Shown here: in pieces, positions 1 to 64,000 of the stretch | How positions within the stretch are numbered: position 1 is the first letter of the stretch | Layout: each line of letters starts with the position of its first letter | Source of the DNA: Lysobacterales bacterium | GTDB taxonomy: Bacteria > Pseudomonadota > Gammaproteobacteria > Xanthomonadales > SZUA-36 | DNA length: 64,000 bases | Assembly (NCBI GenBank): GCA_013042915.1 | Contig: JABDPF010000033.1 | Location: 1-64,000, forward strand | Direction: 5' to 3' | Position numbers and translations under genes: made by a program | The notes under the pieces: generated by a model | Databases searched by the model: none | What the model was told of the DNA's origin: nothing | Seen by the model: the letters and a program-made list of their open reading frames with translations, nothing else

Positions 1-537
1 GGCGCGGTCCACGTTTCGGCCGCCGTGCCCGAAGCGCTGCGGGCCGAAATAATTTGGAATTCCGTTGGCCGCCAGGGCCGCGATGCGCTCGGCCAGCCCG
101 CCCATGTCTCCGGTCAATTCGCGCACGACCAGGCGAAATCGATTTCCCGCGAGCACGCCTCGGCGAAGCTTTCGGCCGTGCCGCGTTGCGTGCAGGAACC
201 GAACGCCCTCGATCGACCAGTCTTCCCAATCGGCATTGCCCGCCTCCTGCAGGCCGATCGAAAACCACTGCGTGGTCACGCCGTGTCGGTCTTTCATGCC
301 CGCAAATCCGACATCGCGCCGTGGAACGCCGGCGGCGGCCGCCAGCTGGCCGGCCACCCAGTCGGTGTTGGCGCCGCGTTTCTCGATCTCCAGCCACAGG
401 TGATTACCGGCACCGTCGGGTGTGATGAGCGGCTTTTCGAACACCTGGAAATCCTCAAGCCGGCAGCGCAGCCGCCCGCTGACATCGGGCGGGCCAAGGC
501 ACCGGGCCCAGTCCGGCAGGCCAGAGGGAACCGTCAT
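1..537 (-). CDS. truD: tRNA pseudouridine(13) synthase TruD, partial (C-terminus off the window)
   Basis: TruD isomerises uridine 13 of tRNA-Glu to pseudouridine. The first 179 codons are present and the reading frame runs off the left edge without a stop. Seen: the N-terminal [10 protein letters not shown] stretch (about residue 28), the catalytic-region motif [17 protein letters not shown] with the candidate catalytic Asp at residue 83 (equivalent to E. coli Asp80), and [14 protein letters not shown] close to the edge, all diagnostic of the TruD family. The ATG overlaps the ispF stop by 4 bp (ATGA), as in the common ispD-ispF-truD cluster, so translation is probably coupled. Only the 3' half is missing; identification is secure. 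Confidence 0.95.
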
Positions 538-1031
538 CCGAGGGCCCGCACCAGCGCCACCGCCGTCGCCGCGATGCCTTCGCCACGACCGCAGAAACCC
601 AGCCGCTCGGTTGTCGTGGCCTTGATCGAAACAACCTCGGGGCCGATCCCCAGCAAGGGTGCGATGCGTTCCCGCATCGCTTCGACATGTGGGCCGATTC
701 GCGGCTGCTCGCAAACGATCGTCAGGTCGATGTTGATCACACCCCAGCCTGCAGCCGCCAGCAGGCTGACCACTCCGGAGAGTAAATCGCCGCTGTCCGC
801 GTTCGCCCAGCGTGAATCCGATGGTGGAAAATGACGGCCGATATCACCCAGTGCCGCTGCGCCCAGCAACGCATCGCACAGCGCGTGAAGCGCCACGTCT
901 CCGTCTGAATGAGCTACCAGCCCGTGCTCGTGGGGAATGCGCACGCCGCCCAGCATGACGTGGTCGCCTTCGCCAAAGGCGTGTACGTCGACGCCCTGGC
1001 CGATTCGGAAATCCACGGGATGCTCACTCAT
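534..1031 (-). CDS. ispF: 2-C-methyl-D-erythritol 2,4-cyclodiphosphate synthase
   Basis: Fifth step of the MEP (non-mevalonate) isoprenoid pathway: cyclises CDP-methylerythritol 2-phosphate and releases CMP; cytosolic trimer. 165 aa, the usual size. Zinc ligands are visible as Asp15 and His17 in GVDVHAFG and His49 in [17 protein letters not shown], the same spacing as E. coli D8/H10/H42. The frame remains open for 54 codons upstream inside ispD, but homology starts at [13 protein letters not shown], which overlaps the ispD stop by 8 bp, so I use that ATG. It overlaps truD by 4 bp at its end. Confidence 0.96.
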
Positions 1032-1746
1032 CGACTCGATTCTCCTCGCCCCGCCGTTGCAGGATGAACTCCGCCAGGGCCAGGTCGTCGGCCCCGGTAA
1101 TCTTGATATTTTCGGCCTCGCCCGGCACCAGCAGGGGCCGGTGACCGGCCCGTTCCATGGCCGCCGCCTCGTCGGTGGGCTGATCGCCGTCATTGAGGGC
1201 TTCGCGCAGCCGGTCGGCCAGCTCGCGAGCGCGAAACATTTGCGGGGTTTGCGCCGCCCAGCAACGACTGCGGTCGATCGTGCGCTCGATGTACCCGTCC
1301 GGGTCGGCCCACTTCAGGGTGTCGTGCACCGGGCGGGCAAGTATCGCGCCGTGCCGGCTCGACAAGCCCGCCTCGATCAAGCGCTCCAGGTCGTTCCGCG
1401 ACAGGCAGGGGCGTGCCGCGTCGTGTACAAGCACCCAACAGCAGAACGCATCGCGCGTCAGGATGGCCTCGAGACCGTTCAGCACGGTCCGGGCCCGGCT
1501 GTCACCACCCTCGACGGTGTGGACACCGGGCCAGTCGGGGCGGACCCACTTCTCGAACTTATCGTCGTCCTTCGCCAGCGCCACCGTGACCGATGCCAGC
1601 AACGGATGACTGGAGACGGCCCTGATGCTGTGCGAGAGAACGGGCAAACCCGCCAGGCGGGCGTATTGCTTGGGCGTTTTGCCACCGAAGCGCACACTGC
1701 GGCCAGCTGCCGGGACCAGGGCATGCAGGGCCTCGGGGGCGCTCAA
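1024..1746 (-). CDS. ispD: 2-C-methyl-D-erythritol 4-phosphate cytidylyltransferase
   Basis: Third step of the MEP pathway: transfers CMP from CTP to methylerythritol 4-phosphate. 240 aa, normal length. The nucleotide-binding start [19 protein letters not shown] (about residues 10-28) contains the Arg/Lys residues that contact CTP, and [11 protein letters not shown] (about 105-115) is the second family signature. It lies 4 bp downstream of ftsB and overlaps ispF. The ftsB-ispD-ispF-truD arrangement is widespread in gammaproteobacteria. Confidence 0.96.
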
Positions 1747-1750
1747 ACCG

Positions 1751-2050
1751 TCACTCCGGGGGGTTCTGACCGTTGGGCCGGCCCGGGACCACCTGGTAGA
1801 ACTGCTCGTCTTCCTTGATCATGCCAAGCTCGCTGCGGGCGCGCTCCTCGATCGCATGCAGTCCCTGGCGAAGGTCCTCGACTTCGGCCTGCAATTCGCG
1901 GTTGCGTTGAGCCAGCGCATCGTTTTCTCGGGCTTGCTCCTCCACTCGCGCGGCCAGGTGCTGGACATCCCGGTAGCCGCCCTCACCAAACCACATCTTT
2001 ACCTGCAGCAGGACGATGACGACGACCAGGATGGCCAGTAGCGTTCGCAT
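1751..2050 (-). CDS. ftsB: cell division protein FtsB
   Basis: Small bitopic inner-membrane divisome protein that forms the FtsQ-FtsB-FtsL complex and helps activate septal peptidoglycan synthesis. 99 aa, as expected. A short N-terminus is followed by one hydrophobic segment (about residues 3-20, [17 protein letters not shown]), then a charged heptad-like coiled coil (about 28-72) and a Pro-rich tail. Position between eno and ispD matches the conserved eno-ftsB-ispD order. The eno stop is 6 bp upstream. Confidence 0.92.
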
Positions 2051-2056
2051 TCCGGC

Positions 2057-3361
<1,305 letters not shown>

Positions 3362-3370
3362 TTAAACGTT

Positions 3371-4186
3371 TCAGATTTTTTGCTTGCTCACCGTGTCGAG
3401 TTCCTTGAGCAAGGTCAGCAATGCTTCGAGTTTATCCAGCGGCCACGCATTGGGGCCATCGCTGAGCGCGGCGTCCGGTTCGGGATGGGTCTCCATGAAT
3501 AGCCCGGAGATACCCACCGCAACGGCGGCCCGGGCCAAAACCGGTACGAATTCGCGTTGTCCGCCGGAGGAGGTGCCCTGACCACCGGGTAGCTGAACGG
3601 AATGCGTCGCGTCGAACACGACAGGGCAGCCGGTCTCCCTCATCACGGCCAGCGAACGCATGTCCGAGATCAAGTTATTGTAGCCGAAGGACACCCCCCT
3701 CTCGCAGACCATGATGTTGTTATTGCCGGCCGCTCGGGCCTTCTCGACCACGTTGCCCATTTCCCACGGGCTCAGGAACTGCCCCTTCTTGATATTGACC
3801 GGCACGCCCGCCGAAGCCACTCGTCGAATGAAATTCGTCTGGCGACAGAGGAACGCCGGGGTTTGCAGCACGTCGACAACCCGCGCGACCATGCGGATGT
3901 TGGTGTCCTCGTGGACATCGGTCAAAACCGGCACGTCGATCTTGCGCTTGACCTCCGCCAGAATGTCCAGCCCCTCTTCCACCCCCGGGCCGCGGAAGCT
4001 GTCGCCCGATGAACGGTTGGCCTTGTCGAAAGACGATTTGTAGATGAAGGGGATCTCGAGCCGGCCGCAAATCTCTTTCAGCGTGCCGGCGGTCTCGAGC
4101 GCCAGTTCCTTCGACTCGATCACGCAGGGGCCTGCGATCAGGAAAAAAGGGTGTTTCGGTCCAACGTCAAATCCGCACAATTTCAC
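3371..4186 (-). CDS. kdsA: 3-deoxy-8-phosphooctulonate synthase (KDO8P synthase), metal-dependent type
   Basis: Condenses PEP with arabinose 5-phosphate to KDO 8-phosphate, the first committed step of KDO synthesis for lipid A-core. 271 aa. [10 protein letters not shown] (about residues 51-60) and [11 protein letters not shown] are family signatures. Residue 21 in IAGPCVIES is Cys, the metal ligand of the Aquifex-type enzymes; E. coli-type metal-independent enzymes have Asn there. The sequence as a whole (e.g. [12 protein letters not shown]) also reads like the metal-dependent class. The start lies 2 bp after the pyrG stop. KdsD and KdsC, which act upstream and downstream of this step, are encoded at 29.4-30.9 kb. 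Confidence 0.96.
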
Positions 4187-4188
4187 AA

Positions 4189-7918
<3,730 letters not shown>

Positions 7919-7922
<4 letters not shown>

Positions 7923-9079
7923 TCAGCATCGAGGCCACCTGGTCGCGCGGGTTTCGGCCGTTTTTCCTGGGCGCTTCCGTATTCGCGGTGGTGTCGATGC
8001 TGAACTGGATGTCGGTCTACCTTTACGCCAGGCCGGTCAACGTGGCGTCCGTCGGCCCTTTCCTCTGGCATGCTCATGAAATGGTCTTTGGATACGCGAT
8101 GGCCGTTATCGCCGGGTTCCTGTTGACGGCAGCCTGGAACTGGACCGGGCAAAAAACCCTTGCGGGAGCGGGCCTGGCGCTGCTTTTTGCCCTGTGGCTG
8201 CTGGCGCGCGGCCTGATGCTGGGCGGCGTCGACCACCTGGCGGCCGCCACCGCCGCCGACCTGGCCTTCATGATCGGGCTCTTCGTTGCCGTCGCCCGGC
8301 CCGTTCTGAAAACCCGGCAAAAGCGGCAGGCGCTGGTATTACTGGTTTTGCTGCTCCTGGCGGTTGCGCGCCTGCTGTTCTACCTGGGTTCGGAGGGTCT
8401 GGTGCCGAGGGGCGCGCATCTGTCAGTGCACGGGGGCCTGTACCTGGTGCTGGGCATGCTGTTGTTCATGGGTCGGCGCGTCATACCGTTCTTTACTCAA
8501 CGCGGCGTGGGGTACGAAGTTGAATTGCGTAACGAGCGCTGGAACGACATCGCCACGCTTCTTCTTTATCCGCTGTTCATGCTCAGCGAGCTGGCAGCGC
8601 CGTTCGGGCTTGCCGGCTCACTGCTGGCCGGAGCCCTGTTCATGCTCAATACGCACCGCGTGATGCAGTGGCACACCCTCGGTATCTGGGAAAAACCGCT
8701 GCTCTGGAGCCTGTTCCTGGCATTCGTCATGGTCAACCTGGGCTTTTTGCTGCGGGCGCTGATGCAGGTCACCGCCCTGCCCGCTCTGCTGCCGGTGCAC
8801 GCGTATGCCGTCGGCGGCATCGGCGTAGCAACCCTCAGCATGATGGCCCGGGTCACGCTGGGACACACCGGCCGAAATGTGCACCTGACACCACCCGTGA
8901 TCATCTTGCTGTTGATCGGCATGCTCGGGGCTGCGGTGTTTCGTGTGCTTGGCCCACTCGCCGATGCGTCCATTTATCCTGTATGGGTAGGCGCATCCGC
9001 CATGCTCTGGGTGCTGTGCTTTGGCCTGTTCACCCTCGTGTTTGCACCGATGCTGCTCGGCAAGCGGGCGGACAGATGA
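7919..9079 (+). CDS. NnrS family multi-pass membrane protein
   Basis: 386 aa, almost entirely hydrophobic, with about 12 predicted membrane segments. Family signature seen near the N-terminus: FLWHAHEMVFGYAMAVIAGF followed by LLTAAWNWTG (about residues 42-72), and GRRVIPFFTQRGVG (about 184). NnrS proteins are haem- and copper-containing membrane proteins linked to nitric oxide metabolism or nitrosative stress; the exact biochemical role is not settled. The start codon overlaps the parE stop (ATGA), so it is probably co-translated with a topoisomerase subunit, an odd pairing. No other denitrification gene is in the window. Confidence 0.85.
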
Positions 9080-9155
9080 CGGGATTCAGCGTAAGCGCTA
9101 ACACCGTTACAGGGTCCAAGGCGACCCTGACACCACCTTTCAACCGAGATTGAAG

Positions 9156-11408
9156 ATGACAGAAATTACCCAATCTTTCTCCGAACACGAACGGGTTCCA
9201 CTGAAGGACTACGCCGAGAAAGCCTACCTGGACTACTCGATGTACGTCGTGCTGGACCGCGCCCTGCCCCATATCGGCGACGGCCTGAAGCCGGTTCAGC
9301 GCCGCATCGTGTACGCCATGAGCGAACTCGGGCTCAGCGCAAAGTCGAAGCACAAAAAATCGGCGCGTACCGTCGGTGACGTGATCGGCAAATATCACCC
9401 GCACGGTGACAGCGCCTGTTACGAGGCCATGGTGTTGATGGCGCAGCCGTTCTCTTATCGCTATCCGCTGGTCGACGGCCAGGGCAATTTCGGTTCCCCG
9501 GATGATCCGAAATCGTTCGCCGCGATGCGCTATACCGAATCGCGCCTGACCGCCTACGCCCGGTCACTGCTCAGTGAACTGGGCATGGGAACGGTGGATT
9601 GGCAACCGAATTTCGACGGCACCATGCAGGAACCGGTGATGCTTCCGGCGCGCCTGCCCAACGTGTTGCTGAACGGCAGCACGGGCATCGCCGTGGGCAT
9701 GTCGACCGACATACCCCCGCACAACCTGCGAGAGGTGGTGTCCGCTTGTATTCACCTGCTGGAAAAACCCAAGGCCACGGTCGCCGACCTGTGCGAGCAC
9801 GTCAAGGGTCCTGATTTTCCCACCGAAGCGGAGATCATCACGCCGATCGACGAACTGCGGTCGATGTACGAAACCGGCCTCGGCTCAGTCAAGATGCGGG
9901 CGGTCTGGGAGAAGCAGAACGGCGATATCGTGATTACGGCCCTGCCCCACCAGGTCTCACCCGCCAAAGTGCTGGAGCAGATCGCCGCGCAGATGCAGGC
10001 CAGGAAACTGCCCATGGTGGAAGACCTGCGCGACGAATCGGATCACGAAAACCCGACGCGGCTGGTCATCGTGCCACGCTCCAACCGGGTGGATATCGAC
10101 CAGCTGATGAACCACCTGTTCGCCACCACCGACCTGGAACGCAACTACCGCGCCAACCTCAACATCATCGGCATCAACGGCAAACCCCAGGTGCTCAACC
10201 TGCGCGAGCTGCTCAAGCAGTGGCTGACCTTCCGCATGGAAACGGTTACCCGCCGCCTGAACCATCGCCTGGACCAGGTCGTCGACCGACTGCACATCCT
10301 CGAAGGCCTGCTGGTGGCTTACCTGAACATCGACGAGGTTATCCACATCATTCGCACCGAGGAAAAGCCCAAGCCGGTGCTGATGAAGCGCTTCGAACTG
10401 ACCGGCACGCAGGCCGAGGCAATACTGGAACTCAAGCTGCGCCACCTGGCCAAGCTCGAGGAAATGAAAATACGCGACGAGCAGGATGCCCTGTCGGATG
10501 AACGCGACACACTGGAACAGATCCTCGGCTCGAAAGCGCGAATGAAAACGCTGATCAAAAACGAACTGCTCGAAGACGCCGAGACCTACGGGGATGCACG
10601 TCGCTCGGTGCTGGTCGAGCGAAACGCGGCCCAGGCACTGCGTGAAGAAGACCTGGTGCCCAGCGAACCGACAACCGTCGTGCTGTCGAAGTCCGGATGG
10701 GTTCGTGCCGCCAAGGGCCACGACATCGATCCCACGGCGCTCAATTACAAGGCCGGCGACGCATTCCAGCATGCCGCGCGCGGGCGCAGCAATGAGCAGG
10801 CCGTCTTCCTCGATTCCAGGGGGCGTGCCTATTCGCTGGTGGCCCACACCCTTCCCTCGGCGCGCAGCCTGGGCGAGCCGCTTTCGAGCCGTTTCAGCAT
10901 CCAGCCGGGTGAGCATTTCCTGTGGACCTTGTGTGGCGAAGCCAAGCGCAAGATCGTTCTGGCCAGTTCTTTCGGTTACGGTTTCGTGACCGAACTGGAG
11001 AACCTGCACGGCCGGATGAAGGCCGGCAAGGCCATGCTGACCGTTCCCAAGGGCGCCGCGCCCTTGGAACCGGCGCGCATCGACCATCCGAAGGATGCGA
11101 TTATCGTATGCGCCACGTCCGATGGCTACCTGCTGGCTTTTCCGCTGCACGACGTTCCCGAACTGACCAAGGGCAAAGGCAACAAGTTGATCAACGTGCC
11201 GCCCAAGCGGCTCAAGGCGGGCGAGGAGCACGTCGTGGGCATCGCCGTCATGGCCCCAAAACAGGAGATCCTGGTATGGGCAGGCCAGCGCTACCTGCGC
11301 ATGGGCGCCAGGGACATCGAACATTTCCGCGGCGAGCGCGCGAAGCGCGGGCGTAAGCTACCCCGCGGCTTTCAGCGCGTGACGAAGATCGAGATAGCGG
11401 AGGACTGA
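9156..11408 (+). CDS. parC: DNA topoisomerase IV subunit A
   Basis: Breakage-reunion subunit of topoisomerase IV. 750 aa from the ATG at 9156; a TTG two codons earlier is in frame. Catalytic Tyr126 is in [10 protein letters not shown]. The quinolone-determining region [15 protein letters not shown] has Ser86 and Glu90 (E. coli S80, E84), i.e. the wild-type, susceptible form. [13 protein letters not shown] and the C-terminal beta-propeller-like half are present, and the C-terminus is short like ParC rather than GyrA. It is separated from nnrS by 76 bp with no clear promoter. Confidence 0.96.
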
Positions 11409-11531
11409 GGATGAATTCACCCTCTGGGGAGCCCCGGGTGCGCGGGAGCAGGGAAGCGAGGCTCCTCAAATAGGCACGGGGCCGGAGCGTCTGCGCCGCC
11501 CCTACCCCCATGCTTCAACCCGAAACCGGGC

Positions 11532-12059
11532 TCAGGCTTCTGACTCCATGACGCTGCCTCCACCGTGTCCGTCAATCATTTTCGCGATCTCCTGGTCGAA
11601 GTGATACAAACCGCGACCCTCCGTGCCGATGATGCGCATCTTGTCGAGGATCGTGTTGAACAGTTTTTCTTCCTCGTGCTGCTCGGCCACGTACCATTGG
11701 AGGAAATTGAAGGTGGAGTAATCTTTCTCTGAAAACGCCGTGTCCGCCAACTCGTTGATCTTGCGCGTCACGTATTTCTCGTGACGAAGCGTTTCCTCGA
11801 AAACCGCGTCGATGTTCGCGAAATCGGTGGGCGGTGCGTCGATGGCGCCGAGCTTGGCCATGGCGCCGCACTCGTTCACGTAGGTAAACAGCCGATGCAT
11901 GTGACCCATTTCTTCATCGGCGTGGGACTTCAGGAAATCGGCGCAACCCTCGAGGCCCTTGGTCTCGCACCAGGAAGCCATTTGCAGGTAGAGGTTGGAG
12001 GAATAGAACTCAACGTTGATCTGGTCATTGAGCTTGTCGAGCATTTTGTCGGTCAGCAT
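11532..12059 (-). CDS. ftnA: non-haem ferritin
   Basis: Iron-storage protein forming a 24-subunit shell that oxidises and stores Fe(II). 175 aa. All E. coli FtnA ferroxidase residues fall at identical positions: Glu17, Glu50, His53, Glu94, Gln127 and Glu130. The frame is open 17 codons further upstream, but MLTDKMLDKLNDQ is the family start and has a GGAG Shine-Dalgarno sequence about 7 nt before it. It lies downstream of the SUF operon and the CNNM gene on the same strand, separated by about 190 bp, so it may have its own promoter. Location beside Fe-S assembly genes suggests a shared role in iron handling (inference). Confidence 0.95.
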   Translation of the reverse strand: MLTDKMLDKLNDQINVEFYSSNLYLQMASWCETKGLEGCADFLKSHADEEMGHMHRLFTYVNECGAMAKLGAIDAPPTDFANIDAVFEETLRHEKYVTRKINELADTAFSEKDYSTFNFLQWYVAEQHEEEKLFNTILDKMRIIGTEGRGLYHFDQEIAKMIDGHGGGSVMESEA

Positions 12060-12253
12060 GGATGTCTCCGTCGTTACTGTCAGTGCTGCTGGTTTTCGTG
12101 GCCGGGTCAATCATGCCGCTGTCTCGACCCCGGTTTGCCGCATTCCCAATCAGTTGGGGCCTTCTCTTGCCAATCTAAAGTCGGCCAAGGCGTCTCGCAA
12201 CCTCTCGTCAGGCGACGGCAAAAGCCGACTGCGGTCCGCGTCGCCACGCGGAA

Positions 12254-13309
12254 TCATCCCCGTTTCGGGGGTTCGATGCCCATTTTGCGGGCGCGACGGC
12301 GCCATAATCGTCGAGCATGCTCCTGCATGTCGATGGCTTCGTCGCCCTCGTCGACGATTTCCAAACCGAGCAGGGTCTCGATGATGTCCTCCAGGGTCAG
12401 GATGCCCTCCAGAACCCCGTATTCATCCACGATCTGCGCGATGTGTGAGCGGTGGCGCAGTACGTTCCGAAAGGCCTGGGCCAGGGACAGGGATTCCGGC
12501 AGCACGGGCATCGGCCGTTCGAACTCGGAGAGCAGCTGTTCACCCTTGTTCTGCGCACGGGCCAGCAGCAGGTCTGCGCGCAGGACGAACCCGTTCAGCG
12601 CGTCGGGGTCATCGCTGTACAGCGGTATCCGGGAGAAACGATTTTCGCCGTGTGCGTCGAAGAATGCCTCCACCGTGGTGTCGCCCGGCAGTGAAAACAC
12701 CACGGGGCGAGGAGTCATGGCATCCTTTACACCGGTGTCCCGCAGCAGCAGCAGATTTTTGAGCACCTCAGATTCGCGCTCGGCCAGTTGCCCTTCCCGA
12801 GCGCTGAGTTCGGCCATCACAGCAAATTCCTGCCGGCTGAAACCGCTGAGTTTGGGGGTATCGGTCAACCCGCGGGTCAACAGCTCCGACATCTTGACGA
12901 AGGGGTACAGAATCCAGACCAGGACCCGCAAGCCGTAGGCCGTAGCCGGGGCCAGCGTGCGCCAGTGATGGGCTCCCAGTGTCTTGGGAATGATCTCCGA
13001 GAAAATCAGGATCAGCAGGGTCAGGATGGCCGACGCCACGCCGAGGTAGGCGTTGCCGAAAACCACGGCCACCTGGGCGCCGGCGCCCGCGGCACCAATC
13101 GTGTGCGCGATCGTGTTGAGTGTCAGGATCGCCGCCAGCGGCTTGTTGATGTCTTTTCGCATGCGACGCAGCAGCGGGCCGGCCGCACTGCCCTTTTTCT
13201 CGAGCAGCGCCACGTAGGCCGAGGAAACACTCAGCAACACCGCTTCGGCGACCGAGCAGAGAAACGAGAAAACCAGCGCGACCAGGATGTAGACAATCAA
13301 AAGGGTCAT
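12254..13309 (-). CDS. CNNM-domain / tandem CBS membrane protein (HlyC/CorC family)
   Basis: 351 aa. N-terminal DUF21/CNNM transmembrane domain (about residues 1-150, opening with three to four helices, including TIAHTIGAAGAGAQ and IFSEIIPKTLGAHH), followed by a CBS pair (about 190-320; VKDAMTPRPVVFSLP and VDEYGVLEGILTLEDIIETLLG). The CorC/HlyC C-terminal domain is lacking; the protein ends in a short Arg-rich tail. CNNM proteins are linked to Mg2+/Na+ transport or its regulation, with ATP/Mg-sensing CBS domains. It starts 43 bp after the sufS stop on the same strand, so it may ride on the SUF transcript. Confidence 0.88.
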   Translation of the reverse strand: MTLLIVYILVALVFSFLCSVAEAVLLSVSSAYVALLEKKGSAAGPLLRRMRKDINKPLAAILTLNTIAHTIGAAGAGAQVAVVFGNAYLGVASAILTLLILIFSEIIPKTLGAHHWRTLAPATAYGLRVLVWILYPFVKMSELLTRGLTDTPKLSGFSRQEFAVMAELSAREGQLAERESEVLKNLLLLRDTGVKDAMTPRPVVFSLPGDTTVEAFFDAHGENRFSRIPLYSDDPDALNGFVLRADLLLARAQNKGEQLLSEFERPMPVLPESLSLAQAFRNVLRHRSHIAQIVDEYGVLEGILTLEDIIETLLGLEIVDEGDEAIDMQEHARRLWRRRARKMGIEPPKRG

Positions 13310-13352
13310 TGGATTTTAGACTCCAGCCTTTTTTGGAGGGCGTTAACAGACC

Positions 13353-14567
13353 CTAGAACATATCGCGGGCCTTGAGCAAGGCATCGACGAACACGTCGAC
13401 TTCCTCGCGGGTGTTGTACATCCCAAACGAGGCCCGCGCCGTTGCCGCTACGCCGAAGAATTGCATCAGGGGCATCGTGCAGTGGTGGCCGGTACGGATG
13501 GCCACCCCGTAATGATCGATAATGGTGCCGAGGTCGTGCGGGTGCACATCGCCAAACGTGAAACTGATCGTGCCAGCCTTGCCCGGGGCCGTGCCGATAA
13601 TGCGAACCTCGTCGATCTCGTTCATCCGTTCGGTGGCGTATTCGAGCACGTGCTGCTCCTGCGCAGCCGCATTCTCCACGCCGACCCGCTCGACGAATTC
13701 GAGCGCTGCGCCGAAACCCACCCCGCCGGCGATATTGGGCGTACCGGCCTCGAACTTGTTGGGCAGCTCGTTCCAGGTGGTTTTCTCAAACGTCACCTTT
13801 GAAATCATCTCGCCGCCGCCCTGCCAGGGGGGCATGTCCTCCAGGGTCTCCTCGCGTGCCCACAACGCCCCGATTCCCGTGGGCCCGTACACTTTGTGGG
13901 CCGAGCAACAATAAAAAGCGCAGCCGAGCTTCTGCACATCGACGGCAAGATGCGGCAGGGCCTGCGCTCCATCCACCAGCACCGGGATGTCGAACCGGGC
14001 GGCCATGCGGCATACCTCGGCTACGGGATTGACGGTGCCCAGCGCATTGGAAACGTGCACCAGGCCAAGCAGTTTTACCCGCTCTGACAACAGGGATTCC
14101 AGTTCGTCGAGGCGAAGTTCGCCGCTCTCGGTGATCGGAATCACCTTGAGCGAGGCGCCCGTGGCGTCGCGCAGCATCTGCCACGGAACGATGTTGGCGT
14201 GGTGCTCCATGTGCGAAACGAGGATTTCGTCACCCGGGCCCAGCCTCGAACGCAGGTAGCTGTTGGCCACCAGGTTGATGGCCTCAGTGGTTCCGCGCGT
14301 AAAAATGACCTCGCGCTCGGATCGCGCGTTGATGAACGAGGCCAGCGTGCGTCGCGCGCCCTCGTAGAGGTCCGTCGCTTCCTGGCTAAGCGTGTGCACC
14401 CCGCGGTGCACGTTGGCGTTGTGGCGCCGGTAGAAACGGTCGGTCGCCTCGATCACCGCCAGCGGACGCTGCGCGGTGGCCGCGGTGTCAAAATAGACCA
14501 GCGGTTTGCCGTGAACGGTTCTGTCCAGGGCGGGGAACTCCGCACGGATGTTGTCGACGTCGAACAT
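13353..14567 (-). CDS. sufS: cysteine desulfurase SufS (group II)
   Basis: PLP enzyme that takes sulfur from L-cysteine as a persulfide for Fe-S cluster assembly. 404 aa. Schiff-base Lys225 is in CCSAHKVYGPTGIGALW; the persulfide Cys lies at about residue 363 in AIRTGHHCTMPLM; EHHAN (about 121-125) is the cofactor-stacking His region. The frame extends 19 codons upstream, but MFDVDNIRAEFPALD is the family start and has GGAG about 10 nt before it. Last of the four core suf genes, 19 bp after sufD. No SufE or SufU sulfur carrier lies next to it. Confidence 0.95.
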   Translation of the reverse strand: MFDVDNIRAEFPALDRTVHGKPLVYFDTAATAQRPLAVIEATDRFYRRHNANVHRGVHTLSQEATDLYEGARRTLASFINARSEREVIFTRGTTEAINLVANSYLRSRLGPGDEILVSHMEHHANIVPWQMLRDATGASLKVIPITESGELRLDELESLLSERVKLLGLVHVSNALGTVNPVAEVCRMAARFDIPVLVDGAQALPHLAVDVQKLGCAFYCCSAHKVYGPTGIGALWAREETLEDMPPWQGGGEMISKVTFEKTTWNELPNKFEAGTPNIAGGVGFGAALEFVERVGVENAAAQEQHVLEYATERMNEIDEVRIIGTAPGKAGTISFTFGDVHPHDLGTIIDHYGVAIRTGHHCTMPLMQFFGVAATARASFGMYNTREEVDVFVDALLKARDMF

Positions 14568-14586
14568 GTTTGCTCCGTTGTCTTCG

Positions 14587-15891
14587 TTAGACCGATTCCG
14601 GCATGGCCGCACCGATTCGTTCACCCAGGTTTTCAGCCAGCGCCGCGTTGTTCAGCTTCTGGCTCACCGCGTGGCAAAAAGCAGCGGTCAGCAGTCGCCG
14701 CGCCTGGGCTTCGGTGAGGCCGCGCGTTCGCAGGTAGAAAATTGCACCCTCGTCCAGTTGCCCGACGGTTGCCCCGTGACTGGCCTCGACTTCGTCCGCG
14801 TAGATTTCGAGTTCGGGCTTGGTATCCATTTCCGCCAATGGCGAGAGCAGCAGGTTGGCATTGGATTGGCGCACGCTGCTGCCATCCGCGCCCTCCCGGA
14901 TCAGCGCGCGGCCATTGAATACGCCGCGGCTGCTGCCGCCCAATACGCCGCGGAAAAATTGCACGCTGCTGCAATCGGGCGCAACGTGCTCCACCGCCAC
15001 TCGGGTATCGCAATGGCGCCGCCCGTCGAGCACCCATGCGCCGGCAAGGTCAGCGCGCGCGCCTTCTCCTTCCAGCGATACGTGCAATTCGTGTCGCACC
15101 AGGCCGCCGCCAAGGTCGAAACCACGGAAACGGTAGCAGCTTGCGCCGTCTTGCTGGACCCGGGTCGTGGTCAGCAGGATGGCCTCTTCGCCCTCGTCCT
15201 GCACCCGCACGTGCTCGAGCTCGGCGTTTTCCGCCAGATGGGGCTGCACCAGCAGGTGCAGAGCAGCCGGTGAGGTTACCTCCGCCAAGTGCTGCTCGAC
15301 GAGTTCGAGCCGGGCGCCCGCCTCCATCAGCAGCATCACCCGGCAAGGCACGAACTCATCGGCGGACCGGGCACTGCCTGCAAACCGCAGCAGCAGGGTG
15401 CCGGCGTCGGCTCCTTTTTCAACCCTGATGACGACACCCTGGTGCAGGAAGGCTGTGTTGATCGCATCAAAAGCCCGTGCCGGACCGTCCACCGGCACCG
15501 CCTCGGCCAATGCCCGAACCGGTCCCTCGAACATCTCGATGGCCTCCGCCAGCGTGAAGACGCTGACCCCGTCCGGGAGTTGGGCGGATCCTTGAGCCAG
15601 TACGCCGTCCACGATGTCGATCGCAGGAACGTCGGGCAGCAATGCAGCGTCAATCGTAACCGGGCAGGTCGAGGCGATTTTTCCGGGCAGCCCGGGACCC
15701 GCTGATTCCAGGCGTTTCAACGGCGTATAACGCCAGGCCTCGACTTTGCGGTGCGGAAAACCGCCGGCGCTGAAATGCCCCGTGGCCTTGTGCCGCAGGT
15801 CTTCCAGCCAGGTCGGGGACGCTGGAGTGTCCAGCTTGCGAACCTGGTCAGCCCAGCGGGCCGCGAGTTCAGTCAGTGTCGCATTGCTCAT
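14587..15891 (-). CDS. sufD: Fe-S cluster assembly protein SufD
   Basis: Scaffold partner of SufB in the SufBC2D complex. 434 aa. Recognised by the SufBD core beta-helix in the C-terminal half, including HCDTRVAVEHVAPDCSSVQF and KPELEIYADEVEASHGATVG with GAIFYLRTRGL (about residues 375-405), which contains the conserved His and the segment that pairs with SufB. N-terminus HRKVEAWRYTPLKRLE is typical of SufD. The frame is open 32 codons upstream into sufC; MSNATLTELAARW is used because it sits 1 nt after the sufC stop. Confidence 0.94.
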   Translation of the reverse strand: MSNATLTELAARWADQVRKLDTPASPTWLEDLRHKATGHFSAGGFPHRKVEAWRYTPLKRLESAGPGLPGKIASTCPVTIDAALLPDVPAIDIVDGVLAQGSAQLPDGVSVFTLAEAIEMFEGPVRALAEAVPVDGPARAFDAINTAFLHQGVVIRVEKGADAGTLLLRFAGSARSADEFVPCRVMLLMEAGARLELVEQHLAEVTSPAALHLLVQPHLAENAELEHVRVQDEGEEAILLTTTRVQQDGASCYRFRGFDLGGGLVRHELHVSLEGEGARADLAGAWVLDGRRHCDTRVAVEHVAPDCSSVQFFRGVLGGSSRGVFNGRALIREGADGSSVRQSNANLLLSPLAEMDTKPELEIYADEVEASHGATVGQLDEGAIFYLRTRGLTEAQARRLLTAAFCHAVSQKLNNAALAENLGERIGAAMPESV

Positions 15892-15892
15892 G

Positions 15893-16669
15893 TCAGGACC
15901 TGATCTCCACGTCCAGCGTGCCGATACCGCCCTGCTCCAGCCAGGCGTAGCCCTCGACTTCCAGCTTCTCGGCCAGGTCGGCTCCACCGCTGGCGACGAT
16001 CCGGCCGTGGGCGAGGACGTGCACGTAATCAGGCACGATGTACTCCAGCAAACGCTGGTAGTGGGTCACGACGATCATCGAGCGCTCTTCGCTGCGCTGC
16101 TTGTTCACGCCCTCGGCCACCAGCCGAAGCGCGTCGATATCCAGTCCGGAATCGGTTTCGTCCAGGATGGCCAGCCTCGGCTCGAGCACCGCCATCTGGA
16201 AGATCTCGTTGCGCTTTTTCTCGCCACCCGAGAATCCCTCGTTGACCGCGCGGTGCATCAGATCGTCGTCGATGTGCAGCACCTTCAGTTTTTCGCGAAC
16301 GAGCTTGAGAAACTGCATGGAATCCAGTTCCGTTTCGCCACGGTATTTGCGCTGGGCATTGAGCGCGGTGCGGAGAAAATACGTGTTGTTCACGCCCGGG
16401 ATTTCAACCGGGTACTGGAATGCCAGGAAAATTCCCTCGCAGGCGCGCTCTTCCGGCTCCAGTTCCAGCAGGTCTTTGCCCCGGTACAACACCTCTCCTT
16501 TCGTCACTTCGTAGCCTTCCCGTCCGGCGATCACGTTGCCGAGCGTGCTCTTTCCGGCGCCGTTGGGACCCATGATGGCGTGTACCTCGCCGGGACCGAT
16601 CTCCAGGTCCAGGCCCTTGAGTATCGGTTTGCCCATCACGTTCGCGTGCAGGTTTCTGACTTCTAGCAT
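15893..16669 (-). CDS. sufC: Fe-S cluster assembly ATPase SufC
   Basis: ABC-type ATPase of the SufBC2D scaffold; cytosolic, not a transporter. 258 aa. Walker A GPNGAGKST (about residues 34-42), the SufC-specific signature FSGGEKKRNEIFQ, Walker B LAILDETDSGLDID, and the H-loop IVVTHYQRLL are all present. It is preceded by a 118-bp gap from sufB that contains a hairpin, and is followed 1 nt later by sufD. Confidence 0.97.
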   Translation of the reverse strand: MLEVRNLHANVMGKPILKGLDLEIGPGEVHAIMGPNGAGKSTLGNVIAGREGYEVTKGEVLYRGKDLLELEPEERACEGIFLAFQYPVEIPGVNNTYFLRTALNAQRKYRGETELDSMQFLKLVREKLKVLHIDDDLMHRAVNEGFSGGEKKRNEIFQMAVLEPRLAILDETDSGLDIDALRLVAEGVNKQRSEERSMIVVTHYQRLLEYIVPDYVHVLAHGRIVASGGADLAEKLEVEGYAWLEQGGIGTLDVEIRS

Positions 16670-16763
16670 TCTTTCGTTCCTTTCGTTGTTTCTGAAGGAC
16701 GCCCCTCGGGCCGCCCTGCAAATTTCGTTCCTGTAATCGGCCTCATGGCGCTTTCAATCACCG

Positions 16764-16785
16764 GGTCGGCCCCAAGGGCTCGACC
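16764..16785. other. intercistronic hairpin just after the sufB stop
   Basis: GGTCGGCCC (16764-16772) pairs with GGGC-T-CGACC (16776-16785), nine base pairs with one bulged base and a three-base loop, starting 3 nt beyond the sufB stop codon. No U-tract follows in the direction of transcription, so it is not a typical intrinsic terminator; it could stabilise or attenuate the sufB end of the message. The rest of the 118-bp sufB-sufC gap shows nothing I recognise. Confidence 0.4.
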
Positions 16786-16787
16786 GT

Positions 16788-18248
16788 CTATCCCACCGCA
16801 CCTTCCAGGCTCACCTCGAGCAGTGCCTTGGCCTCCACCGCAAATTCCATCGGCAGCTCCTTGAACACGGCCTTGCAGAAGCCATCGACGATCATCGAGA
16901 CCGCATCCTCCTCGGAGATGCCGCGCTGCAGGCAATAAAACAACTGATCCTCGCCGATGCGCGAGGTCGTGGCTTCGTGCTCGACCTTCGCGCTCGGGTT
17001 GCCGACCTCGATGTAGGGGAAAGTGTGCGCCCCGCACTTCTTGCCGATCAGCATCGAGTCGCATTGCGTGTAATTACGTGCGTTTTCGGCTTTCTTCGCG
17101 ACGCGCACGAGGCCCCGGTACGACTGCTGTCCGCGACCCGCCGAGATGCCCTTGGAGATGATCTTGCTGCGGGTGTCGCGCCCGATGTGGATCATCTTGG
17201 TCCCGGTATCGGCCTGCTGCATGTTGTTGGTCAGCGCGACCGAGTAGAACTCGCCCGTGGAATGATCGCCGCGAAGCACGCAGGACGGGTACTTCCAGGT
17301 GATGGCCGAGCCGGTCTCGACCTGGGTCCAGGAGATTTTCGAACGGTCTCCGCGGCAGTCGCCGCGCTTGGTGACGAAGTTGTAGATACCGCCCTTGCCG
17401 TTTTCGTCCCCGGGATACCAGTTCTGCACCGTCGAGTACTTGATTTCGGCGTCCTGGAGCGCGACCAGCTCGACAACCGCGGCGTGCAATTGGTTTTCGT
17501 CCCGCATCGGCGCGGTGCAGCCCTCGAGGTAACTCACGTAAGCCTCGTCCTCGGCGATGATCAGGGTCCGCTCGAACTGGCCGGTTTCCGCCGCGTTGAT
17601 ACGAAAATAGGTAGAGAGCTCCATCGGGCATCTCACGCCCTTGGGGATGTAGACGAAACTGCCGTCCGAGAACACCGCCGAGTTCAGAGCCGCAAAAAAG
17701 TTGTCCCGTGCGGGCACCACGCTGCCGAGGTAGCGCCGGACCAGCTCGGGATGGTCCTTAACCGCCTCGGAAAAAGAGCAGAAAATCACGCCGGCCTTGG
17801 AAAGCTCCTCGCGAAAGGTCGTGCCGACGGAAACCGAGTCGAACACGGCATCGACGGCCACGCCGGCCAGGCGGGCCCGTTCGTGCAGGGGCACGCCCAG
17901 CTTGTCGTAGGTCTCGAGAAGCTTCGGGTCGACGTCGTCGAGGCTTTGCGGCCGGTCCTTGTCCGATTTGGGCGCCGAGAAATAAGAAATGTCCTGGAAA
18001 TGGATCGGGTCCACGTTGAGATGCGCCCAATCCGGCTGCTGCATGCCCTGCCACAGGCGGAACGCTTCGAGGCGCCATTCCAGCAACCATTCCGGCTCTT
18101 CCTTGCGCGCCGAAATCCAGCGGACTACGTCCTCGTCGAGCCCAGGGGGCAATCCCTCGGACTCGATGTCGGTGACGAAACCGTGCTTGTATTTTTGCTG
18201 CACGAAGCGGTCGACGGATGAACCGGTCTGTGCTGTGGATTCGCTCAT
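16788..18248 (-). CDS. sufB: Fe-S cluster assembly protein SufB
   Basis: Scaffold subunit on which the cluster is built in SufBC2D. 486 aa, normal for the family. Seen: the N-terminal [24 protein letters not shown] block, [20 protein letters not shown], and the C-terminal [16 protein letters not shown] / [20 protein letters not shown] region shared by all SufB proteins. First structural gene of the operon, 61 bp after sufR. Confidence 0.97.
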
Positions 18249-18309
18249 GGCTTACCTCTGTCGTGGGAACCGGGTCAGACGAGCTGCCCGGGCCCCGGTT
18301 GATCGGCTC

Positions 18310-18753
18310 TCATACACCGAGGGTCGTGATGTTCAACGGCGGCTTGTTGGGGCTGTGCGGCGCCGACATCTCGGCCAGGCTGACCACCTGCAATGCCTGT
18401 TTCACCGCCAGGCTGATACGCTGCCAGTTGCCGCGCAGCCCGCATTGGTCTTCCTGGCTGCACAGTCCCTCCTCCACGCTGCACTCGGTCATCGCCACCG
18501 GCCCCTCGATGGCCTCGATGACCTCCGCCACGCTGATGTCGCTGGCAGAGCGATTCGCGCGGTAGCCGCCGTTGGCGCCCCGGTAAGACGCCAGCAGCCC
18601 GTGGCCGGCAAGCAGCTTCAGGACCTTGCTGGCCGTGGGCAGTTCGATACCGACCCGCTCGGCGACCGCATGTGAACTGAGCATGTCGCCATTTCGGGTC
18701 AGTTCCACCATCACCAGGATGGCGTAATCGGTCAGTTTGGATATTCTCAACAT
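18310..18753 (-). CDS. sufR: Rrf2-family SUF system regulator (IscR/SufR-like)
   Basis: 147 aa winged-helix regulator opening with MLRISKLTDYAILVMVEL, the start typical of the SUF-associated Rrf2 subfamily. Cys91, Cys98 and Cys104 (C-X6-C-X5-C) match the three [2Fe-2S]-ligating cysteines of IscR, so it probably senses cluster status and controls the operon it leads. The frame is open 85 codons upstream; an ATG three codons earlier (18762) is also possible but would overlap the predicted -10 box. I choose 18753 because the predicted transcription start falls on it and the family begins there. Confidence 0.9.
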   Translation of the reverse strand: MLRISKLTDYAILVMVELTRNGDMLSSHAVAERVGIELPTASKVLKLLAGHGLLASYRGANGGYRANRSASDISVAEVIEAIEGPVAMTECSVEEGLCSQEDQCGLRGNWQRISLAVKQALQVVSLAEMSAPHSPNKPPLNITTLGV

Positions 18754-18759
18754 ACGGCT

Positions 18760-18788
18760 CATATAGTACCACATCAGTACTGTTTCAA
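18760..18788 (-). promoter_or_regulatory. sufR promoter with palindromic operator-like spacer
   Basis: On the minus strand TTGAAA (18783-18788) and TATATG (18760-18765) are 17 bp apart. The spacer region contains an inverted repeat, AGTAC (18765-18769) and GTACT (18777-18781), separated by 7 bp. Location inside the promoter of an Rrf2-family gene suggests autoregulation by SufR (inference). The expected start, about 7 nt after the -10, coincides with the A of the ATG at 18753, i.e. a leaderless transcript. Confidence 0.55.
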
Positions 18789-18931
18789 TGCGCCAAGAAA
18801 AACCGGACCGGGACAGCCCATCGCTTGCATGACCGGCGGGCGAAGGCATTGCTGGCCGGACCCCGTGCCCCGCCCGCATTTGGTCATCAGAAAGCCTTAC
18901 TCTGTCCCGGTGATTCGGGCACAATGCGCGG

Positions 18932-19915
18932 ATGAAACCACCAGATTCCGAGCCGCAGGACCGCCGGCGCGAAGACGGCGCGCAGTGGGCTGCGCAGCAG
19001 ATGGGCATGGATCGGGTCGATTTGCAGCCCGTTTGCGGCGATGCGAGTTTCCGACGCTACTTTCGTTTCGACGCCGGCGATCGCTCCGTGATCCTGATGG
19101 ACGCGCCGCGCTACCGGGAAACGTCCGAACGTTTTCTCGACGCCGGCGACCGCCTGCGGCGAGCCGGGCTGAAGACGCCGGATATCTATCACTTCGACCT
19201 CGACCTGGGCTACGGTCTGCTGGAAGACTTCGGCGATGTCCTGTTTCGGGAGATCCTCTCGCCGAACACCGTGGATCGGCTGTTCCCGCGACTGTTCGAC
19301 ATTCTCGAGACCACCGCGAAGTTCGCTTCGACCGACGGCCTGCCCGAGTACAACGAGGAGCGTTTGCAGATAGAACTCGACCTGTTTCCCGACTGGTACT
19401 TGGCCCATTACAAGCACCGGCCGATGAAGGGCGCCGAGATCGGCGCCTGGCAGAACCTGTGCGGGCTGTTGATCGAATCCGCCCGCAACCAGCCACAGGT
19501 GTTCGTACACCGGGATTTTCATTCCTGCAACCTGCTGGACACCGGCCACGGCACCGGCATCATCGATTTCCAGGACGCCCTGCACGGCCCGATCAGCTAC
19601 GACCTCATCTCGCTGATCTGGGACCGCTATATTGCCTGGCCGCGCGAGCGGCTCGAGGCCTGGATGGCTGAAATGCACCGCCGCTACGACCTCGATTGCA
19701 GCCTGGAGGATTGGATTCGGCAATGCGACTGGATGGGCCTGCAGCGCAATATCAAGATCGCCGGCATTTTTGCTCGTCTGCGCTATCGCGACGGCAAATA
19801 CGGTTACCTGCAGATGATCCCGCTGTTCTATCGCTACCTGCTCGATGTGTTGCCACGGTACCCCGAATTTCGCGGCTTTCTCAGCCTGCTCGAGGATGAA
19901 GCATGCGCGCCATGA
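18932..19915 (+). CDS. amgK: N-acetylmuramate/N-acetylglucosamine kinase AmgK (aminoglycoside phosphotransferase fold)
   Basis: 327 aa kinase of the APH/choline kinase fold. Seen: GDASFRRYFRF (nucleotide-binding strand, about residues 36-46), catalytic VHRDFHSCNLL (about 193-203) and metal-binding IIDFQDALHGP. Alone this would be called a generic phosphotransferase, but it overlaps by 13 bp a murU-type nucleotidyltransferase; this gene pair is the AmgK-MurU branch that phosphorylates recycled MurNAc at C1 and then makes UDP-MurNAc, bypassing de novo MurA/MurB synthesis. The function is therefore supported by context as well as fold. Confidence 0.85.
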   Translation: MKPPDSEPQDRRREDGAQWAAQQMGMDRVDLQPVCGDASFRRYFRFDAGDRSVILMDAPRYRETSERFLDAGDRLRRAGLKTPDIYHFDLDLGYGLLEDFGDVLFREILSPNTVDRLFPRLFDILETTAKFASTDGLPEYNEERLQIELDLFPDWYLAHYKHRPMKGAEIGAWQNLCGLLIESARNQPQVFVHRDFHSCNLLDTGHGTGIIDFQDALHGPISYDLISLIWDRYIAWPRERLEAWMAEMHRRYDLDCSLEDWIRQCDWMGLQRNIKIAGIFARLRYRDGKYGYLQMIPLFYRYLLDVLPRYPEFRGFLSLLEDEACAP

Positions 19916-20595
19916 TCCTCGCCGCCGGACGGGGCGAGCGCCTGCGGCCTCTGACCGACCGAATGCCCAAGCCCCTTCTCGAAGTGGGCGGCAAACCCCT
20001 GGTCGTTCATCATATCGAGGCGCTGGCGGATGCCGGATTTCGCGAGATCGTCATCAACCAGGGCCACCTGGGGGAACAATTGCCCGGGGCGCTAGGCAAC
20101 GGCGAGCGTTGGGGGGTAAACATCCATTGGTCGGTCGAGAAACCCGAACCACTGGAAACCGGCGGCGGCATTTTCCAAGCCTTGCCACAGCTCGGCGAAG
20201 GCCCTTTCCTGGCCGTCAACGGTGACGTGTTCACACGTTATCCGTTTGCGCGGCTGCGCGCCGTGAAATGCGACCACGCCCACCTGGTGATGGTGCCCAA
20301 CCCCGCGCACAACCCGGCCGGTGATTTCAGTTTACAAGGCGCGTTGGTGCGAGAAGGCGGAACCGAAAAACTGACCTACAGCGGGGTTGCGGTATATCAC
20401 CCGCGGCTTTTCGAAGGCTGTTCGGCGGGCAAGTTCTCCATCGTGCCGCTGCTGCTGCGCGCGATGAGAGAACAGATCGTGACTGGCGAGCGGTACGACG
20501 GCCCGTGGAACGACATCGGCACGCTGGAACGCTTGGACGAGGCGCGAACATTGGCCGGAAGACCGGGGTTGGAGAAGCGGGGACAGGCTGGCTGA
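19903..20595 (+). CDS. murU: N-acetylmuramate alpha-1-phosphate uridylyltransferase MurU
   Basis: 230 aa sugar-phosphate nucleotidyltransferase. N-terminal signature MILAAGRGERLRPLTDRM then PKPLLEVGGKPL (residues 4-33), and VNGDVFTRYP (about 105) with the metal-binding Asp. Couples UTP to MurNAc 1-phosphate in peptidoglycan recycling. The start codon lies inside the end of amgK (13-bp overlap), so the two are expected to be made together. Confidence 0.87.
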   Translation: MRAMILAAGRGERLRPLTDRMPKPLLEVGGKPLVVHHIEALADAGFREIVINQGHLGEQLPGALGNGERWGVNIHWSVEKPEPLETGGGIFQALPQLGEGPFLAVNGDVFTRYPFARLRAVKCDHAHLVMVPNPAHNPAGDFSLQGALVREGGTEKLTYSGVAVYHPRLFEGCSAGKFSIVPLLLRAMREQIVTGERYDGPWNDIGTLERLDEARTLAGRPGLEKRGQAG

Positions 20596-20614
20596 GCCGG
20601 CTTGATCCCTTCCC

Positions 20615-20644
20615 TTGATCTTTAGTGTTGTACTGTGGTATAAC
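20615..20644 (+). promoter_or_regulatory. sigma-70-type promoter ahead of the lipoprotein gene
   Basis: TTGATC (20615-20620) and TATAAC (20639-20644) are 18 bp apart, four and five matches to consensus. They lie 20 bp after the murU stop, giving a leader of about 23 nt to the ATG at 20674, so the lipoprotein gene is likely transcribed separately from amgK-murU. Confidence 0.5.
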
Positions 20645-20673
20645 ACCTTTACACAAACGGAACGGAAATCGAT

Positions 20674-22407
20674 ATGACCCAGTTGCGCCTGATAATGCTC
20701 TCGCTGTTGTTGCTGCTTGCCCTGGGCGCCTGTGGCGACAGGGAAGATGAGGTCACGGCAGGGGTAGAGGCCTCACCGGCCGCTGACTCCCTTCTCACCT
20801 ACGTGCCGGCAGACACGCCTTACCTGGCGGCCAACATGCAGCCCATCCCCGACGCCGTCATCGATGCGCAGTTCGAGCGGGCCCGGCCGATGCTCGACGA
20901 GATGCAGAAACAGGTCACCCGGGTCAAGGCGGAATGGGCAAGCGGCGGCGACAGGCCGGATGACCCCTTCGAACGCCTGATGATCGCCTGGGTTGATGCG
21001 TACGACGGAAAGATGAGCCGGGAGGGCCTGGAAAGCATGGGCTGGGATTTCCAGTCGAGCACGGTGGCTTACGGCGTAGGCGCCTTTCCCACCCTTCGCA
21101 TGAGCTCCAGCGACCCCCAGGCCCTGTCCGATTCGGTGATGGCCATCCTCGAGAGCGCGGAGATCGATGCGCCCCCTGCTGAATTTCAGGGTCAGTCGTA
21201 CTGGCGTATCGTGCCGGAAGAGGCCGACGAAGTCCCGATCGCACTCTACGTGGCGGTATTGTCAGACCACTTCGCCCTGGGCCTTTATCCGGTCGCGTCG
21301 CAGAGCGATTTCCTGCCCGGATTCCTGGGGCTGGAAAAGCCCGGCGAGCATTATTCGACCGACAGCCTGGCCCGGCTCAATCAAGAACACGGATATTCCG
21401 CGTATGGCTCAGCGTTCATGGACCTGCATCGACTGGCTGATGAATTCCTGGACCCCGAGGCCACCACGGCCCGGGTCCTGACGAGTTTCGACGAGTACGA
21501 CCTGGAAGACTTCTCAGAACAGTGCATCGCCGAGACGCATCGCATCATCGACAACATGCCGCAAGTCAGCGTCGGCGTGACCGAGATGGGCGTTGACGCG
21601 ATTGGCTACCGGGCCGTTTTCGAGCATCCGTCCGAACTGGCCGGCGAGTTGACCGGCCTGGTCGCCGCCCTGCCTGGTGCCCGCATGCTCACCGAACACC
21701 TTGCCGAACTGAGTTTCGGCATCAAGGTCGGCGCTGCGCGGGATTTCCTGAGAGGCAAGGCTGAGGGCGTTCAGAGCGATCCGTTCCAGTGCGAACATTT
21801 CGCAGACATCAACCAGCAAGTCGGTGACCTGCTGGAAAAACTCAACCAGCCGCTGCCACCGTTTGTGAACAATTTCCGCGGGTTGCGCCTCAGCATCAAG
21901 GCACTGGACATGGACCCCGGCCAATCGATCCCCAGCGATATGCGTGGCCATCTCGCGGTTCACGTCGAGCAACCGGAGATGTTCCTCGGCATGGCCCAGA
22001 TGTTCCTGCCCGACCTGGCCGACATGCAGTTGGCGCCGGGCGGCGACCCCAAGCCGGTTCCGGAATTCCTGATGTCGGTACAGGGCATCAGCGCGTACGC
22101 GGCGATGTCGAAAGAGGCCATCGGGCTGTCGGTGGGCGATGGCGAGCAGAATACGCTGGTCGAGTTTCTCGAAATGCCGGCGGGGGATAACGAAACCTTC
22201 CTCAGCGTGGATTACGACATGGCCGCCTACTACGAACTGCAGGAAATGCAAATGGCGGATTACGGGGCGCTCGATCCCGACGATCCGATGAGCTCGTTTT
22301 ACGAGAAGGTCATGGAATGGGCCAAGACCGCCACTGACCGCGAGCACATGGAAATGAAATTCACCTCGGACGGACTGGTGATCGAGAGCCGCACGACTTA
22401 CAGATAA
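20674..22407 (+). CDS. uncharacterised lipoprotein, 577 aa
   Basis: I do not recognise this protein. It opens with a lipoprotein signal peptide (hydrophobic LIMLSLLLLLALGAC, lipobox LGAC, acylated Cys at residue 20) followed by a short acidic linker; Asp at +3 (CGD) leaves outer or inner membrane location open. The mature part is about 557 residues, acidic, rich in Met, Asp and Glu, with no internal membrane segments and no obvious catalytic motif. It appears to contain two similar-sized halves with repeated YxxxFMDLHR- or QGISAYAAMS-type beta/alpha stretches, but I cannot assign a fold. Own promoter and an intrinsic terminator make it a single-gene unit. Confidence 0.88.
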   Translation: MTQLRLIMLSLLLLLALGACGDREDEVTAGVEASPAADSLLTYVPADTPYLAANMQPIPDAVIDAQFERARPMLDEMQKQVTRVKAEWASGGDRPDDPFERLMIAWVDAYDGKMSREGLESMGWDFQSSTVAYGVGAFPTLRMSSSDPQALSDSVMAILESAEIDAPPAEFQGQSYWRIVPEEADEVPIALYVAVLSDHFALGLYPVASQSDFLPGFLGLEKPGEHYSTDSLARLNQEHGYSAYGSAFMDLHRLADEFLDPEATTARVLTSFDEYDLEDFSEQCIAETHRIIDNMPQVSVGVTEMGVDAIGYRAVFEHPSELAGELTGLVAALPGARMLTEHLAELSFGIKVGAARDFLRGKAEGVQSDPFQCEHFADINQQVGDLLEKLNQPLPPFVNNFRGLRLSIKALDMDPGQSIPSDMRGHLAVHVEQPEMFLGMAQMFLPDLADMQLAPGGDPKPVPEFLMSVQGISAYAAMSKEAIGLSVGDGEQNTLVEFLEMPAGDNETFLSVDYDMAAYYELQEMQMADYGALDPDDPMSSFYEKVMEWAKTATDREHMEMKFTSDGLVIESRTTYR

Positions 22408-22426
22408 TTATGGGAGCCTGAAGGAA

Positions 22427-22465
22427 GGGGCCGAAGTAGCCGCGCTACTTCGGCCCCGTTTTTTT
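22427..22465 (+). terminator. intrinsic terminator of the lipoprotein gene, inside the hda 3' end
   Basis: A perfect 14-bp stem, 22427-22440 with 22444-22457 (core GGCCGAAGTAGC / GCTACTTCGGCC), closed by a 3-nt loop and followed by G and a run of seven T. The stem and T-run lie over the last codons and the TAG stop (22445-22447) of the convergent hda gene. No T-run follows on the minus strand, so it acts mainly for plus-strand transcription. Confidence 0.85.
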
Positions 22466-23164
22466 CTCAAGCGCCCGAATGACCTCGCGCGCCACCGGAA
22501 CGGTAATCCGCCGCTTGTCGGAAAACGCCGCGTTCTTCAAGCCTTCCACGACGTTCAGTAACGACGCCATATCGCGGCGGCTGTTGCGCAACACGTAGTT
22601 CTGCACATCTTCCGGCAGCTCGATATGCAGGCTGTGCGCCCGTTGCAGCATGATGGCCCGCTTGCCGTCGTCGTCCGTTAACTGCAGTTTGAGCTGAACG
22701 CCCCATGCCAGCCGCGAAGCCAGGTCCGGAAGATCGAAAATCAACGACGCCAATGGTTCACGACTCGCCACCAGCAGGCGTCCGCCGGCAGCCCTTACCT
22801 CGTTGAAGCAGCGAAACAGCGCCCCCTCCCAGGCCGCGTTACCGGCGGCGCGGTCGATATCGTCCACGCACACGAGGTCGAGAACCTGAAGCCCTTCAAG
22901 CCCGGCCGCAGCCTCCTCGGGCAAGCGCTTCAGCGCGACGTAGAAAGCGGCCATGTCCCGCTTGCGCGCGGCATGGCACAGCGCGTTCAGCAGATGCGAT
23001 TTGCCGGACCCCTCGGGGCCCGAGAGGAACAAACCGGTTCCCGGCTCATCCAGCAAGTGTCGCACGGCCTCCACCGCGGCACCGTTGGGGCCCGAAATGA
23101 ACTCGTCAAATCGATCCGGTCGCGGCGGTTCGAGCTGCAGCGGAATCTGGGGAGAAAAAAGCAC
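22445..23164 (-). CDS. hda: DnaA regulatory inactivator Hda
   Basis: AAA+ protein that, with the DNA-loaded beta clamp, stimulates ATP hydrolysis by DnaA and so limits replication initiation. 239 aa with a GTG start directly abutting the stop of the permease gene. Residues 6-11, QIPLQL, are the N-terminal clamp-binding motif (QLSLPL in E. coli). The P-loop GPEGSGKSHLLNAL (about 49-62), VCVDDIDRAAG (Walker B) and LPDLASRLAWG (sensor/box VII region) follow. Gene order hda-permease next to purM-purN is conserved in gammaproteobacteria. Confidence 0.92.
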   Translation of the reverse strand: MLFSPQIPLQLEPPRPDRFDEFISGPNGAAVEAVRHLLDEPGTGLFLSGPEGSGKSHLLNALCHAARKRDMAAFYVALKRLPEEAAAGLEGLQVLDLVCVDDIDRAAGNAAWEGALFRCFNEVRAAGGRLLVASREPLASLIFDLPDLASRLAWGVQLKLQLTDDDGKRAIMLQRAHSLHIELPEDVQNYVLRNSRRDMASLLNVVEGLKNAAFSDKRRITVPVAREVIRALEKKTGPK

Positions 23165-24292
23165 TCAGGGAGCCTCGCCGCTCCCGCTTTCGGCCGGCGG
23201 ATCTGCATCAGGCCGGCCAGCCGGGGCGCGGGTATACAAATGGCTGGCCCGGTAGCGGTCGTTGAGATGCCTCACCAATACGTTCAGCGCGGCCGCCACC
23301 GGCAAAGCCAGCAAGATGCCCAGGAAGCCGAACAGCTGCCCGCCCGCCAACACGGCAAAGATCACGGTCACCGGGTGAAGACCGATACGGTCTCCGACCA
23401 GCAGCGGCGTCAGGAACATGCTCTCGGCAGACTGCCCCACCCCGAATACGGCCAGCACCAGCAGCAGGTGCCAGAGGTCCCCGAACTGGAACAGCACCGC
23501 GATCACGGCAGCCAACACGCCCACGAAAGTCCCGAGGTAAGGCACGATACTCAACAAGCCTGCACCCATGCCGATTACGAATGCCAGGTCGAGCCCCACT
23601 GCCCACAGTCCGATCGCATAGATCAGGCCAAGGCCGGTCATTACCAGCAACTGCCCCCGGATGAACGCGCCCAGCACTTCGTCGATTTCATGGGCGATCT
23701 GGGCAACCGTCGGTTCCAGCGCGCGCGGCAGCAATCTGCGAATTCCATCGATCAACTTGTCCCAGTCCCGCAACAGGTAAAAGGTGACGACAGGAATGAG
23801 CACCAGGTTAAGCACCCAGTGGATCGCCGCCTGGCCGCTGCGGGACACCGTTCCGAGCACCCCGAGGACCGCCGTGCCGGCTTCCTTCCAGTAGTTGCGG
23901 GCCGTCTCGAACAGCACCTCGGGTTCGACGGTCACGATGTTGAAACCCAGCCGCGCCTCGACCCAGGGCACCGCCGTTCCCACCAACCACTCGGCTACCT
24001 CTGGCGCACGCTGAATAAGTTCTTGTAACTGTCTGATTAAAAGAGGAACAATAATCAAAAGGATCAGCGTCAACACCATGCTGATCAAAATGAACACCAG
24101 CGTGACCGCCACGGTGCGATTGACGCGCCAGCGGAAGAAATGCAATTTTTCGAATCGATCGACCAGCGGATCGCCCAGGTAGGCCAACCCGGCCGATACC
24201 GCGAACGGTGTGATGATGGGCGCGAGGCTGTGCAGCAACCAGCCCGCCAGCAGGACCAGCGCCAGGCCGAACCAGCGGTGAGACTCGGTCAT
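23165..24292 (-). CDS. AI-2E family transporter (PerM-like permease)
   Basis: 375 aa with about eight membrane segments. Family signatures: LAYLGDPLVDRFEK (about residues 37-50), the periplasmic amphipathic stretch with an LIRQLQEL core, and DRIGLHPVTVIFAVLAGG near the C-terminus. Substrates of this family vary (autoinducer-2, Na+/H+ exchange) and cannot be told from sequence; its constant position between hda and the DUF2066 gene in gammaproteobacteria corresponds to PerM. The start overlaps the preceding stop by 4 bp (ATGA). The tail is Pro/Gly/Ser-rich. Confidence 0.88.
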   Translation of the reverse strand: MTESHRWFGLALVLLAGWLLHSLAPIITPFAVSAGLAYLGDPLVDRFEKLHFFRWRVNRTVAVTLVFILISMVLTLILLIIVPLLIRQLQELIQRAPEVAEWLVGTAVPWVEARLGFNIVTVEPEVLFETARNYWKEAGTAVLGVLGTVSRSGQAAIHWVLNLVLIPVVTFYLLRDWDKLIDGIRRLLPRALEPTVAQIAHEIDEVLGAFIRGQLLVMTGLGLIYAIGLWAVGLDLAFVIGMGAGLLSIVPYLGTFVGVLAAVIAVLFQFGDLWHLLLVLAVFGVGQSAESMFLTPLLVGDRIGLHPVTVIFAVLAGGQLFGFLGILLALPVAAALNVLVRHLNDRYRASHLYTRAPAGRPDADPPAESGSGEAP

Positions 24293-25350
24293 CGCAATTC
24301 ATCCTCCCCTGCCAGGACGTAACGACCGTCCTGGCGGGTGTTCTCGATGACGCCGTCGTGATCGAACACGTCAAGCAGGTAATTCGGCAGGGCATTGAGA
24401 CGGAGTTGGAAAGTGATGCCGTCCGACCTGGCCGCGATGACATCGACGCGCTCGACCAATGCCAGGCGTTGCAGGTAGGCCAGCAGCTCCTGGTATTCGC
24501 GAGTCGTATTGACACCCTCCACCGTCAGTTCGAAATCCGAACTCGAAAGTCCGGCGGCGCCGATCGAGTTGGCGGCGGCGACCTGGTCGATTGCCTGCTG
24601 CAGACCGTTGACGAGCACGGCTTCGAGGTCAAATCCGTCCAGCCGCCAACCCCAGTTCTCTTCGCCAAAACCCAGGTTGGCACGCACGTCCCAACGCGGA
24701 CCCTGTCGCTGCGCCGCCAAAATCATCACCCCGGTGCCCTTGGCGCCGGCCAGGTCCTCGGTATAGCCACCCCACAGCAATTGGGTGTCGACCGGGTACA
24801 TGCCGTCCTCGTCCGGCCGCGGCCAGGCGAGGGGTTGTCCGCGTCGACGGGCGACATCGTCGAGCCGTGCTTCGAGATAGCCCAGCTCGAGCGGCATAAT
24901 TTCTCGCTGGAAGCCGTTGTCGACCACAACCCACATTTCGATCACGCGCCGGTCAGCGCGCCACAACGGTAATTGCAGCTCGCGCGCCAACTCGTCCACG
25001 CGGGACCCGACGAAGGACGCGCTGAGGCGCAAGTCTTGCTCGAGCCCGCCGTCGGCACGGGGCAATACGACCAGGTCGTAGTAGTAACTCACGACGATGG
25101 AAGGCGCCACGGCGAGGGCTTGCTCGAGTTCGGGAACAGCGCTGAAGTCGCGCACGCCGCTGTGTTTTTCCAGCGCGTTCAGCAAGGCCAGCGGCATGGC
25201 GCGAGCGCGTTCGTCCGGGCCCTGGTCCGCGACCGGTGCCTTGCCGGCGTACACGTCAACCTCCAGGGCGTACACGGCGGAAAACGGCAACGCGAGCAGC
25301 CACAACAAGAGTGGCATCAACGGCAGAAGTGAGGGGAAGAATCGAATCAT
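24289..25350 (-). CDS. DUF2066 domain-containing exported protein
   Basis: 353 aa with a Sec signal peptide (residues 1 to about 28, hydrophobic LLPLMPLLLWLLALPFSAVYA) and no further membrane segment, so periplasmic or envelope-associated. The region about 30-200, with DVYAGKAPVADQGPDERARA and VSYYYDLVVLP, matches the DUF2066 family found next to purM in gammaproteobacteria. Function unknown. It is divergent from purM with only 37 bp between, so their promoters must overlap. Coupled to the permease gene by an ATGA overlap. Confidence 0.8.
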   Translation of the reverse strand: MIRFFPSLLPLMPLLLWLLALPFSAVYALEVDVYAGKAPVADQGPDERARAMPLALLNALEKHSGVRDFSAVPELEQALAVAPSIVVSYYYDLVVLPRADGGLEQDLRLSASFVGSRVDELARELQLPLWRADRRVIEMWVVVDNGFQREIMPLELGYLEARLDDVARRRGQPLAWPRPDEDGMYPVDTQLLWGGYTEDLAGAKGTGVMILAAQRQGPRWDVRANLGFGEENWGWRLDGFDLEAVLVNGLQQAIDQVAAANSIGAAGLSSSDFELTVEGVNTTREYQELLAYLQRLALVERVDVIAARSDGITFQLRLNALPNYLLDVFDHDGVIENTRQDGRYVLAGEDELR

Positions 25351-25387
25351 GGTCTACGGGGTGCAAAGCCAGTAAATAAGATAACAT

Positions 25388-26503
25388 ATGCCCCTTTCGA
25401 GAAGTAACGCAAAAACCCACGGGAACCGCACTTTGAGCATAAAGTCCAACGACAGCAGTGGCCTGTCCTACCGTGACGCCGGCGTCGACATCGACGCGGG
25501 CAACGAACTCGTAGAACGCATCAAGCCGGCCGTGAAAAAAACCCTGCGGCCGGAGGTCATGACCGGCCTGGGTGGCTTCGGTGCGCTGTTCAGGATCGAC
25601 CTCGATCGCTGGCGCGAACCGTTACTCGTTTCCGGTACCGACGGGGTCGGCACCAAGCTGCTGCTGGCCCGCGTCATCGGCCGCCACGACACGATCGGCA
25701 TCGATCTCGTGGCCATGTGCGTCAATGACATCCTGACCGCAGGCGCCGAACCCCTGTTCTTCCTCGACTATTACGCCACTGGCAAGCTGGAACTTTCGGA
25801 GGCGGAACAGGTTATCGGTGGTATCGCCGAGGGCTGCCGACAGGCCGGCTGCGCGCTGATCGGCGGCGAAACGGCGGAAATGCCGGGCATGTACGGCGCG
25901 GGTGACTACGACCTGGCCGGTTTCACGGTGGGCGCAGTGGAACGCTCGGCCGTGCTGGACGGCAGCCGCATCGCAACGGGTCACCGGGTGCTCGGGATGG
26001 AATCCAGCGGGCCGCACTCCAACGGCTATTCGCTGATTCGTAAGGTCCTCGAGCGCTCCGGCGCCGCCTTGGACGAATCGATCGGGGGCGCCGGGAGCGA
26101 GCGGGTTTCACTCGGTGAGGCACTTCTCGAGCCCACCCGGATTTACGTCAAGCCGGTGCTCGACATGCTGAAAAACGGGGGCATTGACGGCCTCGCCCAC
26201 ATCACCGGCGGCGGCATCACCGAGAACATCGTGAGGATTCTGCCCGACGGTCTGGGCCTGCGCGTCGACACGTCGGCATGGAAGCGTCCAGCGGTTTTCA
26301 ATTGGTTGCAGCGCGAGGGCGGCATCGAACCCGGCGAAATGCTGCGCACCTTCAATTGCGGTATCGGCATGGTCATGCTCGCCCACCCGGACCAGGCGCC
26401 GGGTCTCATTCAACGTTCGATCGATCACGGCATACCGTGCACGGACATCGGCGAAGTCATACCCCAAGAGGGCGGAGCCCCGCGCGTGGCTTACGACACA
26501 TGA
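25388..26503 (+). CDS. purM: phosphoribosylformylglycinamidine cyclo-ligase
   Basis: AIR synthetase, fifth step of purine synthesis. 371 aa from the ATG. Conserved [33 protein letters not shown], and [21 protein letters not shown] are present. The first 15 residues have no counterpart in homologues and the ATG has no Shine-Dalgarno; a TTG at 25433 ([17 protein letters not shown]) with GGGAA upstream would give 356 aa and is a credible alternative start. The stop overlaps purN by 4 bp. Confidence 0.95.
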
Positions 26504-27168
26504 AACCGGTGCGCAGAGCCTCGGTGCTGATTTCAGGCACCGGCAGTAATCTCCAGGCCCTGATTGACGCGATTTTCGAGGGCCGCCTGGAACTGGAGAT
26601 CCTCCATGTCATTTCGAATGTCGCCGATGCGCCCGGGCTGCAGCGCGCTGAGCAGGCGGGCATTCGCACCAGCATCCTGGAACACGGCCGCTTCGCGAAG
26701 CGTGACGATTTCGATGCCGCGCTGGCCCTGCTGATGTCGGTGGGCAAACCGGACCTGGTCATCCTGGCCGGCTTCATGCGCATCATCGGCGAGGCCGTGC
26801 TGATCCCTTTCGAGGGCCGGATGATCAACCTGCACCCGGCCCTGTTGCCCAAGTTCCGGGGCGTGGACACCTACCAGCGGGCGCTCGATGCGGGCGAGAA
26901 CATTCACGGCGCCAGCATTCACTTCGTGACGGCAGAACTCGACGGCGGGCCGGTCATCTCGCAGGTCGAAATTCCGGTAGAACAGGGGGACGACGCCGAG
27001 CGCCTGGCAGCGCGGCTGGGCCCAAGGGAACACGAACTGGTCGTCGCCACGGTTGAATTCCTGACCCGGCACGCGGTCGAATGCGACGATGGAACCCTCA
27101 TCGTGGACGGAAAATCGCTGGATACGCCGTATCTGCTGCAAGCCGACGGAGCGCTCCATGCCCGCTAG
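26500..27168 (+). CDS. purN: phosphoribosylglycinamide formyltransferase (folate-dependent)
   Basis: GAR transformylase, third step of purine synthesis; uses 10-formyl-THF. 222 aa. [16 protein letters not shown] near the N-terminus binds phosphate, [13 protein letters not shown] carries the catalytic Asn/His, and [15 protein letters not shown] carries the catalytic Asp. The open frame runs upstream inside purM, but the ATG overlapping the purM stop (ATGA) gives the family start [17 protein letters not shown]. Confidence 0.96.
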
Positions 27169-27931
27169 GCTGATTGCACTGCTCGTCGGCTTTGTCGCCC
27201 TATCCTGGGCTACATGGACGTGGGCCGACTTCGACACCTACAGCGCGCGCTACTCGATTTTCCGCAACGGAAAAATCACCGGGATGCTGGACATTGAACT
27301 CAGACGCGAGGGCGACCGCTGGGAAATCAGCAGCCAAGGGAGGGGAACGCATGGCCTGGCGCGCATCCTCCGAGCGAGTGATCGCGAAAACGTAGAGGGC
27401 CGCCTGGTCGACGGCCGTTACCTGCCCGAGAAGCACAACCGGCATACCCGGGTAGCCGGCATCGACAACCGATGGGACGCGACCTTCGACTGGAAAAGCG
27501 GAAACGTGACCGTCGTTCACGACGGTGACGAGACCTACGTTCTACCGCTCGATGGCGGCGCGCTGGACCCGCTGACCATGAAACTGGAAATGCGCAGGCA
27601 ACTGGTCGAGGGATCTGACGATCTGCACTTCCTGATGGTGGAGGAGGACGAGATCGACGCCCAGACCTTTCGTGTGCTGGATACCGAGTGGCTGGAGACG
27701 TCGCTCGGCTGCCTGAAAACCATCCCGATCGAGAAAGTACGAAACAACAAACGACGCTACACGAGGGCCTGGCACGCGTCGGAACTGGGCAACATCGAGG
27801 TCCGCCTGGAGCACGGTAAAACCGGCGGTGACCACATGGAGATGCGAATCACGAAGCTGACCATGGATGACGTGGAAGTCCAGCCACGACCCGGATGTGC
27901 GGCGATGCAGGCGGCATCGCCCGGGGACTGA
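27158..27931 (+). CDS. DUF3108 domain-containing exported protein
   Basis: 257 aa with a cleavable signal peptide (about residues 1-22, ending TWTWA) and a beta-rich mature region DFDTYSARYSIFRNGKITG that matches the DUF3108 family. These proteins occur directly after purN in many gammaproteobacteria; function unknown, probably periplasmic. The start overlaps the end of purN by 11 bp. The chosen ATG restores the signal peptide; the upstream in-frame extension lies wholly in purN. Confidence 0.82.
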   Translation: MPARLIALLVGFVALSWATWTWADFDTYSARYSIFRNGKITGMLDIELRREGDRWEISSQGRGTHGLARILRASDRENVEGRLVDGRYLPEKHNRHTRVAGIDNRWDATFDWKSGNVTVVHDGDETYVLPLDGGALDPLTMKLEMRRQLVEGSDDLHFLMVEEDEIDAQTFRVLDTEWLETSLGCLKTIPIEKVRNNKRRYTRAWHASELGNIEVRLEHGKTGGDHMEMRITKLTMDDVEVQPRPGCAAMQAASPGD

Positions 27932-27962
27932 CCCACGCTTCGGCTTAGTCAGCCAAACCGGT

Positions 27963-28193
27963 TCAACCGACTTCCGAAGGCGCCTGCGTCAGCAACCCCA
28001 GGGCGTGGATTTCATTACCCATTTTGCTGCCCAGCGTGGCATACACCATGCGATGGCGCCGAATGGTCGGAACACCCTCGAACGAGGGGCTGACCACCAC
28101 GGCCTCGAAATGCGTGCCGTCTTCTCCGCTGACCCGGACCGTTGCGTCCGGCATCCCGTCACGGATCATTTGCTCTATTGTTGTGCTATCCAT
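27963..28193 (-). CDS. ibaG: BolA family protein, IbaG/YrbA type
   Basis: 76 aa with the BolA fold signature: a helix, then VRVSGEDGTHFEAVVVSP (about residues 19-36), RRHRMVYATLG (about 45-55) and the C-terminal EIHALGLLTQAP. The conserved His pair in THFEA and RRHRM is consistent with Fe-S cluster binding together with a monothiol glutaredoxin. The sequence and its position beside yrbG-kdsD match YrbA/IbaG rather than BolA itself. It is convergent with the DUF3108 gene and divergent from yrbG. Confidence 0.88.
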   Translation of the reverse strand: MDSTTIEQMIRDGMPDATVRVSGEDGTHFEAVVVSPSFEGVPTIRRHRMVYATLGSKMGNEIHALGLLTQAPSEVG

Positions 28194-28329
28194 AGACTAG
28201 TCATCCTCGTATCTGCTTGGCCCAGGCCAACCGGCTTTGAGAGCCGGACATGATAATGGAACCTAGACCGATCTCAAACTTCGACGGGCCGTGGAGCCAC
28301 AGCCGCAAGAAGGGAAGCGAGACTCATTC

Positions 28330-29319
28330 ATGCTGATCCCGATCGCTCAGATCATCGGCGGCTTCATCCTGCTGGTCTGGGGTGCCGACCGCCTGGTCGC
28401 CGGCGCCTCCGCACTGGCCAGGAACCTCGGGGTGTCGCCATTGGTCATCGGCCTCACCATCGTCGCCTTCGGAACCTCGGCGCCGGAATTGGTCGTGTCC
28501 GGCGTGGCGGCGGCACGGGGCAACCCGGGCCTGGCGGTGGGCAACGCGATCGGCTCCAACATTGCCAATATCGGCTTGATCCTGGGCCTGACGGCTGTCG
28601 TCTATCCCCTGCGCGTGGAATCAGAGACGCTGAAACGTGAGTACCCGATCCTCATGCTGATCATGGTCGCGGGCTTCATCATGGCCGCCGACCTCGAATT
28701 GAACAAGACCGAGGGCTGGCTGCTGCTGACCGGGCTGGGGGCCCTGCTGATCTGGATGGTGCGCTTCGGTATGAGACGCAGCACGGAGGACCCGTTGGCC
28801 AAGGAATTCGACGCGGAAATCCCGCGCGACATGCCAACACGCCACGCCGTCACCTGGTTGCTGGTCGGCCTGATCGTGCTCCCACTCAGCTCGACATTCC
28901 TGGTGGAAGGCGCCGTTTTCATCGCACGCAATCTGCATGTCTCCGAGGCCGTCATCGGCCTGACCATCATCGCGTTGGGCACCAGCCTGCCCGAACTGGC
29001 GGCTGCCCTGACCAGTGCATTGCGACAGGAGGACGACCTCGCCATCGGCAATGTCATCGGCTCGAACATGTTCAACATCCTAGGTGTGCTCGGAATCGCC
29101 GCGATCGTCGAGCCCATCGAGATCGACGCGCTGATCCTCAGGCAGGACTTTCCGGTGATGTTCCTGTTCACCATCCTGCTGTTTTTCATGGCTTACGGCC
29201 TGCGCGGCCCAGGCCGCATCAATCGGCGTTCCGGTATCCTGTTGCTGGTGCTCTTCTTTTCCTACCAGGTGCTGATCTGGATAACGGCCACCCGCATCCC
29301 CGACGGCCTTCCGGTCTGA
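28330..29319 (+). CDS. calcium/sodium antiporter (CaCA family, YrbG-like)
   Basis: 329 aa, about ten membrane segments in two inverted halves. The alpha-repeat signatures of K+-dependent/independent Na+/Ca2+ exchangers appear twice: VAFGTSAPELVVSG with GNAIGSNIANIG in the first half, and IALGTSLPELAAAL with GNVIGSNMFNILGVLG in the second. The acidic residues in the GTSxPEL motifs bind Ca2+. A GTG 13 codons upstream is in frame, but the ATG at 28330 is the membrane-protein start. First gene of the yrbG-kdsD-kdsC-lptCAB run. Confidence 0.92.
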   Translation: MLIPIAQIIGGFILLVWGADRLVAGASALARNLGVSPLVIGLTIVAFGTSAPELVVSGVAAARGNPGLAVGNAIGSNIANIGLILGLTAVVYPLRVESETLKREYPILMLIMVAGFIMAADLELNKTEGWLLLTGLGALLIWMVRFGMRRSTEDPLAKEFDAEIPRDMPTRHAVTWLLVGLIVLPLSSTFLVEGAVFIARNLHVSEAVIGLTIIALGTSLPELAAALTSALRQEDDLAIGNVIGSNMFNILGVLGIAAIVEPIEIDALILRQDFPVMFLFTILLFFMAYGLRGPGRINRRSGILLLVLFFSYQVLIWITATRIPDGLPV

Positions 29320-29365
29320 ATCGCAAACGGCTGTAATCCGGCCGTGCCCCGGTTAAACTAGCCTG

Positions 29366-30337
29366 ATGAATTCCGACGCCGTCAAAAACCTGGCCCGTGC
29401 CGTCATCGAAACGGAGGCGGCCGCGGTAGGCCAACTGGCCGAGCGCCTGGACCAGGGCTTCCTCGATGCCTGCCGTTTCATGCTGGAATGCAAGGGTCGG
29501 GTGGTCGTGATCGGTGTCGGAAAATCGGGCCATATCGGCAGCAAGATCGCCGCCACCCTCGCCAGCACCGGCACACCGGCTTTTTTCGTGCATCCGGCCG
29601 AGGCCAGCCACGGCGACCTGGGTATGATCAAGCCCTTCGACGTGATCCTGGCGCTGTCCAATTCAGGCGAAACGGACGAGGTCAACGTGATCCTGCCGGT
29701 TCTCAAGCGCCTGGGCGTGATCATCGTGGCAATGACCGGCAAGCCGAACTCCACGCTCGCCCGACATTCCGACGCGCACATCAACGTGGCTGTCGCCAAG
29801 GAAGCCTGTCCGCTGGGACTGGCGCCGACCTCCAGCACGACCGCCGCTCTCGTGATGGGCGACGCCCTGGCCGTGTCGCTGCTCGAAACCCGCGGTTTCA
29901 CTCGCGAGGACTTCGCACGCTCGCACCCGGCCGGCCAGCTGGGACGGCGCTTACTGCTGCATATCCACGACATCATGCACGCCGGCGACGAAATTCCTGC
30001 CGTCAGCGTGACGGCGTCGATCAGCCAGGCCATCGTCGAGATGACGGAAAAACGCCTGGGCATGACGGCCGTGGTCGATGAATCAGGCCAGGTGGTCGGG
30101 GTGTACACCGACGGCGACCTGCGCCGCACGCTTGACGCCAACCTGGACCCCCATCGCACGCCCGTCAGCGAGGTGATGTCGCGTGGCGGCAAGCGCATTC
30201 ATCCCGAGGCCTTGGCCGAGGAAGGCATGCACATGATGCAGCAGCACCGCATCCAGGGCCTGCTGGTGATCGATGGCGACGACCGGCTGGTGGGGGCGCT
30301 GAATTTCCAGGACCTGCTCAAGGCGGGGGTGGTCTGA
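29366..30337 (+). CDS. kdsD: D-arabinose 5-phosphate isomerase
   Basis: Interconverts ribulose 5-phosphate and arabinose 5-phosphate, supplying KdsA. 323 aa: SIS domain (about residues 34-170; VVVIGVGKSGHIGSKIAATL, ALSNSGETDEV, KEACPLGLAPTSSTTAALVM) followed by two CBS domains (about 205-323). The SIS motifs and CBS pair are those of KdsD/GutQ; its position ahead of kdsC identifies it as KdsD. The stop is followed immediately by the kdsC ATG. Confidence 0.95.
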   Translation: MNSDAVKNLARAVIETEAAAVGQLAERLDQGFLDACRFMLECKGRVVVIGVGKSGHIGSKIAATLASTGTPAFFVHPAEASHGDLGMIKPFDVILALSNSGETDEVNVILPVLKRLGVIIVAMTGKPNSTLARHSDAHINVAVAKEACPLGLAPTSSTTAALVMGDALAVSLLETRGFTREDFARSHPAGQLGRRLLLHIHDIMHAGDEIPAVSVTASISQAIVEMTEKRLGMTAVVDESGQVVGVYTDGDLRRTLDANLDPHRTPVSEVMSRGGKRIHPEALAEEGMHMMQQHRIQGLLVIDGDDRLVGALNFQDLLKAGVV

Positions 30338-30892
30338 ATGGCGACGATCGACACGAATGGCTATGACCCCTTGCTGGTCGAACGGGCATCTCGAATCCGC
30401 CTGTTTGCGATGGACGTGGACGGTGTGCTGACCGACGGCAAACTCTACTACGATGGCCAGGGCGGCGAAGCCAAAGCGTTTTCGACACGGGACGGCCTGG
30501 GCCTGGCCCTGCTTTTGCGCCACGGCGTTGAACTCGCCCTGATCACGGCGCGTGAATCACAGGCGGTGGCGCGGCGGGCGGCTGAACTCGGCATCGAACG
30601 GGTTTACCAGGGCAGCCGGCGCAAGCTGGATGCGTACAACGCATTGCTCACGGACACGGGGCTGGAACCCGAACAGGTCTGCTACGCCGGCGATGACTGG
30701 GTCGACCTGCCGGTGCTGCTTCGTGTCGGCCTGTCGGTTACGGTTGCCGATGGCGACCCGATCGTGCGGCAACGCGTGCACTGGGTGACCCGGCGAGCCG
30801 GTGGTGACGGCGCGGTGCGTGAAGTTTGCGACCTCATTCTCGCCGCCCGGGGCCTCGACGATGCGGCGCTGGATGGAATCCTGGAGCAGTGA
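30338..30892 (+). CDS. kdsC: KDO 8-phosphate phosphatase
   Basis: HAD-superfamily phosphatase that hydrolyses KDO 8-P to KDO. 184 aa, the C0-type HAD without a cap. Catalytic Asp26 and Asp28 lie in MDVDGVLTDGKLYYDG; ALITARESQAVARRA carries motif II and CYAGDDWVDLPVLL motif IV. Directly abuts kdsD; the last codons overlap the lptC GTG (GTGA). Confidence 0.95.
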   Translation: MATIDTNGYDPLLVERASRIRLFAMDVDGVLTDGKLYYDGQGGEAKAFSTRDGLGLALLLRHGVELALITARESQAVARRAAELGIERVYQGSRRKLDAYNALLTDTGLEPEQVCYAGDDWVDLPVLLRVGLSVTVADGDPIVRQRVHWVTRRAGGDGAVREVCDLILAARGLDDAALDGILEQ

Positions 30893-31452
30893 TCCGCAGG
30901 CGTACCCGTCTCGGCATTCTGCTGATGTCAGCGCTGGCCGGGCTTACCTGGCTGCTGTCGAGACCGACCGAAACGGACGGTGAGGCGCCCGTCGCCGGAA
31001 TCGATACCCGGCTCAATTACGCCTTGCACGACTTCCAGGGCCGCCTGCTGGACCAACAGGGTGAAACCCGCCTGGAAATCTCGGCGCCCCTGCTCCAAAA
31101 CAACGCCGCCAGCGGAATCGGCACCGTCGAAAAACCCGACATCCGCATTCAGCAAGACAACGAAGAGTGGTACATTACCGCGGATTCGGCGGTTATCGCG
31201 CCGGACCGGGAAAAAATTACACTGGCCGGCCGGGTCAATATGCTGCGCCGCAACGCCGTCACCGGAGCACGACTCGATATCGTGACCCGTGACGTGCTGC
31301 TGGACGTGACACCGCGCACCGCGAGCACCGATGCGGACGTGCGCATCCTGCAGAACCGGGACCGGCTGGACGCCACCGGCATGCGACTCGACATCATCAA
31401 TGACCGGTTTGAACTGTTAAGCGAGGTGAGGGCCCACTATGAAGTGTATTAA
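30889..31452 (+). CDS. lptC: LPS export system protein LptC
   Basis: Inner-membrane bitopic protein passing LPS from LptB2FG to LptA. 187 aa. One N-terminal membrane helix (about residues 8-24, LGILLMSALAGLTWLLS) then a periplasmic beta-jellyroll (YALHDFQGRLLDQQG, LNADVRILQNRDRLDATGM-like strands). I use the GTG overlapping the kdsC stop (GTGA), because the upstream in-frame ATG lies within kdsC and would place an odd Arg/Pro stretch before the helix. Overlaps lptA by 14 bp. Confidence 0.88.
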   Translation: MIRRRTRLGILLMSALAGLTWLLSRPTETDGEAPVAGIDTRLNYALHDFQGRLLDQQGETRLEISAPLLQNNAASGIGTVEKPDIRIQQDNEEWYITADSAVIAPDREKITLAGRVNMLRRNAVTGARLDIVTRDVLLDVTPRTASTDADVRILQNRDRLDATGMRLDIINDRFELLSEVRAHYEVY

Positions 31453-32053
31453 GCGTTCCTCCGCCGCGTTCTTGTGTCTGCTGCTGGCAGCGCCTTCGGT
31501 GCAGGCCCTGAAGACTGATCGCCAGGAACCGTTGGACGTGAAAGCCGATGCGACATCGGGCACGCTCGGGGACGGTTTGGCGACGCTCGAAGGCCAGGTC
31601 GAGATTCGGCAGGGCTCGCTGCGGATCCAGGCAGACGTCGCCAAGGTGTCAAAAACCGAGGGCCGTGTAACGCGTATCGCATTGACGGGCAACCCCGTGC
31701 AGCTGCAGCAGGAAATCGAAAACGAAGGGTTGGTGGTCGCACAGGCCAGCGCGATCGAATACGAGGTTGCGACCGGAATCGTGACGCTCACCGGGGAGGC
31801 GGACGTTGTCCATCCCCAGTACCACATCAGCGGCGAGGCCCTGGTGTATGACATGAACGTGCAGCACTTCCAGGGCAGCAGCACCGACCCCGAGGGCCGC
31901 ATCCAAATACGGCTTGACCCGGAGCTCCTGCCCGGCAACCAGCCCGGCACGACACCGGGCGCCGGCGCGGAAAGTCCGACGGAGGACCCAGGCGAAGACC
32001 CAGGCGCAAATCCAGGCGAAGACCCCGGAACCCCAGCTGGAGAACCCGGCTAG
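31439..32053 (+). CDS. lptA: LPS transport periplasmic protein LptA with a repeat-bearing acidic tail
   Basis: Periplasmic bridge protein of the Lpt machine. 204 aa: signal peptide (about residues 1-23), then an OstA-like domain (about 30-165; VKADATSGTLGDGLATLEGQ, ASAIEYEVATGIVTLTGEAD). The last 40 residues form a low-complexity Pro/Gly/Asp/Glu tail with four four-residue units (DPGE, DPGA, NPGE, DPGT) encoded by a 12-bp tandem repeat. Such a tail is not part of the E. coli protein. lptB starts in the base after the stop. Confidence 0.9.
   Translation: MKCIKRSSAAFLCLLLAAPSVQALKTDRQEPLDVKADATSGTLGDGLATLEGQVEIRQGSLRIQADVAKVSKTEGRVTRIALTGNPVQLQQEIENEGLVVAQASAIEYEVATGIVTLTGEADVVHPQYHISGEALVYDMNVQHFQGSSTDPEGRIQIRLDPELLPGNQPGTTPGAGAESPTEDPGEDPGANPGEDPGTPAGEPG
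31985..32032 (+). repeat. 12-bp coding minisatellite, four units, in lptA
   Basis: Units at 31985-31996, 31997-32008, 32009-32020 and 32021-32032 (GACCCAGGCGAA, GACCCAGGCGCA, AATCCAGGCGAA, GACCCCGGAACC). The period is a multiple of three, so copy-number change would alter the LptA tail without frameshift. Confidence 0.75.
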
Positions 32054-32773
32054 ATGCTCAAGGCCGAAAGCCTCCACAAAACGTTCGGTAAGCGGGAGGT
32101 CGTCCGCGGCGTGACCTTGCAGGTCGAACGCGGCAACGTCGTCGGGTTGCTCGGACCGAACGGCGCAGGCAAAACGACCTGCTTCTACATGATCGTCGGC
32201 CTGATTGCGGTCGATAAAGGCGTGATCGAGGTCGACGGCGCCGACATCACGCACGAGCCGGTCAATGAACGCTCTTCGCTGGGTGTCGGTTATCTGCCCC
32301 AGGACGCGTCGATCTTCCGCAAACTGACGGTCGAGCAGAACATCATGTCGATTCTCGAAATTCGTAAAAACCTGAAGCCCGAAGAGCGTCAGGACCGCTT
32401 GCAGCAATTGATGGAAGACCTCGGCATTACCCACATCGCCCGGCAGTCAGGCATCAGCCTCTCCGGCGGCGAGCGGCGGCGTGCCGAGATCGCACGGGCG
32501 TTGGCCGCTGCCCCGCGCTTCATCCTGCTTGACGAGCCCTTCGCCGGTGTCGACCCGATCTCGGTTATCGAAATCCAGAAAATCGTCGGACACCTGACCG
32601 ATCTCGGTATCGGCGTGCTGATCACCGACCACAATGTGCGGGAAACGCTAGGCATCTGTGACCACGCCTACATCCTGAACGACGGCCAGGTGCTGGCGCA
32701 GGGCAAGCCCGAGACCATCGTTGAAAACGACGAAGTGCGGGAAGTGTACCTGGGCAGAAACTTCAGGCTCTGA
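32054..32773 (+). CDS. lptB: LPS export ATPase LptB
   Basis: Cytoplasmic ABC ATPase of LptB2FG. 239 aa. Walker [19 protein letters not shown] (about residues 34-51), signature [15 protein letters not shown], Walker [17 protein letters not shown], and the switch His in [11 protein letters not shown]. Directly abuts lptA; lptF and lptG are not in the window. Confidence 0.97.
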
Positions 32774-32812
32774 TGATGCCCAACGGCGCGATTTACGCTA
32801 AGGTTGATTACC

Positions 32813-34273
32813 ATGCCTGAACCGTCACTCCAACTAAGGCTCGCCCAAAAACTGGCGCTGGCGCCGCAGCTCCAGCAAGCCATCCGCTTGCTCCAGTTGA
32901 ACCGTATCGAATTACGCGAGTATATACAGGAAGTGCTCGATTCCAACCCGATTCTCGAGCGCGACGAAGGCGAAGGCAGCGTCGAATCGGTCGAACCAGT
33001 ACCAACCAAGGCAGAGAAAACCGACACCGCGGACAGTTCATCCGACTCGGTTGGCGATGAGCCCGTCCCCGAGTGGGAGATGGACAGCCTGCCGAACGAA
33101 CAGTGGGGCGAAACATCCTCGTACGAGGGATTCAGCGGCGAAGCCCAGATCGCAGATGACAGCGAGGGCGGTTTGCTCGACCATCTGTTGTGGCAAATCA
33201 ATCTCTCTCATTTCAGCGAGGTCGATACCGCGATCGCACAGGCTGTTGTTTACGGCCTGGACGAAGACGGCTTCCTGCAAGAGACGATCGAGGAAATTCG
33301 TGCCAGCCTGGCGCCCGAGTTACTGGTCGGCGAGGACGAGGTGCTGGCCGTTCTGCATCGAGTCCAGCGGATGGAACCGGTCGGCGTGGCCACCCGGGAC
33401 CCGCAAGAGTGCATACGGGTTCAGCTTTCTTCCCTGCCGTCCGACACACCGTACCGGGACCTGGCGCTACGAATCGCGCGCGACTACCTGGCCCTCCTTG
33501 CACGCCACGACATGGACGAGTTGCGCAAACGCACCGGGGCAAAGGAAGAAGCGGTGGTGGGCGCCATTGAACTGATCCAGTCACTGGAACCGCGCCCGGG
33601 TTCTCGCTACGACAACCGTCGTGACGAGTACCTGGTGCCCGACGTCTACGTGACCCAGGTCGACGACGAATGGAGCGTCAGCCTGAATCCGGAAAACGAG
33701 CCCGGGCTGAAGTTGAACAATTACTACATCGATCTGCTTCGAAAATCCGGCGGCTCGGACGCGGACTACCTGCGCGGCCGCTTGCAGGAGGCCCGTTGGC
33801 TGATGTCCAGCCTCGAGCTCCGAAACCGAACCTTGATGCGCGTCTCGCAGGCCATCGTCGACGTACAGAAAGATTTCATTGAGAATGGAGAAATGGCTAT
33901 GAAGCCACTCATTCTCAAAGATATTTCAGAAAAAATAGAGGTTCATGAATCGACGGTGTCACGAGCAACCACCCGCAAATACATGCTCACCCCGCGCGGG
34001 CTTTTCGAGTTGAAGTACTTCTTCTCCAGCCACGTGCGAACCGATAACGGCGGGGCGGTCAGCGCCACGGCCGTCAAGGCGCGCCTGCAAGTGCTGTTGC
34101 AGAACGAACCACACGACAAACCCCTCAGTGACCAGGACCTGTCGGACCTGCTGCGCCAGGTCGGGATCCTCGTCGCCCGCCGCACCGTCGCGAAATATCG
34201 GGAATCGCTGGGTATCGGTTCCTCCAGCGAGCGTCGGCGCCTGTACCGCCTGCAGGCGGAAATGGGCGTCTGA
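32813..34273 (+). CDS. rpoN: RNA polymerase sigma-54 factor
   Basis: 486 aa. Region I: LRLAQKLALAPQLQQAIRLLQ, Gln/Leu-rich, activator-responsive (residues 7-27). Acidic region II (about 45-115). Core-binding and DNA-binding region III, with the HTH near VHESTVSRATTRKYM and the RpoN box ARRTVAKYRE at about residue 455. The ATG at 32813 is preceded by AAGG; the in-frame TTG three codons upstream is less likely. It follows lptB by 39 bp, as in E. coli. Confidence 0.96.
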   Translation: MPEPSLQLRLAQKLALAPQLQQAIRLLQLNRIELREYIQEVLDSNPILERDEGEGSVESVEPVPTKAEKTDTADSSSDSVGDEPVPEWEMDSLPNEQWGETSSYEGFSGEAQIADDSEGGLLDHLLWQINLSHFSEVDTAIAQAVVYGLDEDGFLQETIEEIRASLAPELLVGEDEVLAVLHRVQRMEPVGVATRDPQECIRVQLSSLPSDTPYRDLALRIARDYLALLARHDMDELRKRTGAKEEAVVGAIELIQSLEPRPGSRYDNRRDEYLVPDVYVTQVDDEWSVSLNPENEPGLKLNNYYIDLLRKSGGSDADYLRGRLQEARWLMSSLELRNRTLMRVSQAIVDVQKDFIENGEMAMKPLILKDISEKIEVHESTVSRATTRKYMLTPRGLFELKYFFSSHVRTDNGGAVSATAVKARLQVLLQNEPHDKPLSDQDLSDLLRQVGILVARRTVAKYRESLGIGSSSERRRLYRLQAEMGV

Positions 34274-34424
34274 GCCAGGTTGCAACACGCCTGCCAAATC
34301 ACCTTTGCAACCGGAGAATTGAGGTATAAGATTAGGGTATGATTCCCGCAACCCTTCTTGTTCTCAATAGCAGGAAAATAAAGGCCCCACGGACGGCTAG
34401 CCAGTTCCACCCTCCGTACTGAAC

Positions 34425-34470
34425 AGACCAGGCCTGCGCCTGCGTCCTTGTCGATTGCGCAGGCTGGTCT
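34425..34470 (+). promoter_or_regulatory. stable hairpin in the hpf leader
   Basis: AGACCAGGCCTGCGC (34425-34439) pairs with GCGCAGGCTGGTCT (34457-34470) with one bulged G, 14 base pairs and a 17-nt loop, ending 8 nt before the hpf Shine-Dalgarno GGAG. No T-run follows. The 215-bp rpoN-hpf gap also has AT-rich promoter-like sequence around 34320-34345 (TATAAG, TATGAT) and a second small hairpin with ACGGA/TCCGT arms near 34389-34418. Likely a structured 5' leader of hpf-ptsN-hprK-rapZ. Confidence 0.5.
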
Positions 34471-34488
34471 TAACCATTGGAGATTCAG

Positions 34489-34815
34489 ATGCAGACCAAC
34501 ATCACCGGACATCACATCGAAGTCACCCCCGCCCTGCGCGCTTACACGACCGAAAAGCTTCAACGCATCGCCAGGCACTTCGACCACGTGATCTCTATCG
34601 ATGTCATTCTCAAAGTGGAGAGCAACCTTAAATACGCCGAGGGCAAGATCAACGCGGCAGGCACCCCGAAGGTCCTGTTCGCGCAACAAACCGGCGATGA
34701 CATGTACGCTGCCATTGACGGCCTGGCGGACAAACTGGACAAACAGGTACGGCGGCACAAGGACCGCATCCGCGGTCACCACGCCAGCGCCGCGAAACGG
34801 GCCCCACTCGGCTAA
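34489..34815 (+). CDS. hpf: ribosome hibernation promoting factor, short form
   Basis: 108 aa, short HPF. MQTNITGHHIEVTPALRAYTTEKL and KVLFAQQTGDDMYAAIDGLADKL are the RaiA/HPF fold; the Lys/Arg-rich C-terminal helix (KLDKQVRRHKDRIR) contacts rRNA. It promotes 100S ribosome dimers in stationary phase with RMF. The ATG with GGAG 6 nt upstream is preferred over an in-frame TTG at 34477. Confidence 0.94.
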   Translation: MQTNITGHHIEVTPALRAYTTEKLQRIARHFDHVISIDVILKVESNLKYAEGKINAAGTPKVLFAQQTGDDMYAAIDGLADKLDKQVRRHKDRIRGHHASAAKRAPLG

Positions 34816-34841
34816 GGCCCGCACAAGACACAAAAAATATC

Positions 34842-35297
34842 ATGCTCATTCATGACCTGCTCAGCCCGGAACGGATCAGCTTCGATGTGCATGCAAGAAG
34901 CAAGAAGCGCCTGTTGGAACTGATCAGCCAGAAGCTGGCTGACAATTCCACGGATCTAGGTCAGCGCGAAGTTTTCGAAAGCCTGATCACCCGTGAGCGG
35001 CTCGGGAGCACCGGGCTGGGGGGAGGCGTGGCCATCCCGCACGGGCGCGTCAAGGGCATTCGGCACGTCGAGGCCGCGTTTTTCAGATTGGCCAAGCCCC
35101 TCGCCTTCGAATCTTCCGACGGTAAGCCGGTCGACGTGTTGTTCGCGCTGGCCGTACCCGAGGACTGTGGCGAGGACCATCTCAAACTGCTGGCCCACAT
35201 CGCCGAATTGTTCGCCGAGCCCGGTTTCATGACCGAACTGCGCGCCACGAATTCACCGGCCCAACTCCTGAAACTGCTGTCGGGTACAGGCCAATAG
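34842..35297 (+). CDS. ptsN: nitrogen-PTS EIIA component PtsN
   Basis: Phosphoryl acceptor of the nitrogen-regulatory PTS. 151 aa. Active His67 lies in GGGVAIPHGRVKGI (EIIA fructose-family motif). It shares one base with the GTG start of hprK. In the family it regulates potassium uptake and other targets by its phosphorylation state. Confidence 0.95.
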   Translation: MLIHDLLSPERISFDVHARSKKRLLELISQKLADNSTDLGQREVFESLITRERLGSTGLGGGVAIPHGRVKGIRHVEAAFFRLAKPLAFESSDGKPVDVLFALAVPEDCGEDHLKLLAHIAELFAEPGFMTELRATNSPAQLLKLLSGTGQ

Positions 35298-36256
35298 TGA
35301 TTCGGGCGGTCACAGCCAAGAGCCTGTACGACGCCCTGCGCGACCGGCTCGAACTCGAATGGTTATCGGGCGACGACAGCGAAGAACTTGCGATATACGT
35401 AGAGGACCTGACGCTGCGCCCCGCCACGGTCGGCTATCTCAACCTCGTGCACCCCAACAAGGTGCAGGTGCTGGGGGTGGAAGAAATCCAGTACCTCGAC
35501 ACCCTGTCCGACCAAGAACTGGAATCCGACCTCGAACGCATGTTCGCCAGCAAACCCATTGCCGTGGTCTTCGGCGATGGCCTGTCTGTTCCCGAGTCCA
35601 TCCTCAAGCGGGGACAGTCCAGCCCCACCGCACTGATACGCTCGCAGCACCGTTCGCACGAGCTGGTGACCTTTTTGCAGTACCACGTCTCGCGTGCCCT
35701 GGCCCGAAAAACGACCCTGCACGGCGTGTACATGGAGTTGTTCACGATGGGTGTGCTGATCACCGGTGGGCCGGGCAGCGGAAAGAGTGAACTCGCTCTC
35801 GAACTGCTCACCCGGGGGCATCGCCTGGTGGCCGACGACGCGCCGGATTTCACCAAGATTTCCCCGGAGCTGGTCGACGGCACCTGCCCTGCCGTTCTGC
35901 AGGACTGCCTGGAAGTGCGCGGTCTGGGCGTGCTGAATGTACGCCACATGTTCGGTGATTCGGCGATCAAGTTGAACAAGTTTCTGCGCCTGATAATCCA
36001 TCTCGAGGTGCCCAAGAAGCGCAAGCTCGAGGACGACCAGGACCGCCTGCACAGCAACAGCGATATGCAGGACGTGCTCGACATTCCGATCGCGCGCATC
36101 ACGCTACCGGTCATGGCCGGCCGCAACCTGGCCGTGATGGCCGAGGCCGCGGTGCGCGACTTCATGCTCAAGGCCAAGGGCTACAACGCGGCGTCGGAAT
36201 TTATCGAGCGTCACTCGCGCATGATGCAGCGGCAGGACGGGAGGAAGGACGGCTGA
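35297..36256 (+). CDS. hprK: HPr kinase/phosphorylase
   Basis: Phosphorylates and dephosphorylates HPr at its regulatory Ser. 319 aa, GTG start. P-loop VLITGGPGSGKSELALELL (about residues 153-171), catalytic VADDAPDF (178-185) and the family signature LEVRGLGVLNVRHMFG (206-221); His142 in LHGVYMELF. The P-loop GGPGSGKS differs from the common GxSGxGKS (Pro for Ser) but keeps the Walker residues. Unusual among gammaproteobacteria but known in Xanthomonas-type PTS operons. Matching substrate Ser46 exists in HPr encoded 1.3 kb downstream. Confidence 0.93.
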   Translation: MIRAVTAKSLYDALRDRLELEWLSGDDSEELAIYVEDLTLRPATVGYLNLVHPNKVQVLGVEEIQYLDTLSDQELESDLERMFASKPIAVVFGDGLSVPESILKRGQSSPTALIRSQHRSHELVTFLQYHVSRALARKTTLHGVYMELFTMGVLITGGPGSGKSELALELLTRGHRLVADDAPDFTKISPELVDGTCPAVLQDCLEVRGLGVLNVRHMFGDSAIKLNKFLRLIIHLEVPKKRKLEDDQDRLHSNSDMQDVLDIPIARITLPVMAGRNLAVMAEAAVRDFMLKAKGYNAASEFIERHSRMMQRQDGRKDG

Positions 36257-36258
36257 GC

Positions 36259-37131
36259 ATGGCTAAAACGGTCAAACACCTTGTCCTGGTTACCGGGTTG
36301 TCGGGAGGCGGAAAGTCGACGGCTCTGCGGGCGCTGGAAGACCTGGGCTTTTATTGCGTCGACAATCTGCCGGCAGCCCTGCTGCCCGAATTCGCTCGCC
36401 AGATCAACCGCCGCGACGACGAGGAATACGCGCGGGTCGCCATCGGCGTGGACGCGCGTTCGCCCGGGCAGGAACTGGGCGAGATACCCGCCTGGCTGGA
36501 CCGCGTCGAAGCCGATGGAACGCCCTGCCAGATGCTGTTTCTGTCCGCCGATACGCGTTCGATCATCAAGCGTTTCAGCGAGACCCGTCGCCGACACCCA
36601 CTGACCGCGGACAAGCAGTCATTGCCCCAGGCGATCGAGGCGGAGATGGCCATCCTCGAGCCGCTCCACGACCGGGCCGACTGGGTGATCGATACCGCCG
36701 AGACCAATATCCATCAGCTCAGGCGCCAGGTCTGGAAAAGCGTCGGCGGCAGCAGCGACGCCATGACGGTAGTGCTCGAATCGTTCGCGTTCAAGCGCGG
36801 CGTGCCGCAGGACGTCGACTTCATCTTCGATGCCCGTATGCTTCCCAATCCGTACTGGGTCGACAGCCTGAGGGAGTTCACCGGCCTCGACGCACCGGTG
36901 CGCGAATGGCTTGAACAGGACGAGGCGGTCAAGCGGATGGTGCGCGACGTGCTTGGTTTTCTGAAAAGCTGGCTGCCCGAGTTCCAGAGGGCCCAGCGAA
37001 GTTACGTGACCATCGGCATCGGATGCACCGGCGGGCGGCATCGCTCGGTCTACCTGGTGGACCGCCTGTCCGATGAGCTGAGCGATCAGTTCCGCGATGT
37101 GCTGGTGCACCACCGGGAGATCCAGGCGTGA
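36259..37131 (+). CDS. rapZ: RNase adapter protein RapZ
   Basis: P-loop protein that in enterobacteria delivers GlmZ sRNA to RNase E and couples GlmS to glucosamine 6-phosphate; also linked to the nitrogen-PTS operon. 290 aa. Walker A VTGLSGGGKSTALRALED (residues 12-29), and the C-terminal GIGCTGGRHRSVYLVDRL motif. It overlaps the EIIA gene by 4 bp (GTGA). Whether the GlmZ circuit exists here cannot be seen in this window. Confidence 0.95.
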   Translation: MAKTVKHLVLVTGLSGGGKSTALRALEDLGFYCVDNLPAALLPEFARQINRRDDEEYARVAIGVDARSPGQELGEIPAWLDRVEADGTPCQMLFLSADTRSIIKRFSETRRRHPLTADKQSLPQAIEAEMAILEPLHDRADWVIDTAETNIHQLRRQVWKSVGGSSDAMTVVLESFAFKRGVPQDVDFIFDARMLPNPYWVDSLREFTGLDAPVREWLEQDEAVKRMVRDVLGFLKSWLPEFQRAQRSYVTIGIGCTGGRHRSVYLVDRLSDELSDQFRDVLVHHREIQA

Positions 37132-37517
37132 GCGTGGGCCTGGTCATCGTCACCCATGGCGAGACGGGTGCCACCCTGATCGGTGAGGCGGAGTTCATCC
37201 TGGGCGAGAAGCTCGAAGCGGTGCAGTTCGTCGCGTTTGAGCACAGCGAGGGACACCAAAAGGAGATCTTCCGAATTCACGAATCCATCGAGTCGGCGCA
37301 AACCGGCGACGGCGTGCTGGTTTTGACCGACCTGATGGGCGCCAGCCCCTCGAACCGCGTTGCCGTCCTGCTGGAGCATTTCGACGCCGTGATGGTTACC
37401 GGTGTAAACCTGGCCATGCTGCTGTGCGTATGGGCCAACCGCGACATGCCGCTTGGTCAATTGACGCGCAAAGCGGCGGAGTGCGGCCGGCGCAGCGTGA
37501 AAATTTTCCAGGAATGA
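37128..37517 (+). CDS. PTS EIIA component, mannose/fructose type
   Basis: 129 aa, GTG start overlapping rapZ. Active His10 in GLVIVTHGETG; TDLMGASPSNRVAVLL is the second family block. There is no EIIB/EIIC here, so it is probably a regulatory phosphate acceptor from HPr rather than a sugar transporter. ATGA overlap with the HPr gene. Confidence 0.92.
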   Translation: MSVGLVIVTHGETGATLIGEAEFILGEKLEAVQFVAFEHSEGHQKEIFRIHESIESAQTGDGVLVLTDLMGASPSNRVAVLLEHFDAVMVTGVNLAMLLCVWANRDMPLGQLTRKAAECGRRSVKIFQE

Positions 37518-37783
37518 AGTCGGCGCCCACCACGATCATCAACAAGCTCGGCCTGCACGCGCGAGCGGCCACCAGGCTCGTCAACCGCGCAACGGCATTC
37601 AAATCCGACATCAACCTGGTTCGGGGCCAGCGTTCCGTCAACGCCAAGTCGATCATGGGTGTACTGACCCTGGCGGCCTCGATGGGAACGGAGCTGGTCA
37701 TCCTTGCAGACGGCCCCGATGAGGAAGAAGCGGTCGCGGCATTGCTCAAGTTGATCAACGATCGTTTTGGAGAAGAGCAATGA
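37514..37783 (+). CDS. ptsH: HPr phosphocarrier protein
   Basis: 89 aa. Active His15 in NKLGLHARAATRLV and regulatory Ser46 in VNAKSIMGVLTLA, the correct target of HPr kinase. Start overlaps the EIIA stop by 4 bp; an upstream in-frame ATG would add 30 residues lying inside the EIIA gene. It is called ptsH-like here although NPr (ptsO) would be the nitrogen-PTS name. Confidence 0.93.
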   Translation: MKSAPTTIINKLGLHARAATRLVNRATAFKSDINLVRGQRSVNAKSIMGVLTLAASMGTELVILADGPDEEEAVAALLKLINDRFGEEQ

Positions 37784-39525
37784 CGTTGGCGCTGGCAGGC
37801 CATGGCGTCGCTCGAGGCATCGCCATCGGGCGTTGCCACCTCGTGATTCGCAACGAACTGGAAATCGGCGAACACCGGATCGTCGCGTCCGAAGTAGAGG
37901 ACGAAATCCGACGTTACCAGGATGCGGTCGAAGCGGCCCGCAAGCAACTGCGGGAACTCGCCGGCCGCATGGATCGGGGCGCCGCGGCGCCGGCCCAGGA
38001 AATCCTTCAAACCCACATCATGATGCTGGACGACTCGACCTTGCAGCGCAATACCGAGGAACACATCCGCAAAGAGCTTTGCAACGCGGAATGGGCGCTG
38101 CAGACCCAGCTCGAGGCCGTGTTGTCCGAGTTTCGCAACCTGGATGACGAGTACATTCGTACCCGCGGCGAGGACATCGGGCAGGTCGTGCGTCTGGTGC
38201 AGGGCAAGCTGGCGGCCGAGGACAGCGATCGGCACCTGGAGGGCATCCCGGACCGCCTGGCCGATACCCTCGTCATCGCTTCGGACCTCACGCCGTCCGA
38301 GTTGTCGGCGCTGTTCGAGCGCGGCGTGGGCGGCATCGTCACGGAGCACGGCGGACCCCACAGCCACGCGGCCATCATGGCCTCCAGCCTCGGTGTGCCG
38401 GCCGTACTGGGGGTGCGCCGCGCACGTTCGCTGCTGCGGGAAGGCGAGACCCTGATACTGGATGGCGGCAAGGGCCTGGTGTACGCGAGCCCGGACAACA
38501 CCATTCGCAAGCATTACCAAGAGGTGCAGGCCGAGACCCGCCGCTTTCGCGAAGCTCTCGAGAAGATTCGTGATCTTCCGGCCTCCAGCCTCGATGGTCG
38601 GCGCGTGGTCTTGATGGCCAACGCGGAGCGCTCCACCGAGATCGATCAGGCCATCCAGTCCGGCGCCGACGGCATCGGGCTTTACCGAACCGAGTTCTTG
38701 TTCATGGATGGCGGGCCACCCGACGAGTCCGAGCAGTTGGCGCATTACCGCTCCGCGGTCGAGGCGATGGACGGGCGGCCATTGACCATTCGCACACTGG
38801 ACCTGGGCGCCGACAAGCTGCCCGAGGTGCTCGATTTCTCGGAACCGGTTCGCAATGCCAACCCCGCGTTGGGTTTACGCGCAATCCGTTTGTGCCTCCG
38901 CGACAGCGCCCAGTTTAAAATCCAGCTGCGTGCCATACTGCGCGCCAGCGGCCACGGCCCCGTGCGCTGCCTGGTACCGATGATCACCAATCTCGAAGAA
39001 ATCACCAAGGTGCGCTCCCTGCTTGACGAGGCGCGTGCCGAACTCACCCATGAAGGCCTGGCTTTCGACCACGACCTGCCGCTGGGTGCGATGATCGAAG
39101 TTCCGGCCGCCGCCCTGGCGCTCGGAGAGCTCGGCCGCCACCTGGATTTCATTTCGGTCGGCACCAACGACCTCCTGCAGTACGCCCTGGCCGCCGACCG
39201 AGTGGACGAGCAGGTGGCGCACCTCTACGAACTGCAACACCCCGGCGTACTGCGCCTCATGCAGCACATCTTTCGCGAGGCCGGAAGGATGAAATTACCG
39301 GCATCGGTTTGCGGCGAAGCCGCCGGCGATCGTCGCTACACCCGCCTCCTGCTGGCCCTCGGGCTGCGCGATTTCAGCATGAGTCCGGGCAAGTTGCTCG
39401 AGGTAAAACAGGTGATACGCAATACCGACATCGGCCGCGCCACGGCCGCCCTGACCCGCTGGCTGAGCGACCCCACCGACCACCAGACCCCTCTGCTCGA
39501 AGCCCTGGACGCCTCGCAGACCTGA
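37780..39525 (+). CDS. ptsI: phosphoenolpyruvate-protein phosphotransferase (Enzyme I)
   Basis: EI autophosphorylates from PEP and passes phosphate to HPr. 581 aa, starting with ATGA overlap. Phosphohistidine His196 lies in EHGGPHSHAAIMASSLGVPA; PEP-binding barrel has IGLYRTEFLFM, VPMITNLEEI and SVGTNDLLQYALAADR, and near the end the Cys in LPASVCGEAAGD. No N-terminal GAF domain, so this is the short form rather than PtsP. Last gene of the PTS block before mgtE. Confidence 0.96.
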   Translation: MTLALAGHGVARGIAIGRCHLVIRNELEIGEHRIVASEVEDEIRRYQDAVEAARKQLRELAGRMDRGAAAPAQEILQTHIMMLDDSTLQRNTEEHIRKELCNAEWALQTQLEAVLSEFRNLDDEYIRTRGEDIGQVVRLVQGKLAAEDSDRHLEGIPDRLADTLVIASDLTPSELSALFERGVGGIVTEHGGPHSHAAIMASSLGVPAVLGVRRARSLLREGETLILDGGKGLVYASPDNTIRKHYQEVQAETRRFREALEKIRDLPASSLDGRRVVLMANAERSTEIDQAIQSGADGIGLYRTEFLFMDGGPPDESEQLAHYRSAVEAMDGRPLTIRTLDLGADKLPEVLDFSEPVRNANPALGLRAIRLCLRDSAQFKIQLRAILRASGHGPVRCLVPMITNLEEITKVRSLLDEARAELTHEGLAFDHDLPLGAMIEVPAAALALGELGRHLDFISVGTNDLLQYALAADRVDEQVAHLYELQHPGVLRLMQHIFREAGRMKLPASVCGEAAGDRRYTRLLLALGLRDFSMSPGKLLEVKQVIRNTDIGRATAALTRWLSDPTDHQTPLLEALDASQT

Positions 39526-39632
39526 AGTTCAAACACTGAACGGAGAGCGCCGCGCGGACCGCCCGTTCGGTTCCGCTCTCTACACACGCGGCTGGGTGCC
39601 AGAGCATGGCGGCAGTCATCTGACCAAGACCA

Positions 39633-39754
39633 GGCCGTGGGACGGTTGTGCCCCTTTCCAGGCTTTTGACGCCTGGACGGCGGCAAGAAGAGCGCCACAG
39701 GGATGTGCCCGAAAGGGAGCGTCCCCTGGAAAGGGGTGCAACCGTCGCACGGCC
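39633..39754 (+). repeat. long-stem structured element, copy 1
   Basis: Within the 304-bp gap between ptsI and mgtE. Left arm 39633-39662 pairs with right arm 39725-39754: 30 positions, one G-G mismatch, two G-U wobbles. The 62-nt inner region contains smaller hairpins: CGCC/GGCG with loop TGGAC (39670-39682), CACA/TGTG with GGGA tetraloop, and CCC/GGG with GAAA tetraloop. It shares architecture, loop sequences (ACAGGGATGT, GAGCGTCCCCTGG) and flanks (CCAGGCCGTG, CACGGCCGGGTT) with the element at 51268-51390. No ORF of interest. The remainder of the gap (39526-39632) shows nothing I recognise. Confidence 0.75.
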
Positions 39755-39765
39755 GGGTTAAGAAC

Positions 39766-39796
39766 CTGACGGAGCGTCCAGGCAACGCTGTATAAT
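39766..39796 (+). promoter_or_regulatory. mgtE promoter
   Basis: A perfect TATAAT (39791-39796) with CTGACG (39766-39771; TGAC core) about 19 bp upstream. The expected start near 39803 gives a 27-nt leader containing GGGGGAG before the ATG at 39830. It lies 12 bp after the structured element, so mgtE can be transcribed separately from the PTS operon. Confidence 0.55.
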
Positions 39797-39829
39797 GCGC
39801 GGACGAACCGATCCACGGGGGAGCGAGTC

Positions 39830-41194
39830 ATGTCGGAACAGCAGCACGAAGAAAAAACAGCCCGTCATCTCGAACGACTCTCTGAGGCGCTGGATTCGGG
39901 CACCCAGTTCCAGGTTCGCAAGCTGCTCGGCAACCTGTCCGCCGCCGAGATCGGCGACCTGCTCGAGTCCCTGCCCGTAGCCAAGCGCCTCGCGGTCTGG
40001 GAGATGACCGATCCTGAACTCGATGGCGACGTCCTGGTGGACGTCAACGACGAGGTGCGTGCCACCCTGATTCGCGGCAGCACGCCGGAGGAACTGGTGG
40101 CGGCCGTTGGCGACCTGGACCTCGACGACCTCGCCGACATCCTGGACGATCTGCCCAACGCAGTCACCACCAAGGTCCTGAATGCGATGACGCAGCAGGA
40201 CCGGGTGCGGCTGGCGCAAGTCATGTCCTACCCGGAGGACTCCGCGGGCGGCTTGATGGATCCCGACTTCCTGTCGATCCGACCCGACGTGTCGCTGGAT
40301 GTCGTGCTGCGCTACCTGCGCATGCGCGAGGAACTGCCCGAAGTGTTCGACCTGTTGTTCGTCACCGACCGGAACGGCCGCTACCTGGGCAGCCTCCGAA
40401 TGTCCGTGTTGCTCACCCATTCGCCCGAAGCCATCGTCGGCCAGTTGATGGATACTTCGGTCAAACCCCTCCCGGTCAACATGCACGCCAACGAGGTGGT
40501 CACCGAGTTCGAGCACCACGACCTCGTGACCGCCCCGGTCGTGGACCACGACGACCGGCTGCTGGGCTGGATTTCGGTCGATGACGTGGTCGACGTGATC
40601 CGCGAGGCCGCGGAACATACCCTGCTGGTTGGCGCGGGCCTCGATGAAGAGGACGACATGTTTGCGCCGATCGTGCAGTCGGCCAGCCGTCGCTGGATCT
40701 GGCTCGGTGTCAACCTGGTGACCGCGATAATGGCCGCGCTCGTTCTGTATGCCTTTGAACCCACTCTCGACCAGATCGTGGCTACCGCGGTGCTGTTTCC
40801 CATCGTGATGAGCATGGGAGGCATTGCCGGCACGCAAACATTGACGCTGATGATCCGGGGCATGGCCACGGGACAGGTCAGCAACAGCAACTCCAGTGAG
40901 CTTTTGCGGCGCGAACTCGCCGTGGGCCTGCTCAACGGGATCGTGTTTTCCATCGTGGTCGCCGTGATCGCGATGATCTGGTACGACGATGTGTCGCTTG
41001 GCATGGTGATGGCGGCCGCGATACTGCTGAACCTGCTGGCCGGCGCGCTTGCCGGCGCGCTGATACCGGGAATTCTCAAGAAGCTGTCTATCGACCCGGC
41101 CCTGGCCGGCGGCGTGGTGCTGACCACCGTCACCGATGTCGTCGGAATTTTTGCCTTCGTGGGCCTCGCGACCTATATCCTGCTCGGAACCTGA
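39830..41194 (+). CDS. mgtE: magnesium transporter MgtE
   Basis: 454 aa Mg2+ channel. N-terminal superhelical domain (about residues 15-130; LEALDDLPNAVTTKVL-type repeats), tandem CBS domains (about 135-260; VMSYPEDSAGGLMDPDFLSI, MDTSVKPLPV), and five membrane helices (about 285-454) with the pore segment PIVMSMGGIAGTQTLTLMIR. Acidic N/CBS domains sense intracellular Mg2+. GGAG Shine-Dalgarno 9 nt before the ATG. Converges on tsaB with 3 bp between. Confidence 0.95.
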   Translation: MSEQQHEEKTARHLERLSEALDSGTQFQVRKLLGNLSAAEIGDLLESLPVAKRLAVWEMTDPELDGDVLVDVNDEVRATLIRGSTPEELVAAVGDLDLDDLADILDDLPNAVTTKVLNAMTQQDRVRLAQVMSYPEDSAGGLMDPDFLSIRPDVSLDVVLRYLRMREELPEVFDLLFVTDRNGRYLGSLRMSVLLTHSPEAIVGQLMDTSVKPLPVNMHANEVVTEFEHHDLVTAPVVDHDDRLLGWISVDDVVDVIREAAEHTLLVGAGLDEEDDMFAPIVQSASRRWIWLGVNLVTAIMAALVLYAFEPTLDQIVATAVLFPIVMSMGGIAGTQTLTLMIRGMATGQVSNSNSSELLRRELAVGLLNGIVFSIVVAVIAMIWYDDVSLGMVMAAAILLNLLAGALAGALIPGILKKLSIDPALAGGVVLTTVTDVVGIFAFVGLATYILLGT

Positions 41195-41197
41195 TCC

Positions 41198-41908
41198 TCA
41201 GCCCCGCTTTTCACCGGGTTTGTCGGCAACGTTATTCCGCAAGTAGACGGGCTGGGCCATCGCGGCCGTCAAGGGCTCGTTGTCGTCCAACCAGGCCGAA
41301 GCCAATTTCAGTACGGCCGAGGCGCGTGGCCACGCATCCGCCATGCACGCCCGCGCGTCGCGCGCCCTGTTTGCCAGGTCCTCGTAGCGATCGAACCCGT
41401 TACCGGCGGCGATCGAACTTTCCCCGAGCACCACGTCCTTGGGCGGGCCGACGCGTTCCGGGCCCACCGGGGTCACGAGCCGGTCCTGCCCCACCCGAAA
41501 AACGGCATGGAACACTTCAGCCATGCGCGCGTCCATCGCCACCGCGATGTCGCCGCCGCTGACCACTTCGCCCGGCGGCGGCACGTCCAAGCGCCCGGCA
41601 GCCACCTGGGCGACGGCCGCGAGCGAGGAGACCGGAACGACCGGCCGATCGGCCCCCCAGGCCAGACCCTGCACCACGCCGATACCGATGCGCAGGCTGG
41701 TGAAACTGCCGGGACCGCGGCCGAACGCGATCGCGTCCAGGTCCGTGGCCGCCAGGCCCGCCTCGGCCAGTACGCTGCTGATCGACGGCAGGATAAGCTC
41801 GGCGTGCTTCATCGGCGCGTGTTCGAAGCGCTCGACTACCTCGCCGCCCACGTCCAGCGCCACCGAGCAGGTCTCGGCGGATGTCTCGATGGCCAGTATG
41901 CGTCTCAT
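41198..41908 (-). CDS. tsaB: tRNA t6A biosynthesis protein TsaB
   Basis: 236 aa, ASKHA-fold non-catalytic partner of TsaD in threonylcarbamoyl-adenosine formation at tRNA position 37. N-terminal LAIETSAETCSVAL (phosphate-1-like loop) and AIAFGRGPGSFTSLRIGIGV are diagnostic. The start overlaps the helicase stop by 4 bp, as in the yoaA-tsaB pair of E. coli. Confidence 0.95.
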   Translation of the reverse strand: MRRILAIETSAETCSVALDVGGEVVERFEHAPMKHAELILPSISSVLAEAGLAATDLDAIAFGRGPGSFTSLRIGIGVVQGLAWGADRPVVPVSSLAAVAQVAAGRLDVPPPGEVVSGGDIAVAMDARMAEVFHAVFRVGQDRLVTPVGPERVGPPKDVVLGESSIAAGNGFDRYEDLANRARDARACMADAWPRASAVLKLASAWLDDNEPLTAAMAQPVYLRNNVADKPGEKRG

Positions 41909-43827
41909 CGGAGAAATTCCTCGGCTTCTTCCCGGCTCAAAGCCTGCTTCATCGGCGGCAGGCTTTCAAGAAAAACCCCGCCATAAGAACGGCTACGAAT
42001 TCTCGGATCGCAAATCACCAGGACGCCCCGGTCGTTCACGTCACGAATCAGTCGACCTGCCCCCTGTTTGAGCGCAATGACCGCCTGCGGCAGGTACAGG
42101 CCGGTGAACGGATTGCCCCCCATGCGCCGCAACTGGCTGCTGCGGGCTTCCATCACCGGATCGTCGGGTGCGGCGAAGGGGAGCTTGTCGATCACCACCA
42201 GGCTCAGGGCATCACCGATCACGTCGACCCCCTCCCAAAAACTCGCCGAGCCCAGCAGCACGCCGTCACCCGAGCGGCGGAAGCGGTCCAGCAACAGGCT
42301 GCGCGGCTGCTCTCCCTGCACGAACAGGGGAAACGATACCCGTTCGGCGAGTTGCTCGGCCGCCAGGCGCAAGGCGCGGTGCGAGGTAAACAACAGGAAG
42401 GCGCGGCCGTGGCTGGCCTCCAGCAGGGGCACAACGCAATCGAGCAAGGCGGGAACGAACGAAGGATCGCGCGGCTCCGGAAGCATTTCCGGCAGCCAAA
42501 GTCGGGCGTTGCTCGCGTAATCGAATGGCGAATCCAGCTGCAGCGTGGCCGCATCCTCCAGCCCCATGCGCCGGGTGAAGTGACCGAAATCACTGCGTAC
42601 CGAGAGCGTGGCCGACGTAAACACCCAGGATGCCTGCACCTGGCTTCGGAACTCACCGAATACCGTCGAGACCTCCAACGGCGTGATATTCAGCGCGAAC
42701 CCGCGGCCACGCAATTCGAACCAGCGCACTTCTCCGGCCTCCGGCTCGCTGTCGAATCGGTCGAACACACCCTGCAAATGGCGCAGGCGCTCAATACACC
42801 CGTCCATGCCCCGGGCACGGCCCTCGATATTGGGCATCTCCGCGGCCAATTCGATCACCGACTGGTCCAGCGCCTGCAGCGCACCGCGCGCGCCCTCGTC
42901 GGCCATCAGCTCCGCCCAGGTTCCCCGTTCCTTTCGATGGGTAGCGGCCCCGGCTACCGCCAGTTGAAGCTCCTTGAGCTTTTGCAGGCAATCCGCCACC
43001 GGTTCGCGCAGCACTGCCATCGAGCCGCTGACCTCGGCGGTCTCGGCCAGGAAATCGCGGCACAGATCCTGTACCTGGCGAGCCGAGAGGGTGGTGGAGA
43101 AAAACCTCGAGGCGGTTTCGGGCGCCTGGTGGGCCTCGTCCACGATAAAGGCGCCGGCACCGGGCAGGACCTCGCCGAATCCGCTTTGCTTTATCGCCAT
43201 ATCGGCGAACAACAGGTGGTGGTTGACCACAACGATGTCGGCTTCCTGCGCCTCCCGGCGCGCATGGGCGACGAAGCAGCGATCGAACTCGGGGCACTCC
43301 GAGCCCAGGCAGTTGTCCGCAGTCGAGGTGACCAGCGGCATCAGTCCGCTCTCGTCACTGACCATGCCCGCAATCGACAGGTCACCGTCCCTCGTTTTTG
43401 CTGACCAGTCCCGCACGGCCTGCAGTTCCTGCACGGCCTCGCGTGAGGGCAGCCGGCCCTCGGTGTTGGCGGTATGCATGCGATGCAGGCACAGGTAGTT
43501 CCCGCGGCCTTTGAGCAAGGCCGTGGTGGCCGATGATTCGAGCGCATCCCGAACCAACGGCAGGTCTCGGAAGTAAAGCTGATCCTGCAAGGTCTTGGTG
43601 CCCGTGGAGACGATGACTTTCTCGCCGCTGAGCAGGGCCGGCACGAGATAGGCCAGGGTCTTGCCGATGCCGGTGCCGGCCTCCACCACCAGCGAGGCGC
43701 CGCCGGCAATCGCGTCCTCAACCGCCTCGGCCATCCGCAACTGCTCGTCGCGAGGGGCGAATCCGTCAAGCGCCTCGGCGAAGGGCCCGTCCGCGCCGAG
43801 CAAGCGAATACTCGTTTGCTGGCCCAT
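41905..43827 (-). CDS. yoaA: XPD/DinG-family ATP-dependent helicase, YoaA-like, with four-Cys cluster motif
   Basis: 640 aa SF2 helicase. Walker A EAGTGIGKTLAY (residues 49-60), DEAH box (230-233, IVDEAHQAPE), C-terminal motifs GSASFWEGVDVIGDAL and QGAGRLIRD. Four cysteines between motifs I and II (Cys113, 173, 178, 184; YLCLHR and DNCLGSECPEFDRC) match the Fe-S ligands of XPD/DinG enzymes. Length without an exonuclease domain and linkage to tsaB point to YoaA, linked in E. coli to replication-fork repair. Confidence 0.92.
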   Translation of the reverse strand: MGQQTSIRLLGADGPFAEALDGFAPRDEQLRMAEAVEDAIAGGASLVVEAGTGIGKTLAYLVPALLSGEKVIVSTGTKTLQDQLYFRDLPLVRDALESSATTALLKGRGNYLCLHRMHTANTEGRLPSREAVQELQAVRDWSAKTRDGDLSIAGMVSDESGLMPLVTSTADNCLGSECPEFDRCFVAHARREAQEADIVVVNHHLLFADMAIKQSGFGEVLPGAGAFIVDEAHQAPETASRFFSTTLSARQVQDLCRDFLAETAEVSGSMAVLREPVADCLQKLKELQLAVAGAATHRKERGTWAELMADEGARGALQALDQSVIELAAEMPNIEGRARGMDGCIERLRHLQGVFDRFDSEPEAGEVRWFELRGRGFALNITPLEVSTVFGEFRSQVQASWVFTSATLSVRSDFGHFTRRMGLEDAATLQLDSPFDYASNARLWLPEMLPEPRDPSFVPALLDCVVPLLEASHGRAFLLFTSHRALRLAAEQLAERVSFPLFVQGEQPRSLLLDRFRRSGDGVLLGSASFWEGVDVIGDALSLVVIDKLPFAAPDDPVMEARSSQLRRMGGNPFTGLYLPQAVIALKQGAGRLIRDVNDRGVLVICDPRIRSRSYGGVFLESLPPMKQALSREEAEEFLR

Positions 43828-43836
43828 CAGCGGGAA

Positions 43837-44466
43837 TCAGAGGCCTTCGGGCTTGACGACCTTGCAGGCACGGGCGAGACGCTCCGCCTCCTGCGAGCCG
43901 CCGTGATCGCCGAGGTACTCGCGTGACACGCTGATGGTTCGCCAGTTTCTGCTGCAGATCTCCCCCACGCGGGGGCCGAGATCGTACGAGCGGCTGGAGA
44001 AATTCAGCGCCTGCTGGTAGTCCTCGAGCTGGAGTTGCACCTCGGCCATGCTTTGCAGCAGTTCGGGATTACGCGGCTGGATCCTCAGCGCGCGTTCGAG
44101 CAGCATGGCGGCCTGGTCGAGCTTGCCGCTTTGCTCGGCCGCCGACGCGTCTGCCAGCAGGCTGGCGACCGCCGGGTTGTCGAGCGGAAACACCTGCACA
44201 CCCTCTTTTTCTTGCTGGGCCGGCGCGCGAACGCGCGTTTCCACCTCGCGCCCTTGGGACTGGGGCGCGGGCGGCGGCGTGGTGGCGCAGGCCTGGAGCA
44301 GGAGGGCAAGAAGCAAAGCGCCCCAGGCGGGGCGAAGAGCAAAAAAGCCGAGAGTGCCGCGCCGCGCAGATGGCGGCGTGCGCCGACGGCACGCCGTCGT
44401 GTGCAGCCGGTTTTCGACGCAGTCGAATGAAGGAAAACGAGTGTTCTTAACGTTATTGTTCGTCAC
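43837..44466 (-). CDS. TPR-containing lipoprotein, start uncertain
   Basis: About 209 aa from a GTG overlapping the mrcB end. A hydrophobic segment ending in LLLALLLQACATTPP forms a lipobox (Cys acylated); after a Pro/Gln linker comes a TPR-like region (LLADASAAEQSGKLDQAAMLLERALRI, then PELLQSMAEVQLQLEDYQQAL), about two repeats. There is no in-frame ATG. The frame is open back to 44523 (GTG) but that part overlaps mrcB; the GTG at 44466 gives an unusually long, Arg-rich n-region of about 40 residues. Function unknown; likely an envelope scaffold near PBP1b. Confidence 0.7.
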   Translation of the reverse strand: MTNNNVKNTRFPSFDCVENRLHTTACRRRTPPSARRGTLGFFALRPAWGALLLALLLQACATTPPPAPQSQGREVETRVRAPAQQEKEGVQVFPLDNPAVASLLADASAAEQSGKLDQAAMLLERALRIQPRNPELLQSMAEVQLQLEDYQQALNFSSRSYDLGPRVGEICSRNWRTISVSREYLGDHGGSQEAERLARACKVVKPEGL

Positions 44467-46804
44467 GACCAAACCATTTTTTCCAGATCGATTCCTTGTC
44501 TCCGTCCTGGGCGGTTGCGCCACAGGCGGTCATGTCGCGCGGCTCCGATCCCTCCACGTAAGGCAGCTGGATCGCCCCGGGGCAGCCTTCGGCGCTGAGA
44601 CGGCCTGATGGGGCGTCGACCCAAAGGTAATGGGCGCCTTCGGGAACGCGCAAATCGACCGGCTCCAGCGGCAAGTCGCGGAACAAACGCGCCCAGATCC
44701 GCATGGCCGCGTTGCTGCCGGTCACGCCCGCCGGGCTGAAATCGTCGAGCCCAACCCAGGCGGCCGCCACGCGGTTACGAGTATAGCCGACAAACCAGCT
44801 GTCTCGGCGGTCATTCGTTGTGCCCGTTTTACCCGCCACCGTCGCGCTCTTGCCCATCAATTCGGGCAATGCGCGCGCGGTGCCCTGTCCGACCACTTCG
44901 GTAAGCGCGAAGTTCAGTACACCGATCGCTTCGCGGCGGGGTTGAGGGAGCAAGCGCAGCGGATAGCGGATAAGTTCTTCACCATCCGGGGTCTGCACGG
45001 CAATCACCGAGCGAAGCGGAACGCTGTAGCCGGCATTGGCGAGCGACTGGTAGATCTGGGTCACTTCGAGCGGTGTCAATTCGACCGCGCCGAGAAAGGC
45101 CGAGGGGACAGGTTCGACGTCGGCATTTACGCCCAGCTGGGCAACCCGGCTGACTAGGGCGTTGACACCCAGCTGCAGGCCCAGGTTCACGGTGGCCTGA
45201 TTGTACGAGCGCGTCATGGCTTCGAGCAGGCTCACGCTGCCGTGAGACTCCCGGTCGAAATTCTGCGGCGACCAGGTACTGCCGTCGGGTTGCCTGAGCG
45301 CAATGGGCGCATCTTCAATTCGGGTAAGCAGGTTGTAGTCCGCCGCGTGCTCGAGCGCCAGCAGGTAAACCAGCGGCTTGATCACCGAGCCTACCTGCCT
45401 TCGCCCGTGGATCGCGCGGTTGAATCCCGGGCGGCCCGGCTCTCGGTCTCCGACCAGCGCCCGCACCTCGCCGCTGGCGCTGTCGGCCAGCACCAGTGCC
45501 GCCTGCAGTTCCTTGGGCAGCCCGCGGTCAGCGAGGTTCTCGAGGCCCTCGCTGACAGCCGATTGAGCCTTTTCCTGCTCCGAGGGCGACAGCGTGGTGA
45601 ACACGCGAAGACCCTCCGTTCGCAGGTCTTCCTCGGCATAGATCATTGCCAGCTGGCGCCGAACCAGGTCGACGAACGACAGGTACCGGGTGCTTCGGGT
45701 GCGCGGAGACTTCGAGACCCCCAGGTCTTCAGCGGCGGCGGCATCGGCCTCGGCACGGCTCAGCAGGCCGGTTTCGGCGAATTCGTTCAGGACGAGGTCT
45801 CGACGCTCTCTGGCGCGTACCGGGTGACGTCGCGGATTGTAGTAAGACGGTCCCTTGACCAGCCCGACGAGTAACGCGACTTGATGCGGTTCGAGTTGTT
45901 CGACGGGCTCGTCGAAGTAAAATTCCGAAGCGCGGCCGAAGCCGTGAACGGCATAGGCGCCCTGCTGCCCCAGGAAAACCTCGTTCAGATAGGCTTCGAG
46001 AATTTCGGCCTTGCCGTAGTGGTACTCCAGCAGCACGGCCATGATCGCTTCGTTGGCTTTCCGCAAAAGGGTGCGCTCGCGGCTCAGGAAGTAGTTCTTG
46101 ACCAATTGCTGGGTCAGGGTGCTGCCGCCCTGCACGGCCCGCCCGGCCTTCAGGTTGGCGAGCATGGCGCGAGCGATACCGCGGGGGTCGATTCCATGGT
46201 GGTGCTTGAAATTCCGGTCCTCGACGGCCTGCAAGCCGGTGACCAACAACGTCGGGACGCGCGCAATCCCGACCAGGGTGCGGTCTTCTTTCTGCAGCGG
46301 ATAAATCGAGGCAATCTCGGCCGGTTCCAGGCGGAACAGACCCAGTTCCTGGCCGTTCGATACGGCCTCGACGGATTTAACCGATTGTCCGCTCAGGCGC
46401 AGGCGAACGTGCTGTTCTCCCTCAGCGCCTTCCTGGAATCGAAAAGACCGGCGCCAGATGTCCACCGTTCCGCCAGTAAAACTGAACTGGCCAGGCTGCG
46501 AGGCGCTCGGCACTTCACGATAGCCTGCCGTCTCGAGCTCGACGCGCAGATCGCCCGGCGTCAACAGTGCTCCTGGATAGACCTCCAGTGCGCGTGCATA
46601 GACGCGGCTTGGAAGATCCCACTTGCGCCCCTCGAACTCGGTGGTGACCTGGTAATTGAGGTAAGCAAACCAGGGAACCAGCAGGCCCAGGAACAGGCCG
46701 AGCGCCAGCAGAAATAGGCGCCACAGGCGCCCGGCCCAGCGCCGCTTGCGGGCGGGGGCCGTCTTGCCTCTCTTGGCTCTCGTCTTCTTCCGTGTTTTCG
46801 CCAT
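44453..46804 (-). CDS. mrcB: penicillin-binding protein 1B, bifunctional transglycosylase/transpeptidase
   Basis: 783 aa class A PBP. Basic cytoplasmic N-terminus (Lys/Arg-rich residues 3-25), one membrane helix (about 29-50), UB2H-like region (about 65-150), GT51 domain with Glu195 in VEDRNFKHHHG and QGGSTLTQQLVKNYF (225-239), transpeptidase with Ser473-x-x-Lys476 (GSVIKP), SYN (533-535) and KTGT (659-662). The frame extends 254 codons upstream without PBP similarity, so MAKTRKKTRAKRG is used. Divergent from the glycosyltransferase gene with 42 bp between. Confidence 0.95.
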   Translation of the reverse strand: MAKTRKKTRAKRGKTAPARKRRWAGRLWRLFLLALGLFLGLLVPWFAYLNYQVTTEFEGRKWDLPSRVYARALEVYPGALLTPGDLRVELETAGYREVPSASQPGQFSFTGGTVDIWRRSFRFQEGAEGEQHVRLRLSGQSVKSVEAVSNGQELGLFRLEPAEIASIYPLQKEDRTLVGIARVPTLLVTGLQAVEDRNFKHHHGIDPRGIARAMLANLKAGRAVQGGSTLTQQLVKNYFLSRERTLLRKANEAIMAVLLEYHYGKAEILEAYLNEVFLGQQGAYAVHGFGRASEFYFDEPVEQLEPHQVALLVGLVKGPSYYNPRRHPVRARERRDLVLNEFAETGLLSRAEADAAAAEDLGVSKSPRTRSTRYLSFVDLVRRQLAMIYAEEDLRTEGLRVFTTLSPSEQEKAQSAVSEGLENLADRGLPKELQAALVLADSASGEVRALVGDREPGRPGFNRAIHGRRQVGSVIKPLVYLLALEHAADYNLLTRIEDAPIALRQPDGSTWSPQNFDRESHGSVSLLEAMTRSYNQATVNLGLQLGVNALVSRVAQLGVNADVEPVPSAFLGAVELTPLEVTQIYQSLANAGYSVPLRSVIAVQTPDGEELIRYPLRLLPQPRREAIGVLNFALTEVVGQGTARALPELMGKSATVAGKTGTTNDRRDSWFVGYTRNRVAAAWVGLDDFSPAGVTGSNAAMRIWARLFRDLPLEPVDLRVPEGAHYLWVDAPSGRLSAEGCPGAIQLPYVEGSEPRDMTACGATAQDGDKESIWKKWFGRDEQ

Positions 46805-46846
46805 GAAACGTGTAAAATGTAGGCCTTTGGTCCTCGGGCCGGAACC

Positions 46847-47812
46847 ATGACACCACCCGCCTCCACAAAAGAGCAAAACGACGGCAAGCCGACCGGCCTC
46901 GGCGCCATTGTGCAACAAAAAAGTGCCGAAAACGGGGCTTTCCTGTTGACGCGCGATGGCTTGCGCGTACCCGATTCGCTCGAAACAACCCTGACGGCGC
47001 TGCTCGCCCGGGTGCAGTTGGACCCTAAGGCGCCTATTGTACTGACCGTGCTCAGTAATGCCGAGCCCCGTCTGAATCCGTTTTGCGACCTGGATGCACG
47101 GCCGATGACCACGCCCGACGGCGAGACGGCCGCTCACCTGGTCAGCCTGCTCGGTCCGGGCCTGATCCATGAATGGAACCGCTGGCCGACCCATCTCGCC
47201 TACTTTTCGTCCGCCGCCGCGCGGGTTCTGGCCAAGCCGGACACGTCGGAGAACAACGCCCTGCAACGCCTTGCAGCTGCCGGTGGCCGTGTACTGCTGG
47301 CCGACGACCTCTACGTGCACGACCCGGACCGAGACCTGCTTGACCGTCAGCAACTGGACCCGCACGAAGAGCGACGCCCCACGGCCTGGGCGAAGCTGAG
47401 CGAGCGGCTCGAGGACTGGTTGCGAAATAACGCCCAAGCGGATGAAGACCTGGCGCGCTACACGGACAAGAACCGGCCGGTCACCCTGCACGTGACCCAC
47501 AGCTGGGGCGGCGGCGTGGAGCAATGGGTAAGCACTTTTATCGACGCGGACAACGAGAGCACCCATCTGCAGCTACGGTCCGAGGGTGCAACCCGCCATA
47601 CGCTCGACGATGGAGGAAAACGCAGCCTACCGCGAAGTTCTCGCCGAAATCGTTCAGCGCCACGGCGTCGGGCGCATCATCGTCTCCTCGCTGGTGGGGC
47701 ACAGCCTGGATGCGTTGAACACCGGTGTGCCGACCATCCAGGTGCTGCACGACTTCTACCCCGCCTGGCCCCTGCTCGGACGGCACCCCGGACCTTACCT
47801 GCGCGACAATGA
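46847..47812 (+). CDS. N-terminal fragment of a frame-disrupted glycosyltransferase
   Basis: 321 codons. Residues 1 to about 247 look genuine: LHVTHSWGGGVEQWVSTFID (about residues 222-241) is the N-terminal signature of large multi-module glycosyltransferases. From about 47590 the codons become Arg/Pro/His-rich shadow sequence (KRSLPRSSRRNRS), while family sequence resumes in the frame shifted by +1 (the gene at 47586). The true coding part is thus about 46847-47590; the last 75 residues are out-of-frame reading. See the gene at 47586-51110, with which it would once have formed one protein. Confidence 0.6.
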   Translation: MTPPASTKEQNDGKPTGLGAIVQQKSAENGAFLLTRDGLRVPDSLETTLTALLARVQLDPKAPIVLTVLSNAEPRLNPFCDLDARPMTTPDGETAAHLVSLLGPGLIHEWNRWPTHLAYFSSAAARVLAKPDTSENNALQRLAAAGGRVLLADDLYVHDPDRDLLDRQQLDPHEERRPTAWAKLSERLEDWLRNNAQADEDLARYTDKNRPVTLHVTHSWGGGVEQWVSTFIDADNESTHLQLRSEGATRHTLDDGGKRSLPRSSRRNRSAPRRRAHHRLLAGGAQPGCVEHRCADHPGAARLLPRLAPARTAPRTLPARQ

Positions 47813-50800
47813 CGTTGTGGACCTGGCGGCGGCGCTGGAAACGCACGACGTGTTACCGATGCTGGCCGACCTCGATGCCAGCGGTTGGCGGGCGCTGGGA
47901 CAGCGCTGGCGAAAGACGGTTGCCGGCCAGGGCGTGCGTCTGGCCGCCCCCAGCCAGTCGGTCGCTTCGCTGATCAAGCAGATCGACCCGGCCTGGGCCG
48001 GGCAGCATATCGAGGTCATTCCACACGGCCTACCCGAATTGCGCGGCGACGGCTTCATCGCTCCGCGTGCCCGCGAGGACGGCAAGCTGCGGCTTCTCGT
48101 TCCGGGGCGCATCCACGACGGCAAGGGGCGTCAACTGTTGCTCGACGCCCTGCCGGAGCTCACCCGTTACGCGCACCTGTACCTGGTGGGGGCCGACAAG
48201 TATGGCGAAGCGTTTTTTGGCCGTAGCGGCGTCGATGTCATACTGCAGTTCGATCGCGACGAGTTGCGCGAACTCCTTGGCAGCATAGGGCCGCACGTGG
48301 CCGGCCTGTTGTCGATCGTGCCGGAAACCTTCAGTTACACGCTCACGGAAATGCTGCAGTTGGGTATTCCGGTCATTGCCACCCGCGTCGGGAGCCTGGA
48401 AGAACGCGTACGCGACGGCGAGACAGGCTGGCTGATCGAGCCGACAGCCGAGGCATTGGTATCGCAAGTTCGCAAACTGCACGGGCAACAGCAAGCGATC
48501 GACCGTGTTCGCCAGTCGCTGCATCAGGGCGAGTTGCCCGGCGTTGGTGACATGGTTGCCCGCTATCGCGAACTCTGCGCCGCCCTGGCCGGCCAGCCAC
48601 GGGGTGCGTGGCGCCCGGCCAACCTGCAGATGGCCCAAACCGCCGGTGAGGCGGGTGGGCGGATGCAGGAGGCGGCAGCAGCCCGGGCCTTGCGCCGGGA
48701 GAAGAACGACCTGCAGGATGAGGTGGAAAAGCGCACCCGGTGGGCGGAAGAGCGCGAGCGTGCGCGGTATGAAGAAGAGCAACGGCGGATACGATGGGTG
48801 GGCGAGCTGGAGGCTCAACTCGACGAGACGCGGCGGACATATGAGTCTGAACTGGAGCGCCAGCGCGGTGAACACGACGAAATCGTCAACACGCTGCAAT
48901 CCATGCTGGCCAATCTGCAATCCGATTACGATAACGTTCTGGCCAGTACTTCCTGGAAAATCACCAAGCCGCTGCGTTTTGCCCGCCGGCTGCTGACCAA
49001 CCTGAGCCAAGCGCAGGCCTGGAACCCGCTTCGCTGGCCGCTTTTGATTTCGCAGGCCAGTCGAACCATCCGCACCCGTGGACTGAAGGGCGCCCTGATC
49101 CGGGCACAGCTGGACCGCAGCAAGCGATATCCCGATACAACGACAACCGGCGGGCTGCCGGAGATCGGCGACATCGAGGCGCCGAAACGTCTGCCGAGTT
49201 CGGACGACCCTGTCGTGTCCATCGTGATCCCGGTATTCAACCAGTGGGTCTACACCACCGCTTGCCTCAGTTCGCTCGCACAGACGCGGTGCCGCACCCG
49301 TTTCGAGGTCATCGTCGTGGACGATGCATCCAGCGACGGCAGTTTTGAGAATCTCCAGCAGATCGAGGGCGTGACGGCGATCCGCAACGACGAAAACCTG
49401 GGATTCATCGGCAGCTGCAACCGCGGCGCCGAGCACGCACGCGGCGACTTTATCGTGATGCTGAACAACGACACCCAGGTCCTTGACGGCTGGCTGGATG
49501 CCCTGCTCGACACATTTGAACAATTTCCCGACACCGGCCTGGCGGGCGCGCGCCTGGTCTACCCGGACGGGCGACTGCAGGAGGCCGGAGGCATCGTTTT
49601 CAACGACGGTTCAGGCTGGAACTACGGCAAGTTCGACGACCCCGATCGCCCCGAGTACCGCTACACGCGCGAAGTCGACTATTGCTCGGGCGCGTGTATC
49701 GCGCTGCGAGCGCCGCTGTTCCGCGAGCTGGACGGCTTCGATGGGCATTATGCGCCGGCTTACTACGAAGATACCGATCTGGCCTTTCGCGTCCGCGCGC
49801 GTGGCCTTAAAGTCCGCGTCAATGCGAATGCGACCGTCGTTCACCACGAAGGCGTTACGTCGGGCACCGACGAGGCCACGGGCACGAAGCGGTACCAGGC
49901 GGTAAACCGCGAGAAATTCCTCGAGCGATGGAAAGACGAACTCGCGAAGCACCCTGATCCGATCGTTAACCCCGATGACCGCCCGGAGATCCGTCGGGCG
50001 CGCGACCATCGCCTCAAGGGTCGCGTTCTGGTGATCGACGCCTACACCCCGGAACCCGACCAGGACTCCGGCAGCGTGCGGCTGGTTTACCTCCTCAAGT
50101 GTTTCCGCGACCTCGGCTACGGCGTGACCTTCATGCCCGACAACCAGGCCTTTGCCGGCCAGTACACCCTCGACCTGCAAAAGGCGGGCATAGAGGTCGC
50201 TTACAACCCGTGGCTGCGGTCGCTGCAGCACTTTTTCTCCGAGCAAGGCCCGGAACTGGACCTGGTGATGGTCAGCCGGCACTACGTAGCCTCGAAATAC
50301 GTCAGCCTGGTGCGGCGCCACTGCCCAAAGGCGCGATTCCTGTTTGATACCGTGGACCTGCACTACCTGCGCGAAGAGCGGCTCGCCGAGCTCGAGGACA
50401 GCCTGCCGCTCCGGCGGACCGCGGCCCAGACGCGCCGTTCTGAGCTGGGCGTGATCAATACGTCCGATGCCACGCTGGTCGTCAGCCCGGTCGAGAAATC
50501 GGTGCTGGAGCAGGCAGCCCCGAACGCCCGGGTTCACGTCATCTCCAACGTCCACGAGGTGGTCGGCAGCCTCAAACCCTGGGCTGAACGCAAAGACCTC
50601 TATTTCGTGGGCGGATACCAGCATCCGCCGAACATCGACGCCGCGCAGTGGTTTGTCGGCAGCATCTGGCCGCTGATCCGCGAGCGTCTGCCGGGCGTCA
50701 CCTTCCACCTGATCGGCAGCAAGGCCCCGGATTCGATCCGGGCGCTGGACGGCAACGGCGTGAAATTCCAGGGCTTCGTCGAAAGCATGGAGCCCTGGCT

Positions 50801-51110
50801 GGACAATTGCCGCCTGGCCGTGGCGCCGGTGCGCTACGGCGCCGGCATCAAGGGCAAGGTCAACATGAGCATGGCCCGCGGCCAACCGGTCGTCGCCTCC
50901 CCGATGGCGGTCGAAGGCATGTTCGCCGAACCGGGCCGGGACGTTATCGTGGCCGAAACACCCGAAGAATTCGCCGACGCCGTGGTAAAAATCTACCAAG
51001 ACGAAGCCCTCTGGAACCTTGTCTCGGCCTCCGGCCAGGAAAACGTCAACCGCTACTTCTCCGTCGAAACCGCCCGCCGCGGCCTGCAAGAGCTTCTGAG
51101 CACGCTTTAG
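47586..51110 (+). CDS. very large three-module glycosyltransferase (GT4 - coiled coil - GT2 - GT4)
   Basis: 1174 aa in this frame (GTG at 47586, or ATG at 47610). Module 1: GT4-like (LRLLVPGRIHDGKGRQLLLD about residue 168; PETFSYTLTEMLQLGIPVIA about 246). A charged coiled coil about 360-450, then the linker TSWKITKPLRFARRLL. Module 2: GT2 (VSIVIPVFNQWVYTT from about 542, DGWLDALLDTFEQFPD, YEDTDLAFRVRARGL about 727). Module 3: GT4-like (DAYTPEPDQDSGSVRLVYLL about 815; VAPVRYGAGIKGKV about 1080). Such proteins build O-antigen, S-layer or exopolysaccharide glycans; acceptors cannot be read from sequence. The N-terminal part of module 1 lies upstream in another frame. Confidence 0.85.
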   Translation: MQPAIRSTMEENAAYREVLAEIVQRHGVGRIIVSSLVGHSLDALNTGVPTIQVLHDFYPAWPLLGRHPGPYLRDNDVVDLAAALETHDVLPMLADLDASGWRALGQRWRKTVAGQGVRLAAPSQSVASLIKQIDPAWAGQHIEVIPHGLPELRGDGFIAPRAREDGKLRLLVPGRIHDGKGRQLLLDALPELTRYAHLYLVGADKYGEAFFGRSGVDVILQFDRDELRELLGSIGPHVAGLLSIVPETFSYTLTEMLQLGIPVIATRVGSLEERVRDGETGWLIEPTAEALVSQVRKLHGQQQAIDRVRQSLHQGELPGVGDMVARYRELCAALAGQPRGAWRPANLQMAQTAGEAGGRMQEAAAARALRREKNDLQDEVEKRTRWAEERERARYEEEQRRIRWVGELEAQLDETRRTYESELERQRGEHDEIVNTLQSMLANLQSDYDNVLASTSWKITKPLRFARRLLTNLSQAQAWNPLRWPLLISQASRTIRTRGLKGALIRAQLDRSKRYPDTTTTGGLPEIGDIEAPKRLPSSDDPVVSIVIPVFNQWVYTTACLSSLAQTRCRTRFEVIVVDDASSDGSFENLQQIEGVTAIRNDENLGFIGSCNRGAEHARGDFIVMLNNDTQVLDGWLDALLDTFEQFPDTGLAGARLVYPDGRLQEAGGIVFNDGSGWNYGKFDDPDRPEYRYTREVDYCSGACIALRAPLFRELDGFDGHYAPAYYEDTDLAFRVRARGLKVRVNANATVVHHEGVTSGTDEATGTKRYQAVNREKFLERWKDELAKHPDPIVNPDDRPEIRRARDHRLKGRVLVIDAYTPEPDQDSGSVRLVYLLKCFRDLGYGVTFMPDNQAFAGQYTLDLQKAGIEVAYNPWLRSLQHFFSEQGPELDLVMVSRHYVASKYVSLVRRHCPKARFLFDTVDLHYLREERLAELEDSLPLRRTAAQTRRSELGVINTSDATLVVSPVEKSVLEQAAPNARVHVISNVHEVVGSLKPWAERKDLYFVGGYQHPPNIDAAQWFVGSIWPLIRERLPGVTFHLIGSKAPDSIRALDGNGVKFQGFVESMEPWLDNCRLAVAPVRYGAGIKGKVNMSMARGQPVVASPMAVEGMFAEPGRDVIVAETPEEFADAVVKIYQDEALWNLVSASGQENVNRYFSVETARRGLQELLSTL

Positions 51111-51166
51111 TCGCACCTGTTTCCGGCAAGAGATTCTGAACTCTGAACGCGGCTCCGTACCGACAC

Positions 51167-51230
51167 GTAGGAGTCCCCTTGGGGCCGAACGTTTCGTAGA
51201 AATCCGGGTCGGCCCCAAGGGGCCTCCTAC
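51167..51230. repeat. long inverted repeat in the glycosyltransferase-relA gap
   Basis: Left arm 51167-51188 and right arm 51209-51230, 21 of 22 bp complementary, loop 20 nt. Ends are GTAGGAG/CTCCTAC, resembling the short GTAGGAG-type repeats common in Pseudomonas and Xanthomonas genomes. Between convergent genes; no T-run on either side, so a termination role is uncertain. Confidence 0.6.
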
Positions 51231-51267
51231 AGAAAACCACGTATTTGCACACCTCTGCCCAGGACCA

Positions 51268-51390
51268 GGCCGTGCTGCCGTATACCCCCTTCCAGGCGTG
51301 TATGAGCCCTGGATGGGCTCAGACCAAGCGATACAGGGATGTACGCCCTGCGAGAGCGTCCCCTGGAAGGGGGTATACGGCAGCACGGCC
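51268..51390 (+). repeat. long-stem structured element, copy 2
   Basis: Left arm 51268-51296 and right arm 51362-51390 are perfectly complementary over 29 bp. The 65-nt inner region has GAGCCC/GGGCTC with loop TGGAT (51304-51320) and TACA/TGTA with GGGA tetraloop, corresponding to the two inner hairpins of copy 1. It lies between the convergent glycosyltransferase and relA genes. The rest of 51111-51403 holds only the other inverted repeat. Confidence 0.75.
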
Positions 51391-51403
51391 GGGTTTTAAT
51401 GGG

Positions 51404-53620
51404 TCAGCCGGACGCCTGGCGCATGCGCCGGGCTTCGATCACGTTGGAAACGCTGCCCAGGCGGCTCAGAAGTTCGCTGAGCTGCTCGAAATCGCGGACG
51501 CGGACCTTCAGGTTGATCGCTACCTCGTCCAGCGCCTCGTCGAGCCGGCTGCGAATATCGGTGACCTGGGTTTCGGAGGCCGACAGCACCGTCGAGATGT
51601 CGCGGATCAGGTCACGGCGGTCATAGGCGCGGACCAGAATCTGTACCGAGTAGCTGGTGGCAGGCTTGGCGCCCCAGTTCACCTGCAAGAGCCGCGGGCT
51701 GTTTTCCGCCCGCCAGTGAACGACCTGGCCGCAGTCTTCACGGTGGATAGTCACGCCGCGGCCCTGCGTCACGTATCCGACAACCGGGTCGCCCGGAACC
51801 GGGTGACAGCAGCGGGCTATCGTTGTCATCAGGTTTCCAACCCCTTCGATCACGATATCGCCGGCGCGGTCCGTTATTTCTCCCCGCTGACGAACGGGCT
51901 GACGGGTCACCAGGTCTTCGGCCTGGGGTTCGACCTCGGCGGCCTTCTTGCGGGCGATCGCGCTGATCACCTGACCGGCGGTCAGTTCACCGTTGCCGAT
52001 CGCGACGTACAGGTCGTCCTGGCTGTTTTGATGAAACTTCTCGAGCATATCCGGCAACTCGGACAGGTCGGTACCCAGCTTGCGGCTTTCCGCCTCGAGG
52101 GCTTCGCGACCGGCCTGCAAGTTTTCGTCCCGGCTCTCGCGTTTGAACCACTGGCGCACTTTGGCGCGGGCGCGGGCGCCGTTGATGTAGCCCAGTTTCG
52201 GATTCAGCCAGTCGCGGCTCGGGTTAGGGTGCTTGGCGGTGAGGATCTCGACGCGCTCCCCGGTGCTCACCGCGTAAGTCAGCGGCACGATGCGCCCGTT
52301 GACCTTGGCGCCACGGCAGCGATGCCCAACCTCGGTGTGCACCTGGTAGGCGAAATCCAACACCGTGGACCCGAGCGACAGGTCCACCACCTGACCGCGC
52401 GGGGTGAGCACGTAGACGCGGTCCTCGCTGGTCGCCGAGCGGAAGCTGTCCAGCAGGCTCTCGTCGTCCAGGTCTTCGTCGGAGGAATCCAGCAGCTGGC
52501 GCATGATTGCGATCTTGTTGTCGAACGCCGGGTCGGTGGGGCCGCCTTCCTTGTAGCGCCAGTGCGCCGCCACACCGAGCTCGGCGTGTTCGTGCATTTC
52601 CTGGGTTCGAATCTGCACCTCGACGGCCTTGCCTTCGTGGTTCGCCACCGCGGTATGCAACGACTGGTAATTATTGCCCTTGGGCGTGGTGATGTAGTCG
52701 TCGAATTCGCCGGGGATGGGTTGCCACATGGTGTGCACCAAGCCCAGCGCGCTGTAACACGATGGCAAATCATCGACCAGGACCCGCACCGCGCGCACAT
52801 CGAATAACTGGTGGAAATCCAGACCTTTGCGCTGCATTTTTTTCCAAATGCTGTAAATGTGTTTCGCCCGCCCCTTGACCTCGGCCCGGATGCCGGCTTT
52901 CTCCAGCGCTTCTTGCAGCCGGGTGATGAAGCGCTTGATGAAGGCCTCACGCTCGGTGCGGTGCTCGGCCACCAGGTTGGCGATCTTGCGGTACTGCGTC
53001 GGTTCGAGATGGCGGAACGCCAGGTCCTCGAGTTCCCACTTGAGTTGCCAGATACCCAGCCGGTTGGCCAGCGGTGCGTGGATCAGCATGGTCTCGCGCG
53101 CACGGTGCTCTGCCAGCGTGGCATCCTCGGCGGCCTCGCGCAGCAGCACCAACTGCCAGGACAAATCGATCAACACGACGCGCACGTCCTTGATCAGCGC
53201 CAGCAGCAGGCGCCGCAGACCTTCGGCGCTGCGCTCCGTGCCCTCCAGTGGCTGACCGGACTCGTAATGCTTGAGCTTTTCCAGGTCCTCCACCTGGCGC
53301 CGCACGGCAGCCGGCAACGCAGCGACGATCGTGCGAATATCGGCGCCGTCCTGCTCTGCCACGAAGATCATCGCGCAGGAGATCGTGACGGGATCGGCCG
53401 AGAGGGCGTCCAGCGTCGTCAGCAATTCGCAGATTCTGCCGGTGGCGTGAGGGTCGAGCGCCCCCGCTTCGTGCAGGTCGTGCAAAAGCTTGACGCACAT
53501 GTCACTGGCAGGCCCGACCGATTCGCGGTACGCCGACAACCACCGCTTGAGATCGGGGTAGTCGCAGGGCTCTTTCCTTACGCTGGATCGCACTGCCGGT
53601 TTGTTGGCCTGAACGCTCAT
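51404..53620 (-). CDS. relA: (p)ppGpp synthetase RelA (synthetase-only type)
   Basis: 738 aa, RelA/SpoT architecture: pseudo-hydrolase domain (about residues 30-200), synthetase (about 240-370), TGS (about 405-465), and C-terminal ACT (about 660-738). The catalytic HD pair of hydrolases is missing (LSADPVTISCAMIFVAE at that position), and the synthetase has GEFDDYITTPKGNNYQSLHT, the EFDD form of RelA rather than the RFKD form of SpoT. Makes ppGpp at starved ribosomes. Lies 15 bp downstream of hrpA. Confidence 0.94.
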   Translation of the reverse strand: MSVQANKPAVRSSVRKEPCDYPDLKRWLSAYRESVGPASDMCVKLLHDLHEAGALDPHATGRICELLTTLDALSADPVTISCAMIFVAEQDGADIRTIVAALPAAVRRQVEDLEKLKHYESGQPLEGTERSAEGLRRLLLALIKDVRVVLIDLSWQLVLLREAAEDATLAEHRARETMLIHAPLANRLGIWQLKWELEDLAFRHLEPTQYRKIANLVAEHRTEREAFIKRFITRLQEALEKAGIRAEVKGRAKHIYSIWKKMQRKGLDFHQLFDVRAVRVLVDDLPSCYSALGLVHTMWQPIPGEFDDYITTPKGNNYQSLHTAVANHEGKAVEVQIRTQEMHEHAELGVAAHWRYKEGGPTDPAFDNKIAIMRQLLDSSDEDLDDESLLDSFRSATSEDRVYVLTPRGQVVDLSLGSTVLDFAYQVHTEVGHRCRGAKVNGRIVPLTYAVSTGERVEILTAKHPNPSRDWLNPKLGYINGARARAKVRQWFKRESRDENLQAGREALEAESRKLGTDLSELPDMLEKFHQNSQDDLYVAIGNGELTAGQVISAIARKKAAEVEPQAEDLVTRQPVRQRGEITDRAGDIVIEGVGNLMTTIARCCHPVPGDPVVGYVTQGRGVTIHREDCGQVVHWRAENSPRLLQVNWGAKPATSYSVQILVRAYDRRDLIRDISTVLSASETQVTDIRSRLDEALDEVAINLKVRVRDFEQLSELLSRLGSVSNVIEARRMRQASG

Positions 53621-53635
53621 GAGTTCGTCATTGTA

Positions 53636-56600
53636 TCAAGAACCGGTCGCCCGCCATGCCGCGGACAGCCGCTTGTCGGACACCTTTTCGGCCGTTCCGA
53701 GCTTCTGCGCGAAAACGGAAACGCGGTACTCCTCGACCAGCCAGCGGTAGCTGTCCATTGCCTGGTCGTACAGCTGCCCCGCCTCCAGCGCTTCCAGGTA
53801 ACGCGCCCACCAGGGCGAGATCAGCGCTTGGCGGGCGGCGTCCTTGGCGGGGTCCAGCTCAAGCTGATCGAGGCGCTCTCGCAGCGCCCTGAGGTAACGC
53901 GGATAGTGCTGCAGGCGACCCGGGAACAGATCCTGCAGGAATCCGGCGTAGAGCATGTCGTCGAGCTGGGTGCTGGTGTCGTGGTGAACGTCGGGCCGCG
54001 TCCTGGCCAGGCGGCTGACCCGCGGGGCCATCTCGCCGTAGAGCCCAAGAGCCTCGTTGAGCAACGCGGCATAGTCATTGGCGATCTTGCCGATCGATGT
54101 TCGCACCCGGTCGCACAAGGCGTCGAAAGCCGCTTCGTCTCGCACGCCGGTCACCTCGCCGGCTGCGTCCTCCAGGCTACGCAGGACCAGCGAGGCAGCC
54201 AAGCGCGCCGGGCTGTCGACGCTGCTCCAGGACATCTGCGCCCTGCGGTCGAGGCCGTGGTGTGAGGCCAGGTATTTCAGCTTGTCCGCCAGGCGAAAGC
54301 GCAGCAGGCGGATCACGCCTTCTGAATGAGCGTGCGCCGCTTCTTCCCAGGTATCGAACAAGCGCAGCCCGACACCCTTCTCCTGGTCGACCAGTGCCGG
54401 AAAAGCGACCGCTCCGCTGCCGGTCGTTACGCGGGCCTCGAGGGTCGTAAAGGCCCAATCGGTCTCGCCGTCACGGTTGTATGCCGCCCCCTGGCGATCC
54501 ATGAAGCGCCGCTGGGCTTTTCGGCCGAGCTGCTCCTGCAGTTCGTCCAGGTCACGGCTCCGTGCCAGGCACTCCCCTTCGCGATTTTCCACCCGCAGTA
54601 GAAAGCGGAAATGGGGATCGATGCGACGTTCGTCCAGCTCGGACATCGGTACCTCGAGTCCCGTCATGCGGTGAATCTCGGCCGACAAGGCCTCCAGCAT
54701 CGGTTGCCCCCCGTGCTCGCGGAGCACCTCGGCCAGGGCGTCTGCGAAGTTCGGAGCCGGGGTCAGCGAGCGCCGCATCGGCTTGGGCAACTGGCGAATG
54801 AGGGCCGTCAGCTTGTCGCGCAACAGGCCAGGGACCAGCCATTGCAGGCGCCCCGCGTCCAGCGTATTGAGCAGTTCCAGCGGCACCGTCAGCGTCACGC
54901 CGTCGTCATCGGCACCCGGCTCGAAATGGTAGCTGAGCGCAAAAAGTCGGCCACGGACTTGCAGTTCATCGGGGAACAGCTCTTGCGGCGCGCCGCCGGC
55001 GTCGTCCCTCATCAGCACGTCGTGCCCCAGGTACAGCAGCTCGCGATCGGATTGCCGAAGGCCGGACAACCAACGCTCGAAGCGCTTTGCGCCGGTGACC
55101 TCCTCGGGCACTCTTGCGTCGAAGAAATCGAACAGCACGCGCTCGTCGGCCAGCACGTCGCGCTTGCGCCGCTTGGCCTCCATGGCCTCGACCTCGGCGC
55201 GAATGCGTTCGTTGTGCTCGCGGAACGCGGCCCGGGTGTCCAACTCGCCCCGGACCAACGCCTCGGTGATGAAGATGCGGCGGGATTCCTCGCGGTCGAT
55301 GTCCTGGTAGCGAACCCGGCGTTTCTCCACGATCACCAGGCCATACATGGTGACCTGCTCCCAGGCCATCACGGCGCCGCGCTTGCGCGACCAGTGCGGG
55401 TCGAAATAGTGCCGCTTGAGCAGGTGGGCGCCCTTGTCCTCGACCCACTCCGGGCGGATCACGGCATTGATGCGTGCATAGGGACGCGTGGTCTCGACGA
55501 TCTCGGCCGCCATCAACCACTTGGGCTTCGCGCCAAACAGACCGGAACCCGGAAAGATGTAGAACGAGCGCGAACGCACGCCCGAGTAGCTGTTGTCTTC
55601 AGGATGCTTGAGCCCGACGTGGCTAAGCAGCCCGGTCAGCAGGCAGCGATGAACCGCGTCGTAACCGCCGTGCCTGCCGGACAGCTTGAGGCGGTCCTCG
55701 CGGGCCTGGCTGCGCAGTTGCTGGTACAGGTCAAACCATTCCAGCACCCGCTGCCAGTTCAGGAATTCGCGCCGGCAACGCTTGCGGAACTGGTTGCCCG
55801 AGATCGACTTGCGCAGTTTGCGCAGGTACTGCCAGAGCTTCAGCAGCGTTACGAAATCCGACTTGGGATCGGCGAAGCGCCCGTGCGCCTCGTCCGCCGC
55901 GGACTGCGCCTCGAGCGGCCGCTCTCGCGGGTCCTGGATACTGAGCGCAGCGGCCAACACCATCATGTCTTCCAGGCAGCCTTCGGCAGCGCCCTCCTCC
56001 ACTATCCGGGCCAGTCGGACGTCCATCGGCCAACGCGCCAGCCGGCGGCCCGTATCGGTGACACCGCGCTCACGGTCGAGCCCGCCCAGTTCAAACAACA
56101 GTTGGTAGGCATCGTTGATCATGCGGGGCGCCGGCTTGTCGACGAAGGGAAAGTCCTCGACCGAGCCCAGGTTCATGGTCAGCATGCGCAGGATCACCGA
56201 GGCCAGCGAGGTGCGCAGGATTTCCGGCTCGGTGAACTCGGGGCGGTTCTCGAAATCCTCCTCGCTGTAGAGCCGCACGCAGGTACCCGGGCCGAGTCGT
56301 CCGCAACGGCCGGCTCGCTGGCGCGCACTGGCCTGCGAGACGGGTTCGATCGGCAGACGCTGGATTCGGCTGCGGTGCCCGTATCGGCTGATGCGCGCCA
56401 ACCCCGAATCGATAACGAAGCGGATGCGCGGCACGGTCAGCGAGGTTTCCGCGACGTTGGTCGACAGAATGATGCGGCGTTTTTCGCCGGGGTGGAATAC
56501 GCGGCGCTGCTCGGCCGAGGACAGGCGTGAATAGAGCGGAAGGATGTCGGTGTTCCGCCCTCCCCGCGCGCCCCCTGCCCTGCCCAGGAAATCGGCGGCT

Positions 56601-57523
56601 TCGCGGATTTCACGCTCGCCCGACAAAAACACCAGGATGTCTCCGCGCGGGTCGGTACGGTTCAGCCGGCGCACTGCGTCGGCAATGCCCTGGTAGAGGT
56701 CGCGCCCGCCTCGGTCATCGCCCTCACCGTCGTTCGCCAAAGGCTGGTACACGATGTCGACGGGGTAGCCGCGACCAGACACTTCGATGACCGGGGCGTC
56801 GCTGAAGTGATTCGAAAATTTCCGGGTATCAATCGTGGCCGAGGTGACGATCAGCTTGAGGTCCGGTCGCTTCGGCAGCAGGGTTTTCAGGTAGCCGAGC
56901 AGAAAATCGATGTTCAGGCTGCGTTCGTGCGCCTCGTCGATGATGATCGTATCGTAAGCGTCGAGGAAGCGGTCACCGAGGGCCTCGGCCAGCAGGATGC
57001 CGTCGGTCATGAACTTGACGTAGCCGTCCGGGCTGGTCCTCTCTCGAAAACGCACCTGGTAGCCAACCACACTGCCCAGCTCGACCCCCAGTTCCTCGGC
57101 CACCCGGTCCGCCATGGCGCGCGCCGCGATGCGGCGCGGCTGCGTACAGCCGATCAGGCCGCGCACGCCCCGGGCGGCTTCCAGGCACATCTTCGGCAAC
57201 TGCGTGGTTTTTCCTGATCCCGTCTCGCCGGCCACGATGACCACCTGGTGCGCCGCGATGGCTTCGAGGATTTCCTCGCGGTGCGCCGTGATCGGCAGGT
57301 CCGGAGCGTAGCCGGGTGCGGGGGCCGAACGCGCGCGCTGTTTGACGCGGTTCCGTGACTGCGTGAAGCGCGACACCACCTGCTGCAATGCCTTGTCGAC
57401 CTGCTTGCCCTGCCCCAACTGGCGCGAAATCCCGGACAGCCGTTTGCGGCACCAGGCGGCATCCGCGCTCATGATCTCACCGAGCCGGGATCGCGTGTCG
57501 CGGATGAGGTTGGCGGCGTTCAT
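53636..57523 (-). CDS. hrpA: ATP-dependent RNA helicase HrpA
   Basis: 1295 aa DEAH-box helicase, as long as E. coli HrpA. Walker A GETGSGKTTQLPK (about residues 99-111), DEAH box (196-199, IIIDEAHERSLN), SAT motif VTSATIDT, RQRAGRCGRLGPG (motif VI), then HA2, OB-fold and the long C-terminal DUF3418. In E. coli HrpA resolves stalled, colliding ribosomes. An ATG at 57523 starts the family sequence. Divergent from the threonine aldolase gene. Confidence 0.96.
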   Translation of the reverse strand: MNAANLIRDTRSRLGEIMSADAAWCRKRLSGISRQLGQGKQVDKALQQVVSRFTQSRNRVKQRARSAPAPGYAPDLPITAHREEILEAIAAHQVVIVAGETGSGKTTQLPKMCLEAARGVRGLIGCTQPRRIAARAMADRVAEELGVELGSVVGYQVRFRERTSPDGYVKFMTDGILLAEALGDRFLDAYDTIIIDEAHERSLNIDFLLGYLKTLLPKRPDLKLIVTSATIDTRKFSNHFSDAPVIEVSGRGYPVDIVYQPLANDGEGDDRGGRDLYQGIADAVRRLNRTDPRGDILVFLSGEREIREAADFLGRAGGARGGRNTDILPLYSRLSSAEQRRVFHPGEKRRIILSTNVAETSLTVPRIRFVIDSGLARISRYGHRSRIQRLPIEPVSQASARQRAGRCGRLGPGTCVRLYSEEDFENRPEFTEPEILRTSLASVILRMLTMNLGSVEDFPFVDKPAPRMINDAYQLLFELGGLDRERGVTDTGRRLARWPMDVRLARIVEEGAAEGCLEDMMVLAAALSIQDPRERPLEAQSAADEAHGRFADPKSDFVTLLKLWQYLRKLRKSISGNQFRKRCRREFLNWQRVLEWFDLYQQLRSQAREDRLKLSGRHGGYDAVHRCLLTGLLSHVGLKHPEDNSYSGVRSRSFYIFPGSGLFGAKPKWLMAAEIVETTRPYARINAVIRPEWVEDKGAHLLKRHYFDPHWSRKRGAVMAWEQVTMYGLVIVEKRRVRYQDIDREESRRIFITEALVRGELDTRAAFREHNERIRAEVEAMEAKRRKRDVLADERVLFDFFDARVPEEVTGAKRFERWLSGLRQSDRELLYLGHDVLMRDDAGGAPQELFPDELQVRGRLFALSYHFEPGADDDGVTLTVPLELLNTLDAGRLQWLVPGLLRDKLTALIRQLPKPMRRSLTPAPNFADALAEVLREHGGQPMLEALSAEIHRMTGLEVPMSELDERRIDPHFRFLLRVENREGECLARSRDLDELQEQLGRKAQRRFMDRQGAAYNRDGETDWAFTTLEARVTTGSGAVAFPALVDQEKGVGLRLFDTWEEAAHAHSEGVIRLLRFRLADKLKYLASHHGLDRRAQMSWSSVDSPARLAASLVLRSLEDAAGEVTGVRDEAAFDALCDRVRTSIGKIANDYAALLNEALGLYGEMAPRVSRLARTRPDVHHDTSTQLDDMLYAGFLQDLFPGRLQHYPRYLRALRERLDQLELDPAKDAARQALISPWWARYLEALEAGQLYDQAMDSYRWLVEEYRVSVFAQKLGTAEKVSDKRLSAAWRATGS

Positions 57524-57664
57524 AGGCAGGGCATTATATCTTCGTAACGGCTCGAGGTATCACGAACTGAATTAAGGGAATGCTTGCAGGGCGACACCGG
57601 GGTGTATCGCGACCTTCCTCGCTGTTGCAGCAGATCAAGGCTTACGTTGGAGGGGGTGGAAAAC

Positions 57665-57670
57665 TATAAT
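57665..57670 (+). promoter_or_regulatory. -10 box of the threonine aldolase gene (predicted leaderless)
   Basis: A perfect TATAAT whose last base is 6 nt before the ATG at 57677, so the expected transcription start falls on the initiation codon. The -35 region (TTACGT at 57642-57647, 17-bp spacing) is weak. No Shine-Dalgarno can fit between. Confidence 0.5.
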
Positions 57671-57676
57671 GGCCGG

Positions 57677-58711
57677 ATGAATCTGAACTTCCGAAGCGAC
57701 AACGAATCACCCGCCGCCGACGCCATCGTGGCCGCCGTGGTGGAGGCCAATTCCGGTTCGGCATGGGCCTACGCGGACGACACCCTTTCGCAACAACTGG
57801 ACACGGCGTTCAGCGAGGTGTTCGAGACCGAAACGCGGGTGCTGCCGGTCAGCACCGGCACGGTGGCCAACAGCGTCGCCCTGGCGGCGGTCACGCCGCC
57901 CTGGGGCGCGGTGTATTGCCAGCAGCACGCGCACATCTACAACGACGAGGCCGGCGCCCCGGAGTTTTTCGGCAACGGTCTGCGGCTCGTGACGGTAGCC
58001 GGAGAGAACGGCCGCATCGATGCGACCGCACTGGAGCACGCGATGAAGGCCAACACCGGCCACGGCGTTCACAGTTACGCCGCCTCCGCGATCAGCCTGA
58101 CCCAGAGTACGGAGTGCGGGACGGTTTACACGCCAAAGCAGGTGGCCGCGCTGTGCGACATGGCCAGGGACCGGGGAATGGCCACGCACATGGACGGCGC
58201 GCGCTTCGGAAACGCGGTGGCCCGACTGGGCTGCAGCCCGGCCGACACCACCTGGCGCGCCGGTATCGAGATGCTGTCTTTCGGGGCCAGCAAAAACGGC
58301 TGCATGGCCGCCGAGGCCCTGTTGCTGTTCGGCCGCCACGAACTGCGGGATCACGCCGAGCGACTGCGTAAACGCTCGGGCCATCTGCTGAGCAAGATGC
58401 GCTACGTCTCAGCCCAGCTGCTGGCTTATCTAGAAGAGGACCGGTGGCTCGACATGGCGGCCAACGCCAACCGCCAGGCCGCGACCTTCGCGGCCGCCGT
58501 CGAGTCGCATGAGAGCGCCGAACTGGAATTTCCGGTCGAAGCGAACGAGGTATTCATGCGCTGGACCGCGGAGGGCTTTGACCACCTGGAACGCCACGGC
58601 GTCGAGTTCCTGAAGTGGCCCGGCCGCAACGACCTCGCCCGCTTCGTGTTCAGCCACTGCACCCGAGACGACCAAACCGCCGCCCTCTGCAAAGCGCTCA
58701 ATGCCCGTTAA
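57677..58711 (+). CDS. ltaE: low-specificity L-threonine aldolase
   Basis: PLP enzyme splitting L-threonine/allo-threonine to glycine and acetaldehyde. 344 aa. Substrate-binding LPVSTGTVANSVALA, cofactor-binding MDGARFGNAVARLG and PLP Lys206 in SFGASKNGCMAAEAL, closest to the Pseudomonas-type enzyme (FGGTKNG). The open frame runs 31 codons upstream, but MNLNFRSDNESPAADAI is the family start and sits under a TATAAT. Confidence 0.9.
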   Translation: MNLNFRSDNESPAADAIVAAVVEANSGSAWAYADDTLSQQLDTAFSEVFETETRVLPVSTGTVANSVALAAVTPPWGAVYCQQHAHIYNDEAGAPEFFGNGLRLVTVAGENGRIDATALEHAMKANTGHGVHSYAASAISLTQSTECGTVYTPKQVAALCDMARDRGMATHMDGARFGNAVARLGCSPADTTWRAGIEMLSFGASKNGCMAAEALLLFGRHELRDHAERLRKRSGHLLSKMRYVSAQLLAYLEEDRWLDMAANANRQAATFAAAVESHESAELEFPVEANEVFMRWTAEGFDHLERHGVEFLKWPGRNDLARFVFSHCTRDDQTAALCKALNAR

Positions 58712-58726
58712 AGCGTAAGAGCCCCA

Positions 58727-60577
58727 TCACTGCTCGGCCAGCAGCGACGGGCGGTCGAACAGCTCGGCCAGCGCCAGGATCATGCGCTCGTGGGGATCGA
58801 GTTGCCTGCGGTGCTCCAGCAGATTGACAGCCAGCGCCGGCTCGTCGGTAATGATGGCGTCCACACCCCGCCCGGCCATCGCGGAGATGCCGACCGCATC
58901 GTTCACCGTCCACGCAAATACCTGCTTGCCCTGGGCGTGCAATCGGCGCACCAGCGGGCGGGTGGCCACACGGGCGTTCAGTGCCAGGAAATCGACATCC
59001 AGTTTTCCGAGGTCACCCAGTGAAACCGATGACAGCAAGCCGACCTTCCAGTCCGGTCGCAGGCTCTTCATTTTCCGGGCGCCCGGCAGGCTCAGCGACA
59101 TCGCCATGACCTGGTCGGTCATGCCGGCCGCGTCCACGATTTCCGCCACGCTCTGTTCCAGGCGAGTTTCCGAGCCGTAATACTTGAGCTCGATGTTGAC
59201 GCCGATCCGGTCTTTGCACAGGTCGAGCACCTCGCGCAGCGTGGGGATGCGCTCCTGGTTGAACGACAGGTCGAACCACGATCCGACATCCACCCACTTG
59301 AGCTCGCGCACCGTGCTGTCGGCCACCACCATCGGCACGCCGCCGACCTTCTTGAGGTCGCTGTCGTGGATCACGACGATGTCGCCGTCGGCCGCCTCCT
59401 GAACGTCGATCTCAACCCATTGCGCACCGCTCTCGATCGCCCCGCTGATCGCGGCCAGCGTGTTTTCCGGCGTCGCCGCCGAGGCGCCGCGGTGCGCCAT
59501 CACTTCGGTTTCCGCTTCGAACCGCAGCTGGTTCACGGATCCGAGCACGACGACCAGAGCCACGAACGCGGCTGCCAGGGAAATGATCCCCACCGCCTTG
59601 CCCCCGATGGGCGGTTTGCGGGCCGATCCGATCCGCGCGTAGACGCCCGAATCCACCATCCGCGACAGCCCGAAAGCCTGGAACAGCTTCAAAATTAACA
59701 GGGCCATCAGGGCGGTGATGATGAACGTGGCCAGGAAGGACAGCAGCAAGCTGAACAGCGAGGCGAGGCTCAGTGAAACCAGCAAGTGGTTCAGCGACCC
59801 CGCCTGCGAGGGCATCAACAGCCAGGAGACGAGTGCGGTCAGCAGCGAGCCTGCCAGCAGCAGCGCCAGGCTGAACAGAACCCAGCCGAGCACGGCGCGC
59901 AAGATGTCGATCCGCCGCCCCTGGCAGGCTTCCACGCTGGTGGCGATCGCCGGTTTCGGCCCGACATCGCCGAGTAACAGCAACGGCAGCGAGAAGATCC
60001 AGCCGCTCATCAGGTAAAGCACCATCGCCGCCCAGCCCGCGAGCACGACGACCGCCAGTCCGAGGGCCGTGTACCACTCGCCCGGCTTGGCCGCGAGGTA
60101 ATAATTGATGTCGAATTCACCCAGCAGGGCCAGGTAAATTCCAACCAGCATGGCCAGGAACGGCAGACTGAAGAGCAGGACGCGAAGGAAAATCCAGATC
60201 GCCAGCCCGAACACGCGTGGCGCATTCGCGGCGAGAAACATCAGGATACCGCCCACCGGCGCCGGCCGATCCTTCTCGACCAGCCAAGCCGCCGTCACCA
60301 GCGCCGCGTATTCCAGGAACACGATAAAAGAGAGCACCGCCACCAGCACCAGCAACGCCAGGAAACCGGAGGGGCTGAGCACGAACAGCAGGATGTCCTG
60401 GTCCGAGAGGGCCGGGTCGCCGGAGAGCAGGACCAGCATCCTCACCAGGATCGCGGACAGCGGGGTCAACACGACCAGCACGAAAAAGGACACGGCCAGG
60501 TGGATGACGAGGAATGGCCGCCAGTTCGCTTTCAACGGGCCAAGCAGCCCGCTGGTGCTGTTCCATGACGCGTTCAC
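58727..60577 (-). CDS. membrane-anchored glycerophosphodiester phosphodiesterase
   Basis: 616 aa with a GTG start 4 bp after the rluD stop. N-terminal glycerophosphoryl diester phosphodiesterase membrane domain (about residues 1-350, seven to nine helices), then a catalytic GDPD barrel: AHRGASAATPENTLAA (His), WVEIDVQEAADGDIVVIHDS (Glu/Asp/His), INIELKYYG-like strand with metal Glu, and ITDEPALAVNLL near the end. Probably hydrolyses glycerophosphodiesters from phospholipids at the inner membrane. The membrane-plus-GDPD fusion is known from many bacteria. Confidence 0.9.
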   Translation of the reverse strand: MNASWNSTSGLLGPLKANWRPFLVIHLAVSFFVLVVLTPLSAILVRMLVLLSGDPALSDQDILLFVLSPSGFLALLVLVAVLSFIVFLEYAALVTAAWLVEKDRPAPVGGILMFLAANAPRVFGLAIWIFLRVLLFSLPFLAMLVGIYLALLGEFDINYYLAAKPGEWYTALGLAVVVLAGWAAMVLYLMSGWIFSLPLLLLGDVGPKPAIATSVEACQGRRIDILRAVLGWVLFSLALLLAGSLLTALVSWLLMPSQAGSLNHLLVSLSLASLFSLLLSFLATFIITALMALLILKLFQAFGLSRMVDSGVYARIGSARKPPIGGKAVGIISLAAAFVALVVVLGSVNQLRFEAETEVMAHRGASAATPENTLAAISGAIESGAQWVEIDVQEAADGDIVVIHDSDLKKVGGVPMVVADSTVRELKWVDVGSWFDLSFNQERIPTLREVLDLCKDRIGVNIELKYYGSETRLEQSVAEIVDAAGMTDQVMAMSLSLPGARKMKSLRPDWKVGLLSSVSLGDLGKLDVDFLALNARVATRPLVRRLHAQGKQVFAWTVNDAVGISAMAGRGVDAIITDEPALAVNLLEHRRQLDPHERMILALAELFDRPSLLAEQ

Positions 60578-60581
60578 CTTG

Positions 60582-61568
60582 CTAACTCTCCTCGCCGCTC
60601 TCGGCTTCCTTGCATGCTTCGAGGCAGGATAACAGCTCCGCCAGATCCTGTGGAATGGGCGCCGTGAAATTCACGCTGCGCTCGCCGTCCGGGTGCGCCA
60701 GCTTCAGGCGAAACGCGTGCAGGGCCTGCCGCGGGAACGCACGAATGGCCTCGTACTGCTCGGCGGAGAGTTCGGCCCGGGCACATCGCTGGCGACCGTA
60801 AATCGGGTCGCCCACCAGCGGATGCCCGATGTGCGCCATGTGTACGCGGATCTGGTGCGTGCGCCCCGATTCCAGCGAAACTTCGACGTTCGTGACGCCG
60901 CCGAAGCGCTGCACGACGCGGAAATGGCTGACGGCCGGCTTGCCGGAACCCACCACCGCCATGCGTTTTCGATCCCTTGGGTGTCGTCCAATCGGTGCGT
61001 CCACGGTTCCGCCGGATACCACAGCTCCGCAGGCCACGGCCCGGTAGACCCTGCTCATCCGCCGGCTCTGGAGTTGCCTCACCAACGAGGCATGGGCCCG
61101 CAGACTGCGCGCCACGACCATCACTCCTGACGTGTCTTTGTCCAGGCGGTGCACGATACCGGCCCGCGGTATCGCGGCCAGATCAGGGTCGAAATGAAGC
61201 AAGGCGTTTTGCAGCGTGCCATCGGGGTTGCCGGCGGCGGGGTGCACAACCAGCCCGACCGGCTTATTGAGCACCAGCAGGTCCTCATCGGCGTGCAGCA
61301 CGTCCAGCGGGATATCCTGCGGATAGACCTCGCCCTCGGCGTGCGCCACCGCGGCGAGTTGCAGGGATTCGCCACCCCACACTTTCAACGTGGGTTTGGA
61401 GGCCTGGCCGTCAACCACCAGCTCGCCCGATCGAATCCATTTTTGCAGTCGGGCGCGCGAGTAGTCCGGAAATAATTCAGCCGCGGCAACGTCGAGGCGC
61501 GAGCCCGCGAGTTCCGGCGGCACTACCGCATCGAGTCGAATTTCCCTTTCAAACCTCATCGCCGACAT
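60582..61568 (-). CDS. rluD: 23S rRNA pseudouridine(1911/1915/1917) synthase
   Basis: 328 aa. N-terminal S4-like domain (SRLDVAAAELFPDYSRARLQ, about residues 23-42) then the catalytic RluA-family domain with Asp143 in HRLDKDTSGVMVVAR, and SGRTHQIRVHMAHIGHPLVG. RluD rather than RluC/RluA is inferred from the divergent bamD neighbour, a conserved arrangement in gammaproteobacteria. ATG at 61568; an alternative ATG three codons on. Confidence 0.93.
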   Translation of the reverse strand: MSAMRFEREIRLDAVVPPELAGSRLDVAAAELFPDYSRARLQKWIRSGELVVDGQASKPTLKVWGGESLQLAAVAHAEGEVYPQDIPLDVLHADEDLLVLNKPVGLVVHPAAGNPDGTLQNALLHFDPDLAAIPRAGIVHRLDKDTSGVMVVARSLRAHASLVRQLQSRRMSRVYRAVACGAVVSGGTVDAPIGRHPRDRKRMAVVGSGKPAVSHFRVVQRFGGVTNVEVSLESGRTHQIRVHMAHIGHPLVGDPIYGRQRCARAELSAEQYEAIRAFPRQALHAFRLKLAHPDGERSVNFTAPIPQDLAELLSCLEACKEAESGEES

Positions 61569-61627
61569 TGTCGCACACCTCGCTTTTCCGTTATCATTTC
61601 GCCTCCACCGAATCCCTGGTTTCTTTG

Positions 61628-62440
61628 ATGCTGTCTCGCCCTGTTCTGACCCGCTTATTTTCCGTGCTGCTCCTGGCCTGCGCTGTCCTGCTGTCGGGCT
61701 GTAGCAAAGACCGCAACGACGTGGCGGATATCACCGCGGACGATTTGTACGAGAAGGCCAAGAGTTCGCTGGATGCAGGCTCCTGGGATCGTTCCATCGC
61801 CCTATACAAGGCGCTTCAGACCCGCTATCCCTTCGGACGCTACACCGAACAGTCGATGCTGGACCTGTCCTACGCTTTCTTCCGCCGGGGGGCGTCAGAG
61901 GAAGCCTTGTCCACGCTGGACCGCTTCATCCGCACCTACCCGACGCATCCAAGCGTGGATTACGCCTTTTACCTGAAGGGCCTGGTCAATTACGAACAGA
62001 ACCTGGGTTTCCTGGAGAAAATGCTGCCAAGCCGGGTGCGTGACCGCGACCAGTCGCAGGCGCAAGACGCCTTCCTCGACTTCCAGGAGTTGATCCGCCG
62101 CTTCCCCGACAGCCGCTACGTACCCGACGCGCGCCAGCGCATGGTCTTTTTGCGCAACAACCTGGCAGCCTACGAGGTGATCGTGGCCGAGTACTACCTG
62201 CGCCGTGAAGCCTACATCGCCGCCGCCAACCGTGCGCGCTATGCCGTGGAGGTCTATCCCAACACCCCCAGCATCCCCGAGGCGCTGCGCATCATGCACA
62301 CGGCCTACGGCGAGCTCGAGCTGAACGATCTGGCGGAGAGCTCCTGGGATGTGCTCGCGCTGAATTATCCCGACTACTATTACACCCAGGGCAAGCGCAA
62401 GCCGCGCGACTGGAGCGCCATTCTCTGGCCGTTCGACTGA
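61628..62440 (+). CDS. bamD: outer membrane assembly lipoprotein BamD
   Basis: Essential TPR lipoprotein of the BAM complex, inserting beta-barrels in the outer membrane. 270 aa: signal peptide with lipobox LLSGC (Cys25), then five TPR-like repeats (LYEKAKSSLDAGSWDRSIAL, SYAFFRRGASEEALSTLDRF, FLDFQELIRRFPDSRYVPDA). A TTG 20 codons upstream is in frame, but MLSRPVLTRLF gives the correct signal peptide. Divergent from rluD. Confidence 0.95.
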   Translation: MLSRPVLTRLFSVLLLACAVLLSGCSKDRNDVADITADDLYEKAKSSLDAGSWDRSIALYKALQTRYPFGRYTEQSMLDLSYAFFRRGASEEALSTLDRFIRTYPTHPSVDYAFYLKGLVNYEQNLGFLEKMLPSRVRDRDQSQAQDAFLDFQELIRRFPDSRYVPDARQRMVFLRNNLAAYEVIVAEYYLRREAYIAAANRARYAVEVYPNTPSIPEALRIMHTAYGELELNDLAESSWDVLALNYPDYYYTQGKRKPRDWSAILWPFD

Positions 62441-62476
62441 CCCCGGTTGATTAAATCTCGACTACATCATGGCGTT

Positions 62477-62498
62477 GTAGGAGCGACGCAAGTCGCGA
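62477..62498 (+). repeat. GTAGGAGCGAC-type small palindromic repeat
   Basis: GTAGGAGCGACGCAAGTCGCGA; GCGAC and GTCGC (62483-62487, 62492-62496) form a 5-bp stem with a GCAA loop. The same kind of short repeat (GTAGGAGC followed by a small hairpin) is scattered in intergenic regions of Pseudomonas and Xanthomonas genomes. Sits between convergent bamD and nadE. Confidence 0.55.
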
Positions 62499-62536
62499 TA
62501 AGCCGGAGCTAAACCCACCCCCAACGACCGCCCAGC

Positions 62537-64000
62537 TCAAACATCGCGCCAGCCCGAGGTGATCGGGTAACGCCGGTCACGGCCGAACGCGCGTGAGGTA
62601 ATGCGCACACCAGGTGGCCCCTGGCGGCGCTTGTACTCGTTGAGCAGCACCAGCCGCGCCACGCGCCGCACCATGTCGGCGTCGTAGCCTTCCGCGATGA
62701 TGTCTTCCACCGACCCGTCCTGCTCCACGTAGCGCTGCAGCACTTCGTCCAGCAAGGCATAGGGCGGCAACGAGTCCTCGTCCTTTTGATCCGGCGCGAG
62801 CTCGGCGGACGGCGGGCGGCTGATCACGTTTTCCGGAATGGCCGGCGAGAGCGTGTTGCGGTATCTCGCCAGCTCGTACACGCGCTCCTTGCTGCAATCG
62901 AGCAGCGGCGCGAAACCGCCGCACATGTCGCCGTAGATCGTGCAGTAACCCACGGCAAACTCGCTCTTGTTGCTGGTCACGAGGGGCAGCCAGCCAAACT
63001 TGTTGGACAGGGCCATCACGATGTTGCCGCGCACCCGCGCCTGCAGGTTCTCTTCGGTCACGTCGGGGGCCTGCCCGGCGAACGAGGGGCCCAGCAGCGT
63101 CAACAGCGCCTCGTAAGGCGGCTCGATGGAGATGCAGCGATGGTCCACACCCAGCTGCACCGCCTGTTCCTGCGCCAACTCGATGCTCAGGCCCGAGGTA
63201 TGGCGCGAGGGCATCATGACCGTGTGCACGCGGTCGGGGCCCATCGCGTCGGCAGCGAGGGCCAGCACCAGGGACGAGTCGATGCCGCCCGACAGGCCGA
63301 ACACCACGTCGCTGAAACCGTTCTTGCGGACGTAGTCGCGCAGGCCGGTGGTGATCACGGTGTAGATTTCCGCAACCTTTTCATCGGGCGCAAAAGCGTC
63401 ATCCCGGGCTTGACCCGGGATCTTCCCGCCGGCTGGGGGAGGTCCCGGATATTCGCTGCGCAAATCGCGGGATGACGGGGTGGCGCTCTGGGCTGACGGA
63501 GGCGGGGATGGAGCATCGGGATCTGTGTAACCACCAATCCAGGACAGGGTTCCGTCTGGGGAAAAATCGGCCAGCAACAAGGCCTCTTCGCAATGGGGGC
63601 CGGGGGCTGCCACGTGGCCGCCGCGATCCATCAACAGGCTGCGGCCGTCGAACACCAGTTCGTCCTGGCCGCCGACCAGGTTGCAGTACACGATGGGCAG
63701 ACCGGTTTCTTCGTGCCGGCCGGCCAGCGTGGCCACGCGGTCGGCCTGCTTGTTGGCCCGGTAGGGCGAGGCGTTCGGCACCAGCAGCAGTTCGGCGCCT
63801 GCCTCTCGGGCGCTAAGCGAGGGACCGGGTTGCCAGGCGTCCTCGCAGATAATGACGCCGGTGCGCACGCCGCGGATTTCAACCACCAGCGGATCGCCGC
63901 CCGCGGTGAAATAGCGGTGTTCGTCGAACACCAGGTAATTGGGCAGGTGCTTCTTGAAATAGCGCCCCAGCACTTGCCCTTCCCTAATCCAGCTGGCGGC
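62537..64000 (-). CDS. nadE: glutamine-dependent NAD+ synthetase, partial (N-terminus outside the window)
   Basis: At least 487 codons; the frame continues without a start off the right edge. N-terminal nitrilase-type glutaminase (EGQVLGRYFKKHLPNY, nucleophile Cys in GVIICEDAWQPG, PNASPYRANKQ), C-terminal synthetase (VFGLSGGIDSSLVLALA with the SGGxDS PP-loop; KSEFAVGYCTIYGD). Converts nicotinate adenine dinucleotide to NAD+. The linker between the two domains is enlarged by a Pro/Ser-rich stretch and an 81-bp palindromic element read as 27 codons (63397-63477). Converges on bamD. Confidence 0.95.
   Translation of the reverse strand, partial: AASWIREGQVLGRYFKKHLPNYLVFDEHRYFTAGGDPLVVEIRGVRTGVIICEDAWQPGPSLSAREAGAELLLVPNASPYRANKQADRVATLAGRHEETGLPIVYCNLVGGQDELVFDGRSLLMDRGGHVAAPGPHCEEALLLADFSPDGTLSWIGGYTDPDAPSPPPSAQSATPSSRDLRSEYPGPPPAGGKIPGQARDDAFAPDEKVAEIYTVITTGLRDYVRKNGFSDVVFGLSGGIDSSLVLALAADAMGPDRVHTVMMPSRHTSGLSIELAQEQAVQLGVDHRCISIEPPYEALLTLLGPSFAGQAPDVTEENLQARVRGNIVMALSNKFGWLPLVTSNKSEFAVGYCTIYGDMCGGFAPLLDCSKERVYELARYRNTLSPAIPENVISRPPSAELAPDQKDEDSLPPYALLDEVLQRYVEQDGSVEDIIAEGYDADMVRRVARLVLLNEYKRRQGPPGVRITSRAFGRDRRYPITSGWRDV
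63397..63477 (-). repeat. 81-bp palindromic element inserted in frame in nadE
   Basis: Terminal inverted repeats CGTCATCCCG (63397-63406) and CGGGATGACG (63468-63477); inner perfect hairpin ATCCCGGG/CCCGGGAT (63401-63408, 63414-63421) with loop CTTGA, and a second one around CTTCCC/GGGGAG. Resembles the widespread intergenic GTCATCCCGG...TTGA..CCGGGA palindromes. Length is exactly 27 codons, so the NadE frame is kept. The encoded peptide includes GGKIPGQARDDA. Confidence 0.8.

Follow-up and report, generated by a model that had tools for sequence, protein, structure and literature searches.

Predicted SufR operator at the promoter of the suf operon in a Lysobacterales bacterium: a conserved palindrome with lineage-specific promoter registers

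A 25-bp sequence upstream of sufR, AAACAGTACTGATGTGGTACTATAT (positions 18761-18785, minus strand), is likely to be the operator through which SufR, the Rrf2-type protein of the gene downstream of it, would autorepress sufR-sufBCDS; transcription is predicted to start on the sufR ATG or no more than a few bases away from it. The site lies in a 64,000-nt stretch of DNA, here called the window, from a Lysobacterales bacterium (SZUA-36; assembly GCA_013042915.1, contig JABDPF010000033.1, positions 1-64,000). The prediction draws on five computed features: the identity of the gene, conservation of the site, its single copy, its overlap with the promoter and the absence of room for a Shine-Dalgarno sequence.

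The suf operon and the palindrome in the window

The suf operon is headed by sufR (18310-18753, minus strand, 147 aa) and continues on the same strand with sufB (16788-18248), sufC (15893-16669), sufD (14587-15987) and sufS (13353-14624), the coordinates of the last two being those of open frames whose true starts are probably internal. An amgK-like gene is divergent from sufR. SufR belongs to the Rrf2 family and scores 142.8 bits against TIGR02944 (suf_reg_Xantho, the Rrf2-type SUF regulator), above the cut-off of 110.65, but only 66.6 bits against the IscR model TIGR02010, for which the cut-off is 207.55. Named relatives recovered by a SufR protein search were largely Xanthomonadales/Lysobacterales.

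The core of the predicted operator is an inner palindrome, AGTAC-N7-GTACT (18765-18781, minus strand). On re-reading the minus strand, the hexamers, spacings and coordinates given in the preliminary description all proved correct: a -35-like TTGAAA (18783-18788) is followed after 17 bp by TATATG (18760-18765), the first base of which is the last base of the palindrome, and six further nucleotides lead to an ATG whose A is position 18753. On the opposite strand, a promoter-like pair, TGGATA-18-TATAGT (18738-18767, plus strand), also overlaps the operator and faces the divergent amgK-like gene. With up to two mismatches allowed, the palindrome has six matches in the window against 5.5 expected, the only exact one being that at 18765-18781, and a looser form of the 25-bp site has one match in the 2.69-Mb genome, as does its reversed control. 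As these statistics are non-significant alone, significance was drawn from conservation.

Conservation of the operator upstream of sufR

We searched 61 genomes and detected sufR in 56 of them, 33 from the family of the window's bacterium and 23 from elsewhere in the order; the gene was undetected in G002, G006, G021, G027 and G053. The preliminary description had named a lack of conservation in relatives as evidence against its palindrome, and the opposite was found: each of the 56 relatives in which sufR was detected has the 25-mer upstream of the gene, at 4 to 88 nt from the ATG, and in G021 the site precedes a sufR that is cut off by the contig end. A 25-mer pattern allowing at most three mismatches gave 30 matches in 30 of the 61 genomes, one per genome, against none in the control; all 30 are upstream of sufR, including the truncated one, and no match fell outside sufR.

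Conservation extends beyond these genomes. From the 23 sites of the order's other families we built a position matrix and applied it to 64 new loci (80 named loci less 16 duplicates of earlier ones), with 1600 shuffles and 1424 control stretches serving as the null. All 64 loci score above the null maximum, as do 31 of the 33 own-family sites. At the class level, 30 of 56 matches came with loci, and the outgroup counts rest on these; 29 loci were scored, of which two belonged to the order and were excluded, leaving 27 from other gammaproteobacterial orders. With the symmetrised form of the matrix all 27 are above the 99% null and 25 exceed the maximum of 1450 shuffles. A dimeric Rrf2 protein acting as a repressor, as had been proposed, would be expected to use just such a conserved, sufR-linked site that overlaps a promoter, and judged by its sequence conservation the palindrome is genuine biology.

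The search upstream of sufR orthologues and other Fe-S genes that the preliminary description had suggested was positive for the orthologues and found the site before no other gene in the window's genome, where it is present in a single copy within the patterns searched; the case for SufR specificity therefore depends on linkage and on a few relatives, such as G056 with its nfuA-like gene. An order-type pattern had 23 matches in the 61 genomes, 20 at sufR and three elsewhere. One of the three is a SufR-type site 38 nt before an nfuA-like gene in G056, a member of another family of the order (contig 10, L212:1501-1525); the gene product scores 216 bits against the NfuA model, under the 269-bit cut-off, and the site hints at a slightly larger regulon in that relative. 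In G044 (contig 6, L207:1501-1525) a perfect match precedes an mntP-like gene for manganese efflux by about 26 nt, and a one-mismatch site is found beside, apparently not upstream of, a DUF1244 gene in G039 (contig 1, L192:1501-1525), possibly by chance. We read all three as isolated cases.

Half-site variation and relationship to IscR type-1 sites

The right half-site is GTAC in all 33 own-family sites, and the left is GTAC in 25 and GGAC in eight. Elsewhere in the order the left half-site is GTAC in 21 of 23 sites, while the right is GTCC in 11 and GTAC in seven. In the outgroup orders sites are often of the GGAC-N7-GTCC type, the left half-site being mostly GGAC (16/27) and the right mostly GTCC (22/27).

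The IscR type-1 consensus reported for E. coli and P. aeruginosa is ATASYYGACTRWWWYAGTCRRSTAT (PMC6599224). The window site resembles such sites in its length of 25 bp, centre, half-site spacing and A/T-rich ends, half-sites being arranged around a 7-bp centre in both, and differs in its half-sites, which are GTAC in place of GACT/AGTC. It is identical to the full consensus at 15 of 25 positions and agrees with the type-1 core, GACTRWWWYAGTC, at nine of 13. The claim that the motif departs from the classic IscR type-1 consensus is thus correct by letters. The geometry is nevertheless shared, and the complete core, present in none of the 33 own-family sites, occurs in six of the 27 outgroup sites. 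GTAC-N7-GTAC accordingly seems to be a lineage variant within the IscR type-1/RisR geometry and not a new kind of site.

Promoter registers

Over the 150 nt that precede sufR, the pair named in the preliminary description, TTGAAA-17-TATATG, is the best of all pairs with 16 to 18 bp spacing, matching at nine of 12 positions with a runner-up at seven. TATATG is absent from a general promoter scan because it lacks the T at its sixth position (-7). A -35 at TTGAAA is supported by a family-specific TT upstream of the operator: at operator positions -3 and -2, T is found in 26/33 and 28/33 family members versus 7/23 and 11/23 sites from the other families of the order. TATATG predicts a +1 at 18753. 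A second candidate, the extended -10 TGG-TACTAT (18763-18771, minus strand), predicts a +1 at about 18756 and hence a 3-nt leader.

To compare lineages, promoter registers were numbered on operator positions 1-25 and tested against 1000 flank shuffles, the counts from which refer to related sequences and hence are no strict probabilities. The best -10 register differs between the three groups. In the outgroup it occupies positions 10-15, the palindrome centre, with a -35 16-18 bp upstream (0/1000 shuffles as high); in the other families of the order it is 7-12, at the left half-site (0/1000); and in the window's family it is 21-26, at the right edge, as TTKAAA-17-TATATR, where no flank shuffle was as high for the 21 members with a long operator-ATG gap and nine of 1000 for the 12 with a short one. 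Register 18, that of TGG-TACTAT, is matched in the own family by 1000 and 988 of 1000 shuffles and has no -35 support. One conserved operator carrying three promoter registers in three lineages appears to be new here.

The outgroup register bears on the strongest alternative, in which sufR has a real short leader, transcribed from a -10 further upstream in the palindrome centre with a +1 some 8-12 nt before the ATG, the operator still being that of SufR. Two relatives of group g7 (L034, L035) also retain TAAAAT at the palindrome centre. We nevertheless think this unlikely for the window, where the central hexamer is TGATGT, missing the A at its second position and having no -35, and register 10 is equalled in the own family by 792 and 795 of 1000 flank shuffles. 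A start on the ATG or only a few bases from it is the reading that we prefer, and it is examined below against the leaders of the whole family.

Leader length and start codon

The gap between operator and ATG is 4-7 nt in 12 of the 33 family members (ten of 4 nt, one of 5 nt and the window with 7 nt), and it is also 4 nt before the truncated sufR of G021. Among the remaining members it is 25-49 nt in 20 and 82 nt in one (L013 in G015), the sister genomes of which have 4 nt; the longer gap looks like a later insertion. No Shine-Dalgarno match longer than 3 nt was found in any of the 12 short-gap members. Since only nine of the 21 long-gap members have a match of at least 4 nt, many members of the family lack a Shine-Dalgarno sequence, and its absence counts for little when taken by itself. 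The start codon is ATG in 12/12 short-gap members versus 16/21 of the rest, and in eight of the 12 the frame reaches an upstream stop without passing another ATG, GTG or TTG, which supports the start codon at 18753. Together, the short gap, the lack of a Shine-Dalgarno sequence and the support for the start codon make a leader with a ribosome-binding site unlikely.

Where exactly transcription begins is less certain. TATATG would place the +1 on the A of the ATG only in the window, with its 7-nt gap; in the gap-5 member it falls on the third base of the ATG, and in the ten gap-4 members on the first base of codon 2. This assignment starts inside sufR in 10 of the 12 short-gap relatives and so cannot hold in all of them. 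The register of TGG-TACTAT puts it on the A of the ATG in the gap-4 relatives. Under either candidate, sufR is probably leaderless or near-leaderless in the window's lineage. The leaderless transcript that had been proposed is therefore plausible: the gap is too short to hold a Shine-Dalgarno leader, although the +1 is uncertain to the base, and with a 25-49 nt gap in most family members the trait, as predicted from sequence, is lineage-specific and not general. A leaderless sufR might, as the preliminary description suggested, be translated in another way than the suf genes that follow it. Our tree splits the short-gap members between g1/g4/g5/g6/g12 and a second position where g7 stands next to g8 (83/95); given its weak inner support, two origins of the short-gap state are tentative.

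The SufR protein and other candidate regulators

Residues P39, T40, K43 and K46 of the recognition helix and the cysteines C91, C98 and C104 are invariant in all 36 SufRs compared. The IscR recognition residues Ser40/Glu43/Gln44 (PMC9973013) are not seen in the SufR helix, P39-T40-x-S42-K43, when it is aligned with IscR by eye. SufR also departs from the IscR ligand set C92, C98, C104 and H107: three cysteines are found in 36/36 proteins, while the histidine that IscR has at 107 is found in 0/36. Aspartate 9, present in 35/36, is roughly where ScNsrR has Asp8, a ligand of its cluster (PMC5411485). The three invariant cysteines, the absence of H107 and the position of D9 make a [4Fe-4S] cluster in SufR possible.

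A family search gave three Rrf2 matches in the window's genome: SufR, a protein encoded on contig C63 that is NsrR-like by eye, and one below the cut-off. That the site is bound not by SufR but by a different regulator of the Rrf2 or Fe-S kind, such as a paralogue of IscR or NsrR, is suggested by this second Rrf2 gene and by a site geometry common to IscR type-1 and RisR sites, but we regard it as very improbable: the family search recovered no IscR, the C63 member is away from suf, the third is below the family cut-off, and the site precedes sufR in every genome in which sufR was detected. One NifU_N match was found in the genome, on another contig and outside any recognisable isc operon. A chance match or promoter by-product with no regulator, for which it might be said that the reversed control leads one to expect a loose version about once per genome, can be practically dismissed given conservation across families and orders while ATG distance and promoter register vary.

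Proposed mechanism and relationship to known systems

What we infer from the computed features is that SufR binds the site, represses the operon and senses a cluster, and where the +1 lies. In the proposed mechanism, a SufR dimer, presumably with an Fe-S cluster held by C91, C98 and C104, would occupy the 25-bp site and cover the gap between -35 and -10 together with the first part of the -10, if not more of it, thereby blocking RNA polymerase and repressing sufR-sufBCDS. Loss of or damage to the cluster would cause SufR to release the site and the operon to be induced. Transcription would begin on the sufR ATG or just a few bases from it, probably yielding a leaderless or near-leaderless message.

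Such an arrangement resembles that of IscR, which autorepresses its operon from a type-1 site overlapping the promoter, as SufR is predicted to do in the window; in P. aeruginosa, IscR site B lies between -35 and -10 (PMC6599224). For RisR of Myxococcus xanthus, an Rrf2 Fe-S regulator, footprinting gave the site T(t/g)GAC-N7-GTCC(t/a) (PMC9973013). RisR shares with SufR an N7 palindrome, AT-rich flanks, overlap with promoter hexamers, three cysteines and Rrf2 control of SUF, but it is a member of the distant Rrf2 subgroup IS6 and has both isc and suf under its control (PMC9973013). Closer to the window's bacterium is X. campestris, a SUF-only member of the same order, where an 'IscR' site is cited as characterised (Fuangthong et al., 2015, via PMC6599224); this 'IscR' very likely belongs to the same SufR subfamily. 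The suggestion that the palindrome may define the recognition site of the subfamily is thus borne out as a motif, but for the X. campestris protein a characterised site is already on record by citation. Searching the literature by title and abstract, we found no paper defining a TIGR02944 operator, which is not to claim its absence from print.

The name SufR is shared with unrelated proteins. In M. tuberculosis, Rv1460 'SufR', a suf repressor, is reported to be leaderless, and the idea has been raised that leaderless translation uncouples the regulator from its operon (PMC6034842). Rv1460 is, however, a DeoR/ArsR-like SufR, not an Rrf2 protein, and uses another operator (PMC8593673; PMC9973013). 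SufR is presented in a review only as a DeoR-type protein of cyanobacteria and actinobacteria (PMC8593673).

The data presented here give a candidate operator for a widespread, little-studied SUF regulator. Tentatively, and at somewhat less than even chances, we would extend this to a history in which three promoter registers were adopted on one operator and, in the window's own family, the leader was lost in at least one sub-lineage (two on the best tree), so that the start codon became the +1 and translation of the regulator was tied to the operator-promoter. Among the relatives, nature has varied the position of the promoter and the length of the leader around a fixed operator, and such a series could be used to probe the effect of leaderless translation on an autoregulatory loop.

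Follow-up and report, generated by a model that had tools for sequence, protein, structure and literature searches.

A gammaproteobacterial family of interspersed palindromic repeats with paired CsrA/RsmA-type GGA loops, a candidate dispersed RNA decoy

Introduction

ERIC repeats are imperfect palindromes of ~127 bp scattered between genes, and CANGGAYG is the RsmA motif. The SELEX consensus of CsrA is RUACARGGAUGU, carried on short stems, and one CsrA dimer bridges sites lying 10-63 nt apart, best over 18 (PMC7652899). In Xanthomonas, RsmU RNAs, which sequester RsmA, are derived from a 3'-UTR and are short (~80 and 120 nt) (PMC7694677). Other extragenic palindromes are known as mobile DNA: REPs are described as 20-40 bp long with a GTAG tag and, in Stenotrophomonas maltophilia, TIR repeat families of TIRYT tyrosine transposases are reported (Di Nocera 2013; PMC3733652).

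Here, we analyse an element that occurs twice in a 64,000-nucleotide stretch of a Lysobacterales genome (hereafter the window). The window belongs to contig C48; the assembly has 105 contigs, totals 2.69 Mb and is 96% complete. The window element is one copy of a class-wide interspersed palindromic repeat family, and both of its loops hold GGA motifs of the CsrA/RsmA type; these two features had been missed in a preliminary description of the DNA.

Two copies of a long branched hairpin

A pattern built from the two window copies found six exact places in the own genome, and a second pattern found more. Eight own-genome copies were used to build a covariance model (R1). The window features are the following:

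37780..39525, + strand: PEP-utilising enzyme, PtsI-like, upstream of copy 1 (Pfam PF02896, PF05524, PF00391)
39629..39758, + strand: copy 1, whole element (R1 match 39628-39759, 98.3 bits; fold z -10.7)
39633..39662, + strand: copy 1, 5' arm of the long stem (fold and arm complementarity)
39670..39682, + strand: copy 1, hairpin A, CGCC-TGGAC-GGCG (GGA at 39675-39677; unpaired 0.98, locus L033)
39696..39707, + strand: copy 1, hairpin B, CACA-GGGA-TGTG (GGA at 39701-39703; sequence, family alignment and fold)
39708..39717, + strand: copy 1, optional small hairpin, CCC-GAAA-GGG (sequence and family alignment)
39725..39754, + strand: copy 1, 3' arm of the long stem (fold and arm complementarity)
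39830..41194, + strand: MgtE, downstream of copy 1 (Pfam PF01769, PF03448)
51263..51395, + strand: copy 2, whole element (R1 match of 143.4 bits, to be read knowing that copy 2 is itself among the building sequences; fold z -11.7)
51264..51296, + strand: copy 2, 5' arm of the long stem (97% complementary to 51362-51394)
51303..51321, + strand: copy 2, hairpin A, TGAGCCC-TGGAT-GGGCTCA (GGA at 51311-51313; unpaired 1.0, locus L017)
51332..51343, + strand: copy 2, hairpin B, TACA-GGGA-TGTA (GGA at 51337-51339; sequence, family alignment and fold)
51362..51394, + strand: copy 2, 3' arm of the long stem (arm complementarity)
51404..53620, - strand: RelA/SpoT-type gene converging on copy 2 (Pfam PF04607, PF13328, PF02824)

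Both copies are where the preliminary description had placed them and have complementary arms: 34 nt that are 88% complementary in copy 1 (39629-39662/39725-39758) and 33 nt that are 97% complementary in copy 2 (51264-51296/51362-51394). Folded as RNA, they reach -87.4 kcal/mol (z -10.7) and -92.0 kcal/mol (z -11.7), respectively, far more stable than shuffles, none of which (0/200) was equally stable. Much of the structure is as first described: the stem of copy 1 has one mismatch and two G-U pairs, its GGGA and GAAA tetraloops are present, and the ends are conserved between copies while the central stem differs and yet still pairs. Two points need amendment. The three small inner hairpins are present in copy 1, but the third one, with the GAAA loop, is an optional insert absent from several copies. 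The hairpin with the GGGA loop is there in the sequence but does not form in the predicted minimum-energy fold of either window copy, where GGGATGT pairs with GCGTCCC and replaces the ACAGGGATGT hairpin. Opening the GGA of hairpin B by force carries a penalty of 7.0 kcal/mol for copy 1 and 3.6 kcal/mol for copy 2. Judging from these predicted folds, the window copies may be degenerate members of the family or may switch between two head folds.

The placement of copy 1 after ptsI and before mgtE agrees with the Pfam assignments, and the stop codon of the RelA/SpoT-type gene is ~9 bp from copy 2. Just upstream of copy 2 (window 51167-51230), GTAGGAGTCCCCTTGGGGCCGA and its inverse form a REP pair of the GTAG type. 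Several other copies of the element in this genome, which has no detectable Y1 transposase, are also flanked by similar repeats (GGCCCCAAGGGGC).

Anatomy and subfamilies

The element has a length of ~110-135 nt and a branched head. Its long stem, with a mean of 27.5 bp in the named loci, mostly ends in GAC/GTC and is followed by CGT, hairpin A (whose stem varies freely), GAGC, hairpin B (typically TACAGGGAYGTA), a tail (e.g., TTCACGGCGT), and the 3' arm. When the copies of the own genome are aligned, they share the head, and the outer stem varies through compensating changes. They form a subfamily with GGGGCG/CGTCCCC where others have GGACCG/CGTGTCC, and in some of them hairpin B is followed by one more small hairpin. 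Short 5' feet are specific to lineages: CTCTGCCCAA in the own genome, CTCGACT in Xanthomonas, and GGAAACTGTC in Stenotrophomonas-like genomes. Five genomes (L232, L236, L240, L247, L249) have an enlarged form of hairpin A at a single Stenotrophomonas-like locus; it contains nested hairpins, and AGGA recurs in the loops of two of them (fold checked for L240). In a Stenotrophomonas-like locus (L230), the forward element is chimeric, with the 5' arm of one stem type and the 3' arm of another, a sequence arrangement that suggests recombination between copies inside the head.

Distribution of the family

Many further copies, whose absence would have counted against the preliminary description, were found in the own genome and its relatives. 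R1 gave 70 matches in the own genome. Because the repeat is palindromic, many of these are the two strands of a single place, and when every place is counted just once, ~37 remain at E < 0.01. Of 20 relatives, 10 match R1; nine belong to the same family and one to the same order. With a wider covariance model (R2), 62 of the 369 sampled genomes of the class, own genome included, carry the repeat, and a phylum-wide draw of 299 genomes gave 13 with matches, all in the same class, the gammaproteobacteria; none was seen outside this class in that draw. Among the matches listed, carriers include Xanthomonas, Stenotrophomonas, Luteimonas, Marinobacter, Halopseudomonas, Microbulbifer, Rheinheimera and Methylococcaceae. 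Copies number at least 115 in a one-contig genome, at least 132 in a two-contig genome, and at least 50 in a genome of 1.7 Mb. Contig ends coincide exactly with elements in five contigs of genome G010 (C2, C5, C11, C13, C14) and in contig C47 of G004, which indicates that the repeat breaks short-read assemblies and that copy numbers of drafts are underestimates. No element matched phages, plasmids or viral contigs at the thresholds used.

The absence of a matching named family, noted at the outset, was borne out: at the gathering cut-off, Rfam gave nothing relevant in the window or in 14 relatives' loci, including none of the Csr/Rsm sRNA families. A full-length match to the molybdenum cofactor (Moco) riboswitch (RF01055) at window positions 39639-39752 might point to a related riboswitch or ligand-binding RNA. 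Yet it scores 26.6 bits, below the 36-bit cut-off, probably because both are long branched hairpins; there is no gathering match in the 14 relatives' loci, and the repeat has many scattered copies, mostly at gene ends and not in leaders. We consider this explanation highly improbable. No earlier description of the family was found in the open-access subset of the literature: the papers listed for exact core strings were unrelated, and the topic of repeats with CsrA yielded nothing on it. Because the search covered this subset, the newness of the family is provisional, and the S. maltophilia TIR family (PMC3733652) or RsmU (PMC7694677) may already describe members of it.

Covariation and strand-specific constraint

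The compensatory changes between the two window copies are real, and covariation is strong in wider alignments of many copies. Among the eight own-genome copies, 17 of 46 pairs have double-sided changes (8.0 in shuffles). The proportion is 13 of 13 stem pairs in a set of 32 diverse rows, where nearly all hairpins A enclose GGA with ~6 pairs, set in one of three registers. In 54 diverse rows of equal length, 95.0% of the cells are paired (60.4% in shuffles), 590 cells are double-changed (154 in shuffles), and the covarying pairs are 20 of 20 in the stem and 6 of 8 in hairpin A. The same is seen between two Marinobacter species, whose loci L129 and L140 (probably orthologous, because their flanks match) keep pairing via compensating changes.

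The constraint is not symmetric between strands. With stems delimited symmetrically and both kinds of mismatch scored alike, G-U outnumber A-C mismatches 157:19, 45:7 and 48:6 in three sets (250:32 overall), and the sense-strand RNA is more stable than that of the opposite strand in 47 of 54 rows. The excess of G-U over A-C means that selection acts on the strand with GGA in its single-stranded form. Selection at the RNA level had been proposed from the G-U wobbles of copy 1, and it is supported at least as single-strand selection; an excess of this kind would equally arise from a single-stranded DNA hairpin, and the bias alone does not separate RNA from single-stranded DNA. GTAG REPs, taken as a calibrator of G-T versus A-C in a DNA hairpin, had almost no mismatches in 17 distinct hairpins. 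The earlier suggestion of a nucleoid-protein site finds no support in these data, since a double-stranded DNA site needs neither strand-specific wobble tolerance nor conserved loop letters.

Loops of the CsrA/RsmA type

GGA is present in both loops of all 146 copies retrieved with patterns that left the loop letters free, in a set whose loci were partly gathered by a pattern fixing hairpin B, so that the GGA of this hairpin is partly pre-selected. In the commonest form, both loops are CANGGAYG and are ~23 nt apart, and CANGGANG is invariant in both hairpins of alignment A4. In hairpin B, the letter after GGA is unpaired with its A in 32 of 54 rows and A and Y are nevertheless kept, which means that the letters are conserved, rather than the pair. 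The sequence of hairpin B, (U)ACAGGGAYGU, fits the CsrA SELEX consensus, and the spacing of the two sites, 22-26 nt in most copies, lies inside the bridging range of a dimer. The loops of the nested hairpins gained in the enlarged variant are CAGGAC and resemble the CAGGA(U/A/C)G repeats of CsrB. In the predicted folds of A4, the GGA is unpaired with a mean of 0.99 in hairpin A and 0.61 in hairpin B.

The own genome encodes csrA, as do 47 of the 48 near-complete carriers; one carrier that is 98% complete (G215) shows no csrA. As a discriminating profile, the presence of csrA is uninformative, because most repeat-free genomes have it too.

Genomic context

In the named loci, for which genes were called with a simple purpose-made gene finder, convergent gaps are enriched in elements (31/73 elements versus 92/400 gaps) and divergent gaps are depleted (6/73 versus 79/400). 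In the convergent cases listed, the longer side is the 5' side in 18 of 20. Tandem gaps show no sense bias (22 sense and 30 antisense, all sets). The idea of a 3'-UTR element, put forward in the preliminary description, fits the enrichment between convergent genes but not the lack of sense bias in tandem gene pairs. Another candidate is a bidirectional 3'-end element, in which the head would be incidental and the hairpin, very stable as it is, would protect convergent genes from read-through or from 3'-5' exonuclease decay, in agreement with the convergent enrichment and divergent depletion. However, no T-run was found after the hairpin, nor were there convincing promoter or terminator signals at the elements or any consistent enrichment of them, and a symmetric block would need neither the conserved GGA head nor the strand-specific wobble bias. 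Enrichment at gene ends is also expected if selection removes insertions near promoters, as for REPs (PMC3733652). We regard such a 3'-end function as improbable.

Close pairs of elements on opposite strands are all divergent (41/41), with the 5' feet facing each other; 27 of them are in one genome, 227-392 bp apart, and they are often inside islands that also hold GTAG REPs. In one complete Stenotrophomonas-like genome (L255-L274), composite intergenic islands contain divergent element pairs with CAACAGC-type repeats and GTAG REPs as flanks, and the outer flanks of both elements are inverted copies of one another. At one orthologous Stenotrophomonas-like locus, several genomes lack the element and have two genes 5-23 bp apart, and others hold a single element or two divergent ones. 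In L245, L247, L248 and L249, short GTC repeats bracket the point from which the forward element is cleanly absent, as expected of hairpin-promoted deletion.

These dynamics resemble those of selfish DNA of the REP or MITE kind, in which a hairpin of sense-strand single-stranded DNA would be recognised by a transposase supplied elsewhere, with the conserved head as the recognition site and the likeness to CsrA sites coincidental or secondary. The copies are interspersed and amplified within lineages, which fits the non-autonomous mobile hairpin offered as one possibility in the preliminary description; their stems are lineage-specific, their short 5' feet conserved, and their orientation neutral relative to genes. 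The uniform divergence of close pairs, the mixing with GTAG REPs, and an orthologous locus at which the element is present, absent or changed in copy number fit as well, as does the precedent reported in S. maltophilia, where a tyrosine transposase is linked with TIRs that form a self-complementary family (PMC3733652). A partner transposase was not found: no Y1 transposase was detected in the own genome, one of the 8 among 48 near-complete carriers that have none. Of 40 Y1 genes, three have an element nearby, about what density predicts, and the 1.07 Mb of element neighbourhoods hold no Y1 gene, in a survey whose control search found all 40. Mobility by itself would also leave unexplained the class-wide retention of CANGGAYG loops and the GGA loops of the gained hairpins. 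On balance, we find this explanation somewhat unlikely.

The same figures (none in the own genome, 3/40 Y1 loci, none in 1.07 Mb) led us to reject a RAYT/TIRYT partnership. In one genome, an element (L329, G121:C36:52461-52538) lies ~130 bp from an IS200-type Y1 transposase gene that is present in three identical copies, the sole such close neighbour among the 40 Y1 loci. No element was found within 4 kb of two Y1 loci of one Stenotrophomonas-like genome.

Discussion

The explanation that we tentatively favour, with a chance that we put just below even, is that the family works as a dispersed RNA decoy for CsrA/RsmA, with a REP-like mobile palindrome as its carrier. If the elements are transcribed, the sense RNA would fold into a stem of ~28 bp and two small hairpins presenting GGA loops ~22-26 nt apart, and one CsrA/RsmA dimer could bind both. 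The transcribed copies together would act as a dispersed decoy buffering free CsrA, with the stem shielding the RNA from nucleases, and the copies would have spread as a mobile palindrome. We infer CsrA/RsmA as the partner mainly because of the loop letters. The main weaknesses of the decoy are its neutral orientation, the lack of a promoter found, and the sequestration of the hairpin B GGA in both window copies.

If each copy were a two-site decoy, then gain and loss of copies would retune a global regulator. It is a broader and more doubtful proposition that, across many gammaproteobacteria, a two-site decoy repeat which is interspersed and probably mobile helps to set how far the Csr/Rsm system is buffered. 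If CsrA/RsmA binds the repeats, the regulon-wide control exerted by this regulator would extend to a large unannotated RNA family in many genera, Xanthomonas, Stenotrophomonas and Marinobacter among them, and published data on RsmA/CsrA binding and RNA-seq could be searched for it at once. If the repeats are purely mobile DNA, they would be a widespread family of palindromes whose branched head is unusual, with conservation at the level of one single strand and no transposase assigned.

ERIC-type repeats were compared with the family by general description, and we know of no paired GGA loops in ERIC. The comparison with the S. maltophilia TIR family of the TIRYT ORF1152 is likewise by description (PMC3733652). 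Like the GTAG REPs and REPINs with their RAYT, the repeat is a high-copy extragenic palindrome enriched between convergent genes, often in pairs of opposite orientation. It differs from GTAG REPs in its size of ~110-135 nt, its branched head, its feet such as CTCTGCCCAA and its consensus without GTAG, and from REP/RAYT systems in showing no RAYT association. With respect to the Csr/Rsm sRNAs, the repeat has no promoter of its own that we could find and no Rfam match, and it is dispersed, in tens to more than 100 copies with two sites each and a long covarying stem. In common with CsrB/CsrC, RsmX/Y/Z and RsmU, it bears GGA on more than one hairpin, within CANGGAYG or CAGGA(U/A/C)G, and Xanthomonas, the home genus of RsmU, is among its carriers.
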